From assembly GCA_012729785.1 (NCBI GenBank), contig JAAYCL010000001.1, positions 74,737 to 138,736 on the forward strand: a stretch of 64,000 nucleotides of DNA, in the 5' to 3' direction. Within the stretch, counting starts at the first letter, position 1; the number at the start of each line of letters is the position of its first letter. The stretch comes from Chlamydiota bacterium (GTDB lineage Bacteria > Auribacterota > Tritonobacteria > UBA1439). The notes under the pieces were generated by a model, which saw only the letters and a program-made list of their open reading frames with translations, was not told where the DNA came from and made no database searches. Made by a program: the position numbers and the translations under genes. This document shows, piece by piece, positions 1 through 64,000 of this stretch.

Positions 1-1
1 C

Positions 2-787
2 GGCGACGCGGCGCCGGAATTCCGCGCGACGACGAAGGAGCTCAAGGAGATGCGCCTCTCCGACTTCCGGGGGAAGGTGAAGGTGATCACCTCGTTCCCC
101 TCGATCGACACCCCGGTCTGCGACCTCCAGGTGAAGGAGTTCAACGCGCGCGCGGCGGAGCTCGGCGTCGGGGTGGCGGTCGTCGGGATCAGCAAGGACC
201 TCCCGTTCGCCCAGCATCGTTTCTGCGAGACGTTCGAGATCGCGAACGTACAGCTGCTCTCCGACTACCTCCACTCCTCATTCGGCCTGAACTACGGCCT
301 GCTCGTCAAGGAGCTGAATCTCCTGGCGCGCGCCGTGCTCATCGTGGACGCAGGCGGCGTCCTGCGCTACCTCCAGGTGGTGCCCGAGATCGCGTCCCCG
401 CCGGACTACGACGAGGCGCTCGCCGCCCTCCGAGAGGTGTTGAAGTCGCCCGGCGATCCGTCGAAGGCGGCGCCCGCCCCCCGGTGCGTCCCGTGCGAGG
501 GCGGCGTCCAACCGCTGCCGCCGGGGGAGGCCGCCTCCCTCGCGGCGGGCATGCCGGGATGGGGGATCGTCGAGGGAACGCGGCTCGTCCGCGACTACGC
601 ATTCGGCGACTACCGCGATGCGGCATATTTCGTCGACCTCGCCGCGGCGTTGGCGGAGGAGCAGGGGCACCACCCCGTGCTGACGCTCTCCTGGAACAAG
701 GTCGCGGTCTCCCTCACGACGCACGCGGCGGGCGGGCTCACGCGAAACGACTTCACGATGGCCGCCCTCCTCGACCAGCTCCTCTAG
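2..787 (+). CDS. Thiol peroxidase (Tpx-type peroxiredoxin) fused to 4a-hydroxytetrahydrobiopterin dehydratase (PCD), 5' end cut by window
   Basis: The reading frame is open from base 2, before the internal ATG at 50, and begins GDAAPEF, which matches the start of Tpx proteins; the true start lies left of the window. Numbering from Met50, the peroxidatic Cys24 sits in PSIDTPVCD and the resolving Cys59 in FAQHRFC, the spacing expected for an atypical 2-Cys Tpx reducing peroxides with thioredoxin. After about residue 140 a second domain begins at CVPCEGG and carries the PCD signature: GHHP (His207, His208), TH (His225) and GLTRND. PCD recycles the pterin cofactor of aromatic amino acid hydroxylases. 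Each domain has its family's usual length, so this is a clean end-to-end fusion. The TAG stop abuts the inverted end of the following transposon. Confidence 0.9.
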   Translation, partial: GDAAPEFRATTKELKEMRLSDFRGKVKVITSFPSIDTPVCDLQVKEFNARAAELGVGVAVVGISKDLPFAQHRFCETFEIANVQLLSDYLHSSFGLNYGLLVKELNLLARAVLIVDAGGVLRYLQVVPEIASPPDYDEALAALREVLKSPGDPSKAAPAPRCVPCEGGVQPLPPGEAASLAAGMPGWGIVEGTRLVRDYAFGDYRDAAYFVDLAAALAEEQGHHPVLTLSWNKVAVSLTTHAAGGLTRNDFTMAALLDQLL

Positions 788-816
788 TGGGGTCAGGTCC
801 TTATTTATTATACTAG
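787..816 (+). repeat. Left terminal inverted repeat of RAYT element 1
   Basis: These 30 bases, starting gtggggtcaggtcc, recur in inverted orientation at 1864-1893 with only two mismatches. They bracket the transposase at 902-1867. The repeat starts on the last base of the upstream peroxidase stop codon, so the element sits directly behind that gene without breaking it. Confidence 0.85.
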
Positions 817-901
817 GGGGCCGAAAGAGCCCCGTTTCGACAGACGGCGACGGCGTCTTCGACGATCTCTCCGGGCGGGGAGGGGGGAAGGGGGGGAGGG
901 C

Positions 902-1867
902 ATGTCCAGGCCCCAGAGGATCGAATACCCCGGCGCGCTCTATCACGTGACAAGCCGCGGCAACGAAAAGGGAGCCATCTTCTGGGAGGACAGGGACAGG
1001 CGCAAATTCCTGTCGCTGATCGACGCCGCGCATCAGCGCTATGAGATCCTGCTCCACGCCTATCTCCTCATGCCGAATCATTACCACCTGCTGATCGAAA
1101 CCCCCCGGGGGAACCTCGCCAGGGTGATGCACGATCTGAACGGAGTCTACACGGGGTACGTGAACGCCGTCCGGAAGAGGACCGGCCACCTGTTCCAGGG
1201 GCGCTACAAGGCGATTGTGGTGGAGAAGGACCGGTACCTCCTCGAACTGTCGCGGTATATACACCTCAACCCCGTGCGCGCGGGGTTGGTGAAACTGCCC
1301 GGACAGTACGCGTGGAGCGGGGTGCACTACCTCCTGGGCGCCGCCGACGCCCCCGCATGGTTCGACGCGGATTTCACGCTGCGTATGTTCGCCGAATCCC
1401 GGCGCGATGCGAGGGCCGCGTATCGCGAATTCCTGCGCCAGGGCCTGGAGAAGAAGAGCCCGCTTGAAGACGTCTACGCGCAGTGCATGCTCGGTTCGAC
1501 GTCGTTCATCGCCGCGGTCAAAAGCGCATGGATGCAGGATGACCGCATCGGCCGGGACGTGGTGCGCGCGAAATCCCTCTCCAGGAAGGCGACCCTCGAC
1601 TCGATCAGGGATCTTGTGGCCGGGGAGGCGGGGCCGAATGAACAGCCGTTTCCCCGCCCCGGGACGCGGAAGGACCATCTCGGCGTGAAACTCTTTATCT
1701 ACTTGGCCCGAAGATACACGGACAAGACCCTGCGGGATATTGCGGACTATTTGGGCTGGATGAACGCAAACGCGGTCTCCCAGGCGCATTTCACGTTCAA
1801 GCGGCGGCTCGAGCGGGACAAAACGATCCAGGCGACTGTCGCCCGGCTCGAGCAGGCGCTGCGCTAG
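902..1867 (+). CDS. REP-associated tyrosine transposase (RAYT, Y1_Tnp family), element 1
   Basis: This 321-aa protein belongs to the HUH/Y1 transposase family that cuts and joins single-stranded DNA. It starts MSRPQRIEYPGALYH and carries the HUH metal motif in MPNHYHLLIE. The presumed catalytic tyrosine lies in LSRYIHLNPVRAG. The C-terminal part (about residues 250-321) looks like a DNA-binding tail. A purine-rich Shine-Dalgarno (gggaagggggggagg) precedes the ATG. The stop codon lies inside the right inverted repeat, as in the second RAYT at 62832-63839. The frame is intact, so the gene may be active. Confidence 0.9.
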   Translation: MSRPQRIEYPGALYHVTSRGNEKGAIFWEDRDRRKFLSLIDAAHQRYEILLHAYLLMPNHYHLLIETPRGNLARVMHDLNGVYTGYVNAVRKRTGHLFQGRYKAIVVEKDRYLLELSRYIHLNPVRAGLVKLPGQYAWSGVHYLLGAADAPAWFDADFTLRMFAESRRDARAAYREFLRQGLEKKSPLEDVYAQCMLGSTSFIAAVKSAWMQDDRIGRDVVRAKSLSRKATLDSIRDLVAGEAGPNEQPFPRPGTRKDHLGVKLFIYLARRYTDKTLRDIADYLGWMNANAVSQAHFTFKRRLERDKTIQATVARLEQALR

Positions 1868-1893
1868 ACTAATAAATAAGGACCTGACCCCAC
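1864..1893 (-). repeat. Right terminal inverted repeat of RAYT element 1
   Basis: Inverted partner of 787-816 (28 of 30 positions). It contains the transposase stop codon. The segment 1857-1894, which includes this repeat, is repeated directly at 1907-1944. Confidence 0.85.
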
Positions 1894-1906
1894 GATGATG
1901 AGCGGA

Positions 1907-1944
1907 CGCTGCGCTAGACTAATAAATAAGGACCTGACCCCACG
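1907..1944 (+). repeat. Extra direct copy of the RAYT right end
   Basis: These 38 bases repeat 1857-1894 exactly, shifted by 50 bp, and so include a second right inverted repeat and the last codons of the transposase. The 12-base segment between the copies (1895-1906) is unique. The copy ends directly against the murJ start codon at 1945. Confidence 0.85.
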
Positions 1945-3498
1945 GTGAGGAGGATTGCGCGGGCGTCGATGCTGCTGGCGGCGGCGAGCGCGGGGTGCCA
2001 CGTCCTCGGGCTGGTCAAGGAGATGCTGATCGCCGGGCAGTTCGGCATCAGCCGGGCGATGGACGCGTTCTACGCCGCCCTCGCGGTCCCGCACGCGCTC
2101 AACAATATCCTCCTGTCGGCGTTCGGCGCCGTCTTCATCCCCGCCTACGTGCGCCACGCCCTCCTCGGCAACGAGGCCGCCGACCGCGTCGCCGCCGCGG
2201 CGCTGCGCCGCCTCGGGCTCATCCTCGCCCTGGCGGCGGCCGCCCTCTTCGCCGGGGCCCCGCTCGTCATCGGGCTCGGATTCCGGGGCCTGCCGCCCGA
2301 CGGGGCGGGGGAGGCGGTCCGGATCCTCAAGGTCGTCGCCTTCACGATGGTGCTGAGCGGGGCGGCGGGGGCCTTGTCGGGCGTGCTCAACGCGCGCGCG
2401 CACTTCTTCTGGCCCGCGGTCTCGCCGGTCCTCGTCACCCTCGTCAGCATCGTCTTCATCGTGCTGGGCGCCCAACGGATGGGGGTGATGGCGCTCGCCT
2501 GGGGCCTGGGCGCGGGACTCCTCGCCCAGTGCCTCGTCCTCGCCGCCGCCGCCCGCCGCGAGGGGTTTCGTCCCGCGTTCCTCGACGCCCGGGGAGAACC
2601 GGCGGTGCGGGAGATGACCGCCGGGGCGCTCCTGCTCATCGTCGGCATCGTCGCGGCGCAGGGGAACGTCCTCGTGGACAGCGTGATGGCGTCGTACCTC
2701 GCCCCCGGCAGTCTCGCCGCGCTCTCCTACGCGGCGAAGCTCGTGATGGTCCCCCTCGTCGTCTTCACCGGATCCCTCGCCACCGCGGCGTTCCCCCACT
2801 TCTCGAAGCAGGCCGCCGGGGGGAGGATCGCGGAGCTGAAGGAGGCGCTCGCGGCGAGCATCCGGATGGCGGGCTTCGTCTTCCTCCCGCTGACGGTCGC
2901 GCTCGTTATCCTGGCGCGGCCGCTGATCGCGCTCCTCTTCCAGCGCGGGGCGTTCGACCGCGAGGCGGCGGAACTGACCTCGGCCATCCTGGCCTGCTAT
3001 GCGCCCCAGATGTTCTTCTGCACGGTCAGCATCCTCCTCGTGCGCGTCCACCTCGCGCTCGACGAGAGGGCCGTGATGGTGAAGGTCGCATTCGCGGGGG
3101 TGGGGATGAACGTCGCCTTCAACCTCCTCTTCATCCGGTTGATCGACCCGCCGGCGGCCGGTCTGGCCCTCTCGACCTCGCTCGTCCAGTGCATCGCGTC
3201 GTGGCTCTTCTACCTGCCGCTGGCCCGCCGCATCGGCGCCTTGCACGCGCAGGACCTTCTCCCGGCGCTGCTCCGCACCGCCTGCGCCTCCGCCGCGATG
3301 GCCGCGGCGATCCTGGCGGCGTCGGCCGCGGCCGGGGCGCGCGGGGCGGGGCCCGTCGCGTGCCTGGCTGTTTCCGCCGCCGCGGGGGCGGTCGTGTTTC
3401 CCGCGGCGGCGCGGCTGCTCGGGTCCACCGAGCTCGACGGCCTGGCGCGCCTCGCGCGGGACGCATGCCGGCTTCGGCGGCCGGGGGGGAGCCGGTGA
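1945..3498 (+). CDS. murJ: Lipid II flippase MurJ (MVF family)
   Basis: This 517-aa polytopic membrane protein moves lipid-linked peptidoglycan precursor across the inner membrane. The N-terminal LGLVKEMLIAGQFG and following DAFYAALAVPHALNNIL match MurJ's conserved first helices, and hydrophobic segments continue over the whole length. The GTG at 1945 is the first start after an in-frame stop at 1915. Upstream sequence is the duplicated RAYT end, so no normal Shine-Dalgarno is present and native 5' sequence may have been lost. The stop overlaps the GTG of the next gene (GTGA). Confidence 0.9.
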   Translation: MRRIARASMLLAAASAGCHVLGLVKEMLIAGQFGISRAMDAFYAALAVPHALNNILLSAFGAVFIPAYVRHALLGNEAADRVAAAALRRLGLILALAAAALFAGAPLVIGLGFRGLPPDGAGEAVRILKVVAFTMVLSGAAGALSGVLNARAHFFWPAVSPVLVTLVSIVFIVLGAQRMGVMALAWGLGAGLLAQCLVLAAAARREGFRPAFLDARGEPAVREMTAGALLLIVGIVAAQGNVLVDSVMASYLAPGSLAALSYAAKLVMVPLVVFTGSLATAAFPHFSKQAAGGRIAELKEALAASIRMAGFVFLPLTVALVILARPLIALLFQRGAFDREAAELTSAILACYAPQMFFCTVSILLVRVHLALDERAVMVKVAFAGVGMNVAFNLLFIRLIDPPAAGLALSTSLVQCIASWLFYLPLARRIGALHAQDLLPALLRTACASAAMAAAILAASAAAGARGAGPVACLAVSAAAGAVVFPAAARLLGSTELDGLARLARDACRLRRPGGSR

Positions 3499-4655
3499 GC
3501 GGCCCCCCCCGCGTCTGCATGGTCGTGTGCAACTTCAGCCCGGCCGTGGGGGGGACCGAGAGGCAGGCGGAGGCGCTCGCGCGGGGGCTCCTGGCGGAGG
3601 GCGGCGAAACGTTCGTGCTGACGCAGCGCGCCGCCGGGCTGCCGCGCGAGGAGATCAGCGGCGGGCTGCGCGTGCTCAGGAGACTGGGCGGCCCCGAACG
3701 GCGCGGCATCGAGGGGATCGGCTACCTGCTGGGGGCGGCGCGCCTCCTCCTGCGCGAACGCCGCCGCTACGACCTGATCCACTGCCACGGGATCTACCTG
3801 CACACCGTCGCGGCGGTGCTCGTCGCCCGGGCCGCCGGGAAGCGGGTCGTCGTGAAGGCCGCCTGCGGGGGCGCGTACGGCGATCTCGCGGCGATGCGGC
3901 GGCACAAGGGCGGCCGGGCGCTCATCGCGATCTGCCGCGCCGCGGACCGTTTCGTCGCCGTCAGCTCCGAGATCGCCGACGAGCTCCGCGCCGCGGGCGT
4001 CCCCGCGCGGCGGATCGTTGCGATGCCGCCCCTCCTGGACACGGAGCGGTTCAGGCCGGCCGAAACCGCGGAGAAGGCGGCGCTGCGGGGCGCGCTCGGC
4101 CTGCCGGCCTCGGGGCTGCTCGTCTCGTCTGTCGGCCGCCTCGCGCCGCAGAAGGGGCTCGGCACGCTCCTCGACGCGTGGGGGCGTCTCGTGGACCGGC
4201 CGCGCGCCACCCTCCTGCTCGTCGGCGACGGCCCCGCGCGCGGCGAACTGGAACGGCGCGCGCGCGGAGACGATACGGCGGGGCGGGTGCGCTTCCTCGG
4301 GGAACGCCGCGACGTCGCCGACATCCTGCGCGCCTCGGACGCCTTCGCATTCCATTCGCTTTCGGAGGGGATGCCGAACGCCCTCGTCGAGGCGATGGCC
4401 TGCGGCCTCCCGTGCGTCTCGTCGGCGACCGGGGGGGCGCGCGACCTCGTCCGCCACGGCCTGAACGGGCTGCTGGTCGAACCGTCAGACGCGGCGGCGC
4501 TCGCCGGGGCGCTCGAGACGATCCTCCTCGACGCGGGGCTGCGCCTCCGGCTCGGGGAGGCGGCGCGGGCCGCGGCCGCGGCCCGCTGCGCCGCGCGGCT
4601 CGTCACGGGCCGTTACCGCGCCCTGTACCGGGAACTCCGCGCCCCGGCGGTGTAA
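3495..4655 (+). CDS. GT4-family glycosyltransferase
   Basis: A 386-aa GT-B enzyme. The N-terminal acceptor domain shows PAVGGTERQAEALARGL, and the C-terminal donor domain shows SVGRLAPQKGLGTLLDAW and the nucleotide-sugar motif EGMPNALVEAMACGLP. It probably transfers a sugar to a cell-surface glycan or lipid; the substrate cannot be read from the sequence. The GTG at 3495 overlaps the murJ stop and follows a G-rich Shine-Dalgarno; an in-frame ATG at 3465 would lie inside murJ. Translational coupling with murJ is likely. Confidence 0.85.
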   Translation: MSGPPRVCMVVCNFSPAVGGTERQAEALARGLLAEGGETFVLTQRAAGLPREEISGGLRVLRRLGGPERRGIEGIGYLLGAARLLLRERRRYDLIHCHGIYLHTVAAVLVARAAGKRVVVKAACGGAYGDLAAMRRHKGGRALIAICRAADRFVAVSSEIADELRAAGVPARRIVAMPPLLDTERFRPAETAEKAALRGALGLPASGLLVSSVGRLAPQKGLGTLLDAWGRLVDRPRATLLLVGDGPARGELERRARGDDTAGRVRFLGERRDVADILRASDAFAFHSLSEGMPNALVEAMACGLPCVSSATGGARDLVRHGLNGLLVEPSDAAALAGALETILLDAGLRLRLGEAARAAAAARCAARLVTGRYRALYRELRAPAV

Positions 4656-4670
4656 TTGTCGGCCCGGATA

Positions 4671-4679
4671 TGCTATAAG
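4671..4679 (+). promoter_or_regulatory. Extended -10 element (TGC TATAAG) of the metallophosphatase gene
   Basis: TATAAG at 4674-4679 is preceded by TGC and followed by exactly 6 nt before the ATG at 4686. No -35-like hexamer stands 17 bp upstream. The spacing places the predicted transcript start on the ATG itself. Confidence 0.5.
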
Positions 4680-4685
4680 GTGCCC

Positions 4686-5411
4686 ATGCGTTACGCGATA
4701 TTCGGCGACGTCCACGGCAACCGCGAAGCGCTCGAGGCGGTGCTGCTCGACATGGAGCAGGCCCGCGTCGACCGGCGGCTCTGCCTCGGCGACATCGTCG
4801 GGTACGGCGCCGACCCGGTCGACTGCCTGCGCCGGATACGGGACCTCAAGATAGAAACGGTGCAGGGGAACCACGACTCCGCGGCGGTCGGCGAGACCCC
4901 GCTGGACTATTTCAACCCGTTCGCGAAACGGGCGATCGAATGGACGGCCGGGCGGATCGGGAAGGAGGACGCGGCCTGGCTGAAGGGCCTCCCGCTCGTG
5001 CGCGACTGCGGCGGCTTCACCCTCGTCCACTCCTCGCTCGCCCGCCCGCGGGAGTGGGGGTACATCCTCGACTACGAGGCGGCGCAGCGTTGCTTCCGCC
5101 TCCTCTCGTCGCGCGCCTGTTTCATCGGCCACTCGCACGTGCCGCTCGTCTTCAGGGACCACGACGACGCGGTCACCGTACGCCGCGCGGCCACGGTGGC
5201 GATCGAGCAGGCGGCGCGGTACATCGTCAACGTCGGCAGCGTGGGGCAGCCGCGCGACGGCGATCCGCGGGCGGCCTACGGGATCTACGACGAGGGGGGC
5301 GGCACGCTGGAGCTGCGGCGCGTCGAATACGATATCCCCGCCGCGCAGCGCAAGATCGTCGAGGCGGGGCTCCCGGAGTTTCTGGCGGTGCGGCTGGAGG
5401 CGGGGCGCTGA
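4686..5411 (+). CDS. Calcineurin-like metallophosphoesterase (YfcE/MJ0936-like)
   Basis: A 241-aa enzyme with the ordered metal-binding motifs of this superfamily: FGDVHGN near the N-terminus, CLGDIVGYG, VQGNHD, and a C-terminal GHSHVP. Such proteins hydrolyse phosphodiesters or phosphomonoesters with two bound metals; the natural substrate is unknown. The ATG at 4686 is preferred over an upstream ATG at 4656 because FGDVHGN should lie close to the N-terminus and because a -10 element ends 7 nt before it. The following VanZ-like gene starts 1 nt after its stop. Confidence 0.85.
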   Translation: MRYAIFGDVHGNREALEAVLLDMEQARVDRRLCLGDIVGYGADPVDCLRRIRDLKIETVQGNHDSAAVGETPLDYFNPFAKRAIEWTAGRIGKEDAAWLKGLPLVRDCGGFTLVHSSLARPREWGYILDYEAAQRCFRLLSSRACFIGHSHVPLVFRDHDDAVTVRRAATVAIEQAARYIVNVGSVGQPRDGDPRAAYGIYDEGGGTLELRRVEYDIPAAQRKIVEAGLPEFLAVRLEAGR

Positions 5412-5412
5412 G

Positions 5413-5778
5413 ATGTCACGACCGTACGCGATCGCGGCGTTTCTCTGGGCGGCGCTGATGCTCGTGGCCGCGGTCTCGCAGACGCAGCCCGCCGCGGCGA
5501 CGCTCTTCCCCCAGGAGGACAAGCTCCTCCACTTCATCGAGTACGCGGTGTTCGCCCTCCTCCTGTACCGGGTCTTCAGCCACTCCTCCGACACGCGGAT
5601 TATCGGGAGGGCGGCGCTCTACACCGCCTGCATCGCGATCGGCTACGGGATCGCGCTCGAGGCGCTCCAGTCCACGCTGCCGTACCGGGAGTGCACCGTC
5701 TACGACTTCCTGGCGAACTGCGCCGGCGTGGCGTTCACGCTGGGGCTCTGCTGGAGGCCGGGGCCGCCGGCGGCCTGA
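5413..5778 (+). CDS. VanZ-like membrane protein
   Basis: A 121-aa protein with about three hydrophobic helices and the VanZ signature DKLLHFIEYAVFALLL followed by EALQ and DFLANCAGV. VanZ proteins are small integral membrane proteins, first known from teicoplanin resistance; their biochemical role is unsettled. It lies one base behind the phosphoesterase, so they are probably co-transcribed. A second VanZ-domain protein occurs at 24683-25549. Confidence 0.75.
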   Translation: MSRPYAIAAFLWAALMLVAAVSQTQPAAATLFPQEDKLLHFIEYAVFALLLYRVFSHSSDTRIIGRAALYTACIAIGYGIALEALQSTLPYRECTVYDFLANCAGVAFTLGLCWRPGPPAA

Positions 5779-7830
<2,052 letters not shown>

Positions 7831-7897
7831 CGGACGCGGCGCGTTCGCTCGGTTCCCCCGAACTCCCCATCGGAGTGCCCCGCACTACGATACAAAG

Positions 7898-7906
7898 TTA
7901 TCCACA
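7898..7906 (+). other. DnaA-box consensus TTATCCACA
   Basis: A perfect 9-mer match to the DnaA box in the 90-bp spacer between ligA and the convergent YfhO-like gene. It is a single box without an AT-rich unwinding region or neighbouring dnaA/dnaN, so it is not evidence for an origin. Confidence 0.4.
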
Positions 7907-7909
7907 GCC

Positions 7910-7935
7910 CCAGGGCACGCTTACGTGTGCCCTGG
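7910..7935. terminator. Hairpin between convergent genes, possible bidirectional terminator
   Basis: A perfect 9-bp stem (ccagggcac / gtgccctgg) with an 8-nt loop overlaps the stop codon of the minus-strand gene and lies 80 bp after ligA. Neither side has a U-run, so an intrinsic terminator is only possible. Confidence 0.35.
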
Positions 7936-10362
7936 AGAGGGCGGTGGATATGGGATTGTCTTGCCGCTTCGGGCGCACATGGTTATGACAAGACCCGCGA
8001 GCGTGAAGAGGGAGACGACCGCCCCGATGCGGAACCCCGGCGGCGTGTAGCGCAGGCGCACCGCATGCCTCCCCGGGGGCAGGCGGATCCCGCAGAATAT
8101 CCCGTTCGTCCTCGTCACCTCGACCGGCGTTCCGTTCAGGGCCGCCTCCCACCCCGGCGCCCAGATCTCCCGCGTGCACAGGTGGGCGGGCTGCTCCGTC
8201 GCGACCTCCGCCTCGAGCAGCCCCGGCGCGGCCCGCCGCACCGAAACCGCCCTGAACCCGCCCTCCGCGGCCAGCGGCCGCGCGCCGGGGGCGAGGAGCG
8301 CCTCCAGGCGCGGGTCGAACGACCGCAGCGTCCGTCCCTCCTCCCCCGGCGGGCAGACCGTTGCGCGCGCGACGAGCCAGGCGTGGGGAAGCCGTTCGGG
8401 ATTCCGGAAGAGGAGGAGGCGCGGCGCGACCCCCTCCCCGAGGAACTGCCGGTAGACCGGGACGCCGGCGAAGACGCCGTCGGGACGCAGGCCCGGGATG
8501 CCGGGCGGGCGGTCCGAGAGCACGAGCCCGACGCCGAGCAGCGAGAGGAGCTCGGGCGCCTCGATCGAGTGGACGGCGAGCGACCAGCGGGGCAGCGGGC
8601 CCGCCGCGCCTGAGGCCAGGTCCAAAAACCGGGCGTAGGCGGAGAAGTTGACCGGGGTGTAGCCGTCCACGCGCGAGATGTCGAGCGCGGTGCTCGACGC
8701 AAACGGGTACGCCGCCCAGAACGCCGCCCCGCGGGGCGGGGTCATGTCGAGCATCCGCCCGCAGTCGTTCCCCGCCTTCCCTATCGCGGCGGCGAGGGGG
8801 GAGGCGGGATGGAGCAGGCCGAGCGGCTGCGCGGCGAGGAACGCCCCCGAGGAGCGGAGAAGCTCGAGGAACGCCAGCGCGCAGAACGCGAAGGAGAAGA
8901 CGCCTCTCCGGATGCGGGCCCGTTCCCTCAGGGCGCAGAGGAGGCAGAGGACGGGGACGAGCAGCAGGGAGAAGCGCAGGGAGCCGACGGCGTCGGCGAG
9001 GTGGCGGGAGGCGCCGCGCGCGGCCCGCGCGGCGTCGAGCAGCGGGAGCCGGGCCTCGCCGAAAAGAAAGACGAACCGGTTCGAGAGGTTCGCGGCGAGG
9101 CGGGCGGGGTCGGCGCCGCGCATCGCCGCCCAGAGCGTGCCGTACAGGAGCATCCCCGCCGCGCAGACGGCGAACCAGGCCCGCCCGGCCCCTCCGCGCC
9201 GCGGCTCCATCGCGCCCGCGACGGCGTCGAAGAGGCGCGCGGCGAGCATCGCGAGGAAGAACGGAACCAGATAGAGCAGCCGCCCCGGGTTGCGGAATCT
9301 GCCGAAGAACGGGACCAGGCGGTCGAGCGCGGCGTGGACGAAGGAGAGCTCCCGCGCGGAGAGCAGCACGGCGCCCGCGGCGAGAAGCCCCCAGAGGGCG
9401 ACGTCGCGCCGCGTCATGCGGGACGGCGCGTTGCGGAGGAGCAGGAGCAGGGGCGCGACGCCGGCGAAGAGCGCGCACTCCCACGAAAGCGTCCCTAGAG
9501 GAGCGTACTCGCCGACGAGGGAGGGGGAGACGAGGGACGCGGCGATCTCGCCGAGCGAAGGGGCGAAGTCGAACCGCGCCTGGCCGAGGGGGTGCGACCG
9601 GGAGAGGAGCGGGTAGAGGCGGTGGGCCGGGAGGAGGTAGAAGGCGGAGAGCGGCGCGGAGAGGAGGACGCCGAGGAGAAGGCAGCGCCGCGCCTGGCGG
9701 GGAGCGGCGGTGACGGGCGTCGCGCGCGGCCGCAACGCGGCGTAGGCCGCGATCCCCGCCAGGGCGCAGGCGAGGATCTGCGCCTCGCCGGTGAGGCAGG
9801 CGAGCGAGAGGGAGACCGCGAGGCACGCCGCGGAGGCGGCGGAGGGCGCTCGGAGGCAGCGCTCGGCGCAGAAAAACAGCAGCGGGATGAAGGAGAAGAT
9901 CGCCAGGCGCGAGTAGAGCCCCGCCTGCGCGTGCGTGAGGCTCCGCGCGCCGAGCGAAACGACGATCCCCGCCAGCAGGGCGCCGGCCCGCGAGCAGCCC
10001 GCCTGCCGGGCGCAGGCGAAGGAGAGCGCCCCCGCGAGGAAGAAGTGCAGGAGGAAGCCGAGGTTCAGGGCCAGCGCCGGGGGCAGGGGGGAGAGGAGGA
10101 GGGAGGGGAAGGAGAACGCGGGGTAGAGCGGGTTGGGGAAGGCGGGGGTTCCCGCGCACTCGTACGGGTTCCAGAAGGGGAGGCGGCGGTGCACGAGCAG
10201 GGACCGCCGGACGAAGACCTGGTGCGGGAGATACTGCGTGACGGCGTCGCTGAAGCGGGTGGCGAGGAGGTTCGACGGGGTGAACGCGGGCGGGGGGAAG
10301 GCCGCGGCGACGAGCAGGAGCAGCAGCCCGATGCAGACGAGATCCTTCGCGCCCGGTTTCAC
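7921..10362 (-). CDS. YfhO-like polytopic membrane protein (possible GT-C glycosyltransferase)
   Basis: About 813 aa. The N-terminus has a hydrophobic segment (DLVCIGLLLLLVAAAF) followed by WNPYECAGTPAFPNPLYP, which resembles the first loop of YfhO and related GT-C-like proteins. About a dozen hydrophobic segments follow, then a large extracytoplasmic region and a last helix near the C-terminus. YfhO proteins are linked to glycosylation of cell-envelope polymers. I chose GTG 10362, which lies 6 nt after a TGC-TATCCT element; GTG 10398 would add 12 residues. It stands alone on the minus strand, divergent from the EF-G-like gene. Confidence 0.7.
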   Translation of the reverse strand: MKPGAKDLVCIGLLLLLVAAAFPPPAFTPSNLLATRFSDAVTQYLPHQVFVRRSLLVHRRLPFWNPYECAGTPAFPNPLYPAFSFPSLLLSPLPPALALNLGFLLHFFLAGALSFACARQAGCSRAGALLAGIVVSLGARSLTHAQAGLYSRLAIFSFIPLLFFCAERCLRAPSAASAACLAVSLSLACLTGEAQILACALAGIAAYAALRPRATPVTAAPRQARRCLLLGVLLSAPLSAFYLLPAHRLYPLLSRSHPLGQARFDFAPSLGEIAASLVSPSLVGEYAPLGTLSWECALFAGVAPLLLLLRNAPSRMTRRDVALWGLLAAGAVLLSARELSFVHAALDRLVPFFGRFRNPGRLLYLVPFFLAMLAARLFDAVAGAMEPRRGGAGRAWFAVCAAGMLLYGTLWAAMRGADPARLAANLSNRFVFLFGEARLPLLDAARAARGASRHLADAVGSLRFSLLLVPVLCLLCALRERARIRRGVFSFAFCALAFLELLRSSGAFLAAQPLGLLHPASPLAAAIGKAGNDCGRMLDMTPPRGAAFWAAYPFASSTALDISRVDGYTPVNFSAYARFLDLASGAAGPLPRWSLAVHSIEAPELLSLLGVGLVLSDRPPGIPGLRPDGVFAGVPVYRQFLGEGVAPRLLLFRNPERLPHAWLVARATVCPPGEEGRTLRSFDPRLEALLAPGARPLAAEGGFRAVSVRRAAPGLLEAEVATEQPAHLCTREIWAPGWEAALNGTPVEVTRTNGIFCGIRLPPGRHAVRLRYTPPGFRIGAVVSLFTLAGLVITMCARSGKTIPYPPPSPGHT

Positions 10363-10368
10363 GCGGAT

Positions 10369-10377
10369 AGGATAGCA
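10369..10377 (-). promoter_or_regulatory. Extended -10 element (TGC TATCCT) of the YfhO-like gene
   Basis: Read on the minus strand, TGC-TATCCT is followed by 6 nt and then the GTG start codon at 10362. There is no Shine-Dalgarno, consistent with a leaderless transcript. The -35 region is poor. Confidence 0.45.
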
Positions 10378-10438
10378 CCGGAGGGCGCCTCGGCCCACGG
10401 ATAATCGGCATCCCGGCCGTTCCCCGCGCAGTTCACCC

Positions 10439-10467
10439 TTGTCCCGAAGATGCGTTTCTGATAGGGT
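10439..10467 (+). promoter_or_regulatory. Sigma70-type promoter of the EF-G-like gene
   Basis: TTGTCC (10439-10444), a 17-bp spacer and TAGGGT (10462-10467) with an extended TGA in front. The predicted start near 10474 leaves a leader of about 54 nt with an aaagga Shine-Dalgarno before the ATG at 10528. Confidence 0.55.
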
Positions 10468-10527
10468 ACGACTGTATCCGGGCTCGGACCTCGCGCCCGG
10501 CAGACCCCTGAGAAAGGACTGCGCATC

Positions 10528-12564
10528 ATGAAGGGTATTTCCGTCGAGAAGGTGCGGACCCTCTCCCTGATCGGCCACGGCGGCTGCGGCACGACAGGCC
10601 TCGCGGACGCGATGATGTTCCTGAGCGGCGCGAACGACCGGCACGGCCGCGTCGACGCCGGCTCCTCCATCGCCGACACCAGCGACGAGGAGAAGGAACG
10701 GAAGGGCAGCATCCAGTCGCACCCGCTCCATATGGGATGGAAGGAGCACAGCCTCTTCGTCGTCGACACCCCCGGGGACGCCGACTTCGTCGGGGACGCG
10801 GTCTGCGCCCTCCGCGTCTCGGACGCCGCGGTCGTCGTCGTGGACGCCCTCGCGGGCGTGGACGTGGGGACGCTCCGGGTCTGGCGACTCGCCGACCAGC
10901 GCTCCCTGCCGCGCGCGGTCTTCATCAACAAGCTCGACAAGGAGAACGCCGACTACGCCAAATGCCTCGAGGCGGTGAAGAGGAGCCTCGGCCCCGCGTG
11001 CGTGCCGGTGACGCTGCCCGTCGGCAGGCAGGCGGGCCTCAGCGGGGTGGCGGAGGTGCTCTCCGGCGCGGGGATGGACCGCCTCGACGAGGACGTCAAG
11101 GCGCTCGCCGCGGGGCTCCGCGAGAAGCTCACCGAGGCGGCCGCGGAGACCGACGACGCCCTCACGGAGAAGTACCTCGAGAGCGGGACGCTCGACCCCG
11201 AGGAGGTCGGTCGCGCGTTGCGGAGGGCGGTGAACGCCGGAACGCTCGTGCCGGTCTTCTGCGGCTCGGCCGACAAGGAGATCGGGGTGGCCGAGCTGCT
11301 CGACGGGATCGTCGGCCTCTTCCCCTCCCCGGCGGACCGCGGGCCGGTCAAGAGCGCGGACGGCGGAACGGTCGAGCCGAGGCCCGACGCCCCGTTCAGC
11401 GCCTTCGTCTTCAAGAACATCACCGACCCGTTCGTGGGCCAGCTCACCTACTTCAGGGTCTACGCGGGGACGCTCCGCGCCAACAGCTCCTTCCTCAACG
11501 CGACGCAGAAGAAACCGGAGCGGTTCGGCCACCTGTACCTGATCAAGGGGAAGGAGCAGATCTCGGTCGACGAGGTCGGCCCCGGCGACATCGTGGCCGT
11601 CCCGAAACTGAAGCTGACCGGTGTGGGGAACAGCATCTCCTCCGAGGAGCACCCGGTCGAGTTCGAGCCGCTCTGGCTGCCGAAGACGGTGATCTCGTTC
11701 GCCGTCCACGCCAAGAAGGCCGGGGAGGAGGAGAAGATCGCCGCGGGGCTCCACCGGCTCATGCAGGAGGACCCGACGCTCAGGGCCGCGCGGAACGTCG
11801 AGACGAAGGAGTTCATCGTCTCGGGGATGGGCGACGTCCATATCTCGACCGCCCAGCAGCGGCTGAAGAACAAGTTCAACGTCGACGTCGAACTCCGGCT
11901 GCCCACGGTCCCGTACAAGGAGACGATCAAGTCCAGCGCGGAGGGGCACGAGCGGCACAAGAAGCAGACCGGCGGGCGCGGACAGTACGCCGAGGTGTAC
12001 CTCAAGCTGGAGCCGGCGGAGCGCGGGGCCGGCTTCGAGTTCGTGGACGACATCGTCGGCGGCGCGATCCCGAAAGGGTTTCTGCCCGCCATCGAGAAGG
12101 GGGTGCGCGGCTCGATGGCCCAGGGCGTCGTCGCGGGGTTCCCGGTCGTCGACCTGCGCGTCCGCTGCTACGACGGCACCTTCCACGACGTCGACTCGTC
12201 CAACATGGCGTTCGAGCTCGCCGGCTCGAAGGCGTTCAAGGACGGGATGGCGAAGGCGCGCCCGATACTCCTCGAGCCGATCTACGTGCTCGAGGTGACC
12301 GTCCCGGCCGACTACATGGGCGCCATCACCGGCGATCTCAACAGCCGGCGCGGGCGGATCATGGGGATGGAGCAGATGGGCGAGCTGCAGAAGATCAAGG
12401 CGCAGGTGCCGCTCTCCGAGATGCTCAGCTACTGCACCCAGCTGCGCTCGCTCACCGGGGGGCGGGGGACGTTCGAGATGGAGTTCTCCTCCTACGAGGA
12501 GGTCCCGGCGGCGCTTGTGCAGAGGGTCGTCGCGCAGCAGCAGGCGAAGAAAGAAGAGAAGTAG
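10528..12564 (+). CDS. Elongation factor G-like translational GTPase homologue with altered P-loop
   Basis: 678 aa with EF-G domain order: G domain, domain II, and domains III-V (GRGQYAEVYLKLEP and SRRGRIMGMEQMG in domains IV/V). It resembles the EF-G-like paralogue class rather than canonical EF-G. The P-loop reads GHGGCGTTG, with Thr22 where the catalytic Lys should be. The switch II motif is DTPGDAD, with Asp84 in place of the catalytic His. The guanine-specificity motif NKLD (134-137) is intact. GTP binding or hydrolysis may therefore be weak or lost. Role unknown; possibly ribosome-associated. Confidence 0.85.
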   Translation: MKGISVEKVRTLSLIGHGGCGTTGLADAMMFLSGANDRHGRVDAGSSIADTSDEEKERKGSIQSHPLHMGWKEHSLFVVDTPGDADFVGDAVCALRVSDAAVVVVDALAGVDVGTLRVWRLADQRSLPRAVFINKLDKENADYAKCLEAVKRSLGPACVPVTLPVGRQAGLSGVAEVLSGAGMDRLDEDVKALAAGLREKLTEAAAETDDALTEKYLESGTLDPEEVGRALRRAVNAGTLVPVFCGSADKEIGVAELLDGIVGLFPSPADRGPVKSADGGTVEPRPDAPFSAFVFKNITDPFVGQLTYFRVYAGTLRANSSFLNATQKKPERFGHLYLIKGKEQISVDEVGPGDIVAVPKLKLTGVGNSISSEEHPVEFEPLWLPKTVISFAVHAKKAGEEEKIAAGLHRLMQEDPTLRAARNVETKEFIVSGMGDVHISTAQQRLKNKFNVDVELRLPTVPYKETIKSSAEGHERHKKQTGGRGQYAEVYLKLEPAERGAGFEFVDDIVGGAIPKGFLPAIEKGVRGSMAQGVVAGFPVVDLRVRCYDGTFHDVDSSNMAFELAGSKAFKDGMAKARPILLEPIYVLEVTVPADYMGAITGDLNSRRGRIMGMEQMGELQKIKAQVPLSEMLSYCTQLRSLTGGRGTFEMEFSSYEEVPAALVQRVVAQQQAKKEEK

Positions 12565-12573
12565 ACGCCGGCG

Positions 12574-13548
12574 ATGGAGCGCAGCGAACTGGCCTGCCGC
12601 GCCCGGGAAGCGCTCGCGATGCAGTCGCCGTGCCGCCTCTGCCCCCGCCGCTGCGGGGCGCGGCGGGCCGCGGGGGAGCGGGGGGCGTGCGGCGAGGGGG
12701 CGGCGGCGCGCGTCTACCGCGCCGCGCCGCATCGCGGCGAGGAACCCCCGCTCTCCGGCGTCGCCGGGTCGGGCACGGTCTTCTTCAGCGGCTGCACCCT
12801 CCGCTGCGTCTACTGCCAGAACCACCCGTTCAGCCAGGGGGGGGCGGGGGAGGAGCTCTCGGCGGCGGAGCTCGCGGGCGTCTTCCTCGCGCTTCAGGCG
12901 GCGGGGTGCCACAACCTGAACCTCGTCACCCCGACGCACGTCCTCCCGCAGATACTCCAGGCGCTGGAGCGGGCGGTTGGCGACGGGTTCGCGCTCCCGG
13001 TGGTCTACAACACCAGCGGGTACGAGACGCCCGAGGCGCTGCGGCTGCTCGACGGCGTTGCGGACATCTACCTGCCCGACCTCCGATATGCCGACGGGGA
13101 CGCCGCGGCGCGCTACTCGGGCGCGGCCGACTACCCGGCGTTCAGCCGCCGCGCGGTGCGGGAGATGTGGCGGCAGGTGGGGCCGCTCGCGACCGACGCG
13201 GCGGGGATCGCCCGGCGGGGGCTCATCGTGCGGCACCTGGTCCTCCCCGGGGGGGTCGCCGGCACCGGGGAGGTCATGCGGTTCCTCGCCGAGGAGGTCT
13301 CCCGCGACGTGCGCGTCAGCCTGATGCGCCAGTACACGCCCTGCTTCCGGGCGGTTGGAGACCCGGTCATCGGCCGCAGGGTGACGCGGCGCGAGTTCGA
13401 CGAGGCGGTCGCGGCGATGCGCCGGGCGGGCCTCTCGCGCGGCTGGGTGCAGGAGGGGGCCGACGAGGCGCCCGAAGAGTTCCTCGGGGAATCGTTGGCG
13501 CCGAAACGCGCACAAATGCGTACTGTGCGGACCCGGAATCGCGTATAA
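12574..13548 (+). CDS. PflX/AmmeMemoRadiSam-type radical SAM protein
   Basis: 324 aa. The radical SAM cluster motif CTLRCVYC binds the 4Fe-4S cluster used to cleave S-adenosylmethionine. An N-terminal cysteine set (CRLCPRRCG...GACGEG) and NTSGYET in the barrel match the PflX group, annotated as putative pyruvate-formate-lyase-activating enzymes but with unproved substrates. No pyruvate formate lyase is nearby. The gene starts 9 nt after the EF-G-like gene, so they may be co-transcribed. A perfect -10 box for yebC overlaps its stop codon. Confidence 0.8.
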   Translation: MERSELACRAREALAMQSPCRLCPRRCGARRAAGERGACGEGAAARVYRAAPHRGEEPPLSGVAGSGTVFFSGCTLRCVYCQNHPFSQGGAGEELSAAELAGVFLALQAAGCHNLNLVTPTHVLPQILQALERAVGDGFALPVVYNTSGYETPEALRLLDGVADIYLPDLRYADGDAAARYSGAADYPAFSRRAVREMWRQVGPLATDAAGIARRGLIVRHLVLPGGVAGTGEVMRFLAEEVSRDVRVSLMRQYTPCFRAVGDPVIGRRVTRREFDEAVAAMRRAGLSRGWVQEGADEAPEEFLGESLAPKRAQMRTVRTRNRV

Positions 13549-13549
13549 T
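13544..13549 (+). promoter_or_regulatory. -10 box TATAAT upstream of yebC
   Basis: A perfect TATAAT 40 nt before the yebC ATG, overlapping the end of the previous gene. The hexamer 17 bp upstream (tactgt) is a poor -35. It probably starts the yebC-ruvC-ruvA transcript. Confidence 0.5.
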
Positions 13550-13588
13550 GCGCACGGATTTCCCGGCGCCTGCCGGGGGAGGGGATCG

Positions 13589-14344
13589 ATGAGCGGACAC
13601 TCGAAATGGGCCAGCATCAAGCACAAGAAGGGCGCGGCGGACCAGAAGCGCGGCAAGATCTTCAGCAAGTTCGTCAGGGAAATCAGCGTGGCGGCGCGTT
13701 TCGGCGGCGGCGATCCGGCCTCGAACCCGCGCCTCCGCACGGTGATCGCCAAGGCGAAGCAGTTCAACATGCCGGCGGACAACATCGACAAGGCGATCAA
13801 GAAAGGGACCGGCGAGCTGCCGGGGGTCTCCTACGAGGAGATCACCTACGAGGGGTACGGGCCCGCGGGCGTGGCGTTGATGGTCGACTGCCTCTCGGAC
13901 AACAAGAACCGCACCTCGTCCGAGATCCGCAACATCTTCGACAAGCGGAACGGGCGGATGGCGGGGGCGGGTTCCGTGGCGTGGAACTTCAACAAGAAGG
14001 GGTTCATCGCGGTGGAGAAGGAGGGGGTCGACGAGGACCAGCTGCTCGCCGTCGCCCTCGACGCGGGGGCCGAGGATTTCAACGCCGAGGAGAAGGGGGC
14101 GTACGAGATCTTCACCCGGCCCGAGGCGCTCGAGGAGGTCAAGAAGGCCCTCGAGGCCAAGGGGATACGCTACTCCCATGCCGAGATCGCCCGCATCCCC
14201 AAGACCACGGTGGCCGTGACCGGGAAGGACGCGCAGCACGTCCTGGAGCTGATGGAGGAGCTGGAGGACCACGACGACGTGCAGAACGTCTCGTCGAACG
14301 CGGACCTGCCGGACGACCTCGTCGAGGCCGCGGCGAAGCGCTGA
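13589..14344 (+). CDS. yebC: YebC/PmpR/TACO1 family protein
   Basis: 251 aa, the usual length. The N-terminus MSGHSKWASIKHKKGAADQK is the family hallmark, followed by FSKFVREI and MPADNIDKAIKKGTGE. Family members act as DNA-binding regulators or as factors helping ribosomes translate difficult stretches. A strong Shine-Dalgarno (ggggagggg) precedes the ATG. The yebC-ruvC-ruvA-ruvB order seen here is common in bacteria. Confidence 0.97.
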   Translation: MSGHSKWASIKHKKGAADQKRGKIFSKFVREISVAARFGGGDPASNPRLRTVIAKAKQFNMPADNIDKAIKKGTGELPGVSYEEITYEGYGPAGVALMVDCLSDNKNRTSSEIRNIFDKRNGRMAGAGSVAWNFNKKGFIAVEKEGVDEDQLLAVALDAGAEDFNAEEKGAYEIFTRPEALEEVKKALEAKGIRYSHAEIARIPKTTVAVTGKDAQHVLELMEELEDHDDVQNVSSNADLPDDLVEAAAKR

Positions 14345-14360
14345 TCGCCGGGGGGACGCG

Positions 14361-14909
14361 GTGAGAATAATCGGCATCGACCCCGGCACCATCGTGACCG
14401 GCTACGGGATCGTGGACCGGAAACGAAGCGCCGTCTCCTTCGTCGCCTGCGGTTGCATCGTGAACCGGCCCCACGTTCCGCTTCCCGTCCGGTTCCTGAA
14501 GATCCACCGGGAGCTGGGGGAGGTTCTGGACGCCTACCGGCCGGCGGAGATGGCGGTCGAGGGGATCTTCTTCTGCAGGAACGTGAAGACGGCGCTGGCG
14601 CTCGGCGAGGCCCGCGGCATCGCGATGCTGGCGGCGGCCGAGCGGGGCCTGGGGGTGTTCGAGTACGCGCCGCGGCGGGTGAAGCAGGCGATCCTCGGCC
14701 GCGGGGGCGCGGACAAGGCCCAGGTGCAGTTCATGGTGAAGGCGATCCTCGGCCTCCCGGAGGCGCCGCGCCCCGCCGACGCGGCCGACGCGCTCGCCCT
14801 CGCCCTCTGCCACGCGTACACGGGGGCCGGGTGCGCGGCGCGGGCCCCCGATCCCGCCTTGGGCGGGCGGGCAGAGGCGCGGCCGGCGCGCGGCCGCGTG
14901 AAAGGGTGA
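14361..14909 (+). CDS. ruvC: Holliday junction resolvase RuvC
   Basis: 182 aa. The RNase H-like fold shows its acidic catalytic residues in GIDPGTIVTGYG, VEGIFF and AADALALALCH. RuvC cleaves four-way junctions during recombinational repair with RuvAB. The GTG start follows a G-rich Shine-Dalgarno; ruvA begins 4 nt after its stop. Confidence 0.95.
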   Translation: MRIIGIDPGTIVTGYGIVDRKRSAVSFVACGCIVNRPHVPLPVRFLKIHRELGEVLDAYRPAEMAVEGIFFCRNVKTALALGEARGIAMLAAAERGLGVFEYAPRRVKQAILGRGGADKAQVQFMVKAILGLPEAPRPADAADALALALCHAYTGAGCAARAPDPALGGRAEARPARGRVKG

Positions 14910-14913
14910 GCGG

Positions 14914-15501
14914 ATGATCACGCACCTCGAGGGGGAGCTCAGGGAGGCCCAGCCGACCCGCGTCGTGATCGACGTGGCGGGGGTGGGCTACGAGTGCGTC
15001 ATCCCCCTGAGCAGCTTCGACCGTCTCCCGCGGAGCGGGGCGCGGGTTTCGATCCTGACGCATCTGCATCTCCGCGACGACGGGCTGGTGCTCTTCGGCT
15101 TCCTGACCGAGGAGGAGCGCGGGCTTTTCCGCCTCCTCATCTCCGTCTCGGGGATAGGGCCCAAGATCGCCATCGGCATCCTGAGCGGCATCTCCCCGCG
15201 CAACTTCCGCGCGGCGGTGCGGGAGGGGAACGCCGCGGCGCTCTCCGCGGTCCCGGGGATCGGCAAGAAGAAGGCCGAGCGTCTCATCCTGGAGCTGAAG
15301 GACCGCGTCGAGGCGTTCGAGGAGGGGGAGCCGGGGGTTCCGGCGGCGGGGCGCGCGGAGAACGACGCGGCGATGGCGCTCGTCTCGCTCGGCTACTCGC
15401 AGGCGGAAGCCGCGCGGGCGGTCCACGCCGCGGCGAAGCGGATCGGGAAGGCCGCGGATGCGGAAACGCTCATCCGCGAGGCGCTGAAGGCGGCGAACTG
15501 A
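14914..15501 (+). CDS. ruvA: Holliday junction branch migration protein RuvA
   Basis: 195 aa. The OB-fold N-terminus (MITHLEGEL...VVIDVAGVGYE) is followed by helix-hairpin-helix motifs (ISVSGIGPKIA, SAVPGIGKKKAERLILELKD). The C-terminal domain III that contacts RuvB ends the protein. RuvA holds the junction while RuvB pumps DNA. Confidence 0.95.
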   Translation: MITHLEGELREAQPTRVVIDVAGVGYECVIPLSSFDRLPRSGARVSILTHLHLRDDGLVLFGFLTEEERGLFRLLISVSGIGPKIAIGILSGISPRNFRAAVREGNAAALSAVPGIGKKKAERLILELKDRVEAFEEGEPGVPAAGRAENDAAMALVSLGYSQAEAARAVHAAAKRIGKAADAETLIREALKAAN

Positions 15502-15691
15502 GAGGGACCGTGGTCTTCGACGCGGCTGACGAGATCGCATTGTTGCCGCGGATGAACGCGGATCGTCGCGGGGACGGGCGCGGGGTGCGCGGCACGACAG
15601 GTCCGCGCCGTTCCGCGAAGATCCGCGGCTGCACAAACGATATATCTTGTCGCGGCGGGATCCGCGGGCGGGAAACGGCGACTGGTTCGCC
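15502..15691. repeat. ruvA-ruvB spacer with palindromic repeat-like sequence
   Basis: This 190-bp gap carries nested inverted elements built on ccgcggat (15546-15553) and atccgcgg (15621-15628), with further cgcggat copies inside. It resembles the dispersed ccgcggatgaacgcggat-type intergenic repeats seen in some uncultured bacteria (recollection, not checked). I see no gene in it. Confidence 0.35.
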
Positions 15692-16714
15692 ATGACGGAG
15701 CGATTCGTGGAAAAGGCGCTGAAGGACCGGGACCCCCAGCTCGATCTCACGCTCCGCCCCGCGGAGTTCGGCGAGTTCATCGGGCAGGAGCGGATCAAGG
15801 AGCGGCTCGGGATATTCATCCGCGCCGCGCGCGAGCGGGGCGAGGCGCTCGAGCACGCCATCTTCTCGGGCCCGCCGGGACTCGGCAAGACCACGCTCGC
15901 CCACCTGATCTCCCGGGCGATGGGCTCCAACATCAAGGCCACCTCCGGGCCGGTCATCGAGAAGGCCGGCGACCTCGCGGGGCTTTTGACCAACCTCGAG
16001 AACGGCGACATCCTCTTCATCGACGAGATCCACCGGCTGAACAAGGTGATCGAGGAGTACCTGTACCCGGCGATGGAGGACTTCACGCTCGACATCATCA
16101 TCGACCAGGGCCCCAGCGCCCGGAGCGTGCGCCTCAACCTCGCCCGGTTCACGCTCCTCGGCGCCACGACCCGGAGCGGGCTCATCAGCGCCCCGCTCCG
16201 CTCGCGTTTCGGGATGACGATACGGCTCGACTACTACCCTGCCGCCGACCTCGAGAAGATCGTCCGGAGGAGCGCGGGGATCCTCGGCGTCGAGATCGAC
16301 GACGGCGGCGCGGCGGAGATCGCCCGGCGGGCGCGCGGCACCCCCCGCATCGCCAACAACCTCCTCCGCCGGGTGCGGGACTACGCGCAGGTGAAGGCCG
16401 GCAACCGCATCGACGCCGCGACGGCCGACGCGGCCCTCTCCTTCCTCGACGTGGACCGGCACGGCCTCGACGAGATGGACGCGCGGATACTGACGACCAT
16501 CATCCGAAGCTTCGGCGGGGGGCCGGTCGGGATCGGCAGCCTCGCCGTGGCGGTGGGAGAGGAGCGGGAGACGATCGAGGAGGTGTACGAGCCGTACCTC
16601 ATCCAGCAGGGGTATCTGAAGCGCACCTCGCAGGGGCGTGTCGCCACGGAGAAGGCCCGCGCCATGTTCGGGGAGCCCGGGAAGGGCGGGGCGGGGCAGG
16701 GGGAGCTTCTCTGA
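15692..16714 (+). CDS. ruvB: Holliday junction helicase motor RuvB
   Basis: 340 aa AAA+ ATPase. Walker A is [12 protein letters not shown] and Walker B is [10 protein letters not shown]; sensor motif [10 protein letters not shown] and a C-terminal winged helix ([12 protein letters not shown]) follow. The ATG at 15692 is chosen because RuvB proteins begin shortly before the DLTLRP-EFIGQ segment; an in-frame ATG at 15647 would add 15 atypical residues. No clear Shine-Dalgarno is seen. Confidence 0.95.
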
Positions 16715-16739
16715 GGCCGCGGAGGGGTGCGCGACGCCG

Positions 16740-17807
16740 ATGACCCGCCTCAGGACCTCCGACTTCGACTACCCGCTCGACCCGGGGTACATCGCGCAGG
16801 AGCCGCCTCCCCGGCGCGAGGCGGCCCGTCTGATGGTCTGCCGGGGCGGGGCGGCGGGCGTCGTCCACACGGTCTTCGACCGGATCGGGGATCATCTCGA
16901 GGACGGGACGCTCCTGGTGCTCAACGACACGAAGGTCTTTCCCGCGCGGCTGGCCGGCAGGAAGGCGGGCACGGGCGGACGGGTGGAGGTGCTGCTGCTC
17001 CGCGAGCGCGGGGGAGGGGAGTGGGAGTGCCTCCTCAAGCCGGGGAGGCGGCTCCCGCGGGGCGCCGAGATCGAGTTCGAGGGCAGTCCGCTCGTCGGGC
17101 GGGTCGAGGATCGGCTGCGCGGCGGCGCGTTCGCGGTGCGCTTCCGCGGAACGGGGGAGATCGAGCGGGAGATCGACAGGATCGGCCGGGTGCCGCTGCC
17201 GCCGTACATCCGCCGGCCGCCGGCCGGGGGGCGCCGCGCCCCCTGCGACGACCGGGAGCGATACCAGACGGTCTACGCGCGGCGGCGGGGGGCGGTCGCC
17301 GCCCCCACGGCGGGGCTCCACTTCTCCGTGACGCTTCTGGAGCGCCTCGCGGCCCGCGGCATCGCGACGGCGGCGCTCACCCTCCACGTCGGCCCGGGGA
17401 CGTTCCTCCCGGTCCGCGAGGAATACGTCGACGACCACCGGATGCACCCGGAGTGGTACGAGATCGGGGAGGAGACCGCCGCGAAAATCGCCCGGGCGCG
17501 GGAGGAGGGGAGGCAGCTGGTGGCGGTGGGGACGACCGTCGCGCGGGCGCTCGAGGCCGCCGCCGACGAGCGGGGCGCGGTGCGGCCCGGCGCGGGCTGG
17601 ACGGATATCTTCATCCGCCCCCCGTACCGTTTCAAGGTCGTGCGGAACCTGCTCACGAACTTCCATCTTCCCGGCTCGACGCTCCTGATGCTGGTCGCGG
17701 CGCTCGCGGGCAGGGAGACGGTGCTGGGCCTCTACGAGACCGCGAAGAGGGAAGGGTACCGGTTCTACAGCTACGGGGACGCGATGCTCGTGTCGAGCGC
17801 GCCGTGA
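16740..17807 (+). CDS. queA: S-adenosylmethionine:tRNA ribosyltransferase-isomerase QueA
   Basis: About 355 aa. It makes epoxyqueuosine in tRNA by moving ribose from SAM onto the 7-aminomethyl-7-deazaguanine inserted by Tgt. Family motifs are DFDYPLDPGYIAQEP at the N-terminus, LVLNDTKVFPARL, AAPTAGLHFS and TNFHLPGSTLLMLVAA. It lies 26 nt behind ruvB, and tgt follows one gene later, a classic queuosine pairing. Confidence 0.95.
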   Translation: MTRLRTSDFDYPLDPGYIAQEPPPRREAARLMVCRGGAAGVVHTVFDRIGDHLEDGTLLVLNDTKVFPARLAGRKAGTGGRVEVLLLRERGGGEWECLLKPGRRLPRGAEIEFEGSPLVGRVEDRLRGGAFAVRFRGTGEIEREIDRIGRVPLPPYIRRPPAGGRRAPCDDRERYQTVYARRRGAVAAPTAGLHFSVTLLERLAARGIATAALTLHVGPGTFLPVREEYVDDHRMHPEWYEIGEETAAKIARAREEGRQLVAVGTTVARALEAAADERGAVRPGAGWTDIFIRPPYRFKVVRNLLTNFHLPGSTLLMLVAALAGRETVLGLYETAKREGYRFYSYGDAMLVSSAP

Positions 17808-17824
17808 CAAGAGGAGTTCGTTCC

Positions 17825-18793
17825 ATGCCGAAGAGATTCCTGCGCATCCTGCTGGCCCCGCTCCTCGCCGCGGGCCTGTTCGCGGCGCGGGGCGGGGCCG
17901 CGCCGCCCGCCGCGCTGCCCGCCTCCCCCCTCGCCGTGCACGTCCTGGACGTGGGGCACGGGGACGCGATCGTCATCCTCACCCCCGGCGGCCGGTGCGT
18001 CCTCATCGACGCGGGCGGCGGCCGGAGGGGCGGGGGGGCGGTCCTCTCGCTGCTGAAGGAGAAGCGGGTCCGGCGGCTGGATACGGTCGTGATGTCGCAC
18101 GCGGACTCCGACCATATCGGCGGGATGCCCGCGGTCCTCTCCAGCGGAATCGAGGTCGGCGAGTTCCTCGACCCGGGGTACCCGCATACGACCACCCTGT
18201 ACCGCCGCGTGCTCGAGGCGGTGCAGGCGAGGCCGGAGACGCGCTACCGCACCCCCAGGGCGGGGGAGCTCCTCGACTGGGGGAAGGAGCTGCGGGTCCG
18301 GGTGCTCGCCCCCGGGGACGATCCGCGCGGCACCAACGACAGCTCGATCGTGATCCGCCTCACCTACGGCACGGTCAGCTTCCTGTTCACCGGCGACGCC
18401 GGGCGACGCTCCGAGCGGGAGATGGCCCGCCGCTTCGGGACCGGGCTCAGGGCGCAGGTGCTGAAGGCGGGGCATCACGGCTCCAAGTCGTCGTCGACCG
18501 CGCCGTTCTTGAAGCTCGTGAAGCCTGAGGTGGCGATCGTCAGCACGCGGGGCGCGGGGCCGGACGATCCGTACCGGGAGACGACCGCCCGGCTGCGCGC
18601 GGCGGGGTCGAAAATCTACCAGACGGGCAGGTACGGGATGGTCACGGTCTATTCCGACGGTGCCGGGTACCGGGTGGTCACGGAGCGCGAGGTCGAGCCC
18701 GCCGAGGCGGAGGTCCGCGAGACCGCCGCGGCCACCGGCGCGGCCGCGCCGCCGCGGGAGCTGCCTGCATCGACCGCGGCGGTCGCGCACTGA
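17825..18793 (+). CDS. Exported metallo-beta-lactamase-fold hydrolase (ComEC C-terminal-like)
   Basis: 322 aa. A Sec signal peptide (MPKRFLRILLAPLLAAGLFA) precedes a metallo-beta-lactamase domain with HADSDHIGG, TGDAG and KAGHHGSK, the pattern of the extracytoplasmic domain of the DNA-uptake channel ComEC. The ComEC membrane part is missing, so this is a free periplasmic or secreted enzyme. Nuclease or phosphodiesterase activity is possible but unproved. The last 50 residues are Ala/Glu-rich. A gaggag Shine-Dalgarno stands 9 nt before the ATG. Confidence 0.8.
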   Translation: MPKRFLRILLAPLLAAGLFAARGGAAPPAALPASPLAVHVLDVGHGDAIVILTPGGRCVLIDAGGGRRGGGAVLSLLKEKRVRRLDTVVMSHADSDHIGGMPAVLSSGIEVGEFLDPGYPHTTTLYRRVLEAVQARPETRYRTPRAGELLDWGKELRVRVLAPGDDPRGTNDSSIVIRLTYGTVSFLFTGDAGRRSEREMARRFGTGLRAQVLKAGHHGSKSSSTAPFLKLVKPEVAIVSTRGAGPDDPYRETTARLRAAGSKIYQTGRYGMVTVYSDGAGYRVVTEREVEPAEAEVRETAAATGAAAPPRELPASTAAVAH

Positions 18794-18868
18794 GTTCCCG
18801 CGGGCGGCCGGGATCCGCGGGGGCGCGCGTTCGGCCGCCGCATCGGCGAGGCGAGGGGGATCCGACAG

Positions 18869-19990
18869 ATGGAGTTCACCGTTCACCGGACGGATGCGCA
18901 GACCCCCGCCCGCCTCGGCACGATCGCCACCCCGCACGGTTCCTTCGACACCCCCGTCTTCATGCCCGTGGGCACGCAGGGGACGGTGAAGACGATGAGC
19001 CCGGAGGAGCTCCGCGAGATCGGCTTCGGCATCATTTTGGGGAACACCTACCACCTCTCCCTCCGACCCGGCGCCGACATCGTCGCCCGCGCCGGCGGCC
19101 TCCACCGGTTCATGCACTGGGACGGGGCGATACTGACCGACAGCGGCGGCTACCAGGTCTTCAGCCTGGCGACGCTGCGCGAGATATCCCCCCGCGGGGT
19201 TTCGTTCCGCTCGCACATCGACGGGGCGGCCCACTTCCTGAGCCCCGAGCGGGCGGTGGCGATCCAGGAGGCGCTCGGCGCCGATATCATGATGGTGCTC
19301 GACGAGTGCACCCCGTACCCGTGCGCGCAGGATTATGCTTGCCAATCGATGGAGCGGAGCCTAGAATGGGCGTCCCGCTGCAAAGTCGCCCGCCGTTCGC
19401 CGCACGCGGCCCTCTTCGGCATCGTCCAGGGGGGGACGTACGCCGCCTTGCGGACGCGATCAGCGGCGGGGCTGGCGCGGATCGGCTTCGACGGGTACGC
19501 CATCGGCGGCCTCAGCGTCGGCGAGCCGGGGCCATTGATGCTCGAGCTCGTCGCGCACTGCTGCCGGGAGCTTCCCGGCGACAGGCCCCGTTATCTGATG
19601 GGGTGCGGGACGCCGGTGGAGATCGTCGAGGCGGTGGCGCGCGGCGTGGACATGTTCGACTGCGTGATGCCCACCCGGAACGGGAGGAACGGGACGGCGT
19701 TCACCGCCCGGGGGAAGCTCGCCGTGAAGAACGGCGCGTTCAAGGAGGATTTCAGGCCGATCGAGGAGGGGTGCGGCTGCGCCGCCTGCCGGCACTACAC
19801 GCGCGCCTACCTGCGCCACCTGTTCAACGCCGGGGAGGTGCTGGGGCTCAGGCTGGTGACGTGCCACAACCTGTACTTCTATCACCAACTGATGCGGCGG
19901 ATCCGTGAGGCGATCGCCGCGGGGACGTTCGAGCGGTTCAGGCGGGAGTTCATCGAAAGGTACCAACGCGGGGGGGAATCGTGCACGTGA
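18869..19990 (+). CDS. tgt: Queuine/preQ1 tRNA-guanine transglycosylase
   Basis: 373 aa. It exchanges guanine for preQ1 at the wobble position of GUN tRNAs. Visible motifs are DSGGYQVFSL (substrate-binding Asp), the nucleophile in MFDCVMPTRNGRNGTAFT, and the zinc site GCGCAACRHY with a distant His in VTCHN. It overlaps the GTG of yajC by 10 nt. The order queA, one gene, tgt, yajC, secDF is a common bacterial cluster. Confidence 0.97.
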   Translation: MEFTVHRTDAQTPARLGTIATPHGSFDTPVFMPVGTQGTVKTMSPEELREIGFGIILGNTYHLSLRPGADIVARAGGLHRFMHWDGAILTDSGGYQVFSLATLREISPRGVSFRSHIDGAAHFLSPERAVAIQEALGADIMMVLDECTPYPCAQDYACQSMERSLEWASRCKVARRSPHAALFGIVQGGTYAALRTRSAAGLARIGFDGYAIGGLSVGEPGPLMLELVAHCCRELPGDRPRYLMGCGTPVEIVEAVARGVDMFDCVMPTRNGRNGTAFTARGKLAVKNGAFKEDFRPIEEGCGCAACRHYTRAYLRHLFNAGEVLGLRLVTCHNLYFYHQLMRRIREAIAAGTFERFRREFIERYQRGGESCT

Positions 19991-20346
19991 CCATCTGTGC
20001 AAAGGGGCTGTGGAACGCGGCACGCGGAGCGGGATTCGTCCCCCCGCCCGGCGGCGCGGGGGGCGAGGCGCCCGGCTTCGGCTCGTACCTGCCGATGATC
20101 GCGATGCTGGTCGCGATCTTCTACCTGATGATCTTCCGCCCGCAGCAGAAGAAGCAACAGGAGCAGAAGGCGATGCTCGGCTCCCTGAAGAAGGGAGACC
20201 AGGTGGTCACCACCGGCGGCATCCACGGGGTCGTGGCGGGGGTCCGGGACGACGTCGTGGTGCTGAAGGTGGCCGACAACGTGAAGATCGAGTTCTCGAA
20301 GAGCGCCGTCGCGGCGGTCGTCAAGGCGGAGAAGGCGTCGTCGTGA
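19981..20346 (+). CDS. yajC: Preprotein translocase accessory subunit YajC
   Basis: 121 aa. One membrane helix (YLPMIAMLVAIFYLMIF) is followed by the YajC signature RPQQKKQQEQ and a small cytoplasmic domain (GDQVVTTGGIHGVV). The N-terminal 30 residues are Gly/Pro-rich. It works with SecDF, encoded 0.8 kb downstream. The GTG lies inside the end of tgt and has a G-rich Shine-Dalgarno. Confidence 0.92.
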   Translation: MHVTICAKGLWNAARGAGFVPPPGGAGGEAPGFGSYLPMIAMLVAIFYLMIFRPQQKKQQEQKAMLGSLKKGDQVVTTGGIHGVVAGVRDDVVVLKVADNVKIEFSKSAVAAVVKAEKASS

Positions 20347-21005
20347 CGGTGACGATCGGGCAGGTCAGGAAGAACGGGGAGGTCAACGCCTACCTGGAGA
20401 AGACCGACCGGTGCATGGTGTCGATGGGCTACACCGAGCACGGGGCCCGGCACGCGCGCATCGTCTCGGACGCCGCGCGCGCCATCCTCCTCAAGCTCGG
20501 CGTCCCCGCGCGCGAGGCGGAGCTCGCGGCGATCGCCGGCTACCTCCACGACCTCGGCAACCTCGTGAACCGAGAGAACCACGCCCTCACCGGGAGCGCG
20601 ATGGCCCGCGACATCCTCCAGGCGATGGGGATGCCGGCCGCGGAGGTCGCCGACATCGTCGCGGCCATCGGGCACCACCAGGAGGAGAACGGGGAGCCGA
20701 TGAGCGGCATCTCCGCCGCGCTCATCCTCGCCGACAAGATCGACGTCCACCGCGGGCGCGTCCGCAAGAGCAACCAGATGGACTTCGACACGCACGACCG
20801 CGTGAACCACTCCGCGAAGCGCTCGGTCGTCAAGGTGAGCCGCAAGAGGCGGACGATCCGCTACGACCTGACGATCGACACCCGCCTCTCCAGGGTGATG
20901 GACTATTTCGAGATATTCATGTCGCGGATGATCATCGCCCGGAAGGCCGCGGCGTTTCTCGGCTGCAGACTGGAACTGGTGATCAACGGCGCCAAGATGC
21001 TTTAA
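20343..21005 (+). CDS. HD-domain phosphohydrolase
   Basis: 220 aa. The metal-binding HD motifs appear in order: HARIV, YLHDLGNLVNRENHA, IGHHQEENGE and ALILADKID. HD proteins hydrolyse phosphate bonds of nucleotides or cyclic nucleotides; the substrate here is unknown. The GTG start overlaps the yajC stop by 4 nt, so it is translated with yajC between tgt and secDF. A second in-frame GTG at 20349 is possible. Confidence 0.8.
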   Translation: MTVTIGQVRKNGEVNAYLEKTDRCMVSMGYTEHGARHARIVSDAARAILLKLGVPAREAELAAIAGYLHDLGNLVNRENHALTGSAMARDILQAMGMPAAEVADIVAAIGHHQEENGEPMSGISAALILADKIDVHRGRVRKSNQMDFDTHDRVNHSAKRSVVKVSRKRRTIRYDLTIDTRLSRVMDYFEIFMSRMIIARKAAAFLGCRLELVINGAKML

Positions 21006-21112
21006 TCAGCTGTACGCCGTGAGCTGTACGATATACGCTGAAAGCTTGCGGCGCACATCCAAGCGGCTTGCAGCTTGCGTTGTATGGCGTACAGCGTATA
21101 GCGTACAGCTGA
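21006..21112. repeat. Hairpin-forming intergenic repeat before secDF
   Basis: The spacer starts with tcagctgtacgc (21006-21017) and ends with its exact inverse gcgtacagctga (21101-21112). Inner pieces such as atatacgctg and cagcgtata pair again, so almost the whole 107 bp can fold. Variants of gctgtacg and gcgtatag recur several times. Its base composition differs from the flanking genes. It could be a terminator/processing site after the HD gene or a mobile intergenic element. Confidence 0.6.
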
Positions 21113-21125
21113 AAAGGGAGGATTC

Positions 21126-23642
21126 ATGAATCGCAACCTGAAATGGAGGATCGCCCTCATCTTCGCGGTGCTCCTCGGCTGTTTCTACTACATCTACCCG
21201 ACCGCGCGCTGGGCGGGGCTTTCGCTTGAAAGGCGGAAGGCGCTGGAGGGCGAATGGGCGCGCCGCGACGCCGAGACCAGCGGCGAGGGGCTCGCCACCC
21301 GCGTCTTCTACTCCCTGGAGAAGTGGCTGCGCGGCGACCCGCGCAGGATCCTGAACCTCGGGCTCGACCTGCGCGGCGGGATGCACCTCGTGCTCCAGGT
21401 CGAGACGGCGGAACTCACCGACGACGCGAAGCGGGACGCGGTCCCCCGCGCCCTCGAGATCATCCGCAACCGCGTCGACGAGTTCGGCGTCGCCGAGCCG
21501 TCGATCTACCCGGAGGGACGGGACCGCATCGTGGTGCAGCTCCCCGGCATCGACGACCCGCGGCGCGCCATCGACCTCATCGGCAAGACCGCCCTGCTCG
21601 AGTTCAAGCTGGTGGCCGAGGACGCGCTCACCGAGAGGACGCTCGACGCGATCGACGCGAAGCGGCCGCTCCTCTCCCACCTCGAGGACGACCGCGGCAG
21701 GACCTCCGAGGGGGTCGGCTACACCTCCTGGCACGTCCTCGAGGCCAAGGCGGGGCTCGTGGAGGAGATCCTCGCCTCGCCCGAGGCCCGGGAGCTCGTC
21801 CCCGACGGGTACGAGTTCCTCCTCGGGAGGGCGCTCCCGTCCCCGCGGACGAAGGACCGGATGCGGGGCGTGCACCTCGTCCGGGAGGAGCCGATCATCA
21901 GGGGGCTCTCGCTGAAGAACGCGCAACTGAGCCGGGCCGGCGCGTTCAACCAGCCCGTGGTGACGATGGACTTCGACCGGGAGGGGATGCGCAAGCTCCG
22001 GATCGTCTCCGGCGAGGCGGAGAAGCGGTACAAGGATCCGAAGAACCCCGTGGTGACGCGCCTGGGGATCGTGCTCGACGACGTGGTCTACTCCGCGCCG
22101 CTGATGATGGTCAAGCTCGACTCGAGCCCGTTCATCGAGGGGCGGTTCAGCGTGGAGGAGGCGAACGATCTCGCCATCGTGCTCAGGGCGGGGTCGCTCC
22201 CGGCCCCGGTGAAGATCGCGGAGAACCGGATGGTGGGTCCGAGTCTCGGCCGCGACTCGATCGCGGCGGGGGTGAAGGCCTCGATCTTCGGCCTCGCGCT
22301 CGTCGTCCTGTTTATGATGGCCTACTACCTCCGGGCGGGCGTCGTCGCCGACTTCGCCCTGCTCTTCAACGGCCTCCTGATGATCGCCGCCCTGTCGATG
22401 TTCCGCGCCACGCTCACCCTCCCCGGTATCGCGGGCATCATCCTCTCGCTAGGGATGGCGGTCGACGCGAACGTCCTCATCTTCGAACGGATCCGCGAGG
22501 AGATGGCCATCGGCCGGAAGATACGCGCGGCGATCGAGAACGGCTACGCCAGGGCGTTCGTCACGATCGTCGATTCCAACCTCACCACGCTCGCCGTGGC
22601 GCTCATCCTCTACTGGATAGGCACGGGGCCGGTGCGCGGCTTCGCGGTGACGCTGAGCATCGGCATCCTGACCGGCATGTGGACCTCCCTCTTCGTCACC
22701 CGCGCGGTCTTCGACTCGATGTGCCTCAGGCCTTCGTTCACGCGCCTCCGGATGCTCCAGGCGATCAAGCTGACGAAGATCGACTTCATCGGGAAACTCC
22801 CGTACGCGCTCGCCCTCTCCGTGCTCCTCATCGCGCTCGGCTGCTGGAGCTTCTTCGGGCGCGGATGGAAGAACAACTTCGGCGTCGACTTCAGCGGGGG
22901 CGCGCTCCAGCAGTACAGGTTCGAGCGCCCGGTCCGGATGGAGGAGGTCAGGAAAGGGGTGCGCGAGCTCGGCCTCCAGGATTCGATGATCCAGAACGTC
23001 GAGGAGGGGCGGGAGCTCATCATCAAGACCGCCTCCGACCGCGGCGCGGAGATGCTCGCCCTCTTCACGGCCATCTTCCCGGACAACCCCGCCACGCTGC
23101 TCAGATCGGAGGTCGTCGGGCCGGTGGCCGGAAGGGCGCTCAGGCAGCAGGCGGTGCTGGGCCTGCTGGTCTCGTTCGTCGCGATCGTCATCTACGTCGG
23201 CGTGCGGTTCCGAAACGTCCAGTACGGGCTCGCCGGCGTGATCGCCCTCGTGCACGACGTGCTCGTCACGGTCGCCGCCTGCGCCCTCACCGGGAGGCCG
23301 TTCGACCTCGGCATCGTGGCGGCGCTGCTCACGATCGTCGGCTACTCGATCAACGACACCATCGTGATCTTCGACCGCATCCGCGAGGATCTGCGCCTGA
23401 TGAAGAAGACGAGCTTCCGCGAGATCGTCAACCTGAGCATCAACCAGACGCTCTCGCGCACGATGATCACCTCGTTCACCTCCCTGCTGATGGTGACCTG
23501 CGTCTTCATCTGGGGAGGCCCGGTCATCCACGACTTCGCCTTCGCCCTGATCGTCGGCATGGTCGCGGGGATCTACTCCACCGTCTATATCGCCGCGCCG
23601 ATCCTGATCCTCTGGCCCGGCGCGCGGCGGTCGGGGGCCTGA
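21126..23642 (+). CDS. secDF: Fused protein translocase subunit SecDF
   Basis: 838 aa, SecD and SecF in one chain. The SecD half has an N-terminal helix, LNLGLDLRGGMHLVLQVE, a large periplasmic domain and six helices with LGMAVDANVLIFERIREE. The SecF half begins near residue 540 with NNFGVDFSGGALQQ and ends with ALLTIVGYSINDTIVIFDRIRE. It uses proton flow to pull exported proteins out of SecYEG. The Shine-Dalgarno gggagga precedes the ATG. Confidence 0.97.
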   Translation: MNRNLKWRIALIFAVLLGCFYYIYPTARWAGLSLERRKALEGEWARRDAETSGEGLATRVFYSLEKWLRGDPRRILNLGLDLRGGMHLVLQVETAELTDDAKRDAVPRALEIIRNRVDEFGVAEPSIYPEGRDRIVVQLPGIDDPRRAIDLIGKTALLEFKLVAEDALTERTLDAIDAKRPLLSHLEDDRGRTSEGVGYTSWHVLEAKAGLVEEILASPEARELVPDGYEFLLGRALPSPRTKDRMRGVHLVREEPIIRGLSLKNAQLSRAGAFNQPVVTMDFDREGMRKLRIVSGEAEKRYKDPKNPVVTRLGIVLDDVVYSAPLMMVKLDSSPFIEGRFSVEEANDLAIVLRAGSLPAPVKIAENRMVGPSLGRDSIAAGVKASIFGLALVVLFMMAYYLRAGVVADFALLFNGLLMIAALSMFRATLTLPGIAGIILSLGMAVDANVLIFERIREEMAIGRKIRAAIENGYARAFVTIVDSNLTTLAVALILYWIGTGPVRGFAVTLSIGILTGMWTSLFVTRAVFDSMCLRPSFTRLRMLQAIKLTKIDFIGKLPYALALSVLLIALGCWSFFGRGWKNNFGVDFSGGALQQYRFERPVRMEEVRKGVRELGLQDSMIQNVEEGRELIIKTASDRGAEMLALFTAIFPDNPATLLRSEVVGPVAGRALRQQAVLGLLVSFVAIVIYVGVRFRNVQYGLAGVIALVHDVLVTVAACALTGRPFDLGIVAALLTIVGYSINDTIVIFDRIREDLRLMKKTSFREIVNLSINQTLSRTMITSFTSLLMVTCVFIWGGPVIHDFAFALIVGMVAGIYSTVYIAAPILILWPGARRSGA

Positions 23643-23694
23643 GCCGGTCGTCGCGCCGGCGCCGTTCCCGCCGCCGAGCGAGGCAGCGCCCCGA

Positions 23695-24657
23695 ATGACG
23701 GCCGATCCGCGGACGGTCCTCGTCGTCAGCCTCGGGGGCCTCGGGGATTTTCTGACCCGCTGGCCCCTCTGGCAGTCCGTCCGGCGCTCGTTTCCCGGCG
23801 CCCGGATCGTCTACCTCGGCGCCCCCCGCCACGCCCGCCTTCTCGCCGCCGCGGGCCTCTGCGACGAGGCGCGGGATTTCGACGCCGCGGACCGCCGGTT
23901 GCCGAACAGGGCGGACACGCTGGTCTCCGCGCTCGGGGCGCGCGGGGCGGCGTGGGCGGAGCGGCTGGCGCGGGAGACGGGGGCGGCCCGTCTCGTGTCG
24001 ATCGAACCGTTCCCCGGGGAGGAGGCGCGCGTGCCGGTGGGGGTGCATGTCGAGCGGCAGATCTCCGCCGCGGGTCTGGCGGCGCCGGATCCGCCGGAAT
24101 GCCGCATCCCGGAGCCGCTGCGCCGATGGGCGGCCGAACGCCTCGCGGAGCGGGGGCTCGACGGGGCCCGCACGGTCGCCATCCACCGCGGGAGCGGGTC
24201 GCCCGCCAAGAACTGGCCGCGGGAGCGGTTCGAGGCCCTCGCGGCCGGGGCGGCCGGGCGCGGCTTCGAGGCGCTGTTCCTCGACGGGGAGGCGGAGGAG
24301 GGGCGGTTTTCCGAAACCCCGGGGACCGCCAGGTTCCGCGGCCTCGACCTCGCGGAGGCCGCCTCCCTCCTCGCCGCGTGCCGGGCGTACGTCGGCAACG
24401 ACAGCGGCGTCTCGCATCTCGCGGCGCTGCTCGGCGTGCCGACGACGGTCATCTTCGGCCCCACCGACCCGGCGGTCTGGGCGCCGCGCGGGAGGCGCGT
24501 CACCGTGCTGGCGGGCCGGGCCCCCTGCGCCCCCTGCGGCCGGGAGCGGATGCAGAGGTGCGGAAATCGCCGGTGTCTCGCGGAGATCTCAACGGAAAAG
24601 GTTTTGGACGCGCTGGGGCGCGCGGGCCGTGCGGCAACGTCGCGCGAACCCGTCTGA
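23695..24657 (+). CDS. GT9 (heptosyltransferase-like) glycosyltransferase
   Basis: 320 aa GT-B enzyme. The N-terminus VVSLGGLGDFLTRWPLWQ and C-terminal YVGNDSGVSHLAALLGVP, with FGPTDPAVWAP, are signature motifs of the ADP-heptose:LPS heptosyltransferase family. It implies an LPS-like or other surface glycan, and so a diderm envelope, but the sugar donor cannot be inferred. A Cys-rich tail (APCAPCGRERMQRCGNRRC) is typical of part of the family. Confidence 0.85.
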   Translation: MTADPRTVLVVSLGGLGDFLTRWPLWQSVRRSFPGARIVYLGAPRHARLLAAAGLCDEARDFDAADRRLPNRADTLVSALGARGAAWAERLARETGAARLVSIEPFPGEEARVPVGVHVERQISAAGLAAPDPPECRIPEPLRRWAAERLAERGLDGARTVAIHRGSGSPAKNWPRERFEALAAGAAGRGFEALFLDGEAEEGRFSETPGTARFRGLDLAEAASLLAACRAYVGNDSGVSHLAALLGVPTTVIFGPTDPAVWAPRGRRVTVLAGRAPCAPCGRERMQRCGNRRCLAEISTEKVLDALGRAGRAATSREPV

Positions 24658-24682
24658 CGCCTCGGCGCGGGGGGGCGATGCC

Positions 24683-25549
24683 GTGCCCGTCGCGTGCCGC
24701 TGGATCGTCGCCGCCTGCTACGCCGCCGCCCTCCCGTTCCTGCGCGGGGGCTGGGAGCGGATCCGCGCGCGCGGCGGGGATTCGTTCGCCGCGGCGCTTC
24801 CGTTCGCCGCCGCGGCGGCGCTCGCCGCGGCGCTCCTCTGGTACCTCGCGGCGAGGAAACGCGAGACGAGAGTCACCGTCTACCTTCTGCTCGCCGTCCT
24901 GTGCGCCGCCGCCCTCGCCCTCTTCCGCTCCTCCCCCGAGCCGATTGCGAGGATCCACATCGCCCAGTACGCCTTGCTCGGTCTCCTCGTCTTCTGGGCC
25001 ATGGACGGCCCGCGCGAGGGACGGATCTGCTGCCTCGGGGCCTTCCTCGCCGGCTCCGCACTCGGCCTCGCCGACGAGACGCTCCAGGGCGTCCTCCCGT
25101 CGCGCATCTACGACCTCCGGGACGTCGCGCTCAACATCCGCTCCGTCCTCCTCGGCCAGGCGGCGATCCTTTTCGTGCTGCGGCCGTGGGAGCGCAACGG
25201 GGGCGGGCCCCCGAGGCGGGGAGGGGGCGGGCGACTCGCCCTGCCGGCCTGCGCCTTCTCGCTGGCCGCGCTCCTGTGCCTGGCGAACGTCGCGCTGGTC
25301 GAGATGGGGACGCCGACGCGCCCGGGGTGGGAAGGCGCCGTCGCGGGCGGGAGGGACGGGTTTCGGCACTTCGGCCCCGCGGCGGTCGCCGCCAACACGG
25401 TCGGCATCGCCGCGGCGGTCGCGATGCTCGGCGCCGCGCGCGGGCCGCTGCGGGGCGCGGCGCGCCTCCTCCGCGCCGCGGCCGTCTGCGGGCTTCTCCC
25501 ACCGCTGATCCTCCTCGTCGGGGCGCTTCTGGGGCTGCGGTTCCGCTGA
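24683..25549 (+). CDS. VanZ-domain polytopic membrane protein
   Basis: About 288 aa with seven or so hydrophobic segments. The central region (RIHIAQYALLGLLVFWAMDG, then ADETLQG, and DLRDVALN) is a VanZ domain, preceded by two helices and followed by three more. Function unknown. The GTG at 24683 follows a G-rich Shine-Dalgarno 26 nt behind the GT9 gene, and the two may be co-transcribed. Confidence 0.65.
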   Translation: MPVACRWIVAACYAAALPFLRGGWERIRARGGDSFAAALPFAAAAALAAALLWYLAARKRETRVTVYLLLAVLCAAALALFRSSPEPIARIHIAQYALLGLLVFWAMDGPREGRICCLGAFLAGSALGLADETLQGVLPSRIYDLRDVALNIRSVLLGQAAILFVLRPWERNGGGPPRRGGGGRLALPACAFSLAALLCLANVALVEMGTPTRPGWEGAVAGGRDGFRHFGPAAVAANTVGIAAAVAMLGAARGPLRGAARLLRAAAVCGLLPPLILLVGALLGLRFR

Positions 25550-25580
25550 ACGGTTCCCCGCGCGGGCGGGGCGTTTTCGC

Positions 25581-25609
25581 TTGCCCCGTCGCGGGCGGGA
25601 TGCTACCGT
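25581..25609 (+). promoter_or_regulatory. Sigma70-type promoter of the exported repeat protein
   Basis: TTGCCC (25581-25586), a 17-bp spacer, and TACCGT (25604-25609) with TGC in front. The predicted start near 25616 gives a 20-nt leader containing a strong aaggagga Shine-Dalgarno. Confidence 0.55.
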
Positions 25610-25635
25610 GAGGGCTGTTCGCAAGGAGGATCCCC

Positions 25636-27576
25636 GTGCCTGCACGCATCGCCCTCATCCTCGCTTTCGCGTGGGCCGCGTCTGTCCCGCCGCTTGCCGC
25701 CGCCCCGCCCCCCGCGCCCGCCGCGGGGTGCCGCATCGACCTCGACGCGTTTACGGTGGACGGCGTCGGCCTCCGTTCGTCCGCGGCCGAGGTGCGCGCC
25801 GCGCTCGGGGCGCCCGAGGAGGAGCAGCGGATCTCCGGCGTCGTCACCGACGCGGAGCGCGAACGCGAACGGGCCTCGACCGACGCCGAGGAGGGGGAGG
25901 AGCCGGACGTCCGCGACCCGCAGACGCGGCAGGCGCGGGTCGTCTACGCCTATTTCGCCAAGGGGATACGGGTCGTCTTCCTCGCGGAGACGATGCGCGT
26001 CGAATCGATCGACCTGTACATCAAGGCCCTCCCCCCGTACGCCCGCTTCACCGGCTCGTTCGTCCAGCCGTTTTCGGTCGAGGTGCGCGAGGCGGACCTG
26101 CTCCGCCCCCTCGCCGGCCGGATCTACAAGGACAGCCCCGTCTCCCTCTCCCTGAAAAAGGACGACGCCGCGCCGAAACGGGAGACGGCGCTCCTCTCCT
26201 TCGGCGTCGAGGGGTGGCTCACCCGGGTGACCTTCTCGTGGGAGGAGAATCTCGAGATCGACTTCGACCGGCTCAGCGTGGCGGGGATCGGCCCCGGCGA
26301 CCCCGTCTCGCGCGTGCTCGAGCGCCTCGGCCCCCCCGACCGCCACGCCGTCCGCGCGAAACAGACGATCGGCAGGTGGGAGCGGGAGGGGCTGCGGATC
26401 CACGCCGGGCAGCATGACGGGCGGGTCTGCCGCATCGTCGTCGCCCTCGCCAGGTTCGACGGCGGGGCCGCGCAGGGGTTCCCGCTCGCGCAGCGCAAGG
26501 ACGCGTACCGCGCCCATCTAAAAGACCGGATCTACCAGGAGTCGAGCGCCCGGATATGCGCCTATCGGGCGGGGGAGCCGCTGAGCCCGCAGAAGCTGAT
26601 CCTCAACTTCGACGAGAGCGACCGCCTGAAGTCCGTCGTCATCGACGTCGCGCCGAATGTCGCGGTCGACCTCGCCTCGTTCGCCATCGGCGGGATCCGC
26701 GTCGGGGACCCGGCGAAGAAGGTGCGGAAGGCCCTCGGCTCGCCGAAGAAATGGCGCAGGGCGGGCAGGCAGGTGATCCTCGGCTACCCGGTCGAGGGGA
26801 TCCGGGTGCATCTGGAGGACGCGGCGGAGCGCGAGGACGACCGGAAGGCGCCGGAATTTTCCTGGAAGACGCTGGGCGAGGTGAAAAGGGTGGAGGCGCT
26901 GCTCGAGACCTCCCCGCGCCTGTACGGGACCCCGTTCTCGTTCGGGTCCCCGGCGGCGGAGTGGGAGAAGGAGGCCTCCGCGATGCGTTTCAGCAAAAAG
27001 GGGGAGACGCTCTACCTCAGCCCGGACGGGAAACCGCCCGCGCGCGGCGTGGCCGCGCTGGTCGCGTTCGAGAAGATCGGCTGGCCGCGCGCCGCGATGA
27101 TCAGGGAGTTCAGCGACGTCCTGATCGACATGAAGAACTTCTCGGTGCACGGGGTCACGCTCGGGACGCACGCCGACGAGGTGCGCAGACTGCTCGGCAA
27201 ACCGGAGAGGGCCCGCGTGCTGGAGAAGCAGCACCTGGAGGTGCTGCGCTACCTCGGGAAGGGGCTCGTCGTCGTGATCGACCGGATGAACCGGGGGGTC
27301 TGCAAGATCACGGTCCATATGGACCGGTTCGAGGGCTCGTTCGCGCAGGACCTCTCCCCGGACTCCAACGCCGACGAGTTCGAGAAGGCGGTCTACGCGC
27401 AGATCTACACGCAGGACGAGAAGCGGCTCTGCCTCAGCCGCGACGGGAACCCGCCGGTCTGGGAGGAGGGGATCGTCAACTTCGGCCTCTCCGGCGAGGT
27501 GGACACGATCGTCTTCCAGACGCTCGGCATCAAGAAGGAGGGGATTCTCCTTGACATAACCCGCGAGCTCGAATGA
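25636..27576 (+). CDS. Exported protein with four internal repeats, function unknown
   Basis: 646 aa. A Sec signal peptide (ALILAFAWAASVPPLAAA) leads into four diverged repeats starting near residues 34, 208, 344 and 497. Each opens with a version of IDhxxFxVxGVxhG followed by VxxxLGxPxx (TVDGVGLRSSAAEVRAALGAP; SVHGVTLGTHADEVRRLLGKP). Each second half carries a segment such as LYLSPDGKPP or LCLSRDGNPP and ends in a V(N)FxxxGxhxxI strand. The G-x-x-x-x-V-x-x-x-LG-x-P core recalls SmpA/OmlA (BamE)-type domains, but I cannot assign it. The Shine-Dalgarno is perfect for GTG 25636. It probably acts in the periplasm or at the outer membrane. Confidence 0.75.
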   Translation: MPARIALILAFAWAASVPPLAAAPPPAPAAGCRIDLDAFTVDGVGLRSSAAEVRAALGAPEEEQRISGVVTDAERERERASTDAEEGEEPDVRDPQTRQARVVYAYFAKGIRVVFLAETMRVESIDLYIKALPPYARFTGSFVQPFSVEVREADLLRPLAGRIYKDSPVSLSLKKDDAAPKRETALLSFGVEGWLTRVTFSWEENLEIDFDRLSVAGIGPGDPVSRVLERLGPPDRHAVRAKQTIGRWEREGLRIHAGQHDGRVCRIVVALARFDGGAAQGFPLAQRKDAYRAHLKDRIYQESSARICAYRAGEPLSPQKLILNFDESDRLKSVVIDVAPNVAVDLASFAIGGIRVGDPAKKVRKALGSPKKWRRAGRQVILGYPVEGIRVHLEDAAEREDDRKAPEFSWKTLGEVKRVEALLETSPRLYGTPFSFGSPAAEWEKEASAMRFSKKGETLYLSPDGKPPARGVAALVAFEKIGWPRAAMIREFSDVLIDMKNFSVHGVTLGTHADEVRRLLGKPERARVLEKQHLEVLRYLGKGLVVVIDRMNRGVCKITVHMDRFEGSFAQDLSPDSNADEFEKAVYAQIYTQDEKRLCLSRDGNPPVWEEGIVNFGLSGEVDTIVFQTLGIKKEGILLDITRELE

Positions 27577-27650
27577 GAATGTCTCCGCGCGGGTTCCGTC
27601 GCTCGGCATCCGTTCGCGGCGCGGGCGATTCGCAACCGGAGGAGGTCGTC

Positions 27651-27797
27651 ATGGCGGAGGGGTATTGCGTGAAGTGCAAGGCCAAGAGGGAGATGGTCGG
27701 CCCTGAGGATGTCACCCTGAAGAACGGCAAGAAGGCGATCAAAGGCAAGTGCCCCGACTGCGGGACGGGGATGTTCAAGATCACCGGCAAGGCCTGA
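27651..27797 (+). CDS. Small zinc-ribbon protein (DUF5679-like)
   Basis: 48 aa: MAEGYCVKCKAKREM ... GKCPDCGTGMF. Two CxxC pairs form a zinc ribbon. It matches short proteins annotated DUF5679 in many bacteria and archaea; function unknown. The start at 27651 has a ggaggagg Shine-Dalgarno. The frame is open further upstream, into the previous gene, but that part does not look like protein of this family. Confidence 0.8.
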   Translation: MAEGYCVKCKAKREMVGPEDVTLKNGKKAIKGKCPDCGTGMFKITGKA

Positions 27798-27823
27798 GCC
27801 TCGTCGCGAGGACAGGCGGCCTC

Positions 27824-27867
27824 AAACGGAACAGGCGGAGTGGCCCGTCAGTCCGCTTGTTCCGTTT
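27824..27867 (+). terminator. Strong hairpin, probable transcription terminator
   Basis: A 16-bp stem (27824-27839 with 27852-27867, one G-U-type mismatch) and a 12-nt loop, starting 27 bp after the zinc-ribbon gene. The right arm ends in gttccgttt but no long U-run follows. It separates the preceding genes from the NDP kinase operon. Confidence 0.65.
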
Positions 27868-27923
27868 CCGCCTCTCCCGGGCCGGTCGCGCGCCCGTGCC
27901 GAGGGGCGGATGAGGAAAGGCGG

Positions 27924-29108
27924 ATGAGCGAGGAACTCTGTTTCGTCGCGATCAACCCGTACACGATACGCAAGTCGCGCACCGGCGGCGTGATCGGGCG
28001 CCTCCTGTCGCGTTCGAGCCTCGAACTCGTGGCCGCCAGGATGTACGCCCCCTCGCGGGAGCTCGTCGAGGAGTACCTCTCGACCATCCCGGCGAGGCGA
28101 AACGACCCGGACCGGCAGGTCAGGACACTCATCAGGAACTACGTGCGGCTGAACTACGCCCCCGGGCCGAATGGGAGCCGCCGCCGGGTGATGTTCCTCC
28201 TCTTCAAGGGGCCCAACGCCTGCCGCGAGCTCTCCGAGGTCGTGGGACACATCACCAGGAGCAGCCTCTCCGGCGAGTGCATCCGGGACACCTACGGGGA
28301 CTGCATCTGGAGCGGCCGCGGCACCGTGCGGTACTTCGAGCCCGCCGTCCTCATCGTCCCCGCCGGGGAGGCCCCCGGGCCGTCGCTGCGGATCTGGGGG
28401 CGGCACGCGGCGCGCGACGGCGGGCTCCTGACGGACGTCATCCCCTGGCCGAAAGGGGTGCGGCCCGAGGAGACGACGGTGCTCATCAAGCCCGAGATCT
28501 TCAGCTCCCGGAGCATCCGGGCGGGCAACATCATCGACATCTTCTCCAAGGCCGACCTGTACATCGTCGCCGCGAAGCTGCTCCGGATGAGCGTGGCCCA
28601 GGCCGAGGAGTTCTACGGTCCCGTCCGCGACTCGCTCGCCGAGAAACTGCGGGGGCCGGTCACCGCCCGCGCCCGGCTCGCGCTCGAGAAGGAGTTCGGC
28701 TTCACCCTCCCGGAGGGGACCGCGCGCGGCATCGGGGGCCGCCTGAACCGCCTCGTCGCCGAGGACCAGTTCAGGCAGATCGTGCGGTTCATGACCGGGC
28801 GTGACGCCGCCTCGACCCCCCCCGCCGAGCGCGACGCGCCCGGGCTCGTGCGGTGCCTCGCCCTCGTCTACCAGGGGGTGGACGCGGTGCGCAAGATCCG
28901 CGCGATCATCGGCGCGACGGACCCGAAGAAGGCGGATGTGGCGACGGTGCGGAAGGAGTTCGGGAGGGACATCATGGTGAACGCGGCGCACGCCTCCGAC
29001 TCCCCCGAGAACGCCCGGCGCGAGATGCGGATCATCGACTTCGAGCGCGACGACGTCGGGCCGGCGATCGAGGAGCACCTCGCCGCGCGTCAAGAGCGGG
29101 AGGGGTGA
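27924..29108 (+). CDS. Tandem-domain nucleoside diphosphate kinase
   Basis: 394 aa, over twice the usual 140-150 aa. The C-terminal domain (from about residue 180) has ETTVLIKPEIF, GATDPKKAD and the catalytic His356 in NAAHASDSPENA, all NDK hallmarks. The N-terminal domain repeats the pattern in degenerate form (CFVAINPYTIRKS ... VMFLLFKGPNACRELSEVVG ... RDTYGD) and lacks the catalytic His. It should transfer gamma-phosphate among nucleotides. The C-terminal domain also has a long insertion between LAEKL and the GATDPKK segment. The ATG at 27924 follows gaggaaagg. It lies 6 nt before the aminotransferase gene. Confidence 0.85.
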   Translation: MSEELCFVAINPYTIRKSRTGGVIGRLLSRSSLELVAARMYAPSRELVEEYLSTIPARRNDPDRQVRTLIRNYVRLNYAPGPNGSRRRVMFLLFKGPNACRELSEVVGHITRSSLSGECIRDTYGDCIWSGRGTVRYFEPAVLIVPAGEAPGPSLRIWGRHAARDGGLLTDVIPWPKGVRPEETTVLIKPEIFSSRSIRAGNIIDIFSKADLYIVAAKLLRMSVAQAEEFYGPVRDSLAEKLRGPVTARARLALEKEFGFTLPEGTARGIGGRLNRLVAEDQFRQIVRFMTGRDAASTPPAERDAPGLVRCLALVYQGVDAVRKIRAIIGATDPKKADVATVRKEFGRDIMVNAAHASDSPENARREMRIIDFERDDVGPAIEEHLAARQEREG

Positions 29109-29114
29109 CCGGCG

Positions 29115-30287
29115 ATGGCCAGCCGCGGCTTTGCGCGCTCCGTTGAGGCGGTCGAGCCGTCGCACACCCTCGCCATCGACGCCAGGGCGAAGGCGCTGCG
29201 CCTGGCGGGGAAGGACGTGGTGGGGTTCGGCGCCGGCGAGCCGGACTTCGACACCCCCGCGCACGTGAAGGAGGCCGCCTGCCGCGCGATCGCCGAGGGC
29301 CGGACCAAGTACACCCCGGTCGCCGGCATCCCCGCGCTCAGGGAGGCGGTCGCCCGCAAGCTCGCCGCCGACAACGGCGTCTCCTACCGGCCGGACGAGA
29401 TCGTCGTCTCCTGCGGGGCGAAGCACGCCCTCTACAACGCCATCCGCGTCCTCCTCAACCCCGGCGACGAGGCCCTCATCCTGTCCCCCCACTGGGTCAC
29501 CTACCCGGCGCAGGTGATCCTGGCGGGGGGGAACCCGGTCTTCGTCGCCGCCGAGGCCGCAGACGGGTTCCGGATCGATCCGGAGCGGGTCGAGGCCGCG
29601 GTGACGCCGCGCACCCGCCTGATCATCGTCAACAGCCCGAACAATCCGACCGGCTGGGTCGCGGAGCGCGACGAACTGGCCGGCCTCGCGGAGATCGCGC
29701 TCCGGCACCGCCTCCACCTGATCTCCGACGAGATCTACGAGAAGATCGTCTATCCCCCCGCCGCGCACCTGAGCATCGCCTCCCTGGGGCCCGAGATCAA
29801 GGAATGCACGATCGTCGTGAACGGCGTGTCGAAGTCGCACGCGATGACCGGGTGGAGGATCGGGTATCTTGCCGCTTCCCGGAAGATCGCCGCGCTCGCC
29901 GAGCGGCTGCAGAGCCACTGCACCTCGAACCCGGACTCGATCGCGCAGGCCGCGGCGGTCGAGGCGCTGGGCGGGGACCGGGGGTTCGTCGAGATGATGT
30001 TGCGCAGCTTCCAGGCGCGCCGCGACCTCCTCGTCGGCCGCCTCGCCGCGATGCCGGGCGTGCGCTGCGCGGTGCCGCGCGGCGCCTTCTACGCATTCCC
30101 CGACATCTCCTCTTTCGGCGTGGGGTCCGCCGCCCTCGCGGAGGAGCTGCTGGAGAAGGCGCTCGTGGCGGTGGTGCCCGGCGCGGCGTTCGGCGCCGAC
30201 GCGCACCTGCGCCTCTCCTACGCGACCTCGACGGAGCAGATCGAGAAGGGGATGGACCGGATGGAGCGGTTCCTCCGGTCGCGCTGA
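29115..30287 (+). CDS. aspC: Class I aminotransferase, probably aspartate aminotransferase
   Basis: 390 aa PLP enzyme. Motifs: GAGEPDFDTP, KYTPVAGIPALREAVA, VNSPNNPTGW, SDEIYEKI and the PLP-binding Lys in NGVSKSHAMTGWRIGYLA. This subgroup (AspB-like) converts aspartate and 2-oxoglutarate to oxaloacetate and glutamate. Aspartate is the input of the hom-lysC operon 2 kb downstream. Exact substrate range needs assay. Confidence 0.9.
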   Translation: MASRGFARSVEAVEPSHTLAIDARAKALRLAGKDVVGFGAGEPDFDTPAHVKEAACRAIAEGRTKYTPVAGIPALREAVARKLAADNGVSYRPDEIVVSCGAKHALYNAIRVLLNPGDEALILSPHWVTYPAQVILAGGNPVFVAAEAADGFRIDPERVEAAVTPRTRLIIVNSPNNPTGWVAERDELAGLAEIALRHRLHLISDEIYEKIVYPPAAHLSIASLGPEIKECTIVVNGVSKSHAMTGWRIGYLAASRKIAALAERLQSHCTSNPDSIAQAAAVEALGGDRGFVEMMLRSFQARRDLLVGRLAAMPGVRCAVPRGAFYAFPDISSFGVGSAALAEELLEKALVAVVPGAAFGADAHLRLSYATSTEQIEKGMDRMERFLRSR

Positions 30288-30365
30288 CGGATTGCAGGCG
30301 GCCCCGGGGCGCGCATATCCCCGGCACCGGCGAGCCGTTCGCGGCCGCGCCGGAGATCAGACCCT

Positions 30366-31574
30366 ATGCCCGACAAGATCAGAATCGCCGACGACGGCTC
30401 CCTCGCGGTCCCCGACCGCCCGATCATACCCTACATCGAGGGGGACGGGGTGGGGCCCGAGATATGGCGCGCCGCCTCGGCTGTCCTCGACGCGGCGGTG
30501 GCGCGCGCCTACGGGGGGGGGCGGCGCATCGCCTGGCGGGAGATCTACGCGGGGGAGAAGGCCGCGGCGCGTTTCGGGGCGGACACGTTCCTCCCCGAGG
30601 AGACGATCGCGGCGATCGCGGAGCACGCCGTGGCGATCAAGGGGCCGCTCACGACGCCCGTCGGCGGCGGCTTCCGGTCGCTGAACGTGGCGCTGCGGCA
30701 GCGCCTCGACCTGTACGCCTGCGTGCGCCCGGTAAGGTATTTCCCCGGGGTCCCGTCGCCGATGCGGCACCCCGAGCGCCTCGACGTGGTCATCTTCAGG
30801 GAGAACACCGAGGACGTCTACGCGGGCATCGAGTGGCCCTCCGGGAGCCCGGAGGCCGAGGCCCTCGCCGGGTTCCTCTCCTCCCGCCTCGGCGCGGCGG
30901 TGCGGCCCGGCTCCGCGCTCGGCATCAAGCCGGTCTCGCCGGAGGGGTGCAGGCGGCTCGTGCGCCGCGCCGTGCGCTACGCGGTCGACCGGGGCCGGAA
31001 AAGCGTCACGCTGGTCCACAAGGGGAACATCATGAAGTGGACCGAGGGGGCGTTCCGCGAGTGGGGCTACGCCCTCGCGGCGGAGGAGTTCGCCGGGGCG
31101 GTCGTCCGCGAGGGGGAGGGGGGGGAGGGGAGCGGAGCGGTGGTGATCAAGGACCGGATCGCCGACTCGATGTTCCAGCAGCTCCTCCTCCGCCCGGAGG
31201 AGTACGACGTGATCGCGACGACGAACCTCAACGGCGACTACCTCTCGGACGCCTGCGCGGCGCAGGTGGGCGGGCTGGGGCTGGCGCCCGGCGCGAACAT
31301 CGGGGACCGGGCCGCGGTCTTCGAGGCGACGCACGGCAGCGCCCCGAAGCACGCGGGGAAGGACCGGGTGAACCCCGGCTCCCTCATCCTCTCGGGGGCG
31401 ATGCTGCTCGAGCATATCGGCTGGGCCGAGGCGGCGGCGCTCGTCGTCCGGGCGCTCGGTGACACCATCCGCGCGGGCACCGTGACCTACGACCTCGCCC
31501 GCCAGATGGAGGGGGCCCGCGAGGTCGGGTGCGGCGCGTTCGCCGCGGCGGTCATGCGGGCGATCGAGCGGTGA
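30366..31574 (+). CDS. icd: Isocitrate dehydrogenase (NADP-type)
   Basis: 402 aa, slightly shorter than E. coli Icd (416). It decarboxylates isocitrate to 2-oxoglutarate. Substrate residues lie in [21 protein letters not shown] and [13 protein letters not shown]; the metal site is in [11 protein letters not shown]. The cofactor region [17 protein letters not shown] keeps the NADP-type Lys; a His stands where E. coli has Tyr. The stop overlaps the GTG of mntP (GTGA). Confidence 0.93.
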
Positions 31575-32137
31575 ATCCGATCCTGCTGCTCGCCCTGGCC
31601 GCGGCGCTTGCGATGGACGCGTTCGCCGTCTCGCTGGCGATCTCGCTCCTTCTCGGGAGGCCGTCCGGCGCCCAGACGTTCAGGCTCGCCTTCAGCTTCG
31701 GCCTCTTCCAGTTTGCGATGCCCGTGGCCGGCTGGTTCGCCGGGCGCGGGATCCGGGCATACATAGAGGGGGTCGATCACTGGATCGCGTTCGGCCTCCT
31801 CCTCTTCATCGGGGGCAGGATGCTCCGCAGCGCCGGCAGGCTCGACCGCGACGGCGGCTGCCCCCCGTGCGACCCGACCTGCGGCGCATCCCTCCTCATC
31901 CTCTCCGTGGCGACCAGCGTCGACGCGCTCGCGGCGGGGCTGAGCTTGAGCTTCCTGGGCGTGGAGGTCGCCATCCCCGCCATGGTGATAGGCGCCGTCG
32001 CCTTCCTGCTGACGGCGCTGGGGATGCGGATCGGGCCTCTCGCCGGCCGTCTGTTCGGCCGGCGGGCGGAGATCGCCGGGGGGCTCATCCTGATCGCCAT
32101 CGGCGCCGGGATCCTCGTTGACCATCTGTGCGCCTGA
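31571..32137 (+). CDS. mntP: Manganese efflux pump MntP family protein
   Basis: 188 aa with six hydrophobic segments in two inverted halves. The paired acidic motifs [13 protein letters not shown] and [14 protein letters not shown] are the MntP signature. It exports Mn2+ across the inner membrane. The GTG overlaps the icd stop. A Cys-rich loop ([11 protein letters not shown]) sits between helices 3 and 4. No mntP riboswitch (yybP-ykoY) is visible, as expected for an internal operon gene. Confidence 0.85.
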
Positions 32138-32174
32138 GCGGACGGTGCGGCCCCCCGCCTGCGCCCCATTTCCC

Positions 32175-32203
32175 TTGAACCGCGCGCATCTTTTCGCTAC
32201 CGT
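32175..32203 (+). promoter_or_regulatory. Sigma70-type promoter of the hom operon
   Basis: TTGAAC (32175-32180), a 17-bp spacer, and TACCGT (32198-32203). An ATG at 32210, in frame with hom, follows after exactly 6 nt. Confidence 0.6.
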
Positions 32204-32242
32204 GGTGCGATGTCGCTTCGCCACGGAGCGGAAGGCGCGGGA

Positions 32243-33541
32243 ATGAAGAAGATCAGGATCGGGCTCATCGGCCTCGGCACCGTCGGCACGGGCTTCGCGA
32301 AGGCGCTCGCGCGGAACGGGCCGGTCATCCGGCAGCGGTTCGGGATCGACCTCGACCTCGCGCTCGTGGCCGAGAAGAACCGGCGGGCGGGGAGGGAAGC
32401 GCCCATCCCGCCCTCGCGCCGGGTGCGGGATGCGGCGCGGCTCGTCCGGGATCCCGAAATCGACATCGTCGTGGAGCTGATCGGCGGCTGCGGCGCCGCC
32501 AAACGCCTCATCGCGGAGGCGTTGCGCCGGGGGAAGCACGTCGTCACCGCCAACAAGGCGCTGCTCGCCGAGCACGGGCGCGAGCTGTTCGGCATCGCGC
32601 AGGAACGCGGCGCGGATCTCTACTACGAGGCGAGCGTCTGCGGGGCGATCCCGATCGTCAGGGCGCTCCGGGAGGGGCTCGCCTCGACCCGTGTCGCGTC
32701 GATCTTCGGCATCGTCAACGGCACCTGCAACTACATCCTCTCGCGGATGACCGGTTCCGGGATCGACTTCCGCGCGGCGCTCCGCGAGGCGCAGCGCCTC
32801 GGCTACGCCGAGGCGGACCCGGCCCTCGACATCGACGGCACCGATTCGGCGCACAAGCTGGCGATCCTGGCCACCCTGGCCAGCGGGAGCTGGGTGCCGC
32901 TGGGGGCGGTCTACGTCGAGGGGATACGGCGCATCTCGGCGATCGACATCCGGTTCGCGAAGGAGTTCGGCTACGTCATCAAGCTCCTCGCCATCTACAA
33001 GCAGCGGGCCGGGCAGGTGGAGGCGCGCGTCCACCCGACCTTGATCCCCGCGAGCCACCTCCTCTCCTCGGTGGGCGAGGCGTTCAACGCGGTCTGCGTC
33101 GAGGGCTGGCCCGCGGGCGAGATCGTGCTCTACGGCCGCGGCGCGGGGCAGGCGCCCACCGCGAGCGCCGTCCTCGGGGACGTCATCGACATCGCGCGCA
33201 ACATCGGGCGCGGCTGCTGCGGGAGGGTCCCGCCGGTGGCGGCGCGCGTCGGCGCCCCTCGCGTACGGCCGGTCGAGGAGATCGAGACCCAGTACTACCT
33301 GCGCTTCTCCGTGGTGGACCGGCCCGGCGTCCTCGCGCGGATCACCGGCATACTCGGCAGGCAGGGGATCAGCATCGCCTCGGTGCTCCAGACGGAGCGC
33401 AGGATAGGCGGCGTGGTGCCGGTGGTGCTGATGACGCACCGGTCGCGCGAGGGGAACGTGCGCCGGGCGATCGCGAGGATCGACCGTCTCGCCGATGTCC
33501 GCGACAGGACCGTCCTGCTGCGCGTGGAGGAGAAGGTCTAG
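32243..33541 (+). CDS. hom: Homoserine dehydrogenase
   Basis: 432 aa. NAD(P)-binding GLIGLGTVGTGFAKAL at the N-terminus, catalytic region FGIVNGTCNYILSRM and AEADPALDIDGTDSAHKLAILA, and a C-terminal ACT domain (YYLRFSVVDRPGVLARITGIL) for feedback control. It reduces aspartate semialdehyde to homoserine. The ATG at 32243 has ggaagg upstream and fits the family N-terminus. The ATG at 32210, 6 nt behind the -10 box, would add 11 residues as a leaderless start. Confidence 0.95.
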   Translation: MKKIRIGLIGLGTVGTGFAKALARNGPVIRQRFGIDLDLALVAEKNRRAGREAPIPPSRRVRDAARLVRDPEIDIVVELIGGCGAAKRLIAEALRRGKHVVTANKALLAEHGRELFGIAQERGADLYYEASVCGAIPIVRALREGLASTRVASIFGIVNGTCNYILSRMTGSGIDFRAALREAQRLGYAEADPALDIDGTDSAHKLAILATLASGSWVPLGAVYVEGIRRISAIDIRFAKEFGYVIKLLAIYKQRAGQVEARVHPTLIPASHLLSSVGEAFNAVCVEGWPAGEIVLYGRGAGQAPTASAVLGDVIDIARNIGRGCCGRVPPVAARVGAPRVRPVEEIETQYYLRFSVVDRPGVLARITGILGRQGISIASVLQTERRIGGVVPVVLMTHRSREGNVRRAIARIDRLADVRDRTVLLRVEEKV

Positions 33542-33619
33542 CCGGGAACGAGAAAGGCGCGAGGCGGAGCACCCGGTTCCCGCACACCTTGTTCCCCGGT
33601 TCCCGACCTTGCCATAGAG

Positions 33620-34861
33620 ATGAAATACGCAATCCTCGTGGGCGACGGGATGGCGGACCACCCGGTGCCCGAGATGGGACACCGCACCCCGCTCGAGGTG
33701 GCGCGCACCCCCCGGATGGACCTTCTGGCCCGCGGCGGGGCGGGCGGCCTGGCCAGGACCGTGCCGCCCGGGATGGAGCCGGGGAGCGACGTCGCGAATC
33801 TTTCGATCCTGGGGGTGGACCCGGCCCGCTGCTACACGGGGCGGGGGCCGCTCGAGGCGGCGAGCATGGGCGTCGAGCTCGCCGACGACGAGTACGCGTT
33901 CCGCTGCAACCTGGTGACGGTCGCCGACGACACGATGGTCGACCACAGCGGCGGGAACATCTCGAGCGGCGAGGGGCGCGTGCTGATCGGGCTGATCGCC
34001 GAAAAATTCCGGGGCCGCGGCGTCCGCTTCTTCCCCGGCGTCAGTTACCGGAACCTGATGGTCGCGCCCGAACGGCTGCTGTCCGACGGCGAAGGGCCGC
34101 TCAGGTGCATGCCGCCGCACGACATCGCGGGGAAGCCGTTCGTTCCGCACCTCCCGTCCGGCAGGGGGAGCCGCCTCCTCCGGGAGCTGATGCAGGCCTC
34201 CCGCCTGATCCTCTCGCAGGAGCCGATCAACCGGGTGAAGGTGGACCTCGGCGAGAATCCCGCCAACATGATCTGGCTCTGGGGCGGGGGGACAAAGCCG
34301 CGGATCGGGTCGTTCGCCTCGAAACGGGGCGTCCGGGGGGCGGTGATCTCGGCGGTCGATCTCGTCAAGGGGATCGGGAGCTGCCTCGGCCTCGCCGTGG
34401 TCGACGTCCCCGGCGCGACCGGGCACTACGACACCGACTACTCCGCCAAGGCGGCGGCCGCCCTCGAGGCCCTGCGGGAGACGGACTTCGTCCTTGTCCA
34501 CGTCGAGGCCGCGGACGAGGCCGGGCACCACGGCGACCGCTCCGAGAAGGTGCGGGCGATCGAGAACTTCGACCTGAAGGTGGTCGGACCGGTGCTCGAG
34601 GGGCTGCAGCGCTCCGGCGAGCCGTTCCGGATCCTGGTGCTGCCCGACCACGCGACCCCGCTCGCGTTGCGGACACACACCGCCGAGCCGGTCCCGTTCT
34701 GCCTCTTCGGCCGGGGGATCGCGCCCGACGGGATGGCGGGGTTCAGCGAGAAGGCCGCGCGGGGCGGCTCCCTCATCGTCGAGGAGGGGTGGCGGCTGAT
34801 GGACGCCCTCCTGGCGGAAGGACCGCCGGGCGAGGCGGAGGGGGTCCGGGGATGGCGCTGA
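33620..34861 (+). CDS. Phosphoglycerate-mutase-like protein, probable homoserine kinase analogue
   Basis: 413 aa of the archaeal-type cofactor-independent phosphoglycerate mutase superfamily: ILVGDGMADHP with a metal-binding Asp, EPGSDVANLSILG with the phosphoacceptor Ser, YTGRGPLEAAS, and HVEAADEAGHHGD near the end. Within this family a subgroup (TIGR02535, proposed homoserine kinase) occurs next to threonine genes in bacteria lacking ThrB. The position between hom and lysC argues for that role, making phosphohomoserine, rather than glycolysis. No classical thrB is in the window. Confidence 0.8.
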   Translation: MKYAILVGDGMADHPVPEMGHRTPLEVARTPRMDLLARGGAGGLARTVPPGMEPGSDVANLSILGVDPARCYTGRGPLEAASMGVELADDEYAFRCNLVTVADDTMVDHSGGNISSGEGRVLIGLIAEKFRGRGVRFFPGVSYRNLMVAPERLLSDGEGPLRCMPPHDIAGKPFVPHLPSGRGSRLLRELMQASRLILSQEPINRVKVDLGENPANMIWLWGGGTKPRIGSFASKRGVRGAVISAVDLVKGIGSCLGLAVVDVPGATGHYDTDYSAKAAAALEALRETDFVLVHVEAADEAGHHGDRSEKVRAIENFDLKVVGPVLEGLQRSGEPFRILVLPDHATPLALRTHTAEPVPFCLFGRGIAPDGMAGFSEKAARGGSLIVEEGWRLMDALLAEGPPGEAEGVRGWR

Positions 34862-36090
34862 TCGTCCAGAAGTACGGCGGCAGCTCGGTCGCCGACCCGG
34901 AGAGGATCCGGGATGTCGCGCGGAGGGTGGCGCGCGCGCGGAAGGGGGGGGACAAGGTCGTGGCGGTCGTCTCCGCGATGGGCGACACCACCGACGAGCT
35001 GACCGCCCTCGCGCACCGGGTCTCCGCGGCCCCCACCGACCGCGAGATCGACATGCTCCTCTCCACCGGGGAGCAGGTCACCGCGGCGCTGCTCGCGATG
35101 GCCCTGCACGACCTCGGCGTCGACGCCGTCTCGCTGACCGGCGGGCAGGTGGGGATCGCCACCGACGGGGCGCACCGGCGGGCGAAGATCATCGGGATCA
35201 GCACCGGCAAGATCGCCGAGCACCTCGCCCGGGGCACCGTCGTCGTGGTCGCGGGGTTCCAGGGGGTGGACGAGGATCTCGACATCACCACGCTCGGCCG
35301 GGGCGGCTCTGACGCGACCGCGGTGGCCCTCGCGGCGGTCCTCGGCGCGGACGTCTGCCGGATCTACAAGGACGTGGAGGGGGTCTACACGGCGGATCCC
35401 CGGATCGTGCCCGCCGCGGGCAAGATCGACCGGATCGGCTACGACGAGATGCTCGAGATGGCGAGTCTCGGCGCCCAGGTGCTCCAGTCGCGCGCCGTGG
35501 AGTTCGCCAAGAAGTACGGGATCAAGGTGGAGATCCTGTCGAGTTTCAACGACGCCCCCGGCACGGTGGTCTCGGGGGAGGGGGGGAAGATGGAAGACCT
35601 GGTGATACGCGCCGTCACGGTGGACCGCGGCGAGGCGAAGCTGACGATCCGGCGCGTCCCCGACCGCCCCGGCATCGCCGCCTCGATCTTCGGGGCGATG
35701 GCGGAGGCGAACGTGAACGTGGACATGATCATCCAGAACGTGAGCGAGGACGGCTACACCGATGTCTCGTTCACCGTGTCGCGCGAAGACTGCGCGCGCG
35801 CCGTCCGGGCCCTGGAGCGCACCGCCGCCGGGATCGGCGCCAAGGGGATCACGCGGGACGAGCGGATCGCGAAGGTCTCGGTCGTGGGCGTGGGGATGAA
35901 GAGCCACAAGGGGGTCGCCTCGACGATGTTCGGGACGCTCGCGCGGGAGGGGATCAACATCGAGATGATCTCCACGAGCGACATCAAGATCTCCTGCGTG
36001 GTGGACGAGGCGGACCTGGAACGGGCGGCGCGCGCGCTGCACGCGGCGTTTGGGCTCGGGGCGGACGGGGAGGCCGGACAAGAGAGATGA
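34852..36090 (+). CDS. lysC: Aspartate kinase
   Basis: 412 aa. Catalytic domain: [58 protein letters not shown]. Two ACT domains follow (from about residue 265), the allosteric part sensing lysine and/or threonine. It phosphorylates aspartate, first step to Lys, Thr and Met. It overlaps the upstream gene by 10 nt and the downstream cimA by 4 nt. Confidence 0.96.
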
Positions 36091-37676
36091 AGACCGTCAC
36101 ACTGTACGACACCACGCTGCGCGACGGGTCGCAGGCCGAGGGGATCAGTTTCTCCAGTGCGGACAAGCTCCTCATCGCGCGCAAGCTCGACGAGTTCGGC
36201 GTCCACTACATCGAGGGCGGCTGGCCCGGTTCGAACCCGAAGGATATCGACTTCTTCGCACAGATACGCTCCCTGGGCCTGAAGCGGTCGCGCGTCGCCG
36301 CCTTCGGGAGCACCCGGCGCGCGAAGACGCCCGTGGCGGAGGATCTGAATGTCATCCGGCTCCGCGAGGCGGAGACGCCGGTGGTCACGATATTCGGCAA
36401 GAGCTGGATGCTCCACGTGAAGGAGGTGCTCCGGACCAGCCCCGAGGAGAACCTCGCGATGATCCGCGACACCGTCCGCTACTTCAAGGAGCTGGGCCGG
36501 GAGGTCATCTACGACGCCGAGCATTTCTTCGCCGGCTGGCACGCGGACCGCGACTACGCCCTGGCGACGCTTCTCGCCGCCGAGGAGGCGGGCGCCGACA
36601 CCGTCGTCCTCTGCGACACGAACGGGGGGACGCTCCCCCTGCAGGTCGCCGCGGTCGTCCGGGAGGTCCGGCGGCGGCTGAAGGCCCCGCTCGGGATCCA
36701 CTCGCACAACGACTCCGGGATGGGGGTCGCGAACGCGATCATCGCCGTGGAGGAGGGGGCGGTCCACGTCCAGGGGACGATCAACGGCTACGGGGAGCGC
36801 TGCGGCAACGCCGACCTCACCACCATCATCCCCACCCTCGTTTTGAAGATGGGGATCCCCTGCGTCGACCGGACGCGGCTGCGGTCGCTCGTGGAGCTGT
36901 CCCGTTTCGTGGACGAGATCGCCAACATGGCGCCGTGGCCGCGGGCGCCGTACGTCGGGGTCAGCGCCTTCGCGCACAAGGGGGGCGTCCACGCCGACGC
37001 GGTGTTGAAGAACCCGTGCGGCTACGAACACGTCGACCCCGCGGCGGTCGGCGGCGCGCGGAGGGTCCTCGTCTCGGAACTGGCGGGCAAGTCGAGCGTC
37101 TTCATGAAGGCGCGCGATATGCGCTTGGGGCTCGCCAAGGACGCCCCCGCCATCCGCGGCGTGCTTGAGGTGATCAAGCGCCTCGAGAGCGAGGGGTACG
37201 AGTTCGAGGCCGCCGAGGGGTCGTTCAAGCTCCTGATCGAGAAGGCGCTGAAGCGGCACACCGCCTTCTTCGGCCTGGAGGGCTTCCGGGTGAGCGTCGA
37301 GAAGCGCGCCGACGGAAGGCTCATCTCCGAGGCGACGATCAAGGTGAAGGTCGGAACGCTGTTCGAGCACACCGCCGCGGAGGGCGACGGGCCGGTCAAC
37401 GCGCTCGACAACGCGCTGCGGAAGGCGCTGCTCCCGTTCTATCCCGCGATCGCCGACCTCGCCCTGGCCGACTACAAGGTGCGGGTCCTCAACGTGAAGA
37501 AGGGGACGGCCGCCAAGGTCCGCGTCCTCATCCAGTCGAAGGACCGCAACGCCGAGTGGGGGACGGTGGGCGTCTCCGATAACATCATCGAGGCGAGTTG
37601 GCAGGCCCTCGTGGACGGGGTGGAGTACAAGCTGCTGAAGGACCGGGTGAAGCCCGCCCTGGTCCGGAGGGGCTGA
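36087..37676 (+). CDS. cimA: (R)-citramalate synthase CimA
   Basis: 529 aa. The DRE-TIM barrel begins [15 protein letters not shown], with [14 protein letters not shown] and [12 protein letters not shown]; a C-terminal regulatory LeuA dimer domain follows (from about residue 400). CimA condenses pyruvate and acetyl-CoA for the threonine-independent route to isoleucine. Length and the [23 protein letters not shown] segment favour CimA over 2-isopropylmalate synthase. It starts on the lysC stop (ATGA). Confidence 0.92.
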
Positions 37677-37685
37677 GACGGCGCC

Positions 37686-40325
37686 ATGAAAGAGCTCGCG
37701 ACGCGCTACGATCCGAAGACGGTCGAGGACCGCTGGTACTCGCGCTGGGAGTCCCGCGGCTACTTCGCCGCCTGCCCGCGCCCGGGGGCGGAGCCGTACG
37801 TGATCGTCATCCCCCCCCCCAACATCACCGGCATCCTCACGATGGGGCACGTCCTCAACGCCACGCTCCAGGACATCCTCGTCAGGTGGAAACGGATGGA
37901 GGGGCGGGAGGTGCTCTGGCTCCCCGGCACCGACCACGCCGGCATCGCCACGCAGAACGTCGTCGAGAAGGAGCTCGCCAAGGCGGGGACGAAGCGCGGG
38001 ATGCTCGGGCGCGAGGAGTTCCTGAAACGGGTCTGGGACTGGAAGGAACGCTACGGCGGGACCATCATCCGGCAGCTCAAGAAGCTCGGCTGCTCCTGCG
38101 ACTGGAGCCGGGAGCGGTTCACGATGGACGACGGGCTCTCGCGCGCCGTGCGCGAGGTCTTCGTGCGCCTCCACGAGAAGGGGCTCGTCTACCGCGGCCG
38201 CTACATCATCAACTGGTGCCCGCGCTGCCACACCGCGCTCTCCGACGAGGAGGTCGAGCACGAGGAGCACGACGGGCACCTCTGGCACATACGCTACCCG
38301 CTGAAGGACGGGAACGGGCACGTCACGGTGGCGACCACGCGCCCCGAGACGCTGCTCGGGGACACGGCGGTCGCGGTCAACCCGTCGGACGCGCGCTACC
38401 GCCTCCTCGTCGGGAAGACGCTGGTCGTCCCCTCGGTGCGGCGCGAGATCCCGGTCATCGCGGACGAGTTCGTGGACCCGAAATTCGGCACCGGCGCCGT
38501 CAAGGTGACGCCCGCGCACGATCCGAACGACTTCCAGATGGGCCTGCGCCACGACCTCCCCCAGGTGGCGGTCATGGACGGGAACGCGGCGATGACGGAG
38601 GAGGCGGGCCCGGAGTACGAGGGGATGGACCGGTTCGAGTGCCGCGAGGCGCTCCTCGACGCCCTCCAAAAGATGAAGCTCCTCGACAAGATCGAGAAAC
38701 ACCGCCACGCCGTGGGGCACTGCTACCGGTGCCGCACGGTGATCGAGCCGTACCTCTCCCCGCAGTGGTTCGTCAAGATGAAGCCGCTGGCCGAACCCGC
38801 CCTGCGGGCGGTGCTCGAGGGGAACGTCGCCTTCTGCCCGGAGCGCTGGGTGAAGGTCTACCAGCACTGGATGGAGAATATCCGCGACTGGTGCATTTCG
38901 CGCCAGCTCTGGTGGGGGCACCGGATCCCGGTCTGGTACTGCGCCGGATGCGGGGAGACGGTCGTGGCGCGCGAGACCCCCGCCTCCTGCCCGCGCTGCG
39001 ACGGGACGAACCTGGCGCAGGACGAGGACGTGCTGGATACCTGGTTCTCGTCGTGGCTCTGGCCCTTCTCGACGCTCGGCTGGCCCGACAGGACGGAGGA
39101 TCTGCGCCGCTTCTACCCGACCTCGACGCTGGTCACGGGGCCGGACATCATCTTCTTCTGGGTCGCCCGGATGATCATGGCGGGGATCGAGTTCACGGGG
39201 GAGGTCCCGTTCGGGCGCGTCTTCTTCACCGGGATCATCCGCGACATGCAGGGGCGCAAGATGAGCAAGTCCCTCGGCAACTCCCCCGACCCGCTCGACG
39301 TCATCTCGCGGTACGGCGCCGACGCGCTCCGTTTCACCATTGCGCGCCTGAGCCCGGTCGGGCAGGACGTCCACTACGCCGACGAGTCGTGCGAGCTGGG
39401 CAGGAACTTCGCCAACAAGATCTGGAACGCCTCCCGGTTCCTGCTGCTGAACCTCGACGGAGACGACGCAACGGGCGGCGACGCGGCCGCCCCGACGATG
39501 GACGACCGGTTCATCCTGAGCCGGCTGCACCGCGCCATCCGGGACGTCACCGCCGCGCTGGAGGCGTTCAGGTTCAACGAGGCGGCCGAGCGGCTGTACG
39601 ACTTCTTCTGGAACGACTACTGCGACCGGTACATCGAGTCGGCGAAGGGGCGCCTCCAGGCGAAGACGGGGCCCGGCGCGCGGCGGGCGCGGGCCGTTCT
39701 GCTGCGGTGCCTGGAGACGTTCCTGCGCCTGCTCAGCCCCTTCATGCCGTTCCTGAGCGAGGAGATCTGGCAGATGCTCCCGAACCGGGACGGCGAATCG
39801 GTCACCCGCTGCGCCTGGCCCGCGCCCGATCCGTCGCTGATCGACCCCGCCCTCGAGCGACAGGTGGATCTCAGGTTCGAGGCCGTGCGCGCGGTGCGCA
39901 ACCTCCGCAAGGAGCACGGGGTGGCGGCCGGGACCGCGGTGGAGGTGGTCGTCAAGCCCGCCTCTTCCGACGAGGCGGCGGCGCTGGAGGAGGGGCGGGA
40001 GGTCTGCGAGGCGCTGATGCGGGCGCGGGCGATGCGCATCGACCCTCGATTCGCGCCCCCGCGCACGATGCCGGCCGCGCCGCTCTCGTCGGGGACGATC
40101 GTCTACGTGGACCTCTCCGAAATCCTCGACCCCGCCGCCGAGCGGAGCCGCATCGCCCGCGAGATCGAGGGGATCGACCGCGAGCTCGCGAAGGTCGACC
40201 GGGAGCTCGCCAACGAGGCGTTCGTCGCCAAGGCGCCGCCGAAGGTCGTGGAGATGCGGCGGAACAAGCGGGAGGCGCTCGCCGCCCGCCGCCTGAAGGT
40301 CATGAAGGGGCTGGAGACGCCCTGA
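37686..40325 (+). CDS. valS: Valyl-tRNA synthetase
   Basis: 879 aa class I synthetase. HIGH-type motif in PPPNITGILTMGHVLN, editing domain with TTRPETLLGDTAV, KMSKS-type motif in GRKMSKSLGNSPDPLDVI, anticodon-binding domain, and a C-terminal coiled coil (AAERSRIAREIEGIDRELAK) as in other ValRS. The length is normal. It lies 9 nt behind cimA, whose product feeds the branched-chain pathway. Confidence 0.97.
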   Translation: MKELATRYDPKTVEDRWYSRWESRGYFAACPRPGAEPYVIVIPPPNITGILTMGHVLNATLQDILVRWKRMEGREVLWLPGTDHAGIATQNVVEKELAKAGTKRGMLGREEFLKRVWDWKERYGGTIIRQLKKLGCSCDWSRERFTMDDGLSRAVREVFVRLHEKGLVYRGRYIINWCPRCHTALSDEEVEHEEHDGHLWHIRYPLKDGNGHVTVATTRPETLLGDTAVAVNPSDARYRLLVGKTLVVPSVRREIPVIADEFVDPKFGTGAVKVTPAHDPNDFQMGLRHDLPQVAVMDGNAAMTEEAGPEYEGMDRFECREALLDALQKMKLLDKIEKHRHAVGHCYRCRTVIEPYLSPQWFVKMKPLAEPALRAVLEGNVAFCPERWVKVYQHWMENIRDWCISRQLWWGHRIPVWYCAGCGETVVARETPASCPRCDGTNLAQDEDVLDTWFSSWLWPFSTLGWPDRTEDLRRFYPTSTLVTGPDIIFFWVARMIMAGIEFTGEVPFGRVFFTGIIRDMQGRKMSKSLGNSPDPLDVISRYGADALRFTIARLSPVGQDVHYADESCELGRNFANKIWNASRFLLLNLDGDDATGGDAAAPTMDDRFILSRLHRAIRDVTAALEAFRFNEAAERLYDFFWNDYCDRYIESAKGRLQAKTGPGARRARAVLLRCLETFLRLLSPFMPFLSEEIWQMLPNRDGESVTRCAWPAPDPSLIDPALERQVDLRFEAVRAVRNLRKEHGVAAGTAVEVVVKPASSDEAAALEEGREVCEALMRARAMRIDPRFAPPRTMPAAPLSSGTIVYVDLSEILDPAAERSRIAREIEGIDRELAKVDRELANEAFVAKAPPKVVEMRRNKREALAARRLKVMKGLETP

Positions 40326-40404
40326 GCCCGCGGCGCCGCCCCCGCCCCGCGCCCCCGGCGAACGCCGCGAATCCGCCCCGAAGGGGCGCCTGCCGAGGCG
40401 CAGG

Positions 40405-41184
40405 ATGCGACAGGAACCGGTCGTCTTCGAGAACGAAGGCCAGAAGCTGTTCGGGACGGTCCACGTCCCGGACCCCCCGCACCTCCCCCCGTTTCCCGCG
40501 CTCGTGATGCTGCACGGCTTCACGGGGAACCGGATCGAGGCGCACCAGCTGTTCGTCAAGGCCGCGCGCCGGTTCGCCGCGGCGGGGATCCTCGTCCTCA
40601 GGTTCGACTTCCGATGCTGCGGCGAGAGCGAGGGGGAGTTCCGGGACCTGACCGTCCGGGGGGAGATATCGGACGCCGTGAAGGCGCTCGGGCTCGTCCG
40701 GGGGAGGGGGGACGTCGACGCCTCCCGCGTCGGCCTGCTCGGGCTGAGCCTCGGGGGCGCCGTCGCCGCCTGCGTCGCCGGGATGCCGACACACGCGCCG
40801 CGCTGCCTCGTCCTCTGGGCGGCGGTGGCGGACCTGCCGCGCGCGTTCGGAGGGAAGATCGCGGGGAAGATCGCGCCGGATCCCGGGCAACGCCGCGTGC
40901 ACGACCATTTCGGGAACGCGTTGAGCCGGGCCCTCCTCGACGAGCTCCGCGGCTTCGCTCCGCTCGCGTCCCTGGGCGGATGGGCCGGGCCGGCGCTCGT
41001 CGTCCACGGCGACGCCGACGCGGGCGTCTCCCCCGATGACGCGCTCCTCTACGAGGAGGCGCTCTCGGGGCGGGGGTTCGTTGAACTGCGGATGATCCGC
41101 GGCTCCGGCCACACCTTCGCGGGACTGGCGTGGGAACGCGAGGTCATCGAGACCACCGCCCGCTTCCTCGAATCCCGGCTCTGA
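40405..41184 (+). CDS. Alpha/beta hydrolase (serine esterase/acyl hydrolase type)
   Basis: 259 aa. Oxyanion region MLHGFTGNR, nucleophile Ser in GLSLGG, late Asp in VVHGDADAGVS and His in GSGHTFAG form a complete catalytic triad. FDFRCCGESEGEF is typical of the family. Substrate unknown; probably cytoplasmic because no signal peptide is present. It lies 80 bp behind valS and converges on the amidohydrolase. Confidence 0.85.
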   Translation: MRQEPVVFENEGQKLFGTVHVPDPPHLPPFPALVMLHGFTGNRIEAHQLFVKAARRFAAAGILVLRFDFRCCGESEGEFRDLTVRGEISDAVKALGLVRGRGDVDASRVGLLGLSLGGAVAACVAGMPTHAPRCLVLWAAVADLPRAFGGKIAGKIAPDPGQRRVHDHFGNALSRALLDELRGFAPLASLGGWAGPALVVHGDADAGVSPDDALLYEEALSGRGFVELRMIRGSGHTFAGLAWEREVIETTARFLESRL

Positions 41185-41240
41185 CGCGCGGTGCGCGCCG
41201 CGCCGTCGGCCCCGGCGCGCCGCGGACGGGCCGGAAGGAA

Positions 41241-41277
41241 ACGCGGGAGGGGACGGCGTCGCCGCCCCCTCCCGCGT
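41241..41277. terminator. Hairpin between convergent genes, probable bidirectional terminator
   Basis: A perfect 12-bp stem (acgcgggagggg / cccctcccgcgt) with a 13-nt loop that can itself pair (cggcg/cgccg), in the 115-bp spacer between the convergent hydrolase and amidohydrolase genes. For the minus-strand transcript it is followed by cgtttcctt, a weak U-rich tail. Confidence 0.55.
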
Positions 41278-41299
41278 CGAAGGGGGCGCGAAGGCGCCG

Positions 41300-42505
41300 C
41301 TACCTCAGCGTGATCTCCTTCCCCGACTTGATCACGTGGCGCGGGGCCTCGTGGTTCCAGATCGCCTCCCAGACCGCCTCGGCGTTCAAGACGACCAGGT
41401 CGGCCCTGTTCCCCTCCTTCAGGCCGAACTCTTCGATCCCGAGCGCGCGCGCCGCGTTGGTCGTGATCAGGTCGTAGAGGATCTCCATATCCTGCGGGGT
41501 GCTCATCCACATCAGGTGCGCGGCGAGGAACGCCACCTCGAGCATATTGTTCCTGCCGAACGGGTAGTAGGCGTCCGCGATGTCGTCCTGGCCGAGGGCG
41601 ACCCCGATCCCGGCGGCGTACAGGTCCCGCACCCGCGCGTGGAGCGGGCCGGTCTGCGGATCGCTCACGATGCCGACCCGCGCCTTCTTCAGGAGCGCCT
41701 CGATCTTCCGGTAGTACGGCTCGGGGTAGAGGGCCATCGCGCGCGCGTGCTGCGCCGTGACGCGCCCTTCCCATCCGGTCTCGAGCGTCTTCATGATAAG
41801 CATCTCGAGCGTGCGGAGGCCCGGGTCGCCCGCGTCGTCCACCAGCATCGAGACGCCCTTGTCGTACCGCGTGGCGAGGGCGAACATCAGATCCACGTGC
41901 CGTCGGGCGTCCGCCTCGGTGTATTCGATCCACGGGATCCCGCCGACGACGTCGGCCCCGAGGTCCATCGCCTGCCGGACGTACTCCTCGGCGCCGGGGT
42001 CGCGCACCACGCCGTCCTGCGGGAAGGCCACCACCTGGATCTCGACCCGGTCCTTGAACTCCTCGCGCGCCCGCAGCAGCGCCTTGACCCCCTCGAGTTT
42101 GGCCTTGGTGTCGACGTCCGCGAAGGCGCGGATGTGCGTGTTGCCGTGCTTCACCGCCAGCGCAACGGCTTTGCGGACATTTTCGATGATCCACTTCTCG
42201 TCGTAGTCGGCCTTCACGCGCGCGGCCTGCTCGATCGCCGTCATCGCCCCGCCCATGGCGCCCGCGGTGTAGGAGGAGAGGGCGTCCATCCCGACCCGCG
42301 TGAGCGTGTAGACCTTGTCGAGATGCAGGTGCCCGTTGACGAACGACTCCGTGACGAGCGCCCCGTCCGCGTCGATCTTTCGCTTCGCCTCGCCGCCGAT
42401 CCTCTGGCCGATCTTGGCGATGCGTCCGCCCGCGATGCCGATATCGAGCGTCGTCCCCTTCGAGAACCTGGTGCGCGCGTTTTTGATCAGCAGATCGAGT
42501 TTCAC
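41300..42505 (-). CDS. Cytosine-deaminase-like metal-dependent amidohydrolase
   Basis: 401 aa TIM-barrel amidohydrolase, CodA/AtzC-like group. Metal-binding NGHLHLDK, THIRAFADVD, VTAQHARAM and a final metal/catalytic Asp in GVALGQDDIADAYYPFGRNN parallel the order in CodA. The HxxE-like motif before the second His reads MLVDDAGDP, with Leu at the usual metal-His position if aligned to CodA, so activity may differ. It probably hydrolyses a cyclic amidine or amide. GTG 42505 has a strong aaggagggg Shine-Dalgarno. Neighbours give no pathway. Confidence 0.75.
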   Translation of the reverse strand: MKLDLLIKNARTRFSKGTTLDIGIAGGRIAKIGQRIGGEAKRKIDADGALVTESFVNGHLHLDKVYTLTRVGMDALSSYTAGAMGGAMTAIEQAARVKADYDEKWIIENVRKAVALAVKHGNTHIRAFADVDTKAKLEGVKALLRAREEFKDRVEIQVVAFPQDGVVRDPGAEEYVRQAMDLGADVVGGIPWIEYTEADARRHVDLMFALATRYDKGVSMLVDDAGDPGLRTLEMLIMKTLETGWEGRVTAQHARAMALYPEPYYRKIEALLKKARVGIVSDPQTGPLHARVRDLYAAGIGVALGQDDIADAYYPFGRNNMLEVAFLAAHLMWMSTPQDMEILYDLITTNAARALGIEEFGLKEGNRADLVVLNAEAVWEAIWNHEAPRHVIKSGKEITLR

Positions 42506-42566
42506 CCGCCCCTCCTTTCCGTCCGATGCGCGAGGCGCCGGGCCCTCGGCGCCCCCGCGCGTGGAT

Positions 42567-42597
42567 AGTATAGGCAAAGGAGGGGGGGCGCGTCCAA
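42567..42597 (-). promoter_or_regulatory. Promoter candidate of the amidohydrolase gene
   Basis: On the minus strand: TTGGAC (42592-42597), a 19-bp spacer, TATACT (42567-42572). The spacer is longer than optimal. It lies in the 209-bp divergent spacer with nadC; for nadC a weak TGC-TACAGT (42662-42670) is visible on the plus strand. Confidence 0.4.
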
Positions 42598-42714
42598 TAT
42601 CTAAATCGCCTTCCGCGCCCCGTTTTCGGCGGAGGGTCCTGTGGCGCCGGGGGCCGGAAGATGCTACAGTGTGATCCCCTCCCACGTGCAAGGACGGGGA
42701 TGCGGAAGGCGGGT

Positions 42715-43566
42715 ATGAAGCTCGATCCGGCGGCGGTGAAGGAACTGGTCAGGCGCGCCCTCGAGGAGGATATCGGGCCCGGCGACATCACGACCGCCGC
42801 CCTCGTCCCCCCGGAGGAGGAGGTGAGCGCCGAGATCGTCGCCGGCGAACCGCTTGTCGTCGCGGGCCTGCCGGTGGCGGCGGAGGTCTTCGCGCAGCTC
42901 GACGCGCGGGTGGTCTTCGAGCCGCTCCTTGCCGACGGGAGCGCGGTCTCCGCCGGCGCCAGGGTGGCCGTCGTCTCGGGCCCCGCCGCCCCGATCCTCA
43001 CGGGCGAGCGCACGGCCCTCAACTTCCTCCAGCGCCTTTCCGGCGTCGCCACGCTCACGCGCCGCTTCGTGGAGCGCGCGGAGGGGGGGTCCGCCACGAT
43101 CCTCGACACGCGCAAGACCACGCCGGGGTTGCGCCACCTCGAGAAGTACGCCGTGGCCGCGGGCGGCGGCGCGAACCACCGGATGGGCCTGCACGACCGG
43201 ATCCTCGTCAAGGACAACCACCTCTGCATCCTGAAGCGCTACAGCGCCGACGCAGTCGCCCGGGCGGTGGCGCTCGCGAGGGAGAGGAGTCCCGGCGTCC
43301 CCGTGGAGGTGGAGGCCGACCGTCTCGAGGAGGCGGAGGCCGCGGCGAAGGCGGGGGCGGACTGCATCCTGCTCGACAACATGACCGCGGGGGAGCTGCG
43401 CGAGGCGGTCGAGCTCATCGACGGCCGGGCGGCCGCAGAGGCCTCCGGCGGCGTGACCCTGGAGACGGTCGCGGAGATCGCCCGCACCGGGGTGCAGTTC
43501 ATCTCCGTCGGCGCGCTCACGCACTCGGCGCGGGCGGTCGACCTCAGCCTCGCGATACTCGCATGA
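42715..43566 (+). CDS. nadC: Nicotinate-nucleotide pyrophosphorylase (quinolinate phosphoribosyltransferase)
   Basis: About 283 aa. Motifs: EEDIGPGDITTAAL, GERTALNFLQRLSGVAT, DTRKTTPGLRHLEKYAVAAGGG, ANHRMGLHDRILVKDNH, and DCILLDNM. It makes nicotinate mononucleotide in NAD synthesis. ATG 42715 has ggaagg upstream; ATG 42700 (aagga) would add five residues and is equally possible. No nadA/nadB here. Its stop overlaps birA (ATGA). Confidence 0.95.
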   Translation: MKLDPAAVKELVRRALEEDIGPGDITTAALVPPEEEVSAEIVAGEPLVVAGLPVAAEVFAQLDARVVFEPLLADGSAVSAGARVAVVSGPAAPILTGERTALNFLQRLSGVATLTRRFVERAEGGSATILDTRKTTPGLRHLEKYAVAAGGGANHRMGLHDRILVKDNHLCILKRYSADAVARAVALARERSPGVPVEVEADRLEEAEAAAKAGADCILLDNMTAGELREAVELIDGRAAAEASGGVTLETVAEIARTGVQFISVGALTHSARAVDLSLAILA

Positions 43567-44552
43567 CCTCCCGTCCCGGCGACGACAGGGAAGACGCCAT
43601 CCTCGAGCGCCTGCTTCGCGCCGACGGATACGTCTCGGGCGAGGAGATCGCGCAGCATCTCCGGATCTCCCGCACCGCGGTCTGGAACCATGTCAGCGCC
43701 CTGAAACGGATCGGCCTGGAGATCGAATCGCAGCCGCACCTCGGCTACCGGCTCGCGGCGGAGCCCGACCTCCTGCTCCCCGCCGTACTGCGGCACGGCC
43801 TCAAGTCGGAGCTGATCGGCCGCGCGATCGTCTATTTCGAACGAACCTCCTCGAGCAACGACGAGGCGGAGCGGCTGGCCCGGGGCGGCGAGCCCGAGGG
43901 GACGGTCGTCGTCGCCGAGGAACAGACCGCGGGGAGGGGGAGGGTGGGGCGGGAGTGGCGCTCCCCGAGGCACAGGGGGATCTACCTCTCGCTGATCCTT
44001 CGCCCGGCCCTCTCCCCGGCGCGTGTTTCGTTTTTGACGCTCTGCTCGGCGACGGCGGCGCAGCGGGCGATAGAGGCCTGCGCGCCCGGGCTCCAGGCGT
44101 CGGTGAAATGGCCCAACGACGTGCTCGTCGGGGGGCGGAAGGTCTGCGGCATCCTGACCGAGCTCGGCACGGAGGCGGACCGGATCAACCACGCCGTCCT
44201 CGGCGTCGGGATGAACGTCAACCACGAGCCCGAGGACCTCGAGGGGATCCCGGCGGCGACCTCGCTCCGCATCGAGACCGGCGGGGAACTGTCGCGGCCC
44301 GCCCTCGCCCGCGCGTTCCTGGAGGAGTTCGACATCCAGTACGCGCTTCTGCGCGCCGGGCGCCACACCGAGATCATCGGCCGGTGGCTGGACGCGTCGG
44401 TCACCGTCGGGCGGCGCATGCGCGTCGTCTCCCTCGCCGGCGGGCGGTGGGAGGGGGTCGCGACCGGGCTGGACGACGACGGCCGCCTGCTTTTGCGCCT
44501 GGACAACGGCCTCACCCGCCGCGTCACCGGCGGGGACGTAACGCTGCTCTGA
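43563..44552 (+). CDS. birA: Bifunctional biotin-protein ligase/biotin operon repressor
   Basis: 329 aa. N-terminal winged helix (YVSGEEIAQHLRISRTAVWNHVSAL) for DNA binding, then the ligase domain with GRGRVGREWRSP, LQASVKWPNDVLV and GGRKVCGILTE, and a small C-terminal SH3-like domain. It activates biotin to biotinyl-AMP, loads it on carboxylase, and can repress biotin genes. It begins on the nadC stop codon. Confidence 0.95.
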   Translation: MTSRPGDDREDAILERLLRADGYVSGEEIAQHLRISRTAVWNHVSALKRIGLEIESQPHLGYRLAAEPDLLLPAVLRHGLKSELIGRAIVYFERTSSSNDEAERLARGGEPEGTVVVAEEQTAGRGRVGREWRSPRHRGIYLSLILRPALSPARVSFLTLCSATAAQRAIEACAPGLQASVKWPNDVLVGGRKVCGILTELGTEADRINHAVLGVGMNVNHEPEDLEGIPAATSLRIETGGELSRPALARAFLEEFDIQYALLRAGRHTEIIGRWLDASVTVGRRMRVVSLAGGRWEGVATGLDDDGRLLLRLDNGLTRRVTGGDVTLL

Positions 44553-44577
44553 GCGGCGGCGGAAGGGGATCGCGCGC

Positions 44578-45372
44578 ATGGCTGCACGAACGCCTCGATC
44601 GGAGCGGTTCCTGATCGCCGACGCGGGGAACACGACCGTCCATTTCGGGATCTGCACCGCGACGCGGCTGCTTTGCCGATTCCGCGTCCCCAGCCGGCCG
44701 ACGGGGGCGCTGGCCGCCGCGAAAGGCGAACTCGCCGCGGGAATCGCGGCGCACGGCCCGCTCGCCGGGGCGCTCGTCTCCAGCGTGGTCCCGCGCCTGA
44801 ACGGGACGCTCGCGCGGATCTGCCGGGATGCGGGCGTCGCCGCCGTCTTCCTGACGCACGAGACGCCCTCCGGGATACGGCTCGCCTATCCGAGGCCGTG
44901 GGAGATCGGCGCGGACCGGATCGCCAACGCCGTCGCGGCGCGGGAACTCCACGGGGCGCCGGCGATCGTGGTGGACGTCGGCACCGCCCTCACCTTCGAC
45001 TGCATCTCCGCGCGGGGGGAGTACCTCGGGGGGATCATCGCGCCCGGCCCGCGTCTTTCCTGCGCGGCGCTGGCCGGGCACACCGGCCTCCTCCCGCTCG
45101 TGGAACCGGCCGCGCCGCCCGGGGTCATCGGCCGCAGCACCGTGCAGGCGATCCGGTCGGGCGTGGTGCTGGGCACGCGCCTCCTCATCCGCGGACTCGT
45201 CAAGGAGCTCCGCCGCCCGCTGGGGGGCCGGCCGGCGCTCATCTTCACCGGCGGCCAGTTCGGCCTGGTCGCGCGCGGGTGGGCGCACCACGGGCTGGTC
45301 GAGCCGTTCCTGACGCTGCACGGGCTTCGGATCATCCGCGCCCGGCTCCCCCGCGGCGACGGCCCGGGATGA
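44578..45372 (+). CDS. coaX: Type III pantothenate kinase
   Basis: 264 aa ASKHA-fold enzyme: DAGNTTVHFGI (phosphate motif), WEIGADRIANAVAA, VVDVGTALTFDCIS and IIAPGPRLSCAALA match CoaX. It phosphorylates pantothenate, the first step of CoA synthesis. The Shine-Dalgarno is ggaagggg. BirA-CoaX adjacency is common in bacteria. The stop overlaps mnmA by 4 nt. Confidence 0.93.
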   Translation: MAARTPRSERFLIADAGNTTVHFGICTATRLLCRFRVPSRPTGALAAAKGELAAGIAAHGPLAGALVSSVVPRLNGTLARICRDAGVAAVFLTHETPSGIRLAYPRPWEIGADRIANAVAARELHGAPAIVVDVGTALTFDCISARGEYLGGIIAPGPRLSCAALAGHTGLLPLVEPAAPPGVIGRSTVQAIRSGVVLGTRLLIRGLVKELRRPLGGRPALIFTGGQFGLVARGWAHHGLVEPFLTLHGLRIIRARLPRGDGPG

Positions 45373-46406
45373 AGATCGTCGTCGGCATGTCGGGAGGCGT
45401 GGACAGCGCCTGCGCCGCCCTGCTGCTCAAGGAGGCGGGGCACGAGGTCGTCGGCGTCGTTCTCGACCTGCTCCCCGACGCCCGGGCGGGCGAGGAGGGG
45501 ATCGGGGCGGCCCGCGCGGCCGCGGAGCGGATCGGGATCCCCCTGGAGACGATCGACGCGCGAAAACGGTTCCAGGAACGGGTCATCGAGCGCTTCCGGG
45601 AGGCGTACGCGTCCGGCCGGACGCCGAACCCGTGCGTCGTCTGCAACGCCGAGGTGAAGTTCGCCGCGCTCATCCGCCGCGCGGACGAGATCGGCGCGGC
45701 GGCGGTCGCCACCGGCCACTACGCGCGCATCGCGCACGGCCCCGCCGGCCCTCTGCTTTTACGGGGGGTGGACCCCGCCAGGGACCAGTCCTACTTCCTG
45801 TCGCGGCTGGCCAGGCCGCTGCTGCGGCGCCTCTGCTTCCCGCTCGGCGGCCTTCTCAAAGACGAGGTGCGCCGCCTTGCCGCGAAGGGCGGGCTGGACG
45901 CCTGTGTCCGCCCGGAGAGCCGGGAGATCTGCTTCGCCGCCGGGGGCGACTACCGCCTCCTCCTGCCGGCCGGGCGCGGGGAGGGCGACATCCTCGACGC
46001 CGCGGGGAGGGTCGTCGGGCGCCACCCGGGCATCGGCCATTTCACCATCGGGCAGAGGGCGGGGCGCTACCTGCGGTCCGGGGGGCGCCGCTACGTCCTC
46101 TCGATCGACCCGGCGCGCAATGCGATCACCGTGGGGGAGGCCGCGGAACTGCTCACGCCGGGCTTCGCGGCACACCGGCTCAACTGGCTGGCGTTCGACG
46201 GTCCGCCGGGCCCGTTCCGCGCCCTCGTGAAGATCCGTTCCGCGCACGCGGGCGCGATGGGGCGGCTGCGCCCCGGGCCGGGCGGGACCGCCGAGGTTCT
46301 GTTCGACGAACCGCAGCCGGCGGTGACCCCCGGGCAGGCGGCCGTCTTCTACGACGGGGAGATCGTCCTGGGCGGCGGGTGGATAGAGAAAATGGCAACG
46401 GAGTAG
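45369..46406 (+). CDS. mnmA: tRNA-specific 2-thiouridylase MnmA
   Basis: 345 aa. PP-loop GMSGGVDSACAALLL binds ATP; catalytic cysteines lie in TPNPCVVCN and SREICFAAGG; GHYARI and DQSYFLSRL are further family motifs. It forms 2-thiouridine at the wobble base of Lys, Glu and Gln tRNAs. It is the last gene of the nadC-birA-coaX-mnmA run. Confidence 0.95.
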   Translation: MKIVVGMSGGVDSACAALLLKEAGHEVVGVVLDLLPDARAGEEGIGAARAAAERIGIPLETIDARKRFQERVIERFREAYASGRTPNPCVVCNAEVKFAALIRRADEIGAAAVATGHYARIAHGPAGPLLLRGVDPARDQSYFLSRLARPLLRRLCFPLGGLLKDEVRRLAAKGGLDACVRPESREICFAAGGDYRLLLPAGRGEGDILDAAGRVVGRHPGIGHFTIGQRAGRYLRSGGRRYVLSIDPARNAITVGEAAELLTPGFAAHRLNWLAFDGPPGPFRALVKIRSAHAGAMGRLRPGPGGTAEVLFDEPQPAVTPGQAAVFYDGEIVLGGGWIEKMATE

Positions 46407-46518
46407 ACGGCGCCCCGCGGAGCTTCCACAGGACCGGAAAGAGACGAAGGGAAGATCGTTCCGCGGATCGCGGGGATAACGGCGCGCGCCGTCCGCACGA
46501 CCGGCAGGCGCCGCCCGA

Positions 46519-46547
46519 TTGACGCCGCGGCGGCCCTGTGACATACT
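46519..46547 (+). promoter_or_regulatory. Sigma70-type promoter of trkH
   Basis: TTGACG (46519-46524), a 17-bp spacer, CATACT (46542-46547) with a TGA extension. The predicted start near 46554 leaves about 6 nt before the ATG at 46560, with no Shine-Dalgarno. Confidence 0.65.
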
Positions 46548-46559
46548 GAACCCCATCCC

Positions 46560-47978
46560 ATGAGAATACGATTGGCCTCCTCCGCGCCCCTCGACGCGCC
46601 GCGGCCGAGGACGCGGAAGAACGTCAACCCCTCGCGGATCATCGTCTCCACCTTCGCCCTCGCCATCCTTCTCGGGACGGCGCTGCTCTCCCTGCCCGCG
46701 GCCGCGGCCGGCGGCGCGGCGCTCTCCTGGCTCGACGCCCTGTTCCTCGCCACCTCGGCGGTCTGCGTGACCGGCATGAGCCTGTTCGACATCGGCGAAA
46801 CCCTGTCCCCGTTCGGCACCTGCGTGGTGCTGGCCCTGGTGCAGATCGGCGGCCTCGGGATCATGACCCTCTCCTGTTCCTTCCTCCTGCTCCTCGGAAG
46901 GCGGCTCTGTTTCCGGGACCAGCTCGTCGTCAAGGAGAGTTTCGACCGGTGCAGGATCTCCAGCCTGCGCGGCCTGATCACGAGCATCGTCCTGACCACG
47001 CTGGCGTTCGAGTGCGCGGGGGCGCTCGTCCTCGGCGCGCATTTCAGGCGCGCCTACGACTATGCCCCGCTCCGGGCGATCTCCCACGGCGTCTTCCACA
47101 GCGTCTCGGCGTTCTGCAACGCGGGCTTCACCCTCTACCCGACCAGTCTCGAGCGGTTCAATTGCGACTGGGTGGTGCTGGCAACCTGCGGAACGCTCCT
47201 GGTCGCGGGCGGCCTCGGCTTCGTCGTGATCCACAACCTGTCCGGCTACCGTTTCTGGAGGAGGGGCCATGCCGCGCGCGGCGTCCTGAGCATGCAGACG
47301 CGGACGGTCCTCGCGACGACCGGCGCGCTCGCCGCCCTGATGGCCGCGTGCGTGCTGGGCCTGGAATGGAACTCCGCCCTCGGGGGGTTTTCCGTGCCGG
47401 GCAAGCTCCTCAACGCCCTCTTCCACGCCGTGACACCCCGCAGCGCCGGCTTCCACACCGTCTCGATGGAGGCGATGGGATCGCCGACGCTCTTCGTCAC
47501 GATCATCATGATGTTCATCGGCGCGTCGCCCGGCTCCACCGGGGGAGGGATCAAGACCTGCACGCTCGCGGTGCTGATCGCCGCCTCGATCGCGATACTG
47601 CGCGGGAGGGAGGAGGTGCGCCTGATGAAACGCTCGGTGGAGCCCCGGGCCGTCTCGGAGGCGATCTGCGTGACCTTCTTCGCCGCCCTTCTCGTGATCC
47701 TGGTCTGCACCCTCCTGCTGATCACCGAGCGCGGCCTCGCCACGGACAGCCCCGAGAAGGGGCACCTGCTCTGCCTCCTCTTCGAGACGGTCTCGGCGTT
47801 CGGCATGGCCGGCCTCTCGACCGGGATCACCCCGGCGCTCACCGCGTGGGGGAGGATCCTGCTCGTCCTGACGATGTTCGCGGGGAGGGTGGGGCCGCTC
47901 ACGCTCGCCCTGATCATCATGCGCCGCGAGCGCCCCCCGGTGATCCACTACCCCGAGGAGAGCATCATGATCGGCTAG
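46560..47978 (+). CDS. trkH: Potassium uptake channel subunit TrkH/KtrB
   Basis: 472 aa. The four M1-P-M2 units of the family are visible through their filter segments: ATSAVCVTGMS, SVSAFCNAGF, VTPRSAGFHTV and ETVSAFGMAGLSTG. It conducts K+ under control of the RCK subunit encoded next. The closing GRVGPLTLALI is also family-typical. The ATG is the first after the promoter. Confidence 0.94.
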   Translation: MRIRLASSAPLDAPRPRTRKNVNPSRIIVSTFALAILLGTALLSLPAAAAGGAALSWLDALFLATSAVCVTGMSLFDIGETLSPFGTCVVLALVQIGGLGIMTLSCSFLLLLGRRLCFRDQLVVKESFDRCRISSLRGLITSIVLTTLAFECAGALVLGAHFRRAYDYAPLRAISHGVFHSVSAFCNAGFTLYPTSLERFNCDWVVLATCGTLLVAGGLGFVVIHNLSGYRFWRRGHAARGVLSMQTRTVLATTGALAALMAACVLGLEWNSALGGFSVPGKLLNALFHAVTPRSAGFHTVSMEAMGSPTLFVTIIMMFIGASPGSTGGGIKTCTLAVLIAASIAILRGREEVRLMKRSVEPRAVSEAICVTFFAALLVILVCTLLLITERGLATDSPEKGHLLCLLFETVSAFGMAGLSTGITPALTAWGRILLVLTMFAGRVGPLTLALIIMRRERPPVIHYPEESIMIG

Positions 47979-47998
47979 TGGCAAACCGGCGCCCGCGA

Positions 47999-48007
47999 TG
48001 GTATACT
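47999..48007 (+). promoter_or_regulatory. Extended -10 (TGG TATACT) before trkA
   Basis: TATACT (48002-48007) preceded by TGG, 35 nt before the trkA GTG. The hexamer 17 bp upstream (tggcaa) is a weak -35. It would allow trkA expression independent of trkH. Confidence 0.4.
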
Positions 48008-48042
48008 TTTCCCCGTGCGGCGGGTCTCCGCGGGGCGGGCCA

Positions 48043-48726
48043 GTGAAACAGTTTGCGGTCATCGGGGCGGGGCGTTTCGGGGCGAGCGTGGCGAAGACCC
48101 TCAGCGAACAGGGGTGCGACGTCATCCTCATCGACAACAACGCGGAGCGGTTGCGCGCCCTCGACGATCTGGTCACCCAGGCGATCGAGCTCGACGCGAC
48201 CGACGAGAAGGCGCTCGCCGCCGCGGGGATCGCCGAGGTCGACGCCGTCGTCCTCGCGCTCGGCCGGAGGATGGAGGAGAGCATCCTCATCACGATGCTG
48301 CTGAAGGAGATGGGGATCAAGCAGGTCATCGTCAAGGCGACGAGCGAGGCGCACTACAAGATCCTCACCCGGATCGGCGCGGACCGGATCGTATTCCCGG
48401 AACGGGAGATGGGGGTCAAGGTCGCCAACAGCCTCATCAACCCGACGATCCTGGACTATATCGAGGTCGCCCCGGGCTACAACATCATCGAGACCAGGCC
48501 GCCCGAGGATATCGTCGGAAAATCGCTCGAGGAGTCCAAGGCGCGCTCGCGCTACGGCGTGGATATCATCGCCCTGAAGCGGATGAAGCCCGTCCTCGAC
48601 GCCGCCGGGGACAGCCGCCTCGAGGAGGAGGTGACCATCGTTCCGCACGCGCACGAGGTCATCAACGAGAACGACACGATCATCGTGATAGGCAGGGAGG
48701 ACCTGCTCGCGGAGTTCAGGCGCTGA
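48043..48726 (+). CDS. trkA: Potassium uptake regulator TrkA/KtrA (RCK protein)
   Basis: 227 aa, single-RCK KtrA type. RCK-N Rossmann motif QFAVIGAGRFGASVA with acidic residue in LIDNN binds NAD(H)/ATP; a C-terminal RCK-C domain follows from about residue 140. It gates TrkH. GTG 48043 starts right at the Rossmann strand; earlier in-frame starts would add residues unlike the family. Confidence 0.93.
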   Translation: MKQFAVIGAGRFGASVAKTLSEQGCDVILIDNNAERLRALDDLVTQAIELDATDEKALAAAGIAEVDAVVLALGRRMEESILITMLLKEMGIKQVIVKATSEAHYKILTRIGADRIVFPEREMGVKVANSLINPTILDYIEVAPGYNIIETRPPEDIVGKSLEESKARSRYGVDIIALKRMKPVLDAAGDSRLEEEVTIVPHAHEVINENDTIIVIGREDLLAEFRR

Positions 48727-48745
48727 GGGCGCCGGGGAGAGGGGA

Positions 48746-49051
48746 ATGGCGGCGGGGAAGAACAAGGCGCAGTTCTCCGCGAAGATGAGCAGGGCATCGA
48801 AGGAGCCCGCCGCGCTGCTCGCGCTGGGGAAAAGCGCCTTCCTGTCGGAGTGCTACGCGGAGGCGGTCGAGGCGTACACCCGGTGCATCGCGCTCGACCC
48901 GCGCAACGCCGCCGCCTACTACAACCTCGGGGTCGCCTGGCAGGCGTTGGGGAAGCCCCGCGAGGCCAATCGGGCGTTCGTGAAGGCGCTCGAGATCGAT
49001 CCGAAGCACAAGGCAGCGCAGCACGCCTTGAATCTCCTTGCCGCCTACTGA
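48746..49051 (+). CDS. Small TPR-repeat protein
   Basis: 101 aa with two tetratricopeptide repeats (ALGKSAFLSECYAEAVEAYT and YYNLGVAWQALGKPREANRA). TPRs bind partner proteins. No signal peptide, so cytoplasmic. A ggggagagggg Shine-Dalgarno precedes the ATG, 19 nt after trkA, probably the same transcript. Confidence 0.75.
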   Translation: MAAGKNKAQFSAKMSRASKEPAALLALGKSAFLSECYAEAVEAYTRCIALDPRNAAAYYNLGVAWQALGKPREANRAFVKALEIDPKHKAAQHALNLLAAY

Positions 49052-49146
49052 TGCGACGGCACGCGCGCCCGCGCCGCTCACAGGGAGGGGCACCCCGTGG
49101 AAGCGGTCGTCGTCACCCCCCCACGCGCACCACAAGGAGGAGTCCC

Positions 49147-49362
49147 ATGAAGAGGATCCTGTCGGCCGCGGCGGTCGTCCTGCTCTGCGTTGCGGGCGTT
49201 TGCCTGGCCCAGACCGCGCACAAGGAGTCGGAGATGGAGAAACGGATCGCCGGGATCTCCGCCGCGCTGGAGACGATCGCGGCCAACCAGGCGAAGCTCG
49301 ACAAGATCCTCTCCAACCAGGATACGATCATCCAGATGCTGAAGATCCAGCGCTGGCGTTGA
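49147..49362 (+). CDS. Small exported coiled-coil protein
   Basis: 71 aa. A signal peptide (MKRILSAAAVVLLCVAGVCLA) is followed by a mature part of only about 50 residues with hydrophobic heptads (IAGISAALETIAANQAKLDK). It probably forms a periplasmic coiled coil. Function unknown. An excellent aaggagga Shine-Dalgarno supports the start. Confidence 0.7.
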   Translation: MKRILSAAAVVLLCVAGVCLAQTAHKESEMEKRIAGISAALETIAANQAKLDKILSNQDTIIQMLKIQRWR

Positions 49363-49371
49363 GCGTTCGGC

Positions 49372-50157
49372 ATGCCCCCCTATCGCCGGTACGATCTGCG
49401 GCTCGACCTCGGGTTCCCGTTCAACGACGGGGTGCGGCGGATTTTGCTGGCGACCGGCGCCTGCTTCCTCCTCCAGAACCTCGTCGGGCCCCGGTTCGAC
49501 CGCCTCTTCGGCCTCGTCGCCGGCGGGGCGGTCGGGCGGCTGATGCCGTGGCAGTTCGTGACCTACCTGTTCCTCCACGCCGGCGTCCTGCACCTCGTCT
49601 TCAACATGTTCGTCCTCTGGACGTTCGGGCGCGACGTCGAGGCGGCGCTGGGCACGAGACGCTTCGTCGCCTTCTACCTCCTCTGCGGGGCGGGCGCGGG
49701 CCTGTGCGCCTACGCGTTCTACCCGCCCCCCGCGGTCATCCTGGGCGCCTCCGGGGCCGTCTTCGGGGTGATGACGGCGTTCGCGATGCTCTACCCCGAC
49801 CGGGTGCTCACGCTCCTCGTCTTCTTCGTGATCCCGGTCCAGATGAAGGCCCGGCAACTGGTCCTTCTCTTCGCGGGGATAGAGCTGCTCTTCGTGGTGG
49901 CGAACCCGTACGGGGGGGTCATCGCCCACTTCGCCCATCTCGGCGGGGCGCTGTGCGGCTACCTCGCGATGCGCTGGTACGGCCTGGGGGAGTGGCGCAT
50001 TCTCGGGGGGCGGCGACGGGGGGGATTCCAGGCGCGCGTCAGCGGGGAGGGGGAGGAGCCGGACGTGGACGAGGTGCTGGACAAGATCGCGCGGCACGGC
50101 ATCGGCGCGCTCACCGAGAAAGAGCGCGAACTGCTGCGCCGCGCCTCGCGCCGCTGA
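49372..50157 (+). CDS. Rhomboid-family intramembrane serine protease
   Basis: 261 aa with six hydrophobic segments. Catalytic Ser in GASGAVFGVM and His in AHFAHLGGALCGYLA form the dyad; HAGVLHLVFNMFVLWTFG is the conserved helix 2 region. A C-terminal tail (EVLDKIARHGIGALTEKERELL) matches the short domain seen in many bacterial rhomboids. It starts 9 nt after the coiled-coil gene. Confidence 0.9.
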   Translation: MPPYRRYDLRLDLGFPFNDGVRRILLATGACFLLQNLVGPRFDRLFGLVAGGAVGRLMPWQFVTYLFLHAGVLHLVFNMFVLWTFGRDVEAALGTRRFVAFYLLCGAGAGLCAYAFYPPPAVILGASGAVFGVMTAFAMLYPDRVLTLLVFFVIPVQMKARQLVLLFAGIELLFVVANPYGGVIAHFAHLGGALCGYLAMRWYGLGEWRILGGRRRGGFQARVSGEGEEPDVDEVLDKIARHGIGALTEKERELLRRASRR

Positions 50158-50253
50158 GCGGGCGCGGCGCGCCATGCGGGCGCCGAAACAAACGGACAGG
50201 CGGGGCGGGTCTCGCGGCCCCGGGGGGCGGACAGGGCGCGGGGAGGCACGCAG

Positions 50254-50871
50254 ATGCTCGAGGGGATCCACTGGCTGGGACACGCGGGTTTCAGGATCGA
50301 CGGGGAGAAGGTCGTCTACATCGACCCGTACCGGATCTCGGGGGGGCCCCCCGCCGACCTGATCCTCATCACGCACGCGCACTACGACCACTGCTCCGCG
50401 ATCGCCGTCGAGCGGATCCGCGGGGACAAGACGGTCATCGTGACGAACGCCGCGTGCGCGCGCAGGTTCCGGGGCGACGTGCGCGTCGTCGCGCCGGGCC
50501 GGTCGATCTCCGTGGAGGGGGTCGGGATCGAGGCGGTGGCGGCCTACAACGTCGGCAAGCCGTTCCACCCGAAGGCGGACGGAGGGCTCGGCTTCGTCGT
50601 CTCGACCGGGGGGCGCAGGATCTACCACGCGGGCGATACCGATCTGATCCCCGAGATGGCGATGGTGCGGGCCGACGTCGCCCTTCTCCCCGTGAGCGGA
50701 ATCTACCTGATGACGGCCGAGGAGGCCGCGGAGGCGGCGCGGCGGATCAGGCCCGCGGCGGCGGTCCCGATGCACTACGGGAGCATCGTCGGCTCGTCGT
50801 CGGACGCCGCGCGATTCATGGAGCTGGCGGAAGTCAGGGTCGAGATCCTCGAACGGGAGGGGAGGGGCTGA
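50254..50871 (+). CDS. UPF0173/UlaG-like metal-dependent hydrolase
   Basis: 205 aa metallo-beta-lactamase fold: WLGHAGF, LITHAHYDHCSA, YHAGDTDLIPEM and AVPMHYGS supply the usual metal ligands. Substrate unknown. A ggggagg Shine-Dalgarno stands 8 nt before the ATG. The diacylglycerol kinase-like gene starts 3 nt after its stop. Confidence 0.85.
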   Translation: MLEGIHWLGHAGFRIDGEKVVYIDPYRISGGPPADLILITHAHYDHCSAIAVERIRGDKTVIVTNAACARRFRGDVRVVAPGRSISVEGVGIEAVAAYNVGKPFHPKADGGLGFVVSTGGRRIYHAGDTDLIPEMAMVRADVALLPVSGIYLMTAEEAAEAARRIRPAAAVPMHYGSIVGSSSDAARFMELAEVRVEILEREGRG

Positions 50872-50874
50872 ACG

Positions 50875-51777
50875 GTGCGCGCGAAGCTCATCTATAACCC
50901 CGCCTCCCGCGGCGCGGTCGGCCCCTGGCGCCAGCGGAGGATCGAACGGGCGCTCCTCGCCGGCGGCATCGAGACGGAGGTCTGCACCGCGGTCCGGCCG
51001 GGCGACGCCCGCCAGTACGCCGTCTCGGCCCGGGACGGTTCCTGCGGGATGGTGATCTGCGCGGGCGGGGACGGGACGATCAACGAGGTCATCAACGGCA
51101 TCGCCGGATCGAACCTCCTGCTGGGGATACTCCCGATGGGGACGGGCAACGTGCTGGCCTGGGAGCTCGGCATCCCGCTCGACCCGCTCGGCGCCTGCGC
51201 GGTCGTGACCGGCGGGATGGAACGCACGATCGACCTCGGGCGCTCGTCCGGCGGGCACTACTTCTCCTGCATGACCGGGGTCGGGATCGACGCGCAGATC
51301 GTGCGCGAGGTCACGCCGGCGGCCAAGGGGCTCCTGGGCAGTCTCGCCTACCTGATCGGGGGGATCGGAACGCTCATCCACCACGGGCTGACCGAGCTCT
51401 CCATCGAGATGGACGGGAGGAAGCCGCCGGTGGTGGGCTACGCGACCGTCATCTGCAACGCGGCCCGCTACGGGGGGCGGTTCAGACTCTGCCCGGCCGC
51501 CGTCATCGACGACGGCTGGTTCGACGTCTGCATACTCCAGAAGCGCGACAGCCTCGCGCTGCTGCGCTCCGGGATCTCGGTCATCATGAACAACCACCAG
51601 CGGATGCAGGGGATATCCTTCACCCGGGCGCGCTCCGTGCTCGTCTCCTCCTCGCAGAAGGTGCTTGTCCAGTCCGACGGCGACATCATCGGCGCGACCC
51701 CGATGGGCTTCTCCATCGCCCCGCGGGCGCTCCGGGTGATGGTGCCGCGGGTCGAAGGGCGGGGGGGGGCGGCATGA
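50875..51777 (+). CDS. Diacylglycerol kinase-family lipid kinase (YegS/DgkB-like)
   Basis: 300 aa. KLIYNPASRG, the nucleotide motif CAGGDGTINEVINGIAGS, and LGILPMGTGNVLAWELGIP are signatures of the DAGK catalytic domain; a C-terminal beta-sandwich (GGRFRLCPAAVIDDGWFDV) completes the YegS fold. It phosphorylates a lipid such as diacylglycerol or a sphingoid-like base. GTG start after ggagggg; its stop overlaps the next ATG (ATGA). Confidence 0.88.
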   Translation: MRAKLIYNPASRGAVGPWRQRRIERALLAGGIETEVCTAVRPGDARQYAVSARDGSCGMVICAGGDGTINEVINGIAGSNLLLGILPMGTGNVLAWELGIPLDPLGACAVVTGGMERTIDLGRSSGGHYFSCMTGVGIDAQIVREVTPAAKGLLGSLAYLIGGIGTLIHHGLTELSIEMDGRKPPVVGYATVICNAARYGGRFRLCPAAVIDDGWFDVCILQKRDSLALLRSGISVIMNNHQRMQGISFTRARSVLVSSSQKVLVQSDGDIIGATPMGFSIAPRALRVMVPRVEGRGGAA

Positions 51778-52745
51778 CGCGGGCGCCGGCCGCCTGGATC
51801 GCGATCGTCGTTCTCGCCGCCTCGGGCGCCGGGTGCGGGGTGAAGAGCCGGAAGATGGCGGTGCAGGAGGCCGAGGGGCAGGTCGCCGTCGAATGCGCCG
51901 TGCGCTTCCACCGGTTTCACACCATACGCGCCCGCGCGGACTGGCTCGCGCGCTCGGGGATGCCGCGGCAGGCGCTCGTGGCCTACGAACAGGCCCTCGG
52001 CGCGCTCGACGAGATCGGGCAGATGGACCCGGCGTGGAGCCCGGCCTCGGTCGCCGCCGCGCGGGGGCGCTGCCGCGCGGCGATGGACCGGCTGGCCGAG
52101 GAGCTCCGCCGCAGGGATTTGCGGGAGGGGGCCGCGATCGAGCGCTTCATCGCCCGTCGCGCGGCGCTCCCGCAGGCGGGCGCGCCGTTCGCCGAGCTCG
52201 GCGACTTCTACATGAACGAGCACGAGTACGACAACGCGATGGCGCAGTACCGCGAGGCGCTGCTGCGGGATCCGGCCAACGTCCCCGTCCAGATCAGCAT
52301 GGCGCAGATCTACAGCCGGATGGGGGACTTCGAGCGGGCCCGCCAAATCTACGCCGCGATGATCGAGGCCAACCCCGACCTCGCCGTCGCGCACTACAAC
52401 CTCGGCGGCATCTACTTCCGGATGCAGAAGCCCACCTACGCCCTCAGGGAATACACGCGCGCCCTCGAGCTCGAGCCCGACGCGCCTCACGCCCTGAACG
52501 CCCTCGGCGTGGTCTGCAAGCAGCTCAAGCGCTACGACCAGGCCGAGACCCATCTGAAGAACGCCATCCGCGTCGCCCCCGGCTACGCCCCCGCCTACTA
52601 CAACCTCGGCCTCGTCTTCACCGAAAAGAACAACCCCTCGAACGCGCTCTCCTACTTCCAGCGGGCGATCGAGCTGTTCGGGCCCGAGAGCCCGCGGGGA
52701 AGGGAGATCGCCGAGCTCATCCGGACGCGCCGGCGCGCCCCGTGA
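51774..52745 (+). CDS. Exported TPR-repeat protein, possible lipoprotein
   Basis: 323 aa. The N-terminus (WIAIVVLAASGAGCG) is a signal peptide with an imperfect lipobox. Five or so TPR units fill residues 130-300 (AELGDFYMNEHEYDNAMAQYRE; AHYNLGGIYFRMQKP; AYYNLGLVFTEKNNPS). It probably acts as a periplasmic or outer-membrane-attached scaffold. It begins on the stop of the lipid kinase gene. Confidence 0.75.
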   Translation: MTRAPAAWIAIVVLAASGAGCGVKSRKMAVQEAEGQVAVECAVRFHRFHTIRARADWLARSGMPRQALVAYEQALGALDEIGQMDPAWSPASVAAARGRCRAAMDRLAEELRRRDLREGAAIERFIARRAALPQAGAPFAELGDFYMNEHEYDNAMAQYREALLRDPANVPVQISMAQIYSRMGDFERARQIYAAMIEANPDLAVAHYNLGGIYFRMQKPTYALREYTRALELEPDAPHALNALGVVCKQLKRYDQAETHLKNAIRVAPGYAPAYYNLGLVFTEKNNPSNALSYFQRAIELFGPESPRGREIAELIRTRRRAP

Positions 52746-52812
52746 CCGGGGGGATGCCGCGGCGCGCCGGATCCGCCCGCGAGGCGCGGTTCCTCTCCGG
52801 AGGGGAAACCGC

Positions 52813-52841
52813 TTGACCGGCGTTCGCCGCGCGGGGATAAT
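52813..52841 (+). promoter_or_regulatory. Sigma70-type promoter of the glgC operon
   Basis: TTGACC (52813-52818), a 17-bp spacer, GATAAT (52836-52841): the best overall match in the window. Predicted start near 52848, leader of about 57 nt before the glgC ATG. Confidence 0.7.
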
Positions 52842-52904
52842 GTGTTCGCGTACGGCGCTTCGCCGGGCGCCTTCCATGCGCCGTCTGACAGGGGGACGAC
52901 CCGT

Positions 52905-54140
52905 ATGGCACAAGAACTCGTGATGATCCTCGCCGGCGGCAAGGGCGAGCGACTGTACCCGCTCACGCGGGACCGGGCGAAGCCCGCCGTGCCGTTCGGC
53001 GGGAGCTACCGCATCATCGACTTCGCCCTCAGCAACTTCATCAACTCCGGCTTCTACCATATCAAGGTCCTCACCCAGTTCAAGTCGGACTCCCTGAACC
53101 GGCACCTGGCGAGGGGGTTCCGCCTCTCTCCGGAGCTGGGCCACTACATCGACCCGGTCCCCGCGCAGATGCGCACCGGGGAGAGCTGGTACAAGGGGAC
53201 CGCCGACGCCATCTACCAGAACCTGAACCTGATCCTGGACGAGGATCCGACGTACGTCTTGATCTTCGGCGCGGACCATATCTATCGGATGGACGTGCGG
53301 CAGATGCTGCAGTACCACCGCCAAAAACAGGCCGGCCTCACGGTCGCGGCGATCCCGCGCCCGGTGGAGGAGGCGCGCTCCTTCGGCGTCCTCCAGGTGG
53401 ACCGAAACGGCAGGGTCATCGAGTTCCAGGAGAAGGTGCCCGACCCGAAGGAGATGCCGGACCGTCCGGGCTGGTGCCTCTGCTCGATGGGGAACTACAT
53501 ATTCAACCGCGATCTCCTCATCCCAACCCTCAAGCGCGACGCCGCGCTCTCCTCCGGCCACGACTTCGGCAAGGATATCATCCCCGCGCTCTTCAAGACG
53601 CACCCGGTCTACGCCTACGACTTCAGCACCAACGTCATACCCGGCTGCGAAGAGAGGAAGGGTGGCTACTGGCGCGACGTCGGGACGATCGAGGCCTACT
53701 TCGAGGCGAACATGGACCTCATCTCCGTCTGGCCCCAGCTCGACCTGTACAACGCCGACTGGCCGATCCACACCTGCTATGACCTGTACCCGCCCGCGAA
53801 GTTCGTCTTCGCGAACACGGCGGAGAAACGCGTGGGGTGCGCGACCGACTCCCTCGTCTCCGAGGGGTGCATCGTCAGCGGCGGCGCCGTGAACCGGAGC
53901 ATCCTCGGCCCGGGGGTGCGGATCAACAGCTACAGCGAGGTGTCCGAGTCCATCCTGATGAAGGGGGTCATGATCGGGCGCCACGCGCGGGTGCGGCGGG
54001 CGATCATCGACAGCGGGATCGAGGTCGCCCCCCACGAAACGATCGGGTTCGACCCCGACGCGGACCGGAAGCGGTTCTTCGTGTCGCCGTCCGGCATCGT
54101 GGTCATCCCGAAGCCGCTGCACAGCGAGATCGGCGACTGA
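52905..54140 (+). CDS. glgC: Glucose-1-phosphate adenylyltransferase
   Basis: 411 aa. [27 protein letters not shown] is abbreviated here to its key pieces [11 protein letters not shown] and [18 protein letters not shown] and a C-terminal left-handed beta-helix follow. It makes ADP-glucose, the committed step of glycogen synthesis. ATG 52905 follows ggggga and fits the family N-terminus; an in-frame GTG at 52842 sits on the promoter. Confidence 0.96.
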
Positions 54141-54144
54141 CGGT

Positions 54145-54163
54145 TCCCCGGCTTCGCCGGGGA
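54145..54163 (+). terminator. Short hairpin between glgC and glgA
   Basis: An 8-bp perfect stem (tccccggc / gccgggga) with a ttc loop in the 39-bp gap. There is no U-run and glgA follows at once, so it may attenuate or stabilise the transcript rather than end it. Confidence 0.35.
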
Positions 54164-54179
54164 GCGCGAGGAGGCATCC

Positions 54180-55685
54180 GTGACGGAGGAGGGGAAGCTG
54201 AAGATACTGATGGCGTCCTCGGAGGCGGTGCCGTACGCCAAGACGGGAGGGCTCGCGGACGTCGCCGGCGCCCTGCCCAGGGCGCTGCGGGCGCGGGGGC
54301 ACGACGTGCGGCTGGTGCTTCCGTACTACGGCTGCATCAGGAAGGCGAACCTGCCGGCCTGCGACACGGGGATCTCCGTGCCGGTGACGATCTCCGGCCG
54401 CACCGAGACGGCGCGGATCTGGGAAAGCGCCATGGACGACGGGACGCCCGTCTCGCTCATCCGGAAGGACGGCTACTACGACCGCGACGAGCTCTACGGC
54501 ACCGCCGAGGGCGACTACCACGACAACGCGGAGCGCTTCTGCTTCTTTTCGCGGGCGGTCGTCGCCCTCGCCAAACGGATGGGGATCGCGCCGGATATCG
54601 TCCACTGTCACGACTGGCAGACCGGCCTGGTGTGCGCCCTCCTGAAGGTCGTCGAGAGGGCGCACCCCGTCTTCGCGGGGACGGGGGCGGTGTTCACCAT
54701 CCACAACCTCGCCTACCAGGGCCTCTTCTGGCACTACGACATGCACCTCACGGGGCTCCCGTGGAACGTCTTCACCGCCGAGGGGATCGAGTTCTACGGG
54801 AAGATCAACCTCCTCAAGGCGGGGATCGTCTACGCCGACGCGATCACGACGGTGAGCCGGCGCTACAGCGAGGAGATCCAGGGGGCCGAACTCGGCTGCG
54901 GGCTCGAGGGGCTCCTCGCGCGCCGGCGCGGCGACCTCCACGGGATCCTCAACGGCGCCGACTACCGCCAGTGGGACCCCGCCTCCGACCCGCATCTCGC
55001 CGCCCGCTACACCCCCGACGCCCTCGAGGGGAAGGCGCGGTGCAAGGAGGACCTCCTCCGCCTCTTCGGCTTGAACCTGCCCCCCGGCACCCCGCTGGCC
55101 GGGATGGTGGGGCGGATGGCCGACCAGAAGGGGTACGACCTCCTGGCGGCCGCCCTGCCCGGCCTCCTCGACGCCGGCCTCGCCCTGGTGATCCTCGGCA
55201 AGGGCGAGGAGAGGTACCACCGGCTCCTCAGGCACCTCGCGAAAGGCTCTTCGGGCCGGCTCGGGGTCAAGATCGCCTTCGACAACGCCCTGGCGCACAA
55301 GATCGAGGCGGGGGCGGACTACTACCTGATGCCGTCGCGCTACGAGCCGTGCGGCCTGAACCAGATCTACAGTCTCCGCTACGGCACGGTGCCGATCGTC
55401 CGCGCCGTCGGGGGGCTCGACGACACCGTCTCCGCCTACGCCCCCGCGACCGGGGAGGGGAACGGATTCAAGTTCGTCCCGTACACCGCCGGGGCGTTTC
55501 TCGGCGCCGTGCGCGAGGCGCTGAAGATTTTCGAGCGCGAACCGCACTGGACGCGGATACGGCGGAACGCGATGGCCTGCGACTTCTCCTGGGACCGATC
55601 CGCGCGGGAGTACGAGCGGGTCTACCGCGAGGCGATCCTGCGGGCCCGCGGGGGGGGGCGGGGGAGGGGAGGGGACCGTGCCTGA
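54180..55685 (+). CDS. glgA: Glycogen synthase (ADP-glucose, GT5)
   Basis: 501 aa. The ADP-glucose-binding KTGGLADV near the N-terminus, HCHDWQTGL, TIHNLAYQG, and C-terminal PSRYEPCGLNQIYSLRYG are GT5 hallmarks. It elongates alpha-1,4-glucan chains. The GTG start has gcgaggagg upstream. The stop overlaps galT by 8 nt. Confidence 0.96.
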   Translation: MTEEGKLKILMASSEAVPYAKTGGLADVAGALPRALRARGHDVRLVLPYYGCIRKANLPACDTGISVPVTISGRTETARIWESAMDDGTPVSLIRKDGYYDRDELYGTAEGDYHDNAERFCFFSRAVVALAKRMGIAPDIVHCHDWQTGLVCALLKVVERAHPVFAGTGAVFTIHNLAYQGLFWHYDMHLTGLPWNVFTAEGIEFYGKINLLKAGIVYADAITTVSRRYSEEIQGAELGCGLEGLLARRRGDLHGILNGADYRQWDPASDPHLAARYTPDALEGKARCKEDLLRLFGLNLPPGTPLAGMVGRMADQKGYDLLAAALPGLLDAGLALVILGKGEERYHRLLRHLAKGSSGRLGVKIAFDNALAHKIEAGADYYLMPSRYEPCGLNQIYSLRYGTVPIVRAVGGLDDTVSAYAPATGEGNGFKFVPYTAGAFLGAVREALKIFEREPHWTRIRRNAMACDFSWDRSAREYERVYREAILRARGGGRGRGGDRA

Positions 55686-56697
55686 GCTGCGGAAGGATCC
55701 GGTGCTCGGGCGGTGGGTGATCATCTCCACCGACCGGGCGCGCCGGCCGCGGGAGATCAAGGATGGCGCCCCCGCATCCGGCGCGAAAGGGTGCCCGTTC
55801 TGCGCGGGGCGCGAGCGGCTCACCCCGCCGGAGACACTCGCCTTCCGACCGCCGGGCGGCCGCGCGAACGGGCCCGGCTGGGAGGTGCGCGTCGTCCCCA
55901 ACAAGTTCCCCGCCCTGCGCGTGGAGGGGGAGCTCGAGAAGCAGGGGTGCGGCATCTACGACCGGATGAACGGGATCGGCGCCCACGAGGTGATCATCGA
56001 GACGCCCGAGCACTCCCGGCGTATGGAGGAGCAGTCCCGCGACTCCGTCGCGAAGGTCTTCGAGGCGTGCAAGCTCCGCATCGCGGACCTCAGCCGGGAT
56101 ATGCGGTTCAAGTATATCCTCGTCTTCAGGAACGAGGGGGTGGATGCCGGCTCCTCGCTCTCGCACCCGCACTCCCAGCTCATCGCCACCTCGGTGACCC
56201 CCAAGCGCGTCAAGGAGGAACTGAACGGGGCGCGCGCCTACTTCGACTACAAGGACCGCTGCATCTTCTGCGACATCATCCGGCAGGAGCTCTCGGACCG
56301 CGTGCGGATCGTCTACGAGAACGCGCATTTCGTTTCGTTCTGCCCGTTCGCCTCGCGCTTCCCGTTCGAGATCTGGCTCCTCCCGAAGCGGCACCAGGCC
56401 GACTACGCGACGATCGCCGCGGACGAGCTCGGCTCCCTCGCGGACGCGATGCTCGTCACGCTGGGCAAGCTCGCCGGGGCGCTGAACCGGCCGCAGTACA
56501 ACTACGTCCTTCACACCTCCCCCGTGCGCTGGCCGCGCAAGGACTACTGGAAGACGATCGAGTTCGACTACCACTGGCATATCGAGATCATGCCGCGCCT
56601 GACGCAGATCGCGGGGTTCGAGTGGGGGACGGGTTTCTACATCAACCCCACCCCCCCCGAGGACGCGGCGGGCTGTCTGCGGGAAGTCGACCATTGA
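55678..56697 (+). CDS. galT: GalT-family hexose-1-phosphate uridylyltransferase
   Basis: 339 aa HIT-superfamily enzyme. Zinc ligands in CPFCAGRE, a second CIFCDI pair, and the nucleotidylated His in SSLSHPHSQLIAT. It swaps UMP between hexose-1-phosphates. In a glycogen cluster it could instead act as an ADP-sugar phosphorylase-like enzyme; the sequence does not decide. It overlaps glgA and lies 40 bp before the GH57 gene. Confidence 0.88.
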   Translation: MPELRKDPVLGRWVIISTDRARRPREIKDGAPASGAKGCPFCAGRERLTPPETLAFRPPGGRANGPGWEVRVVPNKFPALRVEGELEKQGCGIYDRMNGIGAHEVIIETPEHSRRMEEQSRDSVAKVFEACKLRIADLSRDMRFKYILVFRNEGVDAGSSLSHPHSQLIATSVTPKRVKEELNGARAYFDYKDRCIFCDIIRQELSDRVRIVYENAHFVSFCPFASRFPFEIWLLPKRHQADYATIAADELGSLADAMLVTLGKLAGALNRPQYNYVLHTSPVRWPRKDYWKTIEFDYHWHIEIMPRLTQIAGFEWGTGFYINPTPPEDAAGCLREVDH

Positions 56698-56737
56698 CCT
56701 CCCCCCCGCGTCTCGATCGAAGGGACCCCTCGGACCC

Positions 56738-58903
56738 GTGAAACGGATCTCGCTCGCGTTCTTCTGGCACATGCACCAGCCGTACTACCACGACCCGTCC
56801 ACGGGCCGGAGCGCGATGCCCTGGGTCAGGATGCACGCCATGCGCGGCTACCTCGACCAGATCGCGATCCTCGACCGGCACCCGTCCATCCGCCAGACGT
56901 TCAACTACGTCCCGTCCCTGCTCAAGCAGATCGAGCAGTACGCCCGCGGCGAGGTGACCGACGTCTACCTCGAGCACGCCGCGAAGCCGGCCGTCGACCT
57001 GACCGCGGAGGAGCGGGAGTTCATCCTCTGGAACTTCTTCATGGCGACCTGGGAGACGATGGTCACGCCGTACCCCCGCTACCGGGAGCTCCTCCGGATG
57101 CGCGGGACCGCGGCGACGGAGACGACGATCCCGGCGGCCGCCCGCCGTTTCGACGCGCGGGACTTCCGGGACCTCCAGGTCTGGTTCGACCTCGCCTGGT
57201 TCGGCCACCAGGCGTGCGCCCGCTTCCCCGAGCTGAAGGAGATGCGGCGACGGGGCGGAAGCTTCACCGAGGCCGACAAGGCCCGCATCCGGGAGATCCA
57301 GACCGAGATACTGAACCTCATCATCCCGCTGCACCGCGCCGCCGAGGCGCGCGGCCAGATCGAGCTCACCAGCAGCCCGTTCTACCACCCGATCCTCCCG
57401 CTCCTCTGCGACACCGACATCGCGCGGCGGGCGATGCCGGACGTCCCGCTGCCGGCGCGCTACCGCTGGCCGGAGGACGCCGAGGCGCAGCTCGGCTCCG
57501 CCGCGGCCTACCACGAGCGTCTTTTCAAGCGCAAACCCGCGGGGCTCTGGCCGCCCGAGGGGTCGGTCTGCCCCGAGATCGTCCCGCTCGTCGCGCGGCA
57601 GGGGTTCCGCTGGATGGCGTCCGACGAGGAGGTGCTCTTCAGGTCGATCCGCAGCAGGGACCGGTTCACGGTGCTCTACCGCCCCTACCGGGTCGAGCAC
57701 GAGGGCGCCTCCCTGGAGATGGTCTTCCGGGACCGGCGCCTCTCCGATCTGATCGGCTTCAGCTACGCGCACAACGACCCCCGCGCCGCCGCGGCGGATT
57801 TCCTCCTCAAGCTCTCGGAGATCGCGCGGATGGTCCCCGGCGACGACGCCCTCGTCAGCGTCATCCTCGACGGGGAGAACCCGTGGCAGAACTACCCGGA
57901 CGGCGGCGAGGGGTTCTTGCGGCACCTCTACGAGGGGATTGAGAAGAGCGGCTTCGTGGAGAGCGTGCGGATCGGCGACTACCTCGCGTCCCACCCGGCC
58001 TCCGAGAAGATCACGCGCCTGCACAGCGGCTCGTGGATCGACAGCAACTTCGGGGTGTGGATAGGGGAGGAGGAGGACAACGACGCCTGGGATTTGCTGG
58101 GGAAGGCGCGCGCGGCCTTGCGCCGGCGGGAGGCGTCGGGGAAGGCGCGGGACCTCGCCGCGGCGCGCGAGGAGATCTACGCCGCCGAGGGGAGCGACTG
58201 GTTCTGGTGGTACGGGGACCGCTTCACCAGCGACAACGACGCCCTCTTCGATCAGCTCTTCAGGACGCACCTCCGGAACGCCTACGCCCTTCTCGGCGAG
58301 GAGCCGCCTGAAGCCCTCGACGCGCCGATCGTCACCCTCGGCAGGGTCACCGTGGCCCAGGAGCCGCGGGCCTTCCTCACCCCGGTCATCGACGGGCGGG
58401 AGACCTCCTACTACGAGTGGCTGGACGCGGGGCAGTACCGGCCGGACCGCGCCGGCGGCGCGATGCACCGCTCCGAGGCGTTCATCAAGGCGATCCGGTA
58501 CGGCTTCGACGAACAGCGCTTCCTCCTCCGGATCGACCCGCTGGAGAAGGAGGGGATCGCGGGCAACGGGGAGTACCGGGTGCATATCCATTTCGTCTCC
58601 CCGCGCGAGGTGCGCCTCTCCTTCTCCCTGAGCAACGGGGGGCGGCAGCGGTGCGAGCTCAGCCGCCGCGAGACGCCGCAGCGGTTCGGCAGGAAGACCG
58701 CCCGCGGCGAGATCGCCATGGACAGGGTCGTCGAGCTCGCCGTGCCGTTCAAGGATTTGGGCTTCGAGAAGCGCGAAGAGGTGCACTTCTACGTGCAGGT
58801 GAAATCGGGGACGCTGGAGGTGGAGCGGCACCCGCGGGGCGGCTATATCGCATTCACGGTCCCCGACGAGGAGTTCGAGATCGCGCGGTGGACGGCGCTG
58901 TAG
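56738..58903 (+). CDS. GH57 family alpha-glucan-active glycoside hydrolase
   Basis: 721 aa. GH57 motifs in order: FFWHMHQPYYHDP (motif 1), ARGQIELTSSPFYHPILPLL (motif 2), GLWPPEGSVCPEI with probable nucleophile Glu274, and LDGENPWQNYPDGGEGF with a candidate catalytic Asp378. The C-terminal 200 residues form a beta-rich domain. Many such proteins are annotated alpha-amylase. No signal peptide, so it likely acts on stored glycogen. GTG start. Confidence 0.85.
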   Translation: MKRISLAFFWHMHQPYYHDPSTGRSAMPWVRMHAMRGYLDQIAILDRHPSIRQTFNYVPSLLKQIEQYARGEVTDVYLEHAAKPAVDLTAEEREFILWNFFMATWETMVTPYPRYRELLRMRGTAATETTIPAAARRFDARDFRDLQVWFDLAWFGHQACARFPELKEMRRRGGSFTEADKARIREIQTEILNLIIPLHRAAEARGQIELTSSPFYHPILPLLCDTDIARRAMPDVPLPARYRWPEDAEAQLGSAAAYHERLFKRKPAGLWPPEGSVCPEIVPLVARQGFRWMASDEEVLFRSIRSRDRFTVLYRPYRVEHEGASLEMVFRDRRLSDLIGFSYAHNDPRAAAADFLLKLSEIARMVPGDDALVSVILDGENPWQNYPDGGEGFLRHLYEGIEKSGFVESVRIGDYLASHPASEKITRLHSGSWIDSNFGVWIGEEEDNDAWDLLGKARAALRRREASGKARDLAAAREEIYAAEGSDWFWWYGDRFTSDNDALFDQLFRTHLRNAYALLGEEPPEALDAPIVTLGRVTVAQEPRAFLTPVIDGRETSYYEWLDAGQYRPDRAGGAMHRSEAFIKAIRYGFDEQRFLLRIDPLEKEGIAGNGEYRVHIHFVSPREVRLSFSLSNGGRQRCELSRRETPQRFGRKTARGEIAMDRVVELAVPFKDLGFEKREEVHFYVQVKSGTLEVERHPRGGYIAFTVPDEEFEIARWTAL

Positions 58904-59039
58904 CGCGGCGCCGGCGCGGAGGAGACGGGGCGCGGCACGGCGTGTGCGGAGGGGCCGGCCGGTCTCGCCGCGAGCGGCCGCGGGAAGCATGCGGGGAGTC
59001 CCTCCGCCCCAACGTCCAACGGCGAAACGCACGGAGATT

Positions 59040-61169
59040 ATGAACGAGATCCATTTTCTGCTGGCGGTGCACAACCACCAGCCCGCCGGCAACTTCGAGC
59101 ACGTCTTCTCCGACGGCTGGCGCACCTGCTACGGGCCGTTTTTGGAGATGCTGAAGCGCCACCCCGCCATCCGCTGCACCCTGCACTACACCGGGGCGCT
59201 TTTCGAGTGGATCGAGGCCAACCGCCCCGAGGATTTCGCCGTTCTCCGGGAGCTCGCCGCGAGGGGGCAGGTCGAGCTCCTCGGCGGCGGATTCTATGAG
59301 CCGATCCTCCCGGCGATCCCGCGCGACGACGCGGAGGGGCAGCTCCGGCTCATGTCGGACTACCTTCGGGAACGGTTCGGCGCCGCGCCGCGCGGGATGT
59401 GGCTCGCGGAGCGGGTCTGGGAGCCGCACCTCGCGAGCCTCCTCCGCGACGCGGGCCTCGACTACACCCTCCTCGACGACACGCACTTCGTCTACGCCGG
59501 GCTTGATCGCGAGGGGCTGCGCGGCTACTACCTCACGGAGGACCAGGGCCGCACCCTCGCCGTCTTCCCGATCGACAAGGGGCTCCGGTATCTGATCCCG
59601 TTCAACGAGCCGTCGGCCGCCATCGACTACCTCCGCCAGCTCGCGGAACGCTCGCCCGGCAGCGCCGTCACGCTGGGCGACGACGGGGAGAAGTTCGGGA
59701 TGTGGCCGGGCACCTACAAGTGGGTCTACGAGGAGCGGTATCTCGAGCGCCTCTTCGCCCTCCTCGAGGAGAACGCCGGCTGGATCAAGATGCGCACGAT
59801 GGGGGAGTACCGCGAGCAATTCCCCCCCTCCGGGAGGATCTACCTCCCGACCGCATCCTATGACGAGATGATGGAGTGGGCGCTCCCCGCCGCGGTGCAG
59901 GCCGACTTCGAGAAACTCCTCGGCGAGCTCAAGAAGTCCAAGAAACAGGACCGGCTCTCGCGCTATCTCCGGGGCGGATTCTGGCGCAACTTCCTCGTGA
60001 AATACCCCGAGAGCGCGCTCCAGAGGGCCAAGACGATCCAGGTGAGCGCCCTCGTCCGGCGCGCCATCCCGGAAGATCTCGAGGCGAAGAAGTCGCTCTG
60101 GCGCAGCCAGTGCAACTGCGCCTACTGGCACGGCCTCTTCGGCGGGGTCTACCTGAACTACCTCCGGCACGCCAACTACGCCAACGCGCTCCGCGCCGAG
60201 GTCGCCGCGGACAAGGCCGCCCACGGGAAGAGGGGATGGGCGGAGGCGGAACTGGTCGACTGCGACGCGGACGGGAGCGACGAGCTGCTCCTGCGCAGCG
60301 CGCCGGTCAACGCGTTCCTGTCGCCGGGATACGGCGGCTCGCTCTTCGAGCTCGACTACAAGGAGAAGTGCTTCAACCTGTCGAACACGATGAGCCGCAG
60401 GCCCGAGGCGTACCACGCCGCGATGCTCTCCCGGGCGGCGAAGAAGGGGAAGGCGGCCGACGCCCCCGCCTCCATCCACGACCTCGCCAAGACCGCCCCC
60501 CGCGGCGTCCGGGACGCGCTGCACTACGACTGGTACCTGCGGCGCTCGTTCCTCGACCATTTCCTTGGGCCCGGCGCGACCCTGGACTCGTTCAGGCGAT
60601 GCGAATATCCCGAACAGGGCGGTTTCGTCGACCGGCCGTACGAGATCGCCGGGGTGGAGCGGGGGGAGGGGAGGGTGGCGGCGACGCTCAAACGCTGCGG
60701 GGCGTTTCACGCCCCCGCTGGGCGCAGGCAAATCGAGGTGGCGAAGACCTACGCGCTGGACGGGAACGGCCTTCTCTCCGTCGCCTACCGCGTCGCGAAC
60801 CCGGGCGGGGATCCGCTCGATCTGTGGATGGGCATCGAGTTCAACCTGACGCTCCTCTCGGGAAAGTCCCCCGCCAGGCTCATCGCGTTCGACGGGGCCG
60901 CGCCCGCGACGGTGCCGGCGGGGAGCAAAGGGCACGCGCAGGGGGTTTCGCGGTTCGAGCTCGTCAATCGGGAGGACGGATTCGCCGTGTGCGTCTCGTG
61001 GGACGCGACGGCGGGTTTCTGGTACTTCCCCGTGGAGACCGTCTCCCAATCCGAGAAGGGGATCGACCTGAACTACCAGGGGTCGTCCCTGATGCCGCAC
61101 TTCAGGTTCGATCTTCCGCCGGGCGGCGCGAAAAAGCTCTTGTTCAGGGTTGCGATACGTCCCCTCTGA
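59040..61169 (+). CDS. GH57 4-alpha-glucanotransferase/alpha-amylase
   Basis: 709 aa with the architecture of Thermococcus litoralis 4-alpha-glucanotransferase: N-terminal GH57 barrel (LAVHNHQPAGNF), nucleophile Glu124 in WLAERVWEP, acid/base Asp214 in LGDDGEKFG (the T. litoralis residues are E123 and D214), then the DUF1925/1926-type beta domains (about 310-709). It transfers maltooligosaccharides between glucan chains. The ATG at 59040 follows ggag. Last gene of the cluster. Confidence 0.9.
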   Translation: MNEIHFLLAVHNHQPAGNFEHVFSDGWRTCYGPFLEMLKRHPAIRCTLHYTGALFEWIEANRPEDFAVLRELAARGQVELLGGGFYEPILPAIPRDDAEGQLRLMSDYLRERFGAAPRGMWLAERVWEPHLASLLRDAGLDYTLLDDTHFVYAGLDREGLRGYYLTEDQGRTLAVFPIDKGLRYLIPFNEPSAAIDYLRQLAERSPGSAVTLGDDGEKFGMWPGTYKWVYEERYLERLFALLEENAGWIKMRTMGEYREQFPPSGRIYLPTASYDEMMEWALPAAVQADFEKLLGELKKSKKQDRLSRYLRGGFWRNFLVKYPESALQRAKTIQVSALVRRAIPEDLEAKKSLWRSQCNCAYWHGLFGGVYLNYLRHANYANALRAEVAADKAAHGKRGWAEAELVDCDADGSDELLLRSAPVNAFLSPGYGGSLFELDYKEKCFNLSNTMSRRPEAYHAAMLSRAAKKGKAADAPASIHDLAKTAPRGVRDALHYDWYLRRSFLDHFLGPGATLDSFRRCEYPEQGGFVDRPYEIAGVERGEGRVAATLKRCGAFHAPAGRRQIEVAKTYALDGNGLLSVAYRVANPGGDPLDLWMGIEFNLTLLSGKSPARLIAFDGAAPATVPAGSKGHAQGVSRFELVNREDGFAVCVSWDATAGFWYFPVETVSQSEKGIDLNYQGSSLMPHFRFDLPPGGAKKLLFRVAIRPL

Positions 61170-61531
61170 TTTCGCCGCGACCGTTCAGTCCCCCGGCCCG
61201 GGTTCGACCCCTTTTCCCGGACCGTGGAACGCGTTCGACGCCCCCCCCCCTGATTCCCTCTTCACGCCATTCAAAGGGGTGTCGGCGGCCCTCGCGGGCT
61301 CGAGTGCGGGGGGCGAAAACCTCGCGCGTTGTCAGGAATTGCGCCGGTCGCTTCCAGACGGGTTTTGCGGAGGGGAATCGATTCGGGGGAGACGCGTCTT
61401 CCCGGACCCGCCGCCGCGGGCCGGAAACCGTGCAATGCCGGCGGGGGAGGGGAGAACGGAGATATCCTGTTCCATCGTTTCGAAAGAAACCGGATTCCCC
61501 GCCCTTCCCTTCCCGCGCCGTTCCGGTTGTG
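61170..61531. other. Non-coding stretch after the glycogen cluster
   Basis: No convincing gene on either strand in these 362 bp. It marks the border between GC-rich operons and the less GC-rich, mobile-element-rich right end. Confidence 0.5.
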
Positions 61532-61666
61532 CTACTTACGCAACCTTTCGCTGATCTGGTCTATCTTCTTGTGGATGTTCCTCAACTTGATTTCGAGGCA
61601 CCAGAAGATGATGAGCAGGAATACGACGGTGAAGATGTTAAAATCGACGGAGTACCACTCTTGCAT
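61532..61666 (-). CDS. 44-aa single-pass membrane protein
   Basis: Start CAT at 61664-61666, stop at 61532-61534. The protein begins MQEWYSVDFNIFTVVFLLII, has one hydrophobic helix (about residues 10-24), then a basic amphipathic tail IKLRNIHKKIDQISERLRK with Ile/Leu every three or four residues, a likely short coiled coil. A near-perfect Shine-Dalgarno (aggaggtg) lies 5 nt before the ATG, and a good promoter lies 48 nt further upstream. Too small for most gene finders. Function unknown. Confidence 0.75.
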   Translation of the reverse strand: MQEWYSVDFNIFTVVFLLIIFWCLEIKLRNIHKKIDQISERLRK

Positions 61667-61713
61667 GCGCACACCTCCTGTTGTTGGGTCTCTTCTGCCA
61701 ATCGTGGAGGTTC

Positions 61714-61742
61714 ATGCTATCACCTCTCAAGCGAAGTGACAA
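61714..61742 (-). promoter_or_regulatory. Extended -10 sigma70 promoter of the 44-aa protein
   Basis: On the minus strand: TTGTCA (61737-61742), a 17-bp spacer, TAGCAT (61714-61719) with TGA in front. The predicted start near 61707 gives a leader of about 40 nt ending in the strong Shine-Dalgarno. Confidence 0.6.
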
Positions 61743-62338
61743 CAGAAGAGATCGCGCCGCATCGCGTATCGTGCCGCTATTTCGACCTGAAGGCCCGGAC
61801 AAGGCCCCTATCCCGCACAAACGTTTTTCGCTTATTTTGTTTGCTGGAATTGTTCGCGAGAATGGGGCCGTTGCGTCTCGCGTTCATGGAGTGGGGGAGA
61901 ATCGCCGAGATCCTTGAAGCATACTCCCGATGCGAATGCGATTCCGCCGACATCCCCTTCCCTGACCGAGACGGTGGAACTGGACCCCTCTCCGAAGCGC
62001 ACAGTTGCCCCCAGACGCGCGATCATCCCTTCTCCGTACCCTTTTTGCTCGTTGCATGTTGTGCGCCCGCCTAGAGCGTTAAATCGGTTGAGCGCCTGCC
62101 GCGGCATACGAAGAGCACCGCGTGCAGCCATCGCCGAGGCGTCCGCCCGTCAATACAAGCACAGTAATCCACACGGTTATCCACAAGTTGTTCTATTTGG
62201 GGCGTAACTATATGTGCCGCAGTATGTTATTTCATTATTCCCCTATCCCCTTACGTTACATAAGATATATTATGGGAAGGAGTGTCCGATTTGAATATAG
62301 GCTTCGTATGCTGCAGTATCCGGTGGATTCAAGCTCTA
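61743..62338. other. Gene-poor, AT-richer region
   Basis: No gene I can support. It includes a perfect DnaA-box 9-mer TTATCCACA at 62177-62185 and an AT-rich run at about 62214-62280. An open frame on the minus strand (61832-62131) has no recognisable motif. Confidence 0.45.
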
Positions 62339-62554
62339 TCAGGATTTGCGGGCATCAAGCCAGGATTCTATGAGACGCGCCTTTGCGGGCTTCGGGACGG
62401 CCTTCCTGTTCAGCCATCGGTACACCGTGTCGGGCGACACGTGCGCATATTCCGCAAGGGCTCTGATATTGGCGTCGAACCTCCTGTGTATCTTCCAGAA
62501 TGCGATGAGCCGTTCCGCGGCCTCGCCAGCAGATTGATCGTGTATCCCCGCCAT
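62339..62554 (-). CDS. Small helix-turn-helix protein
   Basis: 71 aa. The C-terminal half (IRALAEYAHVSPDTVYRWLN) is a compact helix-turn-helix in the style of phage or plasmid regulators, followed by PKPAKARLIESWLD. The ATG at 62554 has ggag 9 nt upstream; a TTG at 62563 is an alternative. It could regulate a neighbouring mobile element. No partner gene is recognisable beside it. Confidence 0.6.
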   Translation of the reverse strand: MAGIHDQSAGEAAERLIAFWKIHRRFDANIRALAEYAHVSPDTVYRWLNRKAVPKPAKARLIESWLDARKS

Positions 62555-62577
62555 ACCATTCAACTCCCTTCAACTCC

Positions 62578-62761
62578 CTATGGACGACCGCTCATCTGTG
62601 CCTTGTCTTGCGGCGTGTCGATCGCCCACGCCGGCGCCCCCGTCCCTCCCGCCAGCCGCGTTATGAGCTGGTTGGCTTGATTATACTCGTACCGCTGTGA
62701 TGCTGCTCTCGCTCTCGTTCCCTGCCCTGTCCCGCGCCGTCGCCGTCAGCACGTTCTCTCC
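62578..62761 (-). pseudogene. Fragment resembling the C-terminal part of an RHS/YD-repeat or Ig-like surface protein
   Basis: On the minus strand one frame reads GENVLTATARDRAGNESESS, like bacterial Ig-like repeat ends, and stops at 62681. The frame shifted by one base reads RYEYNQANQLITRLAGG, like a YD repeat, and stops at 62578. Together they look like one coding sequence broken by a frameshift near 62690-62700. There is no start codon; the left part joins a RAYT fragment. Confidence 0.4.
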
Positions 62762-62805
62762 CGGCTTCCCCTTGTACTTCTTCAGCCGCACCGGGTTCAG
62801 GTGCA
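62762..62805 (-). repeat. 44-bp remnant of a RAYT transposase
   Basis: An exact copy of 63438-63481, inside the intact RAYT, in the same orientation. It encodes HLNPVRLKKYKGKP, the catalytic-tyrosine-adjacent segment, and is fused directly to the Ig-like fragment. It lies 15 bp outside the intact element. Confidence 0.85.
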
Positions 62806-62820
62806 TAAGCAGCATCGGAG

Positions 62821-62839
62821 TCAGACCTCGACTATTGAC
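62821..62839 (+). repeat. Terminal inverted repeat of RAYT element 2 (3' side)
   Basis: tcagacctcgactattgac, a perfect inverted match to 63869-63887. It contains the transposase stop codon at 62832-62834. Confidence 0.9.
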
Positions 62840-63839
62840 TAAGTTGCTTCTGGAGCTTCTCTATCTGCCTCGACAGGCTCCTGTCTTTCGCCAGCCGCTC
62901 CCTCATGCGCTCGTGCGTGTGCGCCACCGCGTCTCCGCCGATACCCCCCAGCTCGGCCCCGATCCCCTGAAGCGCCTTACCGCTCATGTTCAGCCGATAA
63001 CTCAACTCTATCACCACCCGCCGCGCCTTACGGTGCGGTGAACGCACCAGGAGCAGCTCCGTAGGATTTACTCCATACTCCTCTCCCACCACCCGTGCGA
63101 TTTCCCGCACGGGAACAACCGCCATCAGGGATTTCGCCTGCGGCTGCTCTCTCCTCTGCCACTTCCGCCCGTCGATGAACGTCTTCCTCACCCACTCCGT
63201 GAACTGCTGCGTCCCCAACACTGCACCCGCTTTTGCTTCCCCAAGCGGAGCCGTTACCCCTTTTTGCAATCCCGACAGCACGAACTCCCCGTATCGCCTC
63301 CTCCCCTCCTTCGTGCCCCCACCCATATACCCCAGCACGTCCCCATACGTCACGAACTCATCCCGCTTCCCCAACCCCATGTACCCTCGCAGGCTGCTCC
63401 ACCGGTACTCCTTGAGCAGCTTCGCCTTCTCCTCGATCGGCTTCCCCTTGTACTTCTTCAGCCGCACCGGGTTCAGGTGCACATACCGGCTCAACTCCTT
63501 TAGGTACTCCTCCGCCTCAACCACCACCGCCTTGAACCGCCCCTGGTACAGATGCCCCGCACGGTGGTGCCGCAGATTGTAGTACGCCGTGTAGGCCGTG
63601 TTGAACCGCTGCATGAACCGGCTAAGGTTCGCTTCCTGCGTCCGCAACAAAAAGTGGAAGTGATTGCTCATCAGCACATAGCAATGCACCTCCACCTTGT
63701 ACTGCTCGATGCTCTCTTTGAGCGCTTCCAGGAACCGCATCCGGTCCTTATCGTCCCTGAATATCTCCCCCCGCTCGTTCCCGCGGCTCGTGATGTGGTA
63801 CCACGCACCCGGATATTCGATCCTCAATGGCCTGGCCAT
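62832..63839 (-). CDS. REP-associated tyrosine transposase (RAYT, Y1_Tnp family), element 2
   Basis: 335 aa. Starts MARPLRIEYPGAWYHITSRG. HUH motif in LMSNHFHFLLRT and catalytic tyrosine region LSRYVHLNPVRLKKYKG. The C-terminal half (EYGVNPTELLLVRSPHRKARRV) is probably DNA-binding. It is only distantly similar to element 1 and has unrelated inverted ends. No Shine-Dalgarno; the ATG lies 6 nt after a -10 box. Intact frame. Confidence 0.9.
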   Translation of the reverse strand: MARPLRIEYPGAWYHITSRGNERGEIFRDDKDRMRFLEALKESIEQYKVEVHCYVLMSNHFHFLLRTQEANLSRFMQRFNTAYTAYYNLRHHRAGHLYQGRFKAVVVEAEEYLKELSRYVHLNPVRLKKYKGKPIEEKAKLLKEYRWSSLRGYMGLGKRDEFVTYGDVLGYMGGGTKEGRRRYGEFVLSGLQKGVTAPLGEAKAGAVLGTQQFTEWVRKTFIDGRKWQRREQPQAKSLMAVVPVREIARVVGEEYGVNPTELLLVRSPHRKARRVVIELSYRLNMSGKALQGIGAELGGIGGDAVAHTHERMRERLAKDRSLSRQIEKLQKQLSQ

Positions 63840-63845
63840 ATCCCC

Positions 63846-63873
63846 ATCATACCACCCCCGCCACTTCAGTCAA
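63846..63873 (-). promoter_or_regulatory. Promoter of RAYT element 2, -35 inside the terminal repeat
   Basis: On the minus strand: TTGACT (63868-63873), a 16-bp spacer, TATGAT (63846-63851), then 6 nt to the ATG. The -35 hexamer overlaps the inverted repeat, so the element carries its own promoter. Confidence 0.65.
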
Positions 63874-63887
63874 TAGTCGAGGTCTGA
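63869..63887 (-). repeat. Terminal inverted repeat of RAYT element 2 (5' side)
   Basis: Perfect 19-bp inverted partner of 62821-62839. Confidence 0.9.
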
Positions 63888-63899
63888 TTATATGATAGG

Positions 63900-63970
63900 C
63901 AGCTACCTCCCTGACGCGTTAGCATCGCACTGAGATCGCCCGGTAAGTGGTCTCAGAAAGGAGGTAGCTG
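63900..63970 (+). repeat. Nested inverted repeats before the probable IS110 transposase
   Basis: cagctacctcc (63900-63910) pairs with ggaggtagctg (63960-63970), and inside it ctgaga (63930-63935) pairs with tctcag (63951-63956). The right arm contains the Shine-Dalgarno of the following gene, so the structure could mask translation or be part of the element's end. Confidence 0.6.
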
Positions 63971-63972
63971 GT

Positions 63973-64000
63973 ATGTACTCGATCGGCATCGATCTCCACA
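63973..64000 (+). CDS. Start of probable IS110-family (DEDD) transposase, cut by window end
   Basis: Only MYSIGIDLH is visible. GIDLH near the N-terminus is the first catalytic-Asp motif of IS110/IS1111 transposases, which use a RuvC-like domain and a guide RNA encoded in the element. A strong aaaggagg Shine-Dalgarno precedes the ATG. Nine residues cannot prove the family. Confidence 0.5.

Follow-up and report, generated by a model that had tools for sequence, protein, structure and literature searches.

A probable TIRtron with perfect inverted ends and a DnaA-like transposase tail in a Tritonobacteria genome

The last part of the 64,000-nucleotide stretch of Tritonobacteria DNA analysed here (the window) carries a unit in which a single gene lies between perfect inverted repeats (Table 1). 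We interpret it, with a probability of roughly 0.8, as a TIRtron. It would then be an autonomous transposon that has a single gene, coding for a TIRYT, between its terminal inverted repeats (TIRs); the TIRYT would be a Y1/HUH tyrosine transposase that belongs to TnpA_Y1 subclass 2.1 and ends in a DnaA-domain-IV-like tail. In the accessible text of Di Nocera (2013; PMC3733652), a TIRYT is a RAYT-like gene flanked by long inverted repeats and the TIRtron is the unit so formed; most TIRYTs were later equated with TnpA_Y1 subclass 2.1 (Quentin 2018; PMC6006769). Since the TIRtron has already been named and linked to that subclass, the layout is not the distinct transposon type that a preliminary description of this DNA had proposed. 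As far as the accessible portions of these two surveys go, they named the units and left their movement open. RAYT-like enzymes are, as a rule, described as domesticated. What we add are comparisons bearing on the mobility of the unit and a fuller description of its ends, including a 25-nt consensus.

The focal inverted repeats agree at 20/20 bp with a separation of 1027 nt, and their end-pair score of 20 compares with a maximum of 9-12 in shuffled flanks. They had been described as perfect 19-bp ends: the perfection holds, but the visible match is 20 bp long and forms the core of a longer end. The 5' end carries a putative -35 hexamer whose TTRAC motif belongs to the end consensus of the family. 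Given the position of the putative -10 hexamer just before the ATG, the predicted transcript would be nearly leaderless if this consensus-matched promoter is used. A second TIRtron lies near the other end of the window, and its stop codon falls towards the outside of the 30-nt 3' arm. The earlier statements that both RAYTs of the window are bracketed by inverted ends and that each has its stop codon inside the 3' end are thus borne out; the two had also been called unrelated, which is incorrect, as they are 37-38% identical over their full length. The 3' end of the second TIRtron has undergone a tandem duplication, and comparable duplications of ends are seen in contig C171 of genome G021 (50-bp) and contig C66 of G024 (47-bp).

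Table 1. Features of the two TIRtrons and their immediate surroundings (window coordinates)
Feature	Position	Strand	Remarks
Focal unit	62821-63887		1067 bp, at the end of the window; one gene between perfect inverted repeats
Left (3') terminal inverted repeat	62821..62840	+	TCAGACCTCGACTATTGACT; contains the transposase stop codon (TAG, 62832-62834)
Right (5') terminal inverted repeat	63868..63887	-	same TCAGACCTCGACTATTGACT; upstream of the gene
Transposase gene (TIRYT)	62832..63839	-	335 aa
Putative -35, TTGACT	63868..63873	-	inside the 5' end; promoter role predicted
Putative -10, TATGAT	63846..63851	-	spaced 16 nt from the -35, with 6 nt between it and the ATG at 63839; role predicted
Probable outer extension of the 3' end	62808..62820	+	AGCAGCATCGGAG
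Exact copy of focal transposase interior (63438-63481)	62762..62805	+	44 nt; 15 nt outside the left end
Second TIRtron, 5' end	787..816	+	GTGGGGTCAGGTCCTTATTTATTATACTAG
Second TIRtron, transposase gene	902..1867	+	321 aa
Second TIRtron, 3' end	1864..1893	-	ends 93% complementary (787-816 vs 1864-1893)
Tandem duplication of the second TIRtron 3' end	1850..1949	+	50 bp; extra end copy at 1914-1943

Profile searches with the focal protein recovered the Y1_Tnp domain (PF01797) at residues 12-121 (E=4.6e-14) and the NCBI RAYT model REP_Tyr_transpos (NF047646) at residues 6-126 (E=1.9e-20), the latter scoring 73.3 bits, a little short of the cut-off at 80. The HxH histidines H60 and H62 and the tyrosines Y112 and Y119 show little or no variation among 18 relatives. 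Downstream of this core, a profile search matched DnaA (TIGR00362) at residues 241-333 (E=2.8e-5), and a search of solved structures with the focal protein as single query found DnaA (chain 8btg, residues 238-333, E=3.5e-6) and no Y1 structure. The C-terminal region (residues 238-333) thus resembles DnaA domain IV, a DNA-binding domain. A DnaA_C/HTH-like extension of this kind is a published trait of TnpA_Y1 subclass 2.1 (PMC6006769), and by this extension and the published description the focal protein appears to belong to that subclass.

To place the focal ends in a wider context, we compared the end pairs of 59 distinct RAYT loci from relatives with shuffled flanks. In 46 of the 59 the pairs scored well above the shuffled flanks; the view that RAYTs lack terminal repeats, expressed in the preliminary description, is therefore wrong for the TIRYT group. 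A looser end motif, GGG-[T/A]C[A/G], is found in 41 of these 46 elements, and most surveyed elements have a gene stop that overlaps the 3' end. An alignment of 27 of the long ones yielded the consensus GGGGTCARRYCTTNAMTWTTRACTT; almost no variation is seen in its initial TCA or, counting after GGGG, in the C at position 7 and the A at position 18. In the genome that harbours the focal copy, all well-supported RAYT end pairs except that of locus L009 start with a GGGGTC-type sequence, the focal one being a degenerate form. Other kinds of ends also occur: L029 and L009 have strong inverted pairs that are not of the GGGG type (GGTACTTCGCACACTTTTTACAGTCA; TAGTAGACGTTGTATGCAAC), L037 (G007 C103) has a 35-bp perfect pair without GGGG (AAAAAAGGTGCCAGTCATTGAATATTGACATTTTT), and the RAYT ends of L043 (G012 C27) are about 60 nt long, each being itself an inverted repeat (AATTAGGGACAGGCACTAATTT...).

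The same survey bears on the proposal that the 5' end supplies the promoter. The focal copy does show a good consensus match; across the family, however, a strong -10 matching the -35-like TTRAC is found at 12/40 of the 5' ends vs 4/40 of the 3' ends (p=0.02), which only weakly suggests that an end-borne promoter is a family trait.

Comparisons among close relatives, and of the second TIRtron of the window with its empty counterparts, indicate that TIRtrons move as units. Between genomes G020 and G022, which belong to different genera, an element is 94.9% identical over 1090 bp while its flanks are unrelated, and the match ends a few bases outside the element ends; murJ, the one core gene used as background, is about 67% identical between these genomes in its alignable parts. 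In G021, at least six unrelated 5' flanks are joined to near-identical 5' parts of the element, and contigs break inside it in the manner of collapsed repeats. An internal-deletion derivative with its junction at 626/1019 is present at three sites of the same genome with different right flanks. The second TIRtron (787-1893) is placed between tpx and murJ, two genes that are directly adjacent or overlapping without a TIRtron in G020 and G021. Similarly, in genus g29, from another family, the two genes on either side of a TIRtron are a lepA-like gene and hemW (names that we assigned by reading the translations), and in G040, from the sister genus of g29, these genes are about 95 bp apart without it. 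Both occupied/empty pairs are between-genera comparisons, for which loss in the empty lineage may be an alternative. No base-exact empty site at the strain level was found among the relatives, which are draft genomes in which collapsed repeats break contigs, and the paralogue-based empty sites on contigs C125 and C195 of G021 are too divergent for exact junctions. Neither at the relatives' copies with unrelated flanks nor at the occupied/empty sites was a target duplication evident.

By extension from these relatives, the focal unit is probably a real and mobile TIRtron. The impression of a mobile unit given in the preliminary description is in this way supported through cross-genus near-identity, unrelated flanks, the deletion derivative and two occupied/empty pairs; the further copies and empty sites that it suggested seeking exist in relatives and for the second TIRtron, but the focal copy is the sole full-length member of its subtype in its own genome. 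That description had taken a single copy with flanks conserved in all relatives as the mark of an old fixed gene; here the flanks are unconserved, though the full-length copy is single.

Sequences matching the focal left end are dispersed in related genomes, at 39 places in G021, 20 in G023 and 15 in G022, and reversed-pattern controls were clean (zero matches in 9 of 10 genomes). Among the dispersed ends are REPIN-like hairpins of paired ends, 63-68 nt in length, in G021 and G023, along with longer, MITE-like end pairs in relatives. The focal genome has a solo end and one end pair, 233 nt in length. On contig C36 of this genome (L004, 1497-1738), a MITE-like pair of TIRtron ends encloses about 190 nt of non-coding sequence.

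The reading of the unit as a RAYT that was fixed (domesticated) long ago, the ends of which would be relics or serve regulation only, with the -35 on one side and the stop on the other, seems improbable to us. It would fit the single full-length copy, the report that REPtrons do not transpose as units (PMC6006769) and the g29 TIRtron, which sits at one position in two species, with a partial match over the lepA-like/hemW region in a third g29 genome; a site common to two species implies that this is an old copy. In these two species, however, both ends have been kept identical at 26/26 positions although one alone could act as a promoter, with the immediate flanks at 75% and 63% identity and the gene at 91%. 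The lack of conservation of the focal flanks and the presence of near-identical units across genera and at many sites likewise argue against fixation. Movement of the units could, on the other hand, be passive: the focal unit might be MITE-like or an IS200/IS605 derivative that is moved in trans with the gene as a passenger, in line with the solo ends, hairpins and deletion derivatives and with the several TIRYTs in its own genome. We regard this as very improbable, given that the catalytic residues are intact and that the stop codon is within the end, such that gene and end are inherited together. Moreover, ends match their own gene, the two being near-identical together and diverging together, with a weak Mantel correlation. 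A separate comparison, asking if the inner ends track the C-terminal tail over the N-terminal core, was only weakly positive (partial Mantel r=0.16, p=0.025), and we draw no conclusion from it.

It is also hardly likely that the focal element is a classical IS200/IS605 transposon, with strand-specific single-strand transposition at subterminal hairpins and only incidental inverted repeats. The catalytic superfamily is the same, and a weak 5-bp GTCA/TGAC stem is possible inside one end in some folds; yet folding of the ends gave no structure better than that of shuffled sequence (z between -1.16 and +1.39), the ends consist of long inverted repeats that follow a single consensus, and the likeness to Y1_Tnp is limited to the N-terminal domain, to which a large tail has been added. 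The Y1/HUH catalytic domain and the one-gene unit of about 1.1 kb are shared with IS200/IS605, whereas TIRtrons have TIRs rather than subterminal hairpins and an extra DnaA-like tail; the subterminal hairpins and absence of TIRs that define IS200/IS605 are not what the focal element displays.

With REPtrons and REPINs and their TnpA_REP (RAYT groups 2 and 3; PMC3116915, PMC8266576), TIRtrons share a related Y1 enzyme, inverted paired repeats and short hairpins. They differ from these in that the focal ends are non-palindromic inverted repeats with no GTAG-tagged hairpin and that the TIRtron would move the whole gene unit. The focal copy has both traits of a TIRtron, namely a RAYT-related Y1 gene and long TIRs instead of REPs. 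Agreement with the accessible description in PMC3733652 extends to a RAYT-like Y1 gene between long TIRs, some ends overlapping the gene, to ends that also occur singly and in clusters, and to a GGGGWSAS-type motif in relatives; that motif is given there as common to most, not all, TIRtrons. It is present in close relatives of the focal copy (e.g. G023 C7), whereas the outer ends of the focal copy itself, GGAGTCAG and ATAATCAG, have a degenerate GGGG. Within its accessible part, PMC3733652 does not show that the unit moves, nor does it give empty sites, deletion derivatives or an end consensus as full as the present one. Likewise, the focal element resembles subclass 2.1 of PMC6006769 in the long Y1 protein, the DnaA_C/HTH-like C-terminus and a gene without flanking REPs, and differs in the IS-like dispersal of the unit; all TnpA_Y1 subclasses but one were described there as not associated with typical IS features. 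Among the open-access papers covered by a full-text search, the word TIRYT occurs in PMC3733652 and PMC6006769 only.

Several observations point to mobile ends that are longer than the visible core. The left and right flanks of one element are alike to about 8 nt before the TCA, exceeding the likeness between elements, and 7-12 outer bases are common to related copies; the mobile ends thus extend about 4-12 nt beyond the perfect 20 bp. In the focal copy, the sequence AGCAGCATCGGAG directly outside the 3' end resembles the AGCAGCATCAGGG that related copies carry beyond their own 3' ends and is for this reason probably part of the mobile unit. We also considered the choice of palindromic targets as a cause of the likeness between left and right flanks; however, it is strong over the first 8 nt or so and only weak further out (p=0.018), and longer ends explain most of it.

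Exact tandem duplications abut 20 of 165 ends vs 22 of 1650 control places. They are 9-19 bp in length, with one of 50; in most of them (14 of the 20) the breaks are no more than 1-2 bases from one of the two TCA motifs of TCAGGGTCA and the duplication starts about 10-15 nt outside. This TCA(G) break motif possibly marks the position at which the enzyme cuts. As the related TnpA_REP cleaves at CT and CA (PMC8266576), a cut between C and A in GGGGTCA is a natural guess. Staggered cutting, self-targeted insertion and slippage are candidate origins of the duplications.

On the TIRtron reading, transposition might begin with a nearly leaderless transcript driven by the inward TTGACT of the 5' end. 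The DnaA-like tail would then bind the inner, element-specific part of the end, while the Y1 core would act on the conserved outer TCAGGGTCA, probably at the step between C and A or at TCA(G), where the short end duplications mostly break. The excised unit would join short intergenic targets or genes, a step seen only in its outcome: copies with unrelated flanks, occupied/empty sites and transfer between genera. Internally deleted, short-hairpin and solo-end derivatives, the sequences of which are seen in these genomes, would accumulate as REPINs do around RAYTs and may be mobilised in trans. Cutting, joining and strandedness of the reaction are predicted here from sequence patterns. More tentatively, and at somewhat less than even odds in our estimation, TIRtrons may represent a distinct autonomous HUH class in which a Y1 enzyme with a DnaA-like tail works on true TIRs and cuts at the paired TCA(G) of TCAGGGTCA, where staggered cutting or self-targeting would leave the 9-19 bp duplications, a mode that is undescribed for IS200/IS605 and REPINs. 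Should Y1 enzymes indeed act on true inverted repeats, this would link REPINs with ordinary insertion sequences and hint at a route by which REP-type repeats originated. The occupied/empty pairs and the near-identity across genera make TIRtron mobility directly testable, and concrete substrates are now at hand in the form of the 25-nt end consensus, enzymes paired with their own ends, the deletion derivatives and a set of candidate positions for the cut.

In terms of distribution, the focal end subtype is lineage-restricted: outside the phylum its exact 19-mer gave three single matches in genome_contigs, close to chance expectation, and none in viral_contigs. TIRtron protein queries outside the relatives gave a single distant phage match only. 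Ends of the TIRtron type are seen in 5 of 6 plasmid records examined, including a Pseudomonas aeruginosa record in which two elements have a 32-bp end core; an element probe from P. aeruginosa gave no match in E. coli genomes. At the P. aeruginosa locus (L204, NZ_CP116719.1) the two TIRtrons, with AAAGGGGACAGATTTATTTTCCCTACTCTAAT ends, lie among small nuclease-annotated and hypothetical genes, and the 24-kb record has ten similar places.

Finally, the surroundings of the focal copy deserve comment. The contig stops 113 bp beyond the element and the left flank has no counterpart in the relatives by flank comparison, which puts a focal empty site out of reach. The exact copy of the gene interior beside the left end, which is either left over from a further copy or the product of a duplication in place, indicates that the neighbourhood has itself been rearranged. 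Directly to the right of the element, positions 63888-64000 contain the inverted sequences AGCTACCTCC / GGAGGTAGCT and the start of an ORF (MYSIGIDLH); this is probably the beginning of another insertion sequence at the contig end.
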